Positions 1 through 26,149 of a stretch of 26,149 nt of DNA are shown piece by piece. This DNA is from a virus. Numbering within the stretch: the stretch's first letter is position 1; every line of letters starts with the position of its first letter. Under the pieces are notes generated by a model. It was not told the DNA's origin. It was given only the letters and a program-made list of their open reading frames with translations, and ran no database searches. Where the stretch lies: IMG/VR virus record IMGVR_UViG_3300031276_000011, positions 1 to 26,149 of that record. One strand, 5' to 3'. A program made the translations under genes and the position numbers.

Positions 1-957
1 TCCAGTACTTACCTTAAAAATATCTTTTGCGATAGATATACCTCCCGATAATGAAGTATCTTTAGTTTTTCGTTTAAAAAGATTCCTTAATTCTTCTTTT
101 AATATCCATGTTTTATTATCGTAAACAATTCTCCATTCCATATCACCAGTTACTTTACCAAATTCACCAAATCCACTTATCCCCGCTCCACCATTAGAAA
201 GAGCGTTATTCTGATGGCTCCATTTTACGACTTCTACATTACAAGCATATTTATCTGTCCTATAACCTAATTCATAAATAGACCTATCTTCTAAAGTTCC
301 GTCACTTAATTCATAAGCAATATTTGCATCCGCAAAGTTTAATTGTTTTTGTTTGCCAGTAGGTGTGATTGTGAACCAACATAAACAATTCCATGCTTTA
401 GCACATCTCATAATAAATTCATAATCGGTTTCTTTTTTTTGAACAGGCATAAAATGTGATTTCATTGGAGCTTTATCTGCGATACTAATATTCCAAATAT
501 AACCATTTTCCATTGCTATTTGACTTATTATTTCTGTTTTTGTGGGAATTTTAAAAGTTCTATTTTTTTGTTCACCGGCTAAGTCTGTTTCAATTCCATA
601 TGCTATGACGGTATAATTTAACATATCTTTTGCAGAACCTTCAGGAAGCGATTGTATCCTCCCTTCAAATACTGTTGGCTGGACTAATTTTTCATATCCC
701 ATTGTAATTTTTATTTGAACACCTTCAACAAAAATTTCTTCAACATAATTATTTGATGTTATTTCAATAACTGCTTTTGATGGAGAATCAGAAAGTTCTC
801 CTGCAGATTTTTTATTTTTATGCGCAACAGGTAAGGCTGTTTTATTTATTCTTATAGAAGAAACATACCCAGATAAGATGTCGGTTATGTCTGTATTATT
901 ATCTCCGTGATAAATTTTCCAGTAAACCATACTTGTATTCTGTGTTAAAATAGCCAT
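1..957 (-). CDS. Baseplate hub protein, gpD-like (3' end beyond window)
   Basis: The reading frame is open from an ATG at 957 to the left edge (319 codons, no stop), so the C-terminus lies outside the window. The protein resembles the phage late-control gene D (T4 gp27-like) hub family. The best marker is the segment KKETDYEFIMRCAKAWNCLC near the middle, a typical gpD-type 'ETDYxFhxRhA' helix, after two beta-rich domains. In this family the protein forms the trimeric hub between tail tube and spike. It starts one base after the stop of the 89-aa gene, and its place after the tape measure and the tube-adaptor-like gene matches the usual myovirus order. Assigned by motif and context. Confidence 0.75.
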   Translation of the reverse strand, partial: MAILTQNTSMVYWKIYHGDNNTDITDILSGYVSSIRINKTALPVAHKNKKSAGELSDSPSKAVIEITSNNYVEEIFVEGVQIKITMGYEKLVQPTVFEGRIQSLPEGSAKDMLNYTVIAYGIETDLAGEQKNRTFKIPTKTEIISQIAMENGYIWNISIADKAPMKSHFMPVQKKETDYEFIMRCAKAWNCLCWFTITPTGKQKQLNFADANIAYELSDGTLEDRSIYELGYRTDKYACNVEVVKWSHQNNALSNGGAGISGFGEFGKVTGDMEWRIVYDNKTWILKEELRNLFKRKTKDTSLSGGISIAKDIFKVSTG

Positions 958-958
958 T

Positions 959-1228
959 TTATAATACCGTAAATTCCGTGTCTTCTTGTGAAGGAACTTC
1001 AACTTCTATCCTTGTGAGATCACCTCGTTCTTCTATATATCTTATAAAATTAGTGTCTAACATTCTATACATATATAATTCGGTATCAAAATGTTTAAAT
1101 GCTTGGTGATCAAGTTCTAAATTAAAAAATATAGATTTGAATGTTTTTTTTGCTACAAACATATCTCTATACATTCTTAAATTTATTCCAAACATATTTT
1201 TATCTAATACTACTTCCCAACGTAACAT
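959..1228 (-). CDS. Small tail/baseplate protein, unknown
   Basis: An 89-aa ORF between the baseplate adaptor gene and the gpD-like hub gene, with only 1 nt before the hub start. I recognise no motif. The protein is rich in aromatic and charged residues (FFNLELDHQAFKHF, ELYMYRML) and has no signal peptide or membrane segment. In P2- and Mu-like phages this slot before gene D often holds a small tail protein such as gpX, but no LysM motif is visible here. A structural role is inferred from position only. Confidence 0.6.
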   Translation of the reverse strand: MLRWEVVLDKNMFGINLRMYRDMFVAKKTFKSIFFNLELDHQAFKHFDTELYMYRMLDTNFIRYIEERGDLTRIEVEVPSQEDTEFTVL

Positions 1229-1236
1229 ACCATCTC

Positions 1237-1893
1237 CTAGTATTTAGGGTCAATTTTAAGAAAAGATAAAACGCCTTTTTCTCCATTTGTATACCCAAAT
1301 AATCCGGTATTTTCTCTTCTTCTATTATTATTCTTATATAATATCTCATTTGCAATAGATTTCGCACTTGCAGAAAACATTTGCGCTTTTTTAGCTATTT
1401 GATTCGCTTTATTGAGTGCATGATCTTCTACAAGACTAAGTTTTATATCTACGTGACAACGTTTCGGAACCCCCACAACACCTCTAATATGTCCTGAATG
1501 AAAATGTGTTTCTTCAATTTGAATGTTAAGAACTTCCCAGACTAAAGGGATAAAAGATATTCCAAATTGAAGTAATACCCTTGGAGGTGGATAATTTTCG
1601 TTTCCAAAGAATGAATTAGCTACCCCGAACCCTGGGTCTGGTTCTCTTAATTGTTCAAAGTAAGCTATATCGTCCATAACTCCAGTTGGCCCATTCATAT
1701 CTATACATTGGATGGAAAATTCTATTTCTTTTGAATCAAATCCTGCGAAATATTTCTTTTTAAAAGCACCACCAATATTAGGTGCAACTGCATATGTTAT
1801 TTTTTTATTAGTATTTATTGTCTCAGGATTAAATTGAAAAATAAACGGAGCATTACTGCTTAAATTAACTATTATTCCATGTCCTTTTGCCAT
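1237..1893 (-). CDS. Baseplate / tube-adaptor protein (CIS-tube-like)
   Basis: A 218-aa protein. Near the N-terminus is FIFQFNPETI, matching the 'FxFNPxxI' signature of contractile injection system tube-adaptor proteins and LysM-bearing baseplate proteins. A beta-rich middle follows and a basic C-terminus (NNNRRREN). In such systems this protein joins the tail-tube end to the hub. ATG at 1893 follows an SD (AAGGAG) that overlaps the end of the tape measure gene; the two genes are 1 nt apart. I see no clear LysM repeat, so a reduced adaptor is likely. Confidence 0.6.
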   Translation of the reverse strand: MAKGHGIIVNLSSNAPFIFQFNPETINTNKKITYAVAPNIGGAFKKKYFAGFDSKEIEFSIQCIDMNGPTGVMDDIAYFEQLREPDPGFGVANSFFGNENYPPPRVLLQFGISFIPLVWEVLNIQIEETHFHSGHIRGVVGVPKRCHVDIKLSLVEDHALNKANQIAKKAQMFSASAKSIANEILYKNNNRRRENTGLFGYTNGEKGVLSFLKIDPKY

Positions 1894-1894
1894 A

Positions 1895-3673
1895 TTATCT
1901 ACTCCTTACTGGATCGGGCTGATAATCCGTTATCTGTTCTACTGCTTTTAAATAATGACTATTATTTATGATATTAATTTGCGTCTTTTCTCTTTCTACC
2001 GTTATCCTTCGTTGTCTGATAGATTCATCTGTAGCATCTTTATTTTTGATAAGATTTTTTTCAAATGGAGTCTTGGGTGCATTTATTATTCTTTTTTGGG
2101 CTTCAGTTGCATATCCTTTTATAAACCCTTCATTTAGTTTTCTTTCTTCTTCTTGCCGAGAAGCAACTGCTTTTTGGTGAAAAAATGTCCCTTCACCTTT
2201 AACAAAATCAACTATATTTCCACCAGAAGCGAATACTTTTATAAGTCTTTTAAAAGCATCTATTAAAAATGCAATTCTTTCCCACATAGCAGCCATAGCC
2301 CAATCAAACATTACGTCCGCAAGCATTAATTGCGCTTTAAGGAATGCGATTGCATCTTCAAGTAATCCTGGTTCATTTTCCTTTTTATTGAATTCATCTG
2401 CTGCTTTAGTTACATCATTTATCTTATCATAAATCTTAACAAAGAAATCTAATATTTTACCTATTTTTGAAAATACCCATTCTAAAACAACTGCTATTGC
2501 TCTAATGATAAACCAGATTATTTTAAATGTTGGTGCGATTATTACCCCAACTACCTTAGCAATTTTCCAAATCATCTTAAAAAATGACCCTATTGCTGCA
2601 CCTATATCTGTCAACCCTGGACCAATATAATCAACAAGATTTAATATCCCTTCTCTTACTTCAAAAAGAATATCTCTTACATGAGACCACATAGTGACAA
2701 CACCTGATTCTTCTCCAGCACCACTAAATTTCATAAGAACAATATCCATTGATCCTGCGATAGTACTCCATAAACCAGCAACAGTCTCTGATTGTTTCTT
2801 TGCCATGTCCATGATCTGAGGTATTTTACCTAAACCTTTTATAAATTCTCTAGTAAATGCTGGTGTGCCGACTTTACCTTTTCCTTTCGCTGCTTCAAAA
2901 GCAGGATTTACTAGTCCACGATATTGCCTTAATAATCGGTAGTCTCCTCGCATAACAGCATGAGTTGCACGACCCATTCCTATTTTTTCCCCGCTTAAAT
3001 CAACAAATGAACCCATACCAGCAAGAATCTGAGCAACATTCTGGTCTTTTCCGAGACCATATTTACCCTTTTTATATAAATCGATATGATACTGTGCTGC
3101 GGCTTGAGTAGCGCCTAAAACTTCTCTTGGTTTAAATGGAGTTCTAAGTGAGAAATCCATTGCAAGTTTCATAGTTTCTCTCGCTTTTTTACTACTGCCT
3201 TGTAATACTTCAAGAGAAGTTAAAGAGTTCTCAACCATTGTCCCCATTGAGAACACTTTAGACATAACAGCAATAAACCCAGCTATAGCAATAGTAGCTA
3301 TGCCTAATTTACCAGAAAATTTACTAAGAAATGAAGTACTATTCCTTGCTTCATTACCAACAGCTTTCATATTTTCTTCTAATTTTTTTGATCCACGTAA
3401 ATAACTACTCATTTTTCTGTCCATATCTGTTACGCCAGAATATGCCTTAAGATTTTTACCAAATTGTGTTCTAGTATCAATATTAAAATTATCCATCTTC
3501 CATCTGTTAAGATTAGACGCTCCTTTTAAACTAGATATCCCTTTATACGGCCCAACCTTATTGATTTTGTTTGATAATTTATCAATATCTTTACTCGCTC
3601 TAGCAGTATCGGCAATAAACCGGATAACGAGACTTTTAGCTGAACTATTTCCAAATCCACTTAATAGGTTCAT
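1895..3673 (-). CDS. Tail tape measure protein
   Basis: A 592-aa protein and the longest tail gene except the sheath. A polar, helical N-terminus (about 1-115) is followed by a hydrophobic segment (about 122-140) and then a conserved-looking block with 'TPFKPREVLGATQAAAQY' (about 178-196), common in tape measure proteins. A long hydrophobic stretch covers about 355-410, and a charged helical C-terminus follows. Tape measures set tail length and are released into the host envelope. By the usual ~1.5 angstrom per residue rule, 592 residues suggest a tail near 90 nm. The ATG at 3673 overlaps the stop of the frameshifted chaperone ORF by 4 nt (ATGA), the standard position. Confidence 0.85.
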   Translation of the reverse strand: MNLLSGFGNSSAKSLVIRFIADTARASKDIDKLSNKINKVGPYKGISSLKGASNLNRWKMDNFNIDTRTQFGKNLKAYSGVTDMDRKMSSYLRGSKKLEENMKAVGNEARNSTSFLSKFSGKLGIATIAIAGFIAVMSKVFSMGTMVENSLTSLEVLQGSSKKARETMKLAMDFSLRTPFKPREVLGATQAAAQYHIDLYKKGKYGLGKDQNVAQILAGMGSFVDLSGEKIGMGRATHAVMRGDYRLLRQYRGLVNPAFEAAKGKGKVGTPAFTREFIKGLGKIPQIMDMAKKQSETVAGLWSTIAGSMDIVLMKFSGAGEESGVVTMWSHVRDILFEVREGILNLVDYIGPGLTDIGAAIGSFFKMIWKIAKVVGVIIAPTFKIIWFIIRAIAVVLEWVFSKIGKILDFFVKIYDKINDVTKAADEFNKKENEPGLLEDAIAFLKAQLMLADVMFDWAMAAMWERIAFLIDAFKRLIKVFASGGNIVDFVKGEGTFFHQKAVASRQEEERKLNEGFIKGYATEAQKRIINAPKTPFEKNLIKNKDATDESIRQRRITVEREKTQINIINNSHYLKAVEQITDYQPDPVRSR

Positions 3674-3975
3674 TCAAGATCATCCATTTTAATTTTACCA
3701 TCGTTATTATCCTCAATTGATTCATCAACAAGTTTAACGATACTTGCAACTGACATATATTCAAGAACATCTGGAGACCATTTAAAAAGATTCCTAACCA
3801 TTCTACACCATCCACTATATACTGCACCCAATACAGATAAAGTCATCCAAGCATCTGTATCTCTTACAAATTGATAATTATTACATCTCTTGCTGCCTAT
3901 ACCTGGATAATACCAAAATTCTTTGTCTTCTACTTGTTCGAATTTTGGAACGACTTCTTCTTCAACAAGAGTGAG
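3670..3975 (-). CDS. Tail assembly chaperone, -1 frameshift extension (GT-like)
   Basis: This frame lies -1 relative to the upstream chaperone. Its only available initiator nearby is a TTG at 4020 with no convincing SD, inside the upstream gene. A -1 slip at A AAT TTT or T TTT TTC continues as LTLVEEEVVPKFEQV and adds 101 residues, giving a fusion of about 373 aa (3670..4790). The extension contains ...WMTLSVLGAVYSGW... and an acidic C-terminus (DNNDGKIKMDDLE) and ends in an ATGA overlap with the tape measure gene. It is best read as the T part of a GT-like product that binds the tape measure. Confidence 0.7.
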   Translation of the reverse strand, partial: LTLVEEEVVPKFEQVEDKEFWYYPGIGSKRCNNYQFVRDTDAWMTLSVLGAVYSGWCRMVRNLFKWSPDVLEYMSVASIVKLVDESIEDNNDGKIKMDDLE

Positions 3976-4790
3976 AAAAAATTTGTAAAATCTAAGCTTC
4001 CGCCTATTTCTGTGCCACAATAATTGCAGGATACTTTCCTGTCTGATCCGTTGAAACCAAGTTTAATTCCATCATACGCATCCATCATTGCGTCAATGTT
4101 TGCTTCTGTATTTATATATTTCTTCGTAAAATAACTTTGAGATGTCCGTTTTAAAATATTGAAATCACGTTCAGACATTCCACATACTTCTACTATAGAT
4201 GCATCCCAAGTCGCATATATTTGGTTGGCATCTGATGACATCGATTCTGAATCATGTTGAATTGATAGCATGTCATTAATCGTTAAAGGCCTTACTATCA
4301 ATTTATCATACGTCCCTCCAACAATAGTTTTAGCTCCTTCAACAGTAAATGGTTCTGGGAGAATTATCTCAAAATTTATTTCTTCTGTTTCTTGAAATGT
4401 TTCATCAATAAGTCCTTTCTCTACTAATTCTTGCCAACTTTCATTAACCTCAGTATACTTCTCCATTCCTGGACGACTACATACTGGACAAAAAAAGTAT
4501 TCTGGGAAAATAGGATATTCTCCACCAAACTTTAATTTAATTTGTTCATATCCAATTTTCCATGAATCAACCGCCATTAAATCCTTATAATCTTTAGGTG
4601 TTAAAATATATTCTTCACCAGCTTCAGTGAATAACGATGTGATAGAACCTTTTACTAAATTTAATATCCTTGCTGCTCCAGTTCTATCTCCACCTTCCAT
4701 TAAAGCCAAGGCCCCTCCTGGTAATGGAGAGACCTCTGTATAATTATACCACTTGCCATTCCTTACTAGTCCACTGTATAATTGAATCAT
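3930..4790 (-). CDS. Tail assembly chaperone, zero-frame product (G-like)
   Basis: A 286-aa protein between tail tube and tape measure, the slot of the lambda G/GT, P2 E/E' and T4-baseplate-like chaperones. Two Cys pairs, CPVC (C101, C104) and CNYC (C255, C258), could bind one zinc ion. The segment about 160-245 (VRPLTINDMLSIQ ... DAYDGIKLGF) resembles the T4 gp26/gp51-like family used as tail chaperones in many myoviruses. The C-terminus is lysine-rich (LLLKKKSFQNSNK) and ends just after a run of T residues that can act as a -1 slip site (3984-3975). The family coats the tape measure during tail assembly. Function is inferred from position and architecture. Confidence 0.7.
   Translation of the reverse strand: MIQLYSGLVRNGKWYNYTEVSPLPGGALALMEGGDRTGAARILNLVKGSITSLFTEAGEEYILTPKDYKDLMAVDSWKIGYEQIKLKFGGEYPIFPEYFFCPVCSRPGMEKYTEVNESWQELVEKGLIDETFQETEEINFEIILPEPFTVEGAKTIVGGTYDKLIVRPLTINDMLSIQHDSESMSSDANQIYATWDASIVEVCGMSERDFNILKRTSQSYFTKKYINTEANIDAMMDAYDGIKLGFNGSDRKVSCNYCGTEIGGSLDFTNFFSLLLKKKSFQNSNK
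3975..3984 (-). promoter_or_regulatory. -1 ribosomal frameshift slippery site
   Basis: On the minus strand the sequence AAATTTTTTC is in phase as A AAT TTT TTC (codons 270-272 of the upstream ORF). Two overlapping X XXY YYZ heptamers are present: A AAT TTT and T TTT TTC. The zero frame stops about 15 codons later at 3930. The -1 frame stays open for 101 codons, to 3670. I did not establish a downstream pseudoknot or stem. Confidence 0.7.
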
Positions 4791-4792
4791 TG

Positions 4793-5203
4793 TTATATCA
4801 CCTCATCTACATAATCAGGGATTACATAATAAGTTTTTGTATCAGCTTCTTTATTCTGACGATTAACTGCATTATGTTTACCCATTGCGCAATCTGCGTT
4901 TGAAAGTAGGAAAGTCATCTGCGCTACATGAGCACTATCTCTTCCAACCAAAAATATATTTTTAGTTTCACCACTCAAACACCATCGTTGCATTACATCG
5001 TAATATTTTCTATCTTTCTTAATCAAGATTTTTACCATTAACTCATCAATGTTATAAATCTGATCTCTGATCTTATATTTTCTATCTCCATCGGCAACTT
5101 CAATACGTCCTTCTTCACCTTCTCCAAATTCTCCTAGTTCAAAAGGATGGACAACATCGTCATCTATTTGAAGCTCCCAGTTCCACGATACTGCTCTAGC
5201 CAT
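4793..5203 (-). CDS. Tail tube protein
   Basis: A 136-aa beta-rich protein directly downstream of the sheath gene, the invariant place of the myovirus tube protein. It begins MARAVSWNWELQIDDD, carries an acidic segment (ELGEFGEGEEGRIEV) and ends with YYVIPDYVDEVI. The length is typical for XkdM/Mu gpM-like tubes. The ATG at 5203 is preceded by GGAGGG. Tube hexamers stack inside the sheath and line the DNA channel. The identity rests on synteny, size and beta character rather than a diagnostic motif. Confidence 0.65.
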   Translation of the reverse strand: MARAVSWNWELQIDDDVVHPFELGEFGEGEEGRIEVADGDRKYKIRDQIYNIDELMVKILIKKDRKYYDVMQRWCLSGETKNIFLVGRDSAHVAQMTFLLSNADCAMGKHNAVNRQNKEADTKTYYVIPDYVDEVI

Positions 5204-5213
5204 TTTTCCCTCC

Positions 5214-7013
5214 TTATGACCTTACTGTAGTAACACCAGCACTTGCAAGAGAAAGTATATTCTCTTCGATAGGTGGTGGTGAAACAAATTGTAAGAATGT
5301 TTGTTCTATACCGTTATTAATATCTGCGAGAGTATTAACAGTGAAATCGTTTTTAATTATACAAACATCATTAAAAGTAGTTTTAGTCCCATCTTCTTTA
5401 AATCCAGAAAATAGATGCCCGCTAGTAAATTTACTGTGCATATATGCCCATATAATATTCTTATGTATTTCTTGCGCATTAGCACCAGCTTTATCTTGTT
5501 CAACTGTTTTTAAATAAGTCACAATCGATCTTGCATAAAGTATAAATGCCATAATTTGATTCTGAAATTTATACCCATCATCAGTACTAAATGTCCTTGC
5601 AGAATTATTTGTAATACCAATACCTCTACGATAACGACAAATATTAACGCTGTAATTTCTAATTAATCTTCCACCAACGCCTTCTTTATCATCGTGGACA
5701 AGACCATTACTATCTAATAATTCAGCATTAGTATTTAATATCATTTCTGTTTTATTTCCAGCAGCTACTTTAGACTCACCAAATTTATAATAAGTGTTGA
5801 ACCAACTTGCTGCATCCATACCAACTTTCGGTATATCTATTTTACCATTAGTCGTGGAGGGATCATTAACTCTAACCCACTTATCACCTGGCAACATTCC
5901 AAACCTATAGCTTCCTCTTAATGAACCGCAAAGATCTTCAAGGATTGCTTTCGTTGCTCCATTAGATGCAGCAGCGTAAAACATTCCACGATAATATGTA
6001 GTACAAAATTCTACCATGTTATTATTATGGACTAAACTTGAACTTTCTGGTGCAGTCATAATTGTAAACTCTGTAGAAGCTAAATAAGTTTCAGCTAAAG
6101 TATTCCAATCAGCATCTACTGCAGCAGCGCCATCACTACCACTTACTAATGGCGTCCATGCAGTAAGAGCAGCAGGGATCTGATCTCCTGGATCAGAGGC
6201 ATTAGTATCATCTACAGTTAAAATTACATATTCAGAACCAGATACAACATCATTTACTTCACTCGCCAACCCTATTGTATCAGACTGCGCGAATGGTCCT
6301 TCCCAAACCTCTTTTTTCTCATAATTGCCTTTTTCGTTTTTAACTGCAATTTCAAGTTTCCAATCAATCCTTGTTATATTACAAGCAGCAGCAGTAAAAC
6401 CACCAGCTAGTTCAAGAGCAGAGAAAGTTATTGTTTTAGTCGCGCCGTCAATAGCGGTTATTACTTTTACTTCCTCGTCTGTACTCTCAGTAAACCTAAT
6501 GTAATTGCCTACCTCTAAATTGTCTACGTTGTTAAGAACACAACTAGTATCTGTAACTGCAATATTTGCTGTCATTTTAAAGTTAAAATCTTCAACCTGA
6601 GTTATCTTAGCTGCTATTTTATTTCCAAATGCAGATTTATCGATAAGCCCTTTTCTTCCAGATTTAAGATCAAAAATCTTAATTGGAGCAGCATCAAGAA
6701 TTACGTATGATGCTTGTACTGCAGCATCATCTACATAACTTATAACCTTCATCTCACAATCCAGACTATTATCAAGTTCCTTAAAAAAAGAATCTGCTAT
6801 ATATGAACCATAATAACTGGTATTAAATCCACCACATTTAGGGTAGAAATCATTCATCGAAAAAATCTGGTCATGGACTACAGGATGCCCATCTGCATCT
6901 ACAATTCCACGCTCAGTCTTAGCAAGCAATAAGAATTTATAGATATCAACATCTATAAGTGATGCTCCACCTTTAGCGGGAACTCTATTCGCACTTGAAC
7001 CGTAATTACTCAT
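5214..7013 (-). CDS. Tail sheath protein
   Basis: A 599-aa protein. The C-terminal part has typical sheath features: RRGIGITNNSARTFST about 100 residues before the end, then FQNQIMAFILYARSIVTYL, then a last segment with FLQFVSPPPIEENI. The N-terminus (about 1-60) describes exit from the ring (SLIDVDIYKFLLLAKTERG). An inserted beta domain lies at roughly 145-225 (VTDTSCVLNNVDNLEVGNYI ... ITAIDGATKTITFSALEL), as is common for surface-exposed sheath domains. The family forms the contractile outer tail. An SD GGAGGTG precedes ATG 7013. The start overlaps the end of the 60-aa gene by 8 nt. Confidence 0.85.
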   Translation of the reverse strand: MSNYGSSANRVPAKGGASLIDVDIYKFLLLAKTERGIVDADGHPVVHDQIFSMNDFYPKCGGFNTSYYGSYIADSFFKELDNSLDCEMKVISYVDDAAVQASYVILDAAPIKIFDLKSGRKGLIDKSAFGNKIAAKITQVEDFNFKMTANIAVTDTSCVLNNVDNLEVGNYIRFTESTDEEVKVITAIDGATKTITFSALELAGGFTAAACNITRIDWKLEIAVKNEKGNYEKKEVWEGPFAQSDTIGLASEVNDVVSGSEYVILTVDDTNASDPGDQIPAALTAWTPLVSGSDGAAAVDADWNTLAETYLASTEFTIMTAPESSSLVHNNNMVEFCTTYYRGMFYAAASNGATKAILEDLCGSLRGSYRFGMLPGDKWVRVNDPSTTNGKIDIPKVGMDAASWFNTYYKFGESKVAAGNKTEMILNTNAELLDSNGLVHDDKEGVGGRLIRNYSVNICRYRRGIGITNNSARTFSTDDGYKFQNQIMAFILYARSIVTYLKTVEQDKAGANAQEIHKNIIWAYMHSKFTSGHLFSGFKEDGTKTTFNDVCIIKNDFTVNTLADINNGIEQTFLQFVSPPPIEENILSLASAGVTTVRS

Positions 7014-7188
7014 TATTCTTCACCTCCATATCAATTTCAAAAAATTTATTAACTCGCTCCAGTTCATCTTTTGAAACATTTTCTAAGTCAATGTATACTG
7101 ACTTTTTAGGATAAACGGCTTGCCCTGTTCCATCAATAAACATTATCTGTTGTGTCTGTTTAGTAATATTCGTTATTGTCCTAATCAT
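7006..7188 (-). CDS. Small protein upstream of sheath (Mu gp38/DUF2635-like position)
   Basis: A 60-aa ORF that immediately precedes and overlaps the sheath gene by 8 nt, and abuts the 360-aa gene upstream. It begins MIRTITNITKQTQQIMFIDG and has a hydroxyl/basic middle (YPKKSVYIDLENVS). Mu-like phages have a tiny gene (DUF2635) just before the sheath, and length and layout agree. No motif proves homology, so this is a context call. Confidence 0.6.
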   Translation of the reverse strand: MIRTITNITKQTQQIMFIDGTGQAVYPKKSVYIDLENVSKDELERVNKFFEIDMEVKNNE

Positions 7189-8270
7189 TAAACTACTCCT
7201 TTTGATTCAACCGTTACAGTTATTGTTTCAATTGGAACCCTATTAACCAAAAGATATGGTTGTGGTTCTATTTGATAATAATAAGCCATTCTAGGATTAT
7301 TACCGATAACTTCTTCAGTGAAAATACTTGAATCCATGTAAATATCAACTTGTTCTCCATCTAATAAAAACTGAAATTCTCTTCCATATTTTTTATTAAA
7401 TTCTCTTGCCATTTGCATTAATTTTTTCTTGCTTGAACAATCTATATAAATTAATATACCCAAACTTCCTAAGTATTCTTTTATCTTAGATCTATTTTTA
7501 GTTTGCACTATACACTCATCTTTATCGACATTAATGTCATACACCATAATCCCACATATAGGATCAGGTTCTAAACTTTCATTATCTTCATTCCGCACCG
7601 GACATATACAACGAACTTCAACTCCAGAAGCAAAGCTATTGACTAACTCTTCACTTAACTCTCCATTAATAGAAATTAAATCAACAGTTTCAATTGTACC
7701 ACTTCCATTATCTATTTCTAAAGTTGACGTGTCTGTTATATATGCTTTACTCGTCAATGAAATAGAATCATCTCCTGCAGAAGCAGCAGCAGAAAGAGTC
7801 GTACTAACATCATAATCAAGATTTATATGTGCTTTTAAAGCTTCAATAATATCGATGTCGCAATTATAAGTTACTCTTCTATAACCGATGTAATCAACGA
7901 ATAAAATTAAGTCTTCGACTAGACTAGTAATAATAATAGAACTTACTGTGGTCATTTCAGAACAATCAATGAGGATGTGATTCCACCTCCCCATTCTCAA
8001 CTCTTCTCTTGTAAATGAAAATTCAGTAGAATCAATAGTTACCATGAAGATATCATCTTCAGTAAGTACATCTCCCACATATATATGAAAACTTATTTCT
8101 TCATAAGTAGACAAATCTATTTCATCAAATCCAATAGTTACATACTCATCAATAGCTTCTGTCCATGTTATAGACTTACAAGACCCGTCAATACTGGTAT
8201 CTGTATTGTTAGCGACAACTACCGATATGGCAGAAGGTATCCATGTTTGTGTTGTAAATTCACTAAACAC
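7188..8270 (-). CDS. Composite beta-rich tail/neck protein
   Basis: A 360-aa protein starting with GTG (8270), 6 nt after a GGAG SD and overlapping the gpS-like gene end by 8 nt. Three parts are visible. Residues 1-135 look like a jelly-roll domain of carbohydrate-binding type (MGRWNHILIDCSE, then ILFVDYIGYRRV). Residues about 160-222 form a small phage beta domain (AGDDSISLTSKAYITDTSTL ... ISINGELSEEL ... SGVEVR). Residues 225-360 are alpha/beta and end EPQPYLLVNRVPIETITVTV. It sits where a tail terminator is expected, so the C-terminal part may serve that role. Function is uncertain. Confidence 0.65.
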   Translation of the reverse strand: MFSEFTTQTWIPSAISVVVANNTDTSIDGSCKSITWTEAIDEYVTIGFDEIDLSTYEEISFHIYVGDVLTEDDIFMVTIDSTEFSFTREELRMGRWNHILIDCSEMTTVSSIIITSLVEDLILFVDYIGYRRVTYNCDIDIIEALKAHINLDYDVSTTLSAAASAGDDSISLTSKAYITDTSTLEIDNGSGTIETVDLISINGELSEELVNSFASGVEVRCICPVRNEDNESLEPDPICGIMVYDINVDKDECIVQTKNRSKIKEYLGSLGILIYIDCSSKKKLMQMAREFNKKYGREFQFLLDGEQVDIYMDSSIFTEEVIGNNPRMAYYYQIEPQPYLLVNRVPIETITVTVESKGVV

Positions 8271-8865
8271 TTTTTTCTCCAGATGGTGTATCGGAAAGAT
8301 TTTTCAAAAATTGATCTGTTGCTTTCATATCTAATCCTTTCGCTTCATATTTATTCATTGCTTTAAGCATAAATGGCCTGGCCGGAACATTAATCCACCC
8401 TTCCCCTTTTTTCAAGGTTGTCCCACTTGGATTACCATCAAAAACACCTTGACTATGTAACCAAGCCAGTACTTTTTGTCCCTTTTTACCAGTAATCTTT
8501 ATTCTATATCCGGTATGTTGTAGCCTAGCAAGCTTAGTATAGGTTATTTTAGTCCCTGGAACCTGTGTCATGTCATTGTCAAAATAGCCTACATCAGCAG
8601 CATTTTTAGGTGCTTTCCTCACTTTCATATTATTCATTAATCTACCTGATAAAGATAATGGCGCGTGTGCTCCAGTTAACTTTATAGTAGCGTTGCTTAA
8701 TTTTTTCAAACCAATATGATTACCTACAACTTCCTTGACAGTAAATTTACGAAATTGTTCGGCTCTATACATCTGTAAATTAGGAGAACCTATTATCTTC
8801 CCTAATTTACGTAAATCTCGTATCAAAAAATCAATTTCTCTCTGACTTATATATACACCTATCAT
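8263..8865 (-). CDS. Tail completion / virion morphogenesis protein (gpS-like)
   Basis: A 200-aa basic protein resembling phage virion morphogenesis proteins (P2 gpS, Mu gpG). It has a helical N-terminus (DFLIRDLRKLGKII), a central 'LSLSGRLMNNMKVRKAP' segment matching the family 'L..SGxL..s' pattern, a following 'A/VGYFDN...YTKLARLQHTGYR' block ('VG ... A..hq.G'), and a late 'NVPARPFMLKAMNKY' matching 'xxPaRpFl'. This family completes the tail end that meets the head. The ATG overlaps the preceding stop (ATGA). Confidence 0.65.
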   Translation of the reverse strand: MIGVYISQREIDFLIRDLRKLGKIIGSPNLQMYRAEQFRKFTVKEVVGNHIGLKKLSNATIKLTGAHAPLSLSGRLMNNMKVRKAPKNAADVGYFDNDMTQVPGTKITYTKLARLQHTGYRIKITGKKGQKVLAWLHSQGVFDGNPSGTTLKKGEGWINVPARPFMLKAMNKYEAKGLDMKATDQFLKNLSDTPSGEKSV

Positions 8866-9266
8866 ATTTTACCCCCAATGACAACGTATAAAAAATCAGC
8901 CCCAAATGAAGAATAATTCTCAATATATCTTATTGTATATGTTTTATTATTATATCTTAGGGCCCCATATTGTTTTTTTAATTTATTAATATTAATAGAA
9001 AGTTTGTCTATTTCTAATTTAGAAACATAGCAGAGGATATCTACATCTTCTGACCATGATATTTTTTGAGAAACTTCTCTATCAAAAGGGCTAAATCTTA
9101 TTGGATGTGTTTTTAATGATATACTACTTTCAGTAAGTGCAGTTCCCATTTCATCTTTTGCGGCCGGTTTAATAAGAGTAATGGTGTTACCCTGAGAGCA
9201 AACATTATAGACGTGAAGTTTTGCTTTAACTAATTTAGTAGATGTCATTCCAAGATCTATAGCCAT
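8862..9266 (-). CDS. Head-closure / connector-like protein
   Basis: A 134-aa protein between the minor head protein and the gpS-like gene. It begins MAIDLGMTSTKLVKAKL and ends FGADFLYVVIGGKI. The pattern of beta strands with HPIRFSPFDREVS in the middle and YNNKTYTIRYIENY near the end fits small head-closure (stopper) proteins, which test voltage through a ring below the portal adaptor. No diagnostic motif is visible, so the call is from position and size. Good SD (AAAAGGAG) before the ATG. Confidence 0.5.
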   Translation of the reverse strand: MAIDLGMTSTKLVKAKLHVYNVCSQGNTITLIKPAAKDEMGTALTESSISLKTHPIRFSPFDREVSQKISWSEDVDILCYVSKLEIDKLSININKLKKQYGALRYNNKTYTIRYIENYSSFGADFLYVVIGGKI

Positions 9267-9270
9267 TGTC

Positions 9271-10287
9271 TTACTCTCCTTTTATAATTTTATCTACTTC
9301 ATTTAAAAATGCTTTTCCCAATCTTCTAATTGTGTGTCTACATCCAACTCCCATTGCATAATCAGGTGAGGTTTCAGCTTCTTCAATTGTCATAATATTT
9401 AATTTAGAAGCAGTTTCCTTATCGATAGCTAAAAGACTTTTACCAAGAACAAAATTCCCAAGTATATCTTGACAAATTTCTCTGTCTTTTTTAACTGTTC
9501 TCTGATCAGCAAGGATATATTCGACAACAGGTTCATCATTTGCCATCGCCATCATCAAATTAGATGCCCGATCCACATTCAATAAAGTTGTCCTAACTGC
9601 CATATCCGCATAAGTATCTATTTTATAATGACGAAATGTTTCTCCCCCGACACTAAATTTACTTGTAACAAGAATATTCCCTTCACTCATAGCTTTATAT
9701 AGCTGCGGATATTTTGATCTTATCGCTCTCTTAAATTTAATAACTTCATCATCTAATAATTTACCAGTTAAACCTGTTGTCCTTAATTTAAAATTTTCTA
9801 CGATCATTTCTCTTTGCAATGTTCTGATGCCATTGATAACAAAAGATGATGTTTGAGACATTGCTCCATTAATAGCTTTTTCAAAGATACCGATTGATTC
9901 TGATAAAATAATTTTTCTTATTTGATCGTTTGCAACTCCTGCTATTATAAATATATCAGGTGAATATACTTCTTTTAAATATGTTTTGTATAACCTATTC
10001 CATAACGTTCCAAGACCAACACTTAAAATCGCTATATTTCTAATTGCTTTATTTCTATCTTTTAAGCTAAGAATTCCAGATTCAGAATCATTGAGATATT
10101 GTCTAAGAAAATCACTATATTTTACCCCTGGAGGTATAATACTCTCTTTTATGAATAGGTCTAATGCAGTTTCTGCTTCACCATTTTCTGCCATCTCAAT
10201 AAACCAAGTTAAATCTTCATCAGATAAGATATAATCATCATAGAATCCAACTATATTTTTATCTCTTATCTCTGTATTAGCTATCAT
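9271..10287 (-). CDS. Minor head protein (Mu gpF / SPP1 gp7-like)
   Basis: A 338-aa protein, mostly helical, containing in its C-terminal third a sequence of the minor-head type: DTYADMAVRTTLLNVDRA, VVEYILADQRTVKKDREICQ, and near the end MGVGCRHTIRRLGK. The 'Cys ... GCRH' pair corresponds to the conserved 'D..C..l ... GCRx' ending of this family, proteins that enter the procapsid with the portal. The start ATG overlaps the preceding gene's stop (ATGA). An aspartate/ADP-ribosyl enzyme role is not evident. Confidence 0.55.
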   Translation of the reverse strand: MIANTEIRDKNIVGFYDDYILSDEDLTWFIEMAENGEAETALDLFIKESIIPPGVKYSDFLRQYLNDSESGILSLKDRNKAIRNIAILSVGLGTLWNRLYKTYLKEVYSPDIFIIAGVANDQIRKIILSESIGIFEKAINGAMSQTSSFVINGIRTLQREMIVENFKLRTTGLTGKLLDDEVIKFKRAIRSKYPQLYKAMSEGNILVTSKFSVGGETFRHYKIDTYADMAVRTTLLNVDRASNLMMAMANDEPVVEYILADQRTVKKDREICQDILGNFVLGKSLLAIDKETASKLNIMTIEEAETSPDYAMGVGCRHTIRRLGKAFLNEVDKIIKGE

Positions 10288-10793
10288 GGGGTAGTATCCA
10301 TATCAGTATAATCTGGAGTATCACCAAAAATAGTACATCCCCTTTCTAATGAAAGTAAATTAAATCCTCCAAGCTTCCAATAAATATACATCTTATCGTA
10401 ATATTTACTGATTGAATAATCATTAAGAGATGCACCACTACCACCTCCAGAATCAGTTTCAAAAGCATACCCTTCAACTTTTAACTTTGACTTAGATGAA
10501 CTTTGTAACTGGTTATCGACCGCACTCTTCGTAGACAGAAACTCTACACAAATAGTAAATATTTCAGCAAAATAAAGATTCGTTTCCCATTCAGTAAGAC
10601 CGACCTTATCTTTTGCTTGTATCTCGACATATTTTTCATAACCTATTCTTTGATAGAAATAAGTGCGCTCTACATCTTCTGAGATACTAGTAAGTTCTTC
10701 ATCAAATAATGTTTCAAGATCATACCCATAAAATGAAAAATCATTTGATAATTTTTTTTTAACATCGATTATTGTTGATGAAGAACTTAACAT
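10284..10793 (-). CDS. Head-tail adaptor-like protein
   Basis: A 169-aa protein with a long helical middle (about 60-100: DKVGLTEWETNLYFAEIFTI) and a Ser/Gly-rich linker (TDSGGGSGASLND). Its position between the capsid genes and the minor head protein, and its length, fit a connector adaptor that docks onto the portal. I recognise no defining motif. Strong SD (AAAGGAG) before the ATG at 10793; overlaps the next gene by ATGA. Confidence 0.45.
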   Translation of the reverse strand: MLSSSSTIIDVKKKLSNDFSFYGYDLETLFDEELTSISEDVERTYFYQRIGYEKYVEIQAKDKVGLTEWETNLYFAEIFTICVEFLSTKSAVDNQLQSSSKSKLKVEGYAFETDSGGGSGASLNDYSISKYYDKMYIYWKLGGFNLLSLERGCTIFGDTPDYTDMDTTP

Positions 10794-10804
10794 ATTAATC
10801 TCCT

Positions 10805-11053
10805 TTATTCAACTTTCTCTTTAACTGGAGTCTTTAGTTTTGACAAAGCATCTTCTTCGGCATCTTTCTCTTTAGCGGTTTTAATATTCGCTATTTTTTC
10901 TACTTTTTTCTCAGGTAAAGTATACCTTTGATTACCTTCTTTGTCTTTTAACATCAACGCTTCCTTTGCATCAACAGAATATAGAAATTCTTCTTTTTCT
11001 CCTTTCTGATTGATAAGTTCAATTCTTTTCCTTTCATTCCTTTCAAAAATCAT
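10805..11053 (-). CDS. Small charged protein, unknown
   Basis: An 82-aa, highly charged, lysine- and glutamate-rich protein (NERKRIELINQKGEKEEF; C-terminal KLKTPVKEKVE), predicted soluble with a disordered tail. It lies downstream of the decoration-like gene and a strong hairpin, and has a good SD (AGGAGGG). The N-terminal 50 residues have alternating hydrophobic positions like a small beta domain. A virion role is inferred only from the operon. Confidence 0.55.
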   Translation of the reverse strand: MIFERNERKRIELINQKGEKEEFLYSVDAKEALMLKDKEGNQRYTLPEKKVEKIANIKTAKEKDAEEDALSKLKTPVKEKVE

Positions 11054-11070
11054 AAACCCTCCTACTTGTT

Positions 11071-11100
11071 AAATTCCGGCCCAATTAAGGGCCGGAATTT
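11071..11100. terminator. Perfect 12-bp GC-core hairpin between capsid and connector genes
   Basis: Arms 11071-11082 (AAATTCCGGCCC) and 11089-11100 are perfectly complementary around a 6-nt loop (AATTAA). On the plus strand the stem is followed by a T-rich tract (TTTTTATTCTTTT), the textbook form. On the transcribed minus strand the tail is only TTTAACAAG. It may act as a partial terminator or an mRNA 3'-end stabiliser for capsid transcripts, rather than a full stop. Confidence 0.55.
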
Positions 11101-11116
11101 TTATTCTTTTAAATAT

Positions 11117-11548
11117 TTACGGTCTTTTACAATAATAAGCTGTATAATTAACACCAGTACCAACTGTTCCTGCTACTTTAGTGTAAAGTCTCATATACCG
11201 CTTTGTTACTCCGTTCGCAATTGTATTAACAACTGGTAATTCGTAACGACCAACACCCATATCAACATCTCCAATAAGAGTGGTCGCATCACCAAGAGAT
11301 AACGTATTAGTTGTATAAATATCTGAAGCAAAAGTAGCAGAGCTACTAAATTGTGCTTCGATATCATAACGTTCATCCCCAGTATCAACTTCGACAGCAG
11401 TTGCATCAATAATAACGGTTCCCTGGCATTTACCTACTCCAAGGTCAAGAATTTTAGCTGCAGAAAGTACTAATGCAGCAGCAGAAGATGCGACTAAACC
11501 AGCATCTTTTAAAAGCAGATCATCATCATAAGTTTTAGTTACTCTCAT
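11117..11548 (-). CDS. Capsid decoration/cement-like protein
   Basis: A small Ala/Thr/Gly-rich beta protein directly downstream of the major capsid gene. It resembles small capsid stabilisation proteins of the Bbp16 type (GVGKCQGTVIIDATAVEVDT; ERYDIEAQFSSS; KRYMRLYTKVAGTVGTG). Two adjacent ATGs exist at 11551 and 11548. The second, used here (143 aa), is 5 nt from the GGAGG of the SD; the first is only 2 nt away. Such proteins typically sit on or between capsid hexamers. Confidence 0.6.
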   Translation of the reverse strand: MRVTKTYDDDLLLKDAGLVASSAAALVLSAAKILDLGVGKCQGTVIIDATAVEVDTGDERYDIEAQFSSSATFASDIYTTNTLSLGDATTLIGDVDMGVGRYELPVVNTIANGVTKRYMRLYTKVAGTVGTGVNYTAYYCKRP

Positions 11549-11558
11549 CATATCCTCC

Positions 11559-12485
11559 TTACACCGTTACCGCAGCATCAGATATAGACCAAAGACGAGA
11601 GGCAGCTTTCCCGTGAAAAATTGCCATTCCGCTATACCATTCAACTCTAGTTCTCATTGCTGGTTTTGTTTCAAGTTCACCAAGATCTCGGACGTCTATT
11701 CCACCGTTTTCAAGACCAGTAAGCATTCCATCACCAAAACTAACGCAATAGATTGAAGTAGCTGTTGCTGTACCAGAAGTAGCTGCTTCAGTAAAAGGTA
11801 GGATCTGGTTCCCTGCGTTATCTTCATCAACGATAAGAATAGGAATATCGTTGTATCTTGTAACAGTACGTCCAAATGAATCAAGAGTATAAGTTACATA
11901 ACCACCAACAGTAGATAACCTAGCTGCAGCAGAAAGTCTACGCCTCATAGCTTTATTCATTAATAAATATTGAGGATCTTGAACAGAGTCAATTAACTCA
12001 TCAAGTTTTGCTAATGATAAAGGAGTACCATTTGGAGTTGCACCAGCAGCAATTAGTTGATCTCCAGTTATACGAACCTGTAAACCATCAAATTCTCGTG
12101 GTTCAGACGCTTGATCTCCTTTTATAAATTTTAAAGTCCAGTTCAATGCAAGTGCTTTAATCTTCATTGCTTCCTGAACACTTCTTTGATCATCCCCCAT
12201 AGTATCAAGGATGAATTTATCCACATCGAGATCTCCACCAGCAATTACTAGCGGTTCTACAATTGGATTTAAAATACCTGTACTTTCGCTGAACGCTTCG
12301 TTTACACCCCTAAATCCAATACCGGGTAACGTTTGTTCACGATTATACTTATATGCATTACCATTTATGTTCTGAAATGGTAATACACTTAATATGTCAG
12401 AACTTCTGGCATATATTTCAATTATAGCCGAACGAATAACATCGCCCGAATGAAGTTTCGACGCTTCTACTAATGTTAATGACAT
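11559..12485 (-). CDS. Major capsid protein (HK97 fold, GP7-like)
   Basis: A 308-aa protein downstream of the scaffold gene. The N-terminal region (LVEASKLHSGDVIRSAIIEI), then LPFQNINGNAYKYNRE and FRGVNEAFSES, match the GP7-like major capsid family: a helix, 'lPF', the 'YNRE..LP' strand and the E-loop-like 'vNE'. The C-terminal half has the typical P-domain pattern (FGRTVTRYNDIPILIVDEDN; GDGMLTGLENGGIDVRDLGE) and ends RLWSISDAAVTV. It forms the icosahedral shell. SD AGGAGG precedes ATG 12485. Confidence 0.85.
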   Translation of the reverse strand: MSLTLVEASKLHSGDVIRSAIIEIYARSSDILSVLPFQNINGNAYKYNREQTLPGIGFRGVNEAFSESTGILNPIVEPLVIAGGDLDVDKFILDTMGDDQRSVQEAMKIKALALNWTLKFIKGDQASEPREFDGLQVRITGDQLIAAGATPNGTPLSLAKLDELIDSVQDPQYLLMNKAMRRRLSAAARLSTVGGYVTYTLDSFGRTVTRYNDIPILIVDEDNAGNQILPFTEAATSGTATATSIYCVSFGDGMLTGLENGGIDVRDLGELETKPAMRTRVEWYSGMAIFHGKAASRLWSISDAAVTV

Positions 12486-12502
12486 TTAAGTCCTCCTAGA
12501 GT

Positions 12503-13318
12503 TCAATTACTTGCCTTATCTTGTTCTCTAGCAAATTTCATTCTTTCTGTAGGGTTCATCGCTGCCAATTGTTCCTGAGAATATTTCCCAGATGGTTTAC
12601 CTGGTCTTGCTCCACTTCCTGGTGGTAAATCATTCATGACATGATGACTATTCCTATCTAATTTAATCCAACGTCCGAATAATTCTTTCGGGGTACCTTC
12701 AACAGTTTCTGGTTGTCCCCTATCATCTTCAAGAACTAACTTAACTCTTGCTTCAAATTCATTCGTTGGTTTACCTTCACTATCAACTATTTCTGAGGGT
12801 TTCGCTTTCCCTTCAGCTTCAAATAATATCGCAACTTGATTTGGATTACAAAGCTTAACATCTCCAAAAGATGATAATATATCATTTTTGATGATTGATG
12901 TTTCAAATCTTCCTCTCCAAGTGTTAGCCTCGTCAATGGCATTTTTAGCTTTCTTCTCGTGTTCTGAAATAACTTTCTTAGCATTTTCTTGAGCACGTTC
13001 TTCAGCAGTCATACTCGCCTGGCGAAGTTTCTCAACTTCTTCTCTGACAACGCTTAAATCTGCGTTCTCTTCCTCTAATTTAGCCATAATAGGTTTAAAT
13101 TGACTTTCTGTTTCACTTCTAGTCTTAGAGATAATATGCCCAAAAAGAGAATCTAATCCAGCAGGAACCTTTACTTTCTGTTGCGTTACTGGATCAACTA
13201 TTTCTACAAACTTTTGTGCTGGTGTATCTCCACTTGAGTTATCACCTGAATTATCACCACCACCTCCAGAACCATCATCTGGCCCAAAAAACTGTCTAAA
13301 TTTGATACCTAATTTCAT
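12503..13318 (-). CDS. Capsid scaffolding protein
   Basis: A 271-aa protein between portal and capsid genes. A Gly/Ser/Asp-rich disordered N-terminus (about 12-35) precedes a region with a strong coiled coil at about 80-140 (LEEENADLSVVREEVEKLRQ ... EEHAKK type heptads). A basic, helical C-terminus with the pattern NPTERMKFAREQDK follows. That layout (acidic linker, coiled coil, basic helix-turn-helix tail binding the capsid) is typical for internal scaffolds. No protease motif is visible, so no maturation protease is suggested here. Confidence 0.75.
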   Translation of the reverse strand: MKLGIKFRQFFGPDDGSGGGGDNSGDNSSGDTPAQKFVEIVDPVTQQKVKVPAGLDSLFGHIISKTRSETESQFKPIMAKLEEENADLSVVREEVEKLRQASMTAEERAQENAKKVISEHEKKAKNAIDEANTWRGRFETSIIKNDILSSFGDVKLCNPNQVAILFEAEGKAKPSEIVDSEGKPTNEFEARVKLVLEDDRGQPETVEGTPKELFGRWIKLDRNSHHVMNDLPPGSGARPGKPSGKYSQEQLAAMNPTERMKFAREQDKASN

Positions 13319-13332
13319 TACTCGCTCCTTAC

Positions 13333-14805
13333 TTACACTGGAATATTTTGATCTTGTGATTGATTCTCTGTTGCTTTAGTACCGGATTTATATTTTTCAG
13401 AAGTTTTCTCAACTGCGAACCCTCCACCGATGTTCTTTTCTATATCTGCATATATTTTATCGAGTTTGTCTTGATCAATATAATTAGTTAATAATTTCTT
13501 AACTAAGATATTCAAGACATTAACTCTCAATTCTTTAACTGGTTGTACTAATAATTCAGTAAGCATTGTAACTTCTGTTTCTAAATCTTCGTTACTAAAT
13601 GCTGTTGTATAATCAGAAGACATTTTTGCGTCTTTTTTCCCTTCCCAGGCAGCAATAGTTTTAAAGCACCAATCTTCTGTTTTACTCATCATCATTGCTC
13701 CTGAAACAAGGAGCGTCTTTGTTTTTTCAAAATCTATTTTTTTTGCAGCACCTGACTTTACAAATTCTTTCGTTTCGTCAGTACTTAATCCTATCTTTTT
13801 AAGTACTTCTGCCATATAAAAAATTATAGCTTTTAAAAACGGATCTATTTCTGATAAATTTGCACCTATAAATGATGGTTGTGTACTAAAATCTCCTTGA
13901 TAAGGTAAGACAGATAATGCTCCTACACCTCCAGCTGTTAAAGCATCTGGTACTGTTCCGTCTTTTGATGGATAAGCTAACATTTTAAAAGTTCCTGACG
14001 CTAACATTTCATCCATATAACTCATATTATTATATATTAATTTAGATATCATAGCAATATCTTCACAAATTGTTTCACCTACGAAATCATTATTGTCATC
14101 TCTCCAGCTTACAAATTTAAATGGGACATAACCGACGGAATGTGACTTTTCTTCACTAACAGTTATAGCACCTCTCACTCCTTTCCTTTCGTAAATTTTA
14201 TATGTGTCTCTTGTCCATAACGTGTATTTTATTATTAATACTCCTTCAGCTAATGGGTTATCATTACTAAAATACGAATCATCGAGTAAAACCCAATTTA
14301 ACTCACCATCATCATTATTTATAGAAAAATCTCTTATTTTAAATGGGAGATACAGTGTTGCATATGGATTTATATTGTTATCTCTTCTGTCTTTTTCTGT
14401 CTTAATAATTTTTCTATCAAAATTAGGAGAATCTATTAAAATTCCGCAAGTGAACATAAAAGAATATGCAGAAACAGTTCTCATGAACTCATCTATCGTT
14501 TTCCCTTTAGCGAAATCTTTCCTTATATATTCAAAATCAGAATGAATATTCCTGGTGGGTCTATTAAGATACAATAATCCACTCATCATATCTACAATAG
14601 GACTTACTTGATTGAAATAAACTGCTCTTCTTTTCCTAGCATTGAAGCTTGACGTACTTTCTTTAGGGTATTTAATTAAATAATTACCCTTCTGGAATAA
14701 GACACCACCGACATAGGACTCAAAAATTAATGTCCAATTCTCTAACTTTTCTTTTAATTCAATATTTCTTCTTTTAAAAATAATCTCATTAGCTGTCGCT
14801 GACAT
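13333..14805 (-). CDS. Portal protein (DUF4055-like)
   Basis: A 490-aa protein after the terminase. The segment FNARKRRAVYFNQVSPIVDM and the following GLLYLNRP match the portal-like DUF4055 pattern 'Y..Rk..a.l.N...pivd...g.lF...P'. Later blocks include GILIDSPN, EGVLIIKYTLWTRD and VPFKFVSWRDDNN, and a C-terminal helical region with NVLNILVKKLL. A dodecameric ring of this protein occupies one capsid vertex. The ATG at 14805 is 3 nt from GAGAGAG. Position between TerL and scaffold agrees. Confidence 0.8.
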   Translation of the reverse strand: MSATANEIIFKRRNIELKEKLENWTLIFESYVGGVLFQKGNYLIKYPKESTSSFNARKRRAVYFNQVSPIVDMMSGLLYLNRPTRNIHSDFEYIRKDFAKGKTIDEFMRTVSAYSFMFTCGILIDSPNFDRKIIKTEKDRRDNNINPYATLYLPFKIRDFSINNDDGELNWVLLDDSYFSNDNPLAEGVLIIKYTLWTRDTYKIYERKGVRGAITVSEEKSHSVGYVPFKFVSWRDDNNDFVGETICEDIAMISKLIYNNMSYMDEMLASGTFKMLAYPSKDGTVPDALTAGGVGALSVLPYQGDFSTQPSFIGANLSEIDPFLKAIIFYMAEVLKKIGLSTDETKEFVKSGAAKKIDFEKTKTLLVSGAMMMSKTEDWCFKTIAAWEGKKDAKMSSDYTTAFSNEDLETEVTMLTELLVQPVKELRVNVLNILVKKLLTNYIDQDKLDKIYADIEKNIGGGFAVEKTSEKYKSGTKATENQSQDQNIPV

Positions 14806-14825
14806 ATCATCTCTCTCAAAAGTTT

Positions 14826-14867
14826 GCCCCCTTTATCGCCAGGAGGCGTAGCGAAAGCCCCTTATCG
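14826..14867. repeat. GC-rich patch with near-direct repeat upstream of portal
   Basis: The AT-rich window has a distinct GC-rich stretch here. GCCCCCTTTATCG (14826-14838) and GCCCCTTATCG (14857-14867) are near-identical, separated by CCAGGAGGCGTAGCGAAA. It lies in the 190-nt gap between TerL and portal and ends about 20 nt before the portal start. No protein can be assigned. It may be a binding site or imported repeat. Confidence 0.4.
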
Positions 14868-14922
14868 TGGTAGCATCCGAAATACAATAAACAAGTAAGA
14901 GCAAGTTACCTGACAATATAAA

Positions 14923-14961
14923 TTAAGACTAATAAAATTGCAAGAACTTTATTAGTCTTAA
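14923..14961. terminator. 14-bp AT-rich hairpin after TerL
   Basis: Arms 14923-14936 and 14948-14961 are perfectly complementary (TTAAGACTAATAAA on the plus strand) around an 11-nt loop. It lies about 35 nt beyond the TerL stop in the transcription direction and is followed on the minus strand by ATTTATATT. The stem is AT-rich, so it is either a weak terminator or an mRNA processing/stability element. A weak promoter-like TTGCAA (14943-14938), 17-nt spacer, TATATT (14920-14915) overlaps it. Confidence 0.4.
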
Positions 14962-14994
14962 CGAATAAAGTTAATCTTAACGAATAAAATTAAT
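14957..14994. repeat. 19-bp tandem repeat just past TerL stop
   Basis: Two adjacent 19-bp units, CTTAACGAATAAAGTTAAT (14957-14975) and CTTAACGAATAAAATTAAT (14976-14994), differ at one base and are followed by a partial third copy (CTTAAT). They begin right after the TerL stop codon (14998-14996) and run into the hairpin. Function unknown; possible protein-binding iterons or slippage product. Confidence 0.6.
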
Positions 14995-14995
14995 C

Positions 14996-17089
14996 TTAAT
15001 AACATTCTTCATAACGTTGAAATTTAAAATGAGGTTGTCTAAAATATTCTATTCCCATTTGAACTGCATCGGGGAAATCATCATTCCCGTAAACAGGATA
15101 AAATACTATTTGATTCATTGCTTCGGGGTATCTATCTACGTAGTCATCCATAAATCTTGTATGTCCTGAATATAATTCTGGTTGAATTGATATTATCCTC
15201 TCATGTTTATTCGTGTTCGAGCCATGATGGACAGTTTCTATGTTAACATGCCAATTTATATTTGCGTGGGCCTTAATTAAAGCGTCTTCTAATAAAAACG
15301 CATTGTTATCTTCGAATAACATAGTTCTACATCCATATGATTTATTAACTGCAGCTATCCTATGCACCATTAATGTTATCTCTATTTTCTCATCAATAGC
15401 ATCAATAAATGTCATTTCATCTTCATAATTGTGTATCCACCAAACAGCAGGATAATCATTACTTGTTTTCCCTTTACTCGGATCGAATACACATAATAAT
15501 TGACCTCTTGTAAGATCAACTTGTTCCATTCTAACAAAAGTAAGTTTCTTCAGATCAAAAGTTTGCATACCTTCTGCTAGAGGGTTATTTACATACTGAC
15601 AATTTTTAGATGCATATCCCCAAACAACATAATTCCCTGTTGTTGTTTGCATTGAATAAACTATTTCATTCCCATCTGGTTCGATCTTAACTACTTTATC
15701 AAACATCCCTCCAAGCCATCTACAATTAAGTAAATCATCAAACGATTGCGTATAATGACAATCAATAACTCTAAGTAAATCCCTTCCTACTTTAGCTGGA
15801 GTGTATGTCTGATAACTATCTTTATTTAATCTTCCATTATACCATTTATGATCAGGAGTACATCTTATAACACGACCACTTTCTAAAGTAACTTTTACAA
15901 CATCTGCTTTTCTGCTTCTTATTTGTAATACTTCCGTAACTGCTAATTTAGATTTATTTTTTAACCCTTCACCATGAGTAAATCCAATTATTTTATCTCC
16001 GATCTTCATATCTTTTATTTGCTTAGTAGTAAAATCACTCATTAATACTGGAGCTTCACCTGGGTTACAGCTGAAAAATATATCTGAAATGCCTACCTTT
16101 ATTCCCGCAATCTTTTCATCTGTCATGAATTCAGGATAATTTGTCTTGCCATCTTTATTGTAAATTGACTCGACTTCTATATCCCATTTTAAATTAGCCG
16201 GTAATTTTTTATTTGTTTCAAAAATATGATGGCATAAGTCCTTCATATGCCATCGAGTACCGATATAAAATATTGTCTCAAAAACAATATTATCTCTCGT
16301 AGAGAAAAATGGAACTAATAATGGTGACAAACTATCAAACCATCGTACTTTCTGGTCCCTAGTTGCCTGACTATCTCGATCATTTTGATCGAGAGCATCG
16401 TCGGAGATAATAACGTTGGGATGAATACCTACTGTACTACCACCAGCAGTCCTTAAGATTAAAGAAAATCCTTTTCCCGATCTACCATCTATATTAAATA
16501 CATCAGATGTATTTTTTGCTTTTTCGTCCTTATTAATATTAAAAATTAACGAGTAAAGAGTATCACCCTTTGATGAACCTAAAAATCTATCTATTGAATC
16601 CGATACCTCGTTTAATAATAATGCATTAGCAGATGTATAAAAAATACGAATCTGTGTGTCCATACATCCCCATAACCAAAGAATAAGTCCTATACCATAC
16701 ATTGTGGATTTAAAAGTACCCCTCGGCTTAAGTCTCATAATACGTTTTTTATTATTCTTTATAGCAGCCTGTAAATCATCAGCCCACCTTTTATGAGTTT
16801 GTTCTGTCAATAAATCGAATTTAAGCACATACTTAGCGAAAAAGAAAAAATCATTGATACACCGTTCAACAACAATTGCAGATAATGTATCACGACTCGT
16901 TTGATCTAAAGTCTTTCCTTCATCTTCAAGGTCTTTCTCTAAAAGAATTAATGCTTTTGTGGCTCTATCAGATTTTATTGCTTTCTCAGGATCAATCCCC
17001 TGGGCTATTCGTTCCTTTTTCTCCTCCCATCGTTTTTTCCTGTTCGTTTTCTGCTCTTCCGTCAACGTCAAATATTCTGAAATCTCCAT
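14996..17089 (-). CDS. terL: Terminase large subunit precursor with in-frame intein
   Basis: A 697-aa precursor, ATP-driven DNA packaging motor and nuclease. The ATPase part has a Walker A-like KPRGTFKST (121-129), a Walker B-like NVIISDDALD (225-234) and the coupling motif region FYIGTRWHMKDL (274-285). The RNase H-like nuclease begins at LLCVFDPSKG (D536), with LFEDNNAFLLEDAL (591-604) and DDFPDAVQMGI (670-680) carrying the other acidic residues. Between the two domains an intein (C341-N496) interrupts FFS/CQYVNNP. Removing 156 residues gives a 541-aa enzyme, a normal TerL length. The start overlaps TerS by 98 nt and has an AGAAGG SD. Confidence 0.9.
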   Translation of the reverse strand: MEISEYLTLTEEQKTNRKKRWEEKKERIAQGIDPEKAIKSDRATKALILLEKDLEDEGKTLDQTSRDTLSAIVVERCINDFFFFAKYVLKFDLLTEQTHKRWADDLQAAIKNNKKRIMRLKPRGTFKSTMYGIGLILWLWGCMDTQIRIFYTSANALLLNEVSDSIDRFLGSSKGDTLYSLIFNINKDEKAKNTSDVFNIDGRSGKGFSLILRTAGGSTVGIHPNVIISDDALDQNDRDSQATRDQKVRWFDSLSPLLVPFFSTRDNIVFETIFYIGTRWHMKDLCHHIFETNKKLPANLKWDIEVESIYNKDGKTNYPEFMTDEKIAGIKVGISDIFFSCNPGEAPVLMSDFTTKQIKDMKIGDKIIGFTHGEGLKNKSKLAVTEVLQIRSRKADVVKVTLESGRVIRCTPDHKWYNGRLNKDSYQTYTPAKVGRDLLRVIDCHYTQSFDDLLNCRWLGGMFDKVVKIEPDGNEIVYSMQTTTGNYVVWGYASKNCQYVNNPLAEGMQTFDLKKLTFVRMEQVDLTRGQLLCVFDPSKGKTSNDYPAVWWIHNYEDEMTFIDAIDEKIEITLMVHRIAAVNKSYGCRTMLFEDNNAFLLEDALIKAHANINWHVNIETVHHGSNTNKHERIISIQPELYSGHTRFMDDYVDRYPEAMNQIVFYPVYGNDDFPDAVQMGIEYFRQPHFKFQRYEECY
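15602..16069 (-). other. Mini-intein within TerL (156 aa)
   Basis: Residues 341-496 of the precursor have Hint-domain features. Block A: Cys1, then VLMSDFTTKQIKDMKIGDKI. Block B: GRVIRCTPDHKW, with the TxxH motif at T411/H414. Blocks F/G: EIVYSMQTTTGNYVVWGYAS, then K495, N496 and the +1 residue C497. The flanking exteins (FFS and CQYVNNP) form a continuous terminase motif. No LAGLIDADG or HNH homing-endonuclease region is present, so it should splice but not move by itself. The penultimate residue is Lys instead of the usual His. Confidence 0.85.
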
Positions 17090-17447
17090 TTTTTGCCTTC
17101 TCTCTTAAATCGTCTATTCCCATTTCATCGAGTATATTAACTATAGTTATTACAGCAGCACGTTTGTCTGTATTAGTAATTTGTATTGGGCCACCTCCAA
17201 TACCACCTATTTCTCTTATTTTTTTATCGGGTAAATACTTCTTAAGAATTATCTCAGCACACCTTAATCTTACCCAAGGTTCTTTATCTTTCAGGCCATC
17301 TTTAATAACTTTAAAAGCATCCTCAACTGAATCATCAAGAAGCTTTAATACCGTAGAATAATTTTTTAATTGTAAGGCTTTCGGTGTTCTACCTACACCA
17401 GGTAAACAACTACCTGGTCCTTTAATTATTTCGGTTTTTTTAGACAT
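16992..17447 (-). CDS. terS: Terminase small subunit (putative)
   Basis: A 151-aa protein, first gene of the structural operon and directly before TerL, overlapping it by 98 nt. It has a helical core (TVLKLLDDSVEDAFKVIKDG, then EPWVRLRCAEIILKKYLPDK) similar to the helical repeat of small terminases and DUF-type packaging regulators, and a Gly/Ser and acidic C-terminus (GRAENEQEKTMGGEKGT). In the family it recognises the packaging start and activates TerL. Position is stronger evidence than sequence. SD is weak (GCGAG). Confidence 0.6.
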   Translation of the reverse strand: MSKKTEIIKGPGSCLPGVGRTPKALQLKNYSTVLKLLDDSVEDAFKVIKDGLKDKEPWVRLRCAEIILKKYLPDKKIREIGGIGGGPIQITNTDKRAAVITIVNILDEMGIDDLREKAKNGDFRIFDVDGRAENEQEKTMGGEKGTNSPGD

Positions 17448-17460
17448 TTATTAACTCGCT

Positions 17461-17494
17461 TTTATACAATATGTTTATAAACATATTGTATAAA
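17461..17494. promoter_or_regulatory. 34-bp perfect palindrome (putative operator)
   Basis: Positions 17461-17477 are the exact reverse complement of 17478-17494; each half reads TTTATACAATATGTTTA. It covers the -10 box and start region of the predicted structural promoter. One arm is continued by a tandem 13-bp repeat (ATAAACATATTGT at 17477-17489 and 17490-17502, then a partial copy). The shape suits a dimeric repressor or activator and would block or position RNA polymerase. It is AT-rich with no T tail, so it is unlikely to be a terminator. Confidence 0.7.
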
Positions 17495-17513
17495 CATATT
17501 GTATAAATGTCAA
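17485..17513 (-). promoter_or_regulatory. Sigma70-type promoter of the structural operon
   Basis: On the minus strand, TTGACA (17513-17508) is a perfect -35, followed by a 17-nt spacer and TACAAT (17490-17485) as a five-of-six -10. The predicted start is near 17478, about 30 nt before the TerS ATG. It follows directly after the terminator of the upstream operon and overlaps the palindrome. Confidence 0.7.
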
Positions 17514-17516
17514 CAA

Positions 17517-17543
17517 GAAAAAGCCCGACAAAATCATCGGGCT
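17517..17543 (-). terminator. Intrinsic terminator of the glycan cassette
   Basis: Minus-strand stem AGCCCGA (17543-17537) / TCGGGCT (17528-17522), loop of 8 nt (TGATTTTG), followed by a T run (17521-17517, TTTTTCTTG). It begins about 30 nt after the stop of the oxidoreductase gene and just before the structural promoter, so it separates the two operons. Confidence 0.85.
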
Positions 17544-17574
17544 AAATATAAGAGTAATAAGATATAAAAAAGAG

Positions 17575-18399
17575 CTATTTAAATAAATTTTCTATAATTT
17601 TAACTATTTTAATTGAAATAAGATTATTAGACTCTATCTCTCCATTAATAATCTTTACAAAATTATTAATGGAGAAAAATAAATTATTCTTTTCGTCAAA
17701 TTTTTTTCTAATTTTTAAGACTCCCATTTGATAAACTTTAACGGGATACTGATTATTGTAATCATAAATTAATTTCCCCCTTGTTCCCTTAATAACAAAT
17801 AGTTTATCTTTATACCCGCTATCTATGCTAACATAAAGTGAACCAAATATTTTTCCGAAATATTTTATCAATCCTGTTCTTGTGATTTTATTCTTATCTA
17901 ATTTTACATTGATAAATTTTAATTCTTTTAAATCGACAAATAAGGATAACATCGATAACTGATGACAACTTAACTGCCAAAAAACATGTTGATCCGTAAA
18001 TCTACCATGTTGTCTTGTAAACCCATTTATTTCGAAAATCTTACCTACACGATCAACCATTTTTACCATTTCTAATCGAGAAGGTGCAGTCATTTCCGTG
18101 TAATCAGTATACAACTTTACATTATATTTTTTAGATAAGTTGTATAACTTCAAAGCTTTTTTATAAGAAGTCGCAAGAGGTTTCTCACAAAAAACATGTT
18201 TACCTTGTTTAATACATTTTTTAACTATATGGTAATGAGTCTCTATTGGAGTAGCGATAAAAAATACATCTATGTCTTTAGCTATTTTTTTTATATCAGA
18301 ATCTTTTCTCCCTGTTATAGAAACCAAGTTAAATTTTTCTTTGATGTATGGAATTAATATCTTACCCCAATATCCACATCCAATTAAAGCTGCTCTCAT
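17575..18399 (-). CDS. Gfo/Idh/MocA-type NAD(P)-dependent oxidoreductase
   Basis: A 274-aa enzyme from the ATG at 18399; the GTG at 18417 would add six residues but would begin inside the previous gene. The N-terminal Rossmann fold shows ALIGCGYWGK (GxGxxG), then VFFIATPIETHYHIVKKCI and GKHVFCEKPLA, with the EKP motif (72-74) that holds cofactor and catalytic Lys. The later HVFWQLSCHQLSML region fits the substrate domain. Family members oxidise or reduce sugars, often UDP-sugars in O-antigen pathways. It is shorter than the usual 330 or so residues. The ATGA overlap with the upstream methyltransferase suggests coupled translation. Confidence 0.75.
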   Translation of the reverse strand: MRAALIGCGYWGKILIPYIKEKFNLVSITGRKDSDIKKIAKDIDVFFIATPIETHYHIVKKCIKQGKHVFCEKPLATSYKKALKLYNLSKKYNVKLYTDYTEMTAPSRLEMVKMVDRVGKIFEINGFTRQHGRFTDQHVFWQLSCHQLSMLSLFVDLKELKFINVKLDKNKITRTGLIKYFGKIFGSLYVSIDSGYKDKLFVIKGTRGKLIYDYNNQYPVKVYQMGVLKIRKKFDEKNNLFFSINNFVKIINGEIESNNLISIKIVKIIENLFK

Positions 18400-18947
18400 T
18401 TTATAATACCCCACCACATATTTGGTAGATTATTGTGACCTTCTGTCTTATCCATGACATTATCTTTAATCATCTTCTTAACTGATCCCCACCCCCAATC
18501 ATGGAAAACTACAATACCACCTTTTCTCATTAGAGAATAATACAAAGACCAATCTTGACCAACTCCTTTCACAGTATGATCTCCATCAACAAAAAGAAAA
18601 TCTATTTTAATATCAACATTTACAAAATAACGATATGCATTATAACTGTAATCTACAATAGGCTTAATATCTTTCTTATACTTTTTCGTGTTCTCCTTAA
18701 AATTTTCAAACAAAGTTAAAGAATTATTAGGATCTGGCCTCATCTTAACATCAGACAACCAAATATCAATACAATATAAAATATCACTTTCGCTCAATGC
18801 AGAAGCAATAGCAATAGATGACGCACCCATATATGATCCTATCTCTACACAAACATCACTCTTATTCTTCTTAACAAGTTCATGTAATGTTTCAAGCTCC
18901 TTTTTCGTTACACAAGTACTTATGCCTTCTATTTCATTCAAATACAT
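18396..18947 (-). CDS. Class I SAM methyltransferase (Methyltransf_24 type)
   Basis: A 183-aa protein. The start is placed at ATG 18947, preceded by GTGAGGG; the ATG at 18974 has no SD. Motif I is VEIGSYMGASSIA (about 34-46), and the metal/catalytic-site motif is FLFVDGDHTVKG (about 117-128), followed by LMRKGGIVVFHDW. This family (CmcI-like and sugar or hydroxyl O-methyltransferases) often sits in polysaccharide loci. It overlaps the radical SAM gene by 14 nt and ends in ATGA with the oxidoreductase. The substrate is not apparent; a sugar is inferred from the neighbours. Confidence 0.75.
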   Translation of the reverse strand: MYLNEIEGISTCVTKKELETLHELVKKNKSDVCVEIGSYMGASSIAIASALSESDILYCIDIWLSDVKMRPDPNNSLTLFENFKENTKKYKKDIKPIVDYSYNAYRYFVNVDIKIDFLFVDGDHTVKGVGQDWSLYYSLMRKGGIVVFHDWGWGSVKKMIKDNVMDKTEGHNNLPNMWWGIIK

Positions 18948-20082
18948 TGTTACCCTCACCATTAAAATATTCATTTATTTCTAATGCCATTCTATTCCCA
19001 CGCAATCCATGCTTAAAACAATCACTTTTACACTTAACAGGATTATTTTGTATCTCCCAACATTGATCTTTAAAAACACTTAATTCTGATGATACGACAC
19101 CTCTTCTAAGATGTTTTGCTGTGGGTGCTGCGACAGCAGAACATGGATAAACATATCCATCTGCACCTAACGTTATTTGGAAAAACCCATAATAACAAGT
19201 ATCAAAATTAAACCTATCTATATCAGTATAATATGAATCATTATAAAATATATATGGATGGCAGCTTTTGTCTTTTGACACTAAATGTTTTGTATTGTTT
19301 TTTACTATTTCAGAAAGCATATTTTCAGTATTTTTCTTATATTCTCTTACTGAATCAAAATGTTTATTATAATAATCATAAGGTATAGAAAATCTAAGAG
19401 AATCTATTCCACACATTTTTGCAAAAGAAGTAATAAACTCAAATTCACTAAGATCACATGTTACTTCTGAAACCAAATAAACAACTCTAATCGCATGACT
19501 TTCTTTGTTAGATTTATCCCTGATATTTGTCATCTTTTCAATTGCAGATAATATTTTCCAGAAATTATCTGCAGGGCTTTTCTTTAACGATGACCACGAC
19601 TTGCCTGAACCAGCATCAAGACTTATAGAAATATAGTCAGTTTTATCAGTACTTATGTCGTGCACATTAGTTAGAAATCTTTGTTTTTCTTCAAGATCAA
19701 GAAGATATGTGCCATTCGTATGTAACCCAAAATGATTCCCAAACTTTTTTACTATATCAAGATAAGGAAAAAGATATGGATTAGCAGTCGGTTCTGTATA
19801 CGCTCCACCAAAAATAGAATATGGTATTTTTCCTTTTAAGTTTTCAAGAAGTTTTAAACCTTCAGATTCCCATTTCCCTAATGATTTTTTGTATAGCGTA
19901 GAAAAACAATGTTCACATCCTAAATTACATGTAATGTTCCTGTCTGACGGAAGATGTATCTCTAATTGTTTTGGATATATAAATGGTTTGTCCTTACCTG
20001 GAATAAAAATCTTTTCTGTGTTTTTCATATATTTATTTAATTGTTTTAAATATTGATATTCAAGTATCCTTTTATCTTCCAT
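18934..20082 (-). CDS. Radical SAM enzyme with SPASM-like C-terminus
   Basis: A 382-aa protein. CNLGCEHC (C52, C56, C59) is the CxxxCxxC that holds the 4Fe-4S cluster which cleaves SAM. FGGAYTEP (91-98) is GGE-like, HTNGT (121-125) and ISLDAG (153-158) are typical barrel motifs. The C-terminus has five more Cys (C296, C314, C341, C351, C355) with GADGYVYPC, as in SPASM-type auxiliary clusters. It begins right after the glycosyltransferase stop (TAAATG). Such enzymes do radical modifications of peptides, sugars or metabolites. Rare in phage structural regions; substrate unknown. Confidence 0.8.
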   Translation of the reverse strand: MEDKRILEYQYLKQLNKYMKNTEKIFIPGKDKPFIYPKQLEIHLPSDRNITCNLGCEHCFSTLYKKSLGKWESEGLKLLENLKGKIPYSIFGGAYTEPTANPYLFPYLDIVKKFGNHFGLHTNGTYLLDLEEKQRFLTNVHDISTDKTDYISISLDAGSGKSWSSLKKSPADNFWKILSAIEKMTNIRDKSNKESHAIRVVYLVSEVTCDLSEFEFITSFAKMCGIDSLRFSIPYDYYNKHFDSVREYKKNTENMLSEIVKNNTKHLVSKDKSCHPYIFYNDSYYTDIDRFNFDTCYYGFFQITLGADGYVYPCSAVAAPTAKHLRRGVVSSELSVFKDQCWEIQNNPVKCKSDCFKHGLRGNRMALEINEYFNGEGNNVFE

Positions 20083-20940
20083 TTATTTTATTTCCATCAA
20101 TTCAGGATTTATTGGATCGTAAATAAGTTTCTTACTCTTTTTATTATTTATATTCTCTTCTTTATCCATGTTAGATGGCCATATCCTTTCATTTATTATT
20201 CTATTCCAAGAATTTTCAAAAAATAACGGATCTGCTTTTATTCGGTCCATTCTCCAATCATTGAATTTATTTGCTTGTTTAATATTTTTGTCTATAAATT
20301 GTTTTTTTGATCTATATTGAAAATGTGCATAATATGCTATATCTGGATCTATCAAAATTTGCTTCATATGTAAGCTAATTTGTCCATATTTCATATCAGC
20401 AATATGATGTAATCCCTGAACATAATACATATTTTTATTGAACTTCCCAATTGATTTAGTCCATTCCATATAATTATTTCTACATTGCATTTCTAAATAA
20501 AATGGAAGACTTAATTCATCTTTTTGAGAATAATAGTTTGTCCATCTAAATAACAAGGATACAAATTTATATTGATCATACTGTTTTATAAAATCATAAA
20601 TATTATTATGTTTCCTTAAAATTAAAAACTCATCAGCATCGGTCCCCACTATCCATTTAAATCCATCATCTTGTGCTGCATCAGTCAATACCTTTAAGTA
20701 ATCACCATTAATCGGATTCAGTCCAAGACCTTCTTTATCGTGACGTAATAAATTGAACGTAGCATCAGATAATTTAGTTTTAACAGAATCTAATATACTT
20801 AGTAACAATTCACTAGGAAGATGTAACATAATATAAAAATTTCTGATACCGATATTATAATAATATATAATATTATTTTCTATAATATCTGTATCATCTC
20901 TAAGTTTTAAGATTAATGCTATTTTTATTTTTTCATGCAT
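20083..20940 (-). CDS. GT-A glycosyltransferase (family 2/Glyco_tranf_2_4-like)
   Basis: A 285-aa protein with the nucleotide-sugar/metal motif WIVGTDADEFL, D101-A-D103-E104. It begins KIALILKLRDDTDIIENNI, typical of the sub-family that starts with a conserved 'l..kn E...i..wl..h...G...', and continues YYNIGIRNFYIML. A second conserved region is YVQGLHHIADM. The family transfers a sugar from a nucleotide donor. It overlaps the methyltransferase end by 16 nt. Not membrane-bound. Confidence 0.75.
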   Translation of the reverse strand: MHEKIKIALILKLRDDTDIIENNIIYYYNIGIRNFYIMLHLPSELLLSILDSVKTKLSDATFNLLRHDKEGLGLNPINGDYLKVLTDAAQDDGFKWIVGTDADEFLILRKHNNIYDFIKQYDQYKFVSLLFRWTNYYSQKDELSLPFYLEMQCRNNYMEWTKSIGKFNKNMYYVQGLHHIADMKYGQISLHMKQILIDPDIAYYAHFQYRSKKQFIDKNIKQANKFNDWRMDRIKADPLFFENSWNRIINERIWPSNMDKEENINNKKSKKLIYDPINPELMEIK

Positions 20941-21512
20941 ACGATAGTGTGTCCATTACCTACTTTATCATCAGTTTCATGTTTTTCTATAATTTCCCAA
21001 TCAATTAGTTTTTGTATATTGCACCATTCTATAATATCAATCATTAATTGTAAAGTAAATATCCAAATATGACAATAGTCATCTGTGAGTGGTAAGGGGT
21101 GTTTATACTGTTCTATAAATGATTCTAATATTGAAACAGGTTTATCCTTATCTTTAGGATCAGCATCTCTTTTAGGAAAAATCATAAAAATAACTCCATC
21201 TTTTTTTAAAGAACGATCCCACTCAATAAATGCTTTTATAGGATTCGGTACATGTTCTATAACGTGACTTGATAAAACATAGTCAATGCTGCTATCTTCT
21301 ATAGGTATATTTTCAGCATTACCAAATAAATCTATAACGGTTGGCTCTTCGCCCATAAGTCTTTGTGATTGATTCCAAAATTCAAGTTTTTCTTCTGGAG
21401 AAATCATGAGACAATCTTCAAGTCCGAAAGAGTTATGAGATGATGGGCCTAACTCGATACCTTTCCCTTTACAATATTTATGCGCTAATTCTGACTCTTT
21501 AAATTTCATCAT
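20925..21512 (-). CDS. Class I SAM methyltransferase (type 11-like)
   Basis: A 195-aa protein. Motif I is KGIELGPSSHN (17-27), motif IV-like is IDYVLSSHVIEHVPNP (76-91), then SLKKDGVIFMIFPKRD. This arrangement with 'IELG' and 'SSHVIEH' fits the type 11 methyltransferases that occur beside glycosyltransferases. An AAGGA SD precedes adjacent ATGs at 21512 and 21509. The downstream glycosyltransferase starts inside its last codons. A sugar, lipid or small metabolite substrate is possible. Confidence 0.75.
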   Translation of the reverse strand: MMKFKESELAHKYCKGKGIELGPSSHNSFGLEDCLMISPEEKLEFWNQSQRLMGEEPTVIDLFGNAENIPIEDSSIDYVLSSHVIEHVPNPIKAFIEWDRSLKKDGVIFMIFPKRDADPKDKDKPVSILESFIEQYKHPLPLTDDYCHIWIFTLQLMIDIIEWCNIQKLIDWEIIEKHETDDKVGNGHTIVCMKK

Positions 21513-21524
21513 GTTATTCCTTAT

Positions 21525-22538
21525 TTAAAAATTTTTATCCATTAAAGATTTTATAACTTCTATTCTTTTTTTATTGATAGTACTTAAAAGCAAATTTTCA
21601 GATATATATTCAAAAGATTCATCATAATTCCTGTCCCTAAATTTTCTATCTTTTAAGAGTTTCTCCAAATAATAACCAAAACTTTCTTTATTTTCATGAT
21701 TATAATTAATAATTCCTGGTTTATTAAATTCAGGTAGCCCAAGTGGAGCAATAGCTGCAGCCCCAGAAAAAGTAGCCTCTAGCCATGAACAATTAGACTT
21801 TGAAAGATTAAACTCATTAACTACAAGAGGAATAATCTGTACAGATGGGGTGAGTTTTCTTATATACGAATGGTAAGAAACAATATCCGTTTCAGGAAGA
21901 CTGAAGACACGTTTAATGTAATCAGTAATATACCACATGCTGTTATCCGCTCGACCACCAATAAAAACCCATGCCCATATTTCCTCATATTTTTTCGCTA
22001 TCTCAAATATTCTATCAGAACAAGATAGTAAGTCTGCCCGATGTGTATCTGACCCTCTCCAATATATTGTATTTGATTTTTCATTAATTTTTTTAAATGG
22101 GAAATTATAGTCGTTAAAAGAATTTTCTATAACTACAATGTTATCGTTTAAATGTTTAAAAGATTTTTTTAAAGCATCTGTTGCTACGGTGACTACATCT
22201 GCAGCTTTTATGCATTCCTTCATCATATCAAACACTTCTTTACCAGAGAAAAACTTATGGTTAGGATTATCTTTAGGAATAACGAATAAATTATCGTCGA
22301 TATCAACCCAAACAGGAATATTAAAATTTTTCGCTCTTTTCATTAAATCAAGATATACTTGAGTCTGTGGTCTTGCAAAAAGGATGATATCAGCATCAAT
22401 TAAAGCAGTCCAAGAAGTAACTTTCATATACTCAACCGATATTGAAGGATCTAATTTAGATAATTTTGACAATGGGCCTATACTTCTATAATAAGAACAT
22501 GCACTTTCTGGTGCTGCATCACAAATTTTAATCTTCAT
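21525..22538 (-). CDS. GT-B glycosyltransferase
   Basis: A 337-aa protein with two Rossmann-like halves. N-terminal half: KICDAAPESACSYYRSIGPL and VWVDIDDNLF (76-85), a pattern common in glycosyltransferases of polysaccharide clusters and phages. C-terminal half: IYWRGSDTHRADL (158-170), WVFIGG, and the donor-binding region FNLSKSNCSWLEATFSGAAA (243-262) followed by APLGLPEF. It is the second gene of the cassette, starting 10 nt after the zinc-ribbon gene stop, with a GGGG SD. It likely transfers a sugar from a nucleotide donor; acceptor unknown. Confidence 0.75.
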   Translation of the reverse strand: MKIKICDAAPESACSYYRSIGPLSKLSKLDPSISVEYMKVTSWTALIDADIILFARPQTQVYLDLMKRAKNFNIPVWVDIDDNLFVIPKDNPNHKFFSGKEVFDMMKECIKAADVVTVATDALKKSFKHLNDNIVVIENSFNDYNFPFKKINEKSNTIYWRGSDTHRADLLSCSDRIFEIAKKYEEIWAWVFIGGRADNSMWYITDYIKRVFSLPETDIVSYHSYIRKLTPSVQIIPLVVNEFNLSKSNCSWLEATFSGAAAIAPLGLPEFNKPGIINYNHENKESFGYYLEKLLKDRKFRDRNYDESFEYISENLLLSTINKKRIEVIKSLMDKNF

Positions 22539-22548
22539 GATATTTCCC

Positions 22549-22767
22549 CTACCTTATCAACGCGATATATGTCATACACTGAACAAACTCAAGTTGGCAA
22601 TAACATCCACAACTACAATCTTCTTCACGGGACTTAAGATTATGTATAATGCTAAATGTTATTTGATCCCCTGGTTTATAAATTTTACCGGTATTATCTG
22701 TTCTAGAGCTATATTCAACAATCCCTCCGCATTCAGGACATCTACACTGAATTACATTCTCTCCCAT
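22549..22767 (-). CDS. Small Cys-rich (zinc-ribbon-like) protein
   Basis: A 72-aa protein, first gene after the promoter at 22941-22914. Eight cysteines: C8, C10, C13 in QCRCPECGG, then C51, C53, C55, C57 in CSCGCYC, and C64. The first group with the spaced second group fits zinc-ribbon folds; length and charge suit a small nucleic-acid or protein binder. Its ATG has an SD (GAGAGG). The stop lies 10 nt before the glycosyltransferase start. Because it precedes a radical SAM and methyltransferases, a modified-peptide precursor role was considered but is less likely. Confidence 0.55.
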   Translation of the reverse strand: MGENVIQCRCPECGGIVEYSSRTDNTGKIYKPGDQITFSIIHNLKSREEDCSCGCYCQLEFVQCMTYIALIR

Positions 22768-22803
22768 ATTCGCCTCTCATTTTTATTTATTAATTTTTTA
22801 AAG

Positions 22804-22839
22804 AAGGGCCTCCTTAATGTTAATTAAACTGAGGCCCTT
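22804..22839. terminator. Leader hairpin upstream of the cassette
   Basis: Arms AAGGGCCTC (22804-22812) and GAGGCCCTT (22831-22839) are perfectly complementary, 9 bp with an 18-nt AT-rich loop. It lies between the predicted promoter (22941-22914) and the first cassette gene. On the minus strand it is followed by CTTTAAAAAATT, a modest tail. It could be an attenuator, or the terminator of an earlier unit. Confidence 0.5.
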
Positions 22840-22913
22840 TAAGCGCATTAAAATGATGATTTTAAATCACTAAAAAATGATATAAAATAATACTAATTTT
22901 CTTCCGCTAGTTA

Positions 22914-22941
22914 AATATATATCCTAACTCTGATCAGTCAA
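22914..22941 (-). promoter_or_regulatory. Putative promoter of the glycan cassette
   Basis: Minus-strand TTGACT (22941-22936), 16-nt spacer, TATATT (22919-22914); each box differs from the sigma70 consensus at one position. It lies about 145 nt upstream of the first cassette ATG and just downstream of the mosaic scar. Not as strong as the structural promoter. Confidence 0.5.
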
Positions 22942-22957
22942 GTTCTTTTTAATCATC

Positions 22958-23137
22958 TGCTTTACTCATTACTCACTCCTTATGTTATAATACTGCTAAT
23001 TATTAAAAACATAATTCTAAAAAATTTTATGCGTGACTTTCGGATACTGCTTGAGCTTTATGTTTTTTATTAAAAACCCTAGAGGCTGCGTGTTGTTAAA
23101 TTTCTTTAATTATGTTTGTCAACATTTATCCACCACC
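22958..23137 (-). pseudogene. Mosaic scar of neighbouring gene fragments
   Basis: This intergenic stretch is built from copies. 23099-23137 equals 23434-23472 (39 bp). 23030-23077 matches 25996-26043, inside the 89-aa gene, at 47 of 48 bases. 23005-23032 is an exact inverted copy of 25601-25628. 22976-23015 matches 25535-25574 at 39 of 40 bases, and 22958-22969 matches 25516-25527, the start of the 95-aa gene. Read on the minus strand it gives only short stubs: MLTNIIKEI then stop, and MSKADD then stop. No functional protein is left. Confidence 0.75.
23099..23137. repeat. 39-bp direct repeat, copy 1
   Basis: Identical to 23434-23472, which covers the end of the methyltransferase gene and the start of the following 86-aa gene. 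Here it stands without the rest of either gene. It contains TTGACA on the minus strand but no good -10 at the right distance. Confidence 0.8.
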
Positions 23138-23147
23138 CCCTCAATAT

Positions 23148-23164
23148 AAAAAAGGTGACACCTT
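23148..23164 (-). terminator. Probable terminator after the 86-aa gene
   Basis: Minus-strand AAGGT (23164-23160), loop GTC, ACCTT (23156-23152), running into T6 (23153-23148). Stem is short (5 bp, extendable with G-U pairs), but the T run is clear. It lies 36 nt after the stop of the 86-aa gene and would end the accessory unit. Confidence 0.5.
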
Positions 23165-23199
23165 CTCAGATATCATCTTTAAAATAAAATTTTGTTATT

Positions 23200-23460
23200 C
23201 TATTTTAAACTCTTTACTAACAGGTTCAAATCTTTCAAAGGAAGTGTTCTTAAGAAATCATAGCTGTTTTTATTAAAGGTATACATTAATTTTTCTTTTC
23301 CATCTTTTGATGTATTAGATATACCAGAATTAAAAGATCTCTCCAACCATTTAGCGTTCTGTTCAATATTTTTTAGACAAAATTTTTGATGTTCATTTAA
23401 TTTTTTATAATCAATTAGATTTGTCATTATTTCAATTTCTTTAATTATGTTTGTCAACAT
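23200..23460 (-). CDS. Small unknown protein
   Basis: An 86-aa ORF whose ATG (23460) overlaps the methyltransferase stop in an ATGTTGA arrangement. An alternative in-frame ATG at 23427 would give 75 aa (MTNLIDYKKLNEHQ). The protein is Lys/Asn/Leu-rich with a helix-like C-terminus (FLRTLPLKDLNLLVKSLK). No family recognised. The first 9 codons are repeated in the scar at 23137-23099. Confidence 0.5.
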   Translation of the reverse strand: MLTNIIKEIEIMTNLIDYKKLNEHQKFCLKNIEQNAKWLERSFNSGISNTSKDGKEKLMYTFNKNSYDFLRTLPLKDLNLLVKSLK

Positions 23461-23472
23461 TTATCCACCACC
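23434..23472. repeat. 39-bp direct repeat, copy 2
   Basis: Identical to 23099-23137; spans the junction of the methyltransferase gene end and the 86-aa gene start. This is the intact, coding copy. Confidence 0.8.
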
Positions 23473-24002
23473 GCAATTAAATTATTCATATGAGAATGAT
23501 ATACATGAAAACTACGGTACGTATATTTTTCACATTTGAGTGCATTTTTAATAGTTTCTTCTAATTTAACACGACCATAAACGACCTTATGATCATAACA
23601 ATTTGTCTGCCCATCGGGGACTGCAATTATTATGCGTTTTTTAGCTACTCCAAATAATCGTCTTATAAAAAAGATAGGTTCTTCATCGTGTTCTAAAACA
23701 TGCGATGATAGTACGATGTCATACATATCTTTAAGTGCACCGTCAAATTGAGGTCCTATCCATCCACAAAGTTTTCTATCATTCCAAAAATTTAAGCATT
23801 TTTGTTCAATATCCATAACCTCAACAAATATTTTAGGAAACACCGCACCAATTACACTTGCAGCAAGTCCGGTACCTGCACCAACATCGAGCAGCGATTC
23901 AGCACCGTCAACTTCACGGATCAATTTTAATATTTCATGCAGCAAATGCCATGCGTGATTGTGGTAGAACCATCCGTCTTCAAGGTGTTGTTGTTCTTTC
24001 AT
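23454..24002 (-). CDS. Class I SAM methyltransferase
   Basis: A 182-aa protein. Motif I LLDVGAGTGLAASV (37-50), acidic post-I EVMDIEQ (61-67) and the motif IV-like DIVLSSHVLEHDEEP (95-109), then RIIIAVPDG. This is the classic type 11/23 fold. A perfect SD (AAGGAGGAG) precedes ATG 24002, which overlaps the upstream stop in ATGA. It is in the accessory unit rather than the cassette operon, but may use a similar substrate. DNA methylation is not supported, because no DPPY/NPPY motif is seen. Confidence 0.75.
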   Translation of the reverse strand: MKEQQHLEDGWFYHNHAWHLLHEILKLIREVDGAESLLDVGAGTGLAASVIGAVFPKIFVEVMDIEQKCLNFWNDRKLCGWIGPQFDGALKDMYDIVLSSHVLEHDEEPIFFIRRLFGVAKKRIIIAVPDGQTNCYDHKVVYGRVKLEETIKNALKCEKYTYRSFHVYHSHMNNLIAVVDKC

Positions 24003-24418
24003 AACTCCTCCTTAAAATGTATCTCTCTACCTGCGTCAAAAACGCTTCCCATGTGATGCCATTTTTCAGGCAGTCGGTCTGCTTTGAATACAAATAATCC
24101 AGACTGGTTGCCGTGCATATTAAATCCACGAACCTCAACAATGTCTTTATCAAATTGTATTTTTTTTACTGCGTTTTCTATAGAGAATAAATTATGACCA
24201 ACTGAATTACACATGATCGAAACTATTATATCGTATTTTGTGTTAAGTGAATAATATGCATACCGTAACGCTTCAAGATACGTAAATTCATCATCAAAGT
24301 TTTTAGATTTTTCAATAATATATATTTCTTTATCAATACATTCATCTTTTATTTTTTCACAATCTGTAAACATATACACATTTTCAACACCGCAATTAAA
24401 TTTATAATTTTTATCCAT
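23999..24418 (-). CDS. Unknown protein, faint GT-A-like features
   Basis: A 139-aa protein coupled to the methyltransferase (ATGA). Its pattern includes ENVYMFTDCEKI near the start, DEFTYLEALRYAYYSLNTKY and DIIVSIMCNSVGHNLFSIEN, then FNMHGNQSGLFVFKADRL. The order, a helix plus strands ending at a short glycine-containing block, faintly resembles a reduced GT-A glycosyltransferase, but no DxD motif is visible. It may also be an unrelated small phage protein. Confidence 0.45.
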   Translation of the reverse strand: MDKNYKFNCGVENVYMFTDCEKIKDECIDKEIYIIEKSKNFDDEFTYLEALRYAYYSLNTKYDIIVSIMCNSVGHNLFSIENAVKKIQFDKDIVEVRGFNMHGNQSGLFVFKADRLPEKWHHMGSVFDAGREIHFKEEL

Positions 24419-24459
24419 TATATTCTCCCTTCATGACATAAGAGTTGTTTTGTCATATC

Positions 24460-24948
24460 CTAATAGTTCTTTAAATATTTAGTTAATCTATTTAAACCTA
24501 TTCTTTTTATAGCAACGTCTTTGAATCTATTTGACAAACAAAAAATTGAGGAAGATCTTGAATAATAACATTGACCAATTTCTAAGATATAATAATCATA
24601 AAATATAAAATATTTTTTCTGCTCTCTATTATTCCAGTCTATCTCAACACCATCGTTAAGTTCTTCTGCTATATCCCGTAACATCTGTGTAACAATTAGT
24701 GTTTCTTTGTATGTTTCGGCTTCTTCTTCTGTCATAAAGCAGTTGCCAGACTGTTTGCGAAAAATGTCAATATAGTCATCACGCCAATACGACCGTTTAA
24801 TTTTACCCTCACCCTCTAAAGTAAAATATATACTCTTTTCATGTGGCCAATTTTTTTCTGATGCATCATTTTTCAATGTCTCTATTTCTTGTTTTAATTC
24901 GCGACATTTCCGTTCTAATTCTTTTAGTTTTTTATTCAATTTTTTCAT
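24460..24948 (-). CDS. Small phage protein with N-terminal coiled coil
   Basis: A 162-aa protein. Residues about 1-30 form a lysine/glutamate-rich coiled coil (KKLKELERKCRELKQEIETL). The rest shows the pattern GNCFMTEEEAETY, IAEELNDG, IDWNNREQKKYFIFYD, seen in a common phage protein family that I know by pattern but not by function. It overlaps the upstream gene by ATGA. The spacing to the next gene is 41 nt. Confidence 0.55.
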   Translation of the reverse strand: MKKLNKKLKELERKCRELKQEIETLKNDASEKNWPHEKSIYFTLEGEGKIKRSYWRDDYIDIFRKQSGNCFMTEEEAETYKETLIVTQMLRDIAEELNDGVEIDWNNREQKKYFIFYDYYILEIGQCYYSRSSSIFCLSNRFKDVAIKRIGLNRLTKYLKNY

Positions 24949-25250
24949 TTTAATACCTCATTTCTCAATTTTGATTTTGCAATAAAAATATCCTTTCTAT
25001 CTTTATATATAGTTGTGTTTTTATACCCTAATTTCTTCATTATTTTTATAGACTCATCACCCATAATGCAAATTGTAGGTTCTAGTTTACCATGTCCACA
25101 ACAATTACCACCCGTTATAACTCCCATTTTCCACAACTCTATAATTTCACTTAATAAACACTTATCAATAAAAACAAAAACGCCTTTTTTATAGGGTAGT
25201 TCTATTTCAATAGAATGTGTGAAATCTCCAAATTTTATATTACAATTCAA
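24945..25250 (-). CDS. Small phage protein with CCGHGK motif
   Basis: A 101-aa protein with FIDKCLLSEIIELWKMGVIT, then NCCGHGK (C50, C51, H53) and MKKLGY. This 'CI..CI..L...GI.T..sCCGHGK' arrangement is common in uncharacterised phage proteins; the Cys/His residues could bind a metal. Overlaps the neighbouring genes at both ends (11 and 4 nt). Function unknown. Confidence 0.55.
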   Translation of the reverse strand: MNCNIKFGDFTHSIEIELPYKKGVFVFIDKCLLSEIIELWKMGVITGGNCCGHGKLEPTICIMGDESIKIMKKLGYKNTTIYKDRKDIFIAKSKLRNEVLK

Positions 25251-25527
25251 ATGGCTCTTTTTGTTCTTTATAATGTGATTTTACGGTTTTATTATAATCT
25301 AGTAAAAAAGCGGTTTCTTCATCTATGTCAGCACCATTTATTAATTCACTATTGTTGTATGTTTTAGCATTTGTAATAAATTCTTTTAACTTTTTATTTT
25401 GCTCTTCAAGCTCTTTAATGTACCTACATCCAGCATTAACCACTATGTCGCCAGAGACTGGCCCATCACCCTTATAGTCTACCCATAGATTAAACCTGTT
25501 ATAATATTCATCTTTTGCTTTACTCAT
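25240..25527 (-). CDS. Small phage protein, unknown
   Basis: A 95-aa protein starting MSKAKDEYYNRFNLWVDY, with a helical middle ELEEQNKKLKEFITNAK that suits a coiled coil. Preceded by a strong SD (AAGGAGG). Its leader and first codons are repeated in the scar around 22958-23015. Overlaps the next gene by 11 nt. Confidence 0.55.
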   Translation of the reverse strand: MSKAKDEYYNRFNLWVDYKGDGPVSGDIVVNAGCRYIKELEEQNKKLKEFITNAKTYNNSELINGADIDEETAFLLDYNKTVKSHYKEQKEPFEL

Positions 25528-25563
25528 CCTATCCCTCCTTATGTTATAATGCTGCTAATTATT

Positions 25564-25628
25564 AAAAACATAATCCCTAAAGTGAGGTTTTAAAATTTAT
25601 GCATAAAATTTTTTAGAATTATGTTTTT
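25564..25628. repeat. Inverted repeat around the end of the 95-aa Cys gene
   Basis: AAAAACATAAT (25564-25574) and ATTATGTTTTT (25618-25628) are complementary 11-bp arms, 43 nt apart, spanning the 3' end of the 25590-25877 gene. One arm and the neighbouring sequence appear inverted in the scar at 23005-23032, suggesting strand switching at this repeat. Confidence 0.6.
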
Positions 25629-25877
25629 TCTATAGTTGCGAACTTCATCATCTCTATTTATAATTTCTAAATCAGTTGTAATTATTTCCATTAAAGAAGC
25701 CCTATTGCAACACTGAGAACAATTTATATTTTTTGAGCAAGGATCTTTGTAAATAAATTTAGAACTATAACAATTTCCGCAATAATAATCAGTACCACCT
25801 TCTTCATTTCTTGTTCTTATTTTTAATAGTAATTCTTTTATATCTGTTCTAGTTTCTTCACATCCTTTTTTACTCAT
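25590..25877 (-). CDS. Small Cys-rich protein, possible zinc finger
   Basis: A 95-aa protein with C33/C36 (YYCGNC), C47, and C53/C56/C57 (NCSQCC), spaced as in a zinc finger, followed by a charged helical tail ending NFMHKF. N-terminus MSKKGCEETRTDIKELLLKI. It overlaps the 89-aa gene by 8 nt (ATGAGTAA). No family recognised. Confidence 0.5.
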   Translation of the reverse strand: MSKKGCEETRTDIKELLLKIRTRNEEGGTDYYCGNCYSSKFIYKDPCSKNINCSQCCNRASLMEIITTDLEIINRDDEVRNYRKNIILKNFMHKF

Positions 25878-26139
25878 TATAAAGCTCCATTGAAGATTTT
25901 ACTCGATATATACTTCTTGTATAAATGCTATTTTCATCATACATATCTAAAATACACTCTTCTACAACACACGCATATTTACCGCCTCTGTACTCTGCGT
26001 GACTTTCGGCTACTGCTTGAGCTTTATGTTTTTTATTAAAAACACCGATTGTGTATGAGTGTAGTTCCCTGTCTCCATGCTTATATGCATTTACTATGTA
26101 TAATATCTTTGTCTCTTTTTTCACAGTTTCTTTACTCAT
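25870..26139 (-). CDS. Small phage protein (DUF7336-like)
   Basis: An 89-aa protein with KILYIVNAYKHGDRELHSYT, IGVFNKKHKAQAVAES and YRGGKYACVVEECILD. Short phage and bacterial proteins of the DUF7336 type share the 'hYhv....gd.e....GvF..k..A' layout; function is unknown. An internal 48-nt stretch of this gene is copied in the scar at 23030-23077. It is the first gene in the window; its promoter lies beyond the right edge. Confidence 0.5.
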   Translation of the reverse strand: MSKETVKKETKILYIVNAYKHGDRELHSYTIGVFNKKHKAQAVAESHAEYRGGKYACVVEECILDMYDENSIYTRSIYRVKSSMELYNE

Positions 26140-26149
26140 TTTAATACCA

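Follow-up and report, generated by a model that had tools for sequence, protein, structure and literature searches.

The terL locus and its neighborhood

The window, i.e., the whole stretch of DNA that was analyzed, is a contig of 26 kb (26,149 nucleotides) from an uncultivated tailed virus. On its minus strand, an open reading frame at 14996..17089 (stop codon included) remains free of stops through 697 aa and matches the terminase large subunit (TerL) families phrog_38 and phrog_5573. The two matches fall on separate parts of the protein. The first 340 aa (16070..17089), which end in DIFFS, constitute the ATPase part and match phrog_38 with an E-value of 7e-48; the last 201 aa (14999..15601) begin with the CQYVNNP linker, contain the nuclease part and match phrog_5573 with an E-value of 9e-10. 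An alignment with other TerLs supports both assignments. These parts are the N- and C-exteins of an intervening segment of 156 aa (precursor residues 341-496; 15602..16069), and all the features detailed below lie on the same minus strand. The GC content is 31.8% in the insert and 34.1% and 32.8% in the exteins and is uninformative.

Downstream of terL are genes for a portal protein (phrog_145), a scaffold-like protein and the major head protein. Upstream, a 151-aa ORF (16992-17447) occupies the place of the small terminase and returned neither a PHROG nor a Pfam match; since the two reading frames share 98 bases at the annotated beginning of terL, the actual start of terL may sit further in. 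Beside the head genes, positions 17575-22538 hold a cluster of genes for the modification of sugars or metabolites, coding for a GFO/IDH-type oxidoreductase, a Methyltransf_24 methyltransferase, a radical SAM protein and two glycosyltransferases. A blastn search with distant-match settings, using positions 12500-17500 against phages, gave zero matches.

A predicted class 1 mini-intein between the ATPase and nuclease parts

The insert has the sequence layout CNPGEAPVLMSD ... TPDHKW ... VYSMQTTTGNYVVWGYASKN, followed directly by the C-extein CQYVNNP. Its first residue, Cys1 (precursor C341; 16067..16069), is the predicted first nucleophile and is invariant in 88/88 viral relatives. Block B reads T71-P-D-H74-K-W76 (15842..15859), with the Thr shared by 86, the His by all and the Trp by 87 of these 88 relatives. 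Blocks F and G (VYSMQTTTGNYVVWGYASKN; 15602..15661) end in a penultimate Lys155 (precursor K495, codon AAA; 15605..15607) and the predicted cyclizing residue Asn156 (precursor N496; 15602..15604), which is again invariant (88/88). The junction GYASKN496/C497 then supplies the +1 Cys (15599..15601) as the second nucleophile, a position also occupied by Cys in the intein-free TerL of ANMV-1, a virus of ANME archaea. Between the splicing blocks, the motif WLGGMFD (15698..15718) aligns with WLGGMFDGEG... of the inteins from the collected loci L128 and L011, and appears to be a remnant of the first LAGLIDADG motif. Three canonical residues, namely the block F Asp, the block F His and the penultimate His, are all missing.

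The profile evidence is consistent with these observations and exceeds what chance would give. The TIGR01445 intein_Nterm model scores 27.8 bits against a curated cut-off of 24.5, and the Pfam Intein_splicing model gives an E-value of 6e-7, yet stays under its gathering score; the Pfam Hint match is likewise below its cut-off. A phmmer search with the intein against PDB sequences returned no significant match, and a fold search was needed. For this, an AlphaFold2 model was built of the intein extended by 10 residues at either end, from 22 sequences, all of them from the window or the collected loci (mean pLDDT 81). The model matches the Ssp DnaB mini-intein (Foldseek E-value 1e-8; VIA Z 17.8, rmsd 2.9 over 141 residues) and, among other solved inteins, Npu DnaE and gp41-1. 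A model of the whole precursor displays an ATPase part and a nuclease part on either side of a Hint domain, which is bounded at its junctions by two low-confidence stretches (335-339 and 498-507); the model's pLDDT of 77 and pTM of 0.52 leave the relative placement of the domains unsure.

Taken together, Cys1, the block B T-x-x-H signature (Thr71, His74), the C-terminal Asn followed by a +1 Cys, the modeled Hint fold and the existence of intein-free relatives make it highly probable that the element is a class 1 mini-intein in the ATPase-nuclease linker of a viral large terminase. The penultimate His, which is common in class 1 inteins without defining them, is replaced by Lys155. The mini-intein designation follows from the length of 156 aa and the lack of a homing endonuclease domain, of which only WLGGMFD is left. 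The first-pass annotation had placed a 156-aa intein with these residues at exactly this position, and translation, the PHROG matches, TIGR01445 and the Hint-fold model all bear out its coordinates, residue numbers and the reported absence of an endonuclease, save that a scar of the latter persists; the 541-aa product that it gave for the spliced TerL is likewise the computed length (697 minus 156 aa).

Other categories do not accommodate the element. It differs from class 3 inteins in possessing Cys1 and a Ser at block F position 4, with Trp alone remaining of the WCT motif; from class 2 inteins (KlbA type, with Ala at position 1) in beginning with Cys1; and from bacterial intein-like domains (BIL), which have no +1 nucleophile, in possessing a +1 Cys.

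Intein-free and intein-bearing TerLs at the insertion site

The insertion site corresponds to a conserved motif of the ATPase-nuclease linker, F-[SAN]/[CAS]-Q-Y-x-[NQ]-x-P. The TerL of ANMV-1 aligns through it as LLFA/CNYLNRP, and 80/80 TerLs collected from viral contigs cross it without an insert when aligned with the extein, typical readings being YIFS/CQYMNNP, AEFS/AQYLNNP and FQWN/AQYQQEP; as this set ranks uninterrupted alignments first, it illustrates the plentiful presence of intein-free relatives and gives no intein frequency. The possibility that related TerLs carry the segment as a normal domain, which had been named as grounds for rejecting the intein, was thus looked for, and the uninterrupted ANMV-1 and collected TerLs show otherwise.

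Inteins at the same TerL site are present in L127 (154 aa, followed by CQYMNNP), L128, L011, L133, L140, L154, L156, L242 and ctLwi270. More generally, related inteins were found in many viral TerLs either directly before [CS]-[QFL]-Y or one to two residues upstream. A single-sequence search with the full TerL against viral contigs returned only L002, an unrelated intein. Several of the same-site inteins, namely those of ctLwi270 (MW202554) and of the IMG/VR loci L127, L128, L011, L133 and L242, also share with the window intein its clade and the combination of a penultimate Lys or Arg with a +1 Cys. The endonuclease region is kept in ctLwi270, L128, L011 and L133, whereas it is gone in L127 and L242, just as in the window. 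Among these same-site TerLs, ctLwi270 is the only annotated record, and the intein itself is unannotated there. The annotation of the ctLwi270 TerL (L004 3902-6439) splits it into two ORFs separated by a third, small one; the first part holds the same-site intein, with the end GYLSRN/CQQMNNP, and the second the nuclease part.

A mainly viral intein clade with divergent active-site residues

Profile-guided scans yielded 88 distinct viral inteins, plus two from actinobacteria that form a cellular outgroup, with L037-L044 left out as different intein families. Since these two actinobacterial inteins were the only ones found in the species-genome collection, the clade is, by this search, mainly viral. 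Its host proteins comprise phrog_38-type TerLs, portal proteins, other terminases and a helicase. Judged by the C-extein motif, 54/88 of the inteins are in the TerL linker; family searches identified the host protein as TerL in the window, L127, L128, L130 and L138, and extein alignment did so in L011, L131, L133, L140, L154 and L156.

Across the clade, all 88 viral inteins share Cys1, the block B His and the C-terminal Asn, and nearly all have the block B Thr and the Trp at His+2. At block F position 4, 84/88 have Ala, Ser or Gly and none has Asp; where the block F His would stand, 85/88 have Gly. Thus, the usual helper residues are missing throughout the clade and not only in the window intein. 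The same holds for the penultimate position, which among the 88 viral inteins is Lys in 42, Ser in 36, Arg in 6, Ala in 2, and His and Gln in 1 each; the two cellular relatives have His. Lys or Arg is hence the commonest state (48/88) and also occurs in portal and helicase inteins. This rules out a Lys peculiar to the window intein, and the first-pass suggestion that this residue marks the element as special does not hold. The Lys is not confined to the clade either, as the intein of L037 (3001 onward), which belongs to a different family, has the C-terminus GIKVKN/C along with a block F His.

Some members present further features. For the mycobacteriophage clade member Shifa gp238, 60/190 phage records with the gene hold most of it plus the intein, and the other records listed are mostly two-piece matches with 57% coverage and ~97% identity, i.e., empty sites; this coexistence of intein-bearing and empty-site records points to recent mobility of this intein. 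The portal precursor of L033 (a 1197-aa ORF with its start upstream of 1780) has an apparent second intein-like C-terminus, FALDGNILTSN/S, and seemingly contains two inteins within one protein. In Virus Rctr197k (L005 3001-4060), a helicase-like protein labeled as radical SAM protein-like contains an intein that combines traits of class 1 with traits of class 3: it has Cys1, a Trp following block B, a Cys at block F position 4, and a Thr just ahead of the penultimate residue, which is Lys.

Several inteins from the literature offer a comparison. Mycobacteriophage class 1 inteins with Gly, Lys or Ser in place of the penultimate His have been described (Kelley et al. 2016; PMC5050341). The closest parallel is Pio gp94, one of the portal inteins of cluster C1 mycobacteriophages (PORT; PMC5050341), which falls in the same tree clade, has a penultimate Lys and a +1 Cys, and ends in VVSMQTTTGNYTAWGVASKN/C, near-identical to the end of the window intein. 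It differs in residing in a portal protein, in its 268 aa with a LAGLIDADG-type motif, and in being 44% identical over the splicing domain. As in the window, the mycobacteriophage inteins TerL1-a to -e, TerL6-f and Pham3880-g lie in large terminases or terminase-like proteins (PMC5050341); of these seven, five were tested, Pham3880-g (ScottMcG gp245) among them, and all five spliced (PMC5050341). Their sites are all reported in the ATPase domain, with Pham3880-g at its C-terminal end, in contrast to the ATPase-nuclease linker site of the window; for Pham3880-g, this comparison is one of reported location. Further, several of the mycobacteriophage TerL inteins are of class 3 (PMC5050341), unlike the class 1 intein of the window.

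Probable loss of the endonuclease

Most relatives in the clade are ~235-290 aa long and have one LAGLIDADG-type motif (e.g., WLGGMFDGEG). The window intein departs from it after WLGGMFD and rejoins the full-length relatives at KVVKIEPDG, where they read D-KVV or D-EVI. In L128 and L011, a GAT codon flanks both sides of the stretch that is missing from the window intein, an arrangement that fits a loss of the endonuclease by deletion between short repeats. L128, which has kept the endonuclease, is the tree sister of the window intein (support 98/90). On the clade tree, the endonuclease-free state needs at least five changes. That the four TerL mini-inteins (window, L127, L130 and L242) arose only once is rejected (AU p 0.012), but a shared origin of the window and L127 inteins alone is not (p 0.145). 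The ancestor would thus have been an endonuclease-bearing mobile element from which an internal deletion removed the endonuclease. The intein may then have persisted because TerL is needed, so that splicing must keep working.

Proposed splicing route and its alternatives

By analogy with characterized inteins, the most likely course is the ordinary class 1 route of Cys1 thioester formation, transfer to Cys+1, Asn156 cyclization and ligation. Upon folding of the precursor, Cys1 would attack the Ser340-Cys1 peptide bond with help from Thr71 and His74 of block B. The N-extein would then be transferred to Cys+1, and cyclization of Asn156 would free the intein, yielding a TerL of 541 aa in which the linker reads F-S-C-Q-Y-V-N-N-P again. 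Lys155 occupies the canonical place of the penultimate His. In the absence of that His, the block F His and the block F Asp, our guess is that Asn cyclization is helped by the Hint geometry itself, with a contribution from the Lys155/Cys+1 pair. Splicing without the canonical penultimate His is known in the literature for cyanobacterial DnaE and other inteins and is likewise predicted here; those inteins have Ser or Ala and belong to a different lineage, whereas the window intein has Lys. Splicing in E. coli is on record for mycobacteriophage TerL inteins, which sit at different sites, and for a phage intein whose penultimate residue is Gly (PMC5050341).

The unspliced insert would probably disturb the joint action of the ATPase and nuclease, and splicing should therefore precede packaging. 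A stronger version of this idea, advanced in the first-pass annotation as splicing that could time TerL activity, is that the intein acts as a timer or sensor that keeps TerL inactive until late in infection, with Lys155 setting the rate. TerL is indeed a late and essential protein whose two domains are separated by the insert, and other inteins in the literature respond to redox state or zinc. Against this, the Lys is common in the clade whatever the host protein, the sequence has no sign of regulation, and the RDF intein with Gly, the only phage intein whose non-His penultimate residue has been put to the test, splices fast in its native form and slowly when given His (PMC5050341), so that a missing penultimate His does not imply slow splicing. 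We therefore regard such timing as unsupported and improbable.

Marginally less probable still is that the intein has decayed and either lost splicing or retained cleavage alone, leaving TerL inactive or working as two pieces. The lost helper residues and endonuclease would agree with decay, but the helpers are missing clade-wide, including in members within other essential virion genes, and all nucleophiles, the whole reading frame and both halves of TerL are intact. Very unlikely, in our estimate, is a class 3-like route in which the first attack comes from a block F residue instead of Cys1. Its appeal stems from the Trp at block B His+2, as in class 3 inteins (87/88), a Ser or Thr preceding the penultimate residue (86/88), and a Cys at block F position 4 in two relatives, including Rctr197k. 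However, class 3 inteins have no position-1 nucleophile and require the block F Cys (PMC5050341), whereas the clade has an invariant Cys1, and its block F position 4 holds Ser in the window intein and Ala, Ser or Gly in nearly all members. Finally, taking the insert for an ordinary accessory domain of the TerLs in this lineage might account for related segments at the site, or within two residues of it, in many viral TerLs, but this reading is contradicted by the intein-free relatives, the complete splice-junction residues and the recurrence of the clade in portal and helicase proteins, to the point of being negligible.

A possible pairing of the penultimate and +1 residues

Returning to the class 1 route, the clade hints at a relationship between the penultimate residue and the second nucleophile. 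The pairs with a +1 Cys are Lys-Cys (39), Arg-Cys (6), Ser-Cys (4) and Ala-Cys (1); those with a +1 Ser are Ser-Ser (32), Lys-Ser (2), Gln-Ser, Ala-Ser and His-Ser (1 each), with a lone Lys-Thr (1). A basic penultimate residue thus accompanies 45/50 +1 Cys residues versus 2/37 +1 Ser residues. Both pairings even occur at one TerL site, with SKN/CAGQLQQRP in L166 and SSN/SAGQLQQRP in L165. Taking relatedness into account leaves about four independent switches on well-supported branches, 3.9 in the same direction and 0.1 in the opposite one, with a sign test p of 0.125, a test that with about four switches cannot reach 0.05. The sample itself derives from pattern-based retrieval and is not random. 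Hence, the association is strong in raw counts and only suggestive once the tree is considered.

We tentatively raise the possibility, which we hold to be somewhat doubtful though worth entertaining, that the two residues change together (Lys/Arg with Cys, Ser with Ser) because the basic residue is functionally matched to the thiol nucleophile. If so, Lys or Arg, in replacing the canonical His, might for example lower the pKa of the thiol or stabilize the branched thioester. We found no description of such a pairing as a means of tuning splicing in the accessible literature.

While phage class 1 inteins with a penultimate Lys were known before, and the window intein adds one more to them, what appeared to be an oddity of one terminase becomes the property of a clade: within a widespread family of viral inteins, Lys is a common penultimate residue. 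This family recurs in the TerL linker, is found in portal proteins and helicases as well, and appears to have lost its endonuclease several times. Natural inteins of 154-164 aa with such a divergent active site may serve protein engineering, and the contrast between Lys/Arg with a +1 Cys and Ser with a +1 Ser offers a testable question as to how Asn cyclization proceeds without the usual His.

Follow-up and report, generated by a model that had tools for sequence, protein, structure and literature searches.

Results

The window, the whole 26,149-nt stretch of IMGVR_UViG_3300031276_000011 that was analysed, carries seven tightly packed same-strand ORFs running from 22767 down to 17575 (-). Successive stop/start spacings are +10, +12, -16, 0, -14 and -4 nt, presupposing ATG 18947 for the second methyltransferase gene and ATG 18399 for the oxidoreductase gene; the longest possible starts, 18974 and GTG 18417 respectively, were judged less likely. 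These ORFs and starts confirm the sequence-only reading made before this work, which had described a seven-gene operon with overlaps of 4 to 16 nt or gaps of 0 to 12 nt.

A 72-aa Cys-rich protein (CxCPxC ... CSCGCYC; an ORF call at 22549..22767 (-)) opens the operon; its Pfam search was empty, and PHROG and NCBIfam gave weak matches only. It is followed by a GT-B glycosyltransferase of 337 aa from the phrog_7162 family (21525..22538 (-); E=1.9e-38), a class I SAM methyltransferase of 195 aa (Methyltransf_11; 20925..21512 (-); PF08241 E=2.1e-11) and a GT2-like glycosyltransferase of 285 aa with a DADEF motif (20083..20940 (-); PF13704, 37.8 bits, cut-off 27.5). Next come a radical SAM enzyme of 382 aa with C-terminal twitch/SPASM-like cysteines (18934..20082 (-); assigned from PF04055, a structure model and orthologs), a second SAM methyltransferase (Methyltransf_24, 183 aa from ATG 18947; 18396..18947 (-); PF13578 E=2.7e-18) and a Gfo/Idh/MocA NAD(P)-dependent sugar oxidoreductase (274 aa from ATG 18399; 17575..18399 (-); PF01408 E=1.1e-16). 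The radical SAM enzyme and the oxidoreductase are the two members of what we call the pair. The matches to PF04055, PF13704, PF08241, PF13578 and PF01408 all exceed their own Pfam cut-offs, and the HMM searches (Pfam, phrog_7162) agree with the two glycosyltransferases, two methyltransferases and oxidoreductase named previously. The motifs listed in that reading also lie in the genes to which they had been ascribed: the CxxxCxxC of the radical SAM enzyme starts at residue 52 (cluster cysteines C52/C56/C59), DADE at residue 101 of the GT2-like protein, EKP at residue 78 of the oxidoreductase, and IELG and VEIGSYMG at residues 19 and 43 of their respective proteins. There are no NDP-sugar synthesis genes (dehydratase, nucleotidyltransferase) among the seven ORFs, and membrane spans are absent from all seven products (the 19-residue Kyte-Doolittle peak never exceeds 1.33).

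An intrinsic terminator with a 9-pair stem and a T-tail closes the operon at 17522..17543 (-). At -13.2 kcal/mol and z -3.9, equalled in 0/200 shuffles, it deserves the epithet "good" that it had been given. The single likely promoter fared worse: the best candidate near the operon, a sigma-70-like TTGACT-16-TATATT at 22914..22941 (-), is no better than chance, with 42 such sites observed against 40.7 +/- 7.0 in shuffles. A separate promoter match, 11/12, precedes terS. Because codon usage in the operon resembles that of the neighbouring virion genes (RSCU correlation 0.97; GC3 0.207 vs 0.209), a chimeric assembly is disfavoured, and with it the assembly contamination that had been named as grounds for abandoning the operon.

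The GT-B protein is a full-length family member, its residues 3-332 aligning to positions 3-308 of 309 in phrog_7162. It is 37% identical to its counterpart in contig L108 and, over its whole length, 27-28% identical to glycosyltransferases of phi92-like and phAPEC8-like phages, where the homolog belongs to a four-glycosyltransferase cluster (BASEL phages, PMC8594841). A single-sequence GT4 structure model was unusable (pLDDT 40). A preference of the GT4 family overall for structural-gene neighbourhoods was unsupported, since the neighbours at 36 distinct loci are mostly other glycosyltransferases, with replication genes among the rest.

The radical SAM enzyme scores 30.3 bits against PF04055 (cut-off 29.5), which places it in the radical SAM superfamily as had been read from its motif. 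The SPASM-like part of that reading stands only partially. A full SPASM domain (PF13186) comprises CX9-15GX4C, then CX2CX5CX3C and a further Cys, and here scores 14.8 bits against a cut-off of 21.5; the first half is present (C296-X12-G-X4-C314), and the second is reduced in the pair family to C355 plus a single additional Cys, at position 362 in the relatives and at 351 in this protein. Assignment as a TIGR04317 tungsten-cofactor radical SAM maturase (58.5 bits vs an equivalog cut-off of 380) or as viperin (20 bits vs 180) was rejected. The structure model (pLDDT 80, pTM 0.83) finds DesII as its top solved fold (Foldseek E 6e-11; VIA-align Z 24.0, rmsd 4.0, 350 aligned), a whole-chain resemblance at only 12-16% identity, and the peptide maturases SkfB and SuiB trail by a few Z units (Z 21.7, 20.2). 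On this model the enzyme is predicted to be DesII-like in fold, with other radical SAM folds close behind.

Relatives were detected only by alignment-based searches. Single-sequence IMG/VR scans with the GT4, Methyltransf_11 and radical SAM proteins, a scan for the motif CNLGCEHCF and a single-sequence scan of bacterial genomes with the radical SAM protein all gave no matches, and a mixed radical SAM alignment proved too heterogeneous to serve as a query.

The oxidoreductase belongs to Gfo/Idh/MocA by its PF01408 score (62 bits, cut-off 24), a Rossmann GxGxxG and the EKP Lys; G13, G15, G18, EKP and H152 are kept in four phages. Orthologs of the pair lie on the same strand and in the same gene order in three contigs of uncultivated phages (L194, L201 and L208), with identities of ~40% for the radical SAM enzyme and 29-35% for Gfo/Idh, and each of these cassettes also carries glycosyltransferases and methyltransferases. 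In a tree, which omits L208 as its radical SAM gene is split over two frames, the pair's radical SAM proteins group in a single clade (support 100/99). The window's structural proteins have no matches in these contigs. Judged by sequence comparison, the pair recurs in at least three unrelated uncultivated phages. A search of 50,697 phage records yielded no ortholog, and neither did the bacterial genomes sampled: for the radical SAM enzyme, 398 Pseudomonadota genomes had none at E 1e-15, and the best match in 395 genomes of another phylum reached 2e-16 over partial length. Negative results of this sort are no proof of absence. Where other viral contigs carry relatives of the radical SAM enzyme, sugar or methyl genes lie nearby in 15/43 loci vs 0/43 control loci, the control set being biased toward structural regions.

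The operon precedes terS in this window, and the related cassettes follow terminase and portal (L194) or the major head protein (L208) or precede head-morphogenesis genes (L201). A further phage of 95.7 kb, G665, has a cluster of glycosyltransferase, radical SAM, methyltransferase and epimerase genes embedded in its head-tail operon, ahead of the gene for a tape-measure-like protein of 1466 aa. Such adjacency to virion genes is partly ascertainment, as short viral contigs are often recognised through structural genes. Sister contigs with a common sheath have no GT4, no PF13704 and no over-cut-off radical SAM match, and L002, L003 and the 70.7-kb sister G005 have different genes upstream of terS. 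Because sister phages with the same virion genes are without it, the operon is accessory cargo; that it is a property of the phage lineage was rejected. Host assignment by MCP homology was rejected, the MCP being common to prophages of several phyla.

Discussion

The family assignments support the earlier suggestion of a polysaccharide or glyco-metabolite tailoring pathway, and we consider it very probable that the operon tailors a glycan. It is also reasonable to suppose, with less assurance, that the radical SAM and Gfo/Idh enzymes act on one common sugar. We propose a model in which the radical SAM enzyme would take a hydrogen from a nucleotide-activated sugar, forming a keto-sugar through dehydrogenation, deamination or dehydration, and the Gfo/Idh enzyme would use NAD(P)H to reduce or epimerise the resulting ketone. 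The two glycosyltransferases would attach the sugar and the methyltransferases would add O-methyl groups to it, the most likely acceptor being a virion protein from the adjacent late genes, so that a glycosylated particle would result. There are bacterial counterparts for such chemistry. DesII has TDP-4-amino-4,6-dideoxyglucose as its substrate and also oxidises TDP-quinovose (PMC11434129), and in apramycin biosynthesis it is established that the radical SAM sugar enzyme AprD4 works with the NADPH reductase AprD3 (PMC5461906), although the phage reductase is of the Gfo/Idh/MocA type instead. DesII (TDP-desosamine) and AprD4/AprD3 serve antibiotic pathways, unlike the phage-borne pair.

Clusters of phage glycan genes are already known. 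The capsular/LPS-type clusters of P-SSM2, S-SCSM1 and jumbo phages likewise set several glycosyltransferases alongside enzymes for sugar modification and methylation and are polymorphic between relatives (PMC7824862, PMC9602691), but here the radical SAM-Gfo/Idh pair stands in place of NDP-sugar synthesis genes; the word "radical" is absent from the main text of PMC7824862. The phi92/phAPEC8 cluster adjoins replication genes, and in the annotated regions that we viewed nothing is labelled as radical SAM, Gfo/Idh or methyltransferase. The host-recognition hypervariable region of pelagimyophages holds glycosyltransferases and radical SAM gene cassettes as here, although its glycosyltransferases are mainly GT8 and the pair is undescribed in the portion of that account available to us (PMC7029224). 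The view that this is not a standard module therefore needs narrowing: glycosyltransferase/methyltransferase clusters are well known and radical SAM cassettes have been noted, but we found no description of the pair in the literature, and it is the radical SAM-Gfo/Idh-based cassette that is new.

As acceptor, a virion protein is slightly favoured over the host envelope, with DNA last; taken by itself, a virion protein has a little under an even chance. Phage glycosyltransferases with a methyltransferase have been taken to signal virion glycosylation, and mycobacteriophages Che8 and Rita decorate capsid proteins with their own glycosyltransferases (PMC11256854, PMC13313380, citing Freeman 2023, as excerpted). 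The hosts and proteins of those phages are unrelated to this phage's, the Maravista glycosyltransferases lie at the genome 3' end, and those excerpts do not mention radical SAM. The head and packaging location of the recurrent cassettes fits late expression better, but given the operon's own terminator and the separate promoter match before terS, shared transcription with the late genes is no more than a possibility. Decoration of the virion is supported as one option of the sequence-only reading.

The strongest competitor is that the enzymes alter an O-antigen, capsule or other envelope glycan of the infected cell, so that the receptor would be hidden from superinfecting phages or a pseudolysogenic host would benefit, which we regard as a serious but minority possibility. 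The comparable clusters of cyanophages, jumbo phages and, in the part of the account at hand, pelagimyophages are read as surface-tailoring (PMC7824862, PMC9602691, PMC7029224), distant bacterial radical SAM relatives (~25% identity) adjoin dTDP-rhamnose, epimerase and DegT aminotransferase genes, and the operon ends in its own terminator, apart from the late promoter. However, seroconversion cassettes (GtrABC/Oac type) are defined by an integral membrane flippase, transferase or acylase, and this operon, unlike them, encodes no flippase, polymerase, ligase or membrane protein, while the conserved cassettes lie within or adjoin late structural modules. The proposed block to superinfection, in particular, finds no specific support in products devoid of membrane spans and in cassettes recurring beside head and packaging genes.

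It is improbable that the product is a glyco-metabolite, whether diffusible or intracellular, or a modified peptide, such as the Cys-rich protein serving as radical SAM substrate. The fold lies near SkfB and SuiB, a small Cys-rich ORF heads the operon, and jumbo cyanophages have been proposed to carry secondary-metabolite clusters (PMC7824862), yet the closest fold is a sugar-nucleotide enzyme, the operon has no exporter, and among the listed ORFs of 60 aa or more L194, L201 and L208 have no small peptide ORF in common beside the pair.

Phage DNA hypermodification can involve radical SAM enzymes and glycosyltransferases. That these enzymes build a modified base shielding phage DNA from restriction is nonetheless the least probable reading, and a very unlikely one: among GT4-relative neighbours one matches a TET-associated glycosyltransferase and three match phrog_842 (HMC-glucosyltransferase family), and the GT4 relatives of phi92-like phages adjoin primase and polymerase genes, but this chemistry needs neither Gfo/Idh nor two small methyltransferases, no hydroxymethylase or TET was seen in the window (a 26-kb fragment), and phi92-like phages, in which the nearest isolated relatives of this GT family occur, are exceptionally restriction-modification-sensitive despite "putative dTDP glycosylation machinery" (PMC8594841). 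A Tet_JBP search of nine related and comparison records was empty, its positive control being likewise silent.

That the accessory cassette makes a tailored sugar and attaches it, most likely to a virion protein, is our leading proposal, held tentatively and at somewhat below even chance. It is tempting to speculate further, with distinctly less confidence, that the undescribed phage-specific pair forms a mobile cassette beside the head genes of unrelated tailed phages, making a radical-derived O-methylated sugar for the particle, which would be the first virion glycosylation via radical SAM. Phage glycan pathways are commonly labelled "LPS genes" without test. A two-gene signature with predicted chemistry and conserved neighbours offers a marker for such cassettes in environmental viruses, and turns "particle or host surface?" into a directly testable question. 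If the particle is the target, the cassette would give phages a route to alter their coat, with bearing on particle stability and recognition.

Results

The radical SAM gene of the operon (18934-20082) and its Gfo/Idh/MocA oxidoreductase gene (17575-18399), between which one methyltransferase gene intervenes in the window, recur as a pair in other phages. A second alignment-based scan, seeded with the radical SAM proteins of viral contigs L143 and L125, yielded three contigs (L194, L201 and L208), each encoding a true radical SAM relative, 39.6-41% identical to the window protein across almost the whole chain, and, after it, a Gfo/Idh/MocA protein 29-35% identical to the window's; the L208 radical SAM gene is broken into two frames. 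The window's structural proteins have no match in these contigs, whose G+C runs from 0.295 to 0.43; judged by their virion genes, therefore, the phages are unrelated. Gene order is terminase, portal, fused methyltransferase-GT2, radical SAM and Gfo/Idh in L194; major head protein, glycosyltransferases, radical SAM, Gfo/Idh, GT2 and methyltransferases in L208; and glycosyltransferases, methyltransferase, radical SAM, Gfo/Idh and head-morphogenesis genes in L201.

A 29-protein radical SAM tree unites the three pair members of full length in a single group (support 100/99); owing to long branches elsewhere, the position of the outgroup is uncertain. Among 50,697 phage records no copy of the pair was found (best match 24% over part of the length) and the window radical SAM protein had no match; nor was the pair found, at the orthologous level, in about 790 sampled bacterial genomes. 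Sugar or methyl genes were detectable near related radical SAM genes at 15 of 43 other viral loci and at none of 43 control loci (Fisher 1.4e-5), a contrast that is indicative only, since the control loci were centred on major head genes and shorter than the test loci.

The window, a 26,149-base virus record, is a fragment whose genes of interest all lie on the minus strand. The operon (22767-17575) is placed between small ORFs (26139-23200) and terS, with terL, portal, scaffold, major head protein and tail genes, including a sheath-like protein, further downstream. All seven ORFs of the sequence-only reading, with their spacing and motifs, were located, and family assignment is clear for six. 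The second methyltransferase and the oxidoreductase are better started at ATG 18947 and ATG 18399, each preceded, by eye, by a G-rich ribosome-binding-like stretch. The terminator (17543-17522) is strong; the single promoter once proposed is unproven, as promoter matches are no commoner than in shuffles. Within the region, the highest-scoring promoter match (TTGACA-17-TACAAT, 11/12; 17460-17513, minus strand) lies ahead of terS and overlaps the repeated palindromic ATACAATATGTTTATAAACATATTGTAT; it is likely a regulated late promoter. Upstream of the operon, a 182-aa SAM methyltransferase gene overlaps an unassigned 139-aa ORF by 4 nt (23454-24418, minus strand), and the two possibly belong to the operon's theme; L208 also holds a relative of this methyltransferase.

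Codon usage correlates at 0.97 between operon and structural genes and GC3 is equal, which disfavours a chimeric assembly. Sister contigs, recognised by sheath, portal and head proteins, carry no GT4 gene, no PF13704 gene and no radical SAM match over the cut-off. Upstream of terS, sisters L002 and L003 have a phosphoesterase-like gene and small genes instead, and the 70.7-kb sister G005 has small ORFs. Incomplete contigs can hide genes, yet the homologous site exists without the operon, which is thus an accessory insertion. In another sister (G002; L073 1-8500), many small genes separate terL from portal, an interval that we regard as a second hot spot for insertions close to terL.

The GT4 protein (21525-22538) belongs to phrog_7162, with 25-30% homologs in 134 phage records, the majority from phi92-like and phAPEC8-like coliphages, where, in the regions viewed, they form part of a run of four glycosyltransferases that adjoins replication genes. 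The first of the two alignment-based scans placed the family in 61 viral loci (36 distinct), with other glycosyltransferases as the commonest neighbours and no overall preference for structural ones. Some members do lie within virion operons: L108 has the gene between those for sheath and tube, L125 and L143 have it close to head and neck genes, and in L145 it follows portal.

TerL (14996-17089) contains a 156-aa mini-intein (15602-16069, minus strand; FFS|CNPGE...ASKN|CQYV), whose length leaves no room for a homing endonuclease domain; L003 has a longer intein at another TerL site (VDDP|CFAP...VAN|CDIND), and the site used in the window is intein-free in L002 and L007. The major head protein (11559-12485, minus strand; phrog_212) has homologs of about 57-80% identity in 43 viral contigs, the majority with no other window gene, and also occurs in contigs of bacteria from several phyla, a distribution suggesting a widely swapped capsid gene. 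A sister phage (IMGVR_UViG_2651869506_000001, L052/L074; sheath 49% identical) encodes a ParA 44% identical to that of a Leptospira plasmid, and the sheath of the window is 23% identical to those of Leptospira phages LE3/LE4; from these likenesses, a spirochaete host for the group is possible.

Discussion

The radical SAM model (pLDDT 80, pTM 0.83, from 21 aligned sequences) has DesII as its nearest solved structure by both aligners, followed by peptide maturases, MoaA and BlsE. DesII turns TDP-4-amino-4,6-dideoxyglucose into a 3-keto sugar by deamination and also oxidises TDP-quinovose (PMC11434129); the substrate of BlsE, cytosylglucuronic acid, is likewise a sugar nucleoside (PMC3715490). 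One of the oxidoreductase's weaker PDB matches is a sugar 3-ketoreductase of the Gfo/Idh/MocA type (3rbv, E 4.6e-6), and the AprD4/AprD3 couple demonstrates that an NADPH reductase can partner a radical SAM sugar enzyme (PMC5461906). The existence of the pair and the families of its proteins are established; from this fold, reductase and precedent we infer substrates and a reaction order. The pair would take an activated sugar via a keto intermediate to a deoxy- or epimerised product, to be attached by the two transferases and methylated by the methyltransferases.

For the acceptor, we tentatively favour a virion protein, at a little short of an even chance. In four unrelated phages the pair cassette lies in or adjoins head/packaging genes, a related cluster is embedded in a 95.7-kb phage (G665), no operon product is a membrane protein, and mycobacteriophages offer a precedent for virion glycosylation. 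Against this, the operon has its own terminator, and neighbour evidence is biased because short viral contigs are often recognised through structural genes. The host envelope is possible and somewhat less probable; it is the usual reading of such phage clusters, and distant bacterial relatives sit among polysaccharide genes. Other readings take the remaining probability. DNA is very improbable: phi92-like and phAPEC8-like phages carry a 'putative dTDP glycosylation machinery', yet their exceptional restriction sensitivity (PMC8594841, the BASEL paper) argues against DNA glycosylation by the GT4 family.

Between its glycan genes and a tape-measure-like gene (L169 699-4632), G665 encodes proteins that resemble, by eye, a B12-binding radical SAM enzyme, a GT2, an NAD epimerase and a dCTP-deaminase-like protein.

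The operon itself is confirmed, and the interpretation proposed from sequence is partly supported: glycan tailoring gains support, and the suggested block to superinfection finds no specific support. Phage glycan clusters are already known; what is new here is the conserved radical SAM-Gfo/Idh pair.
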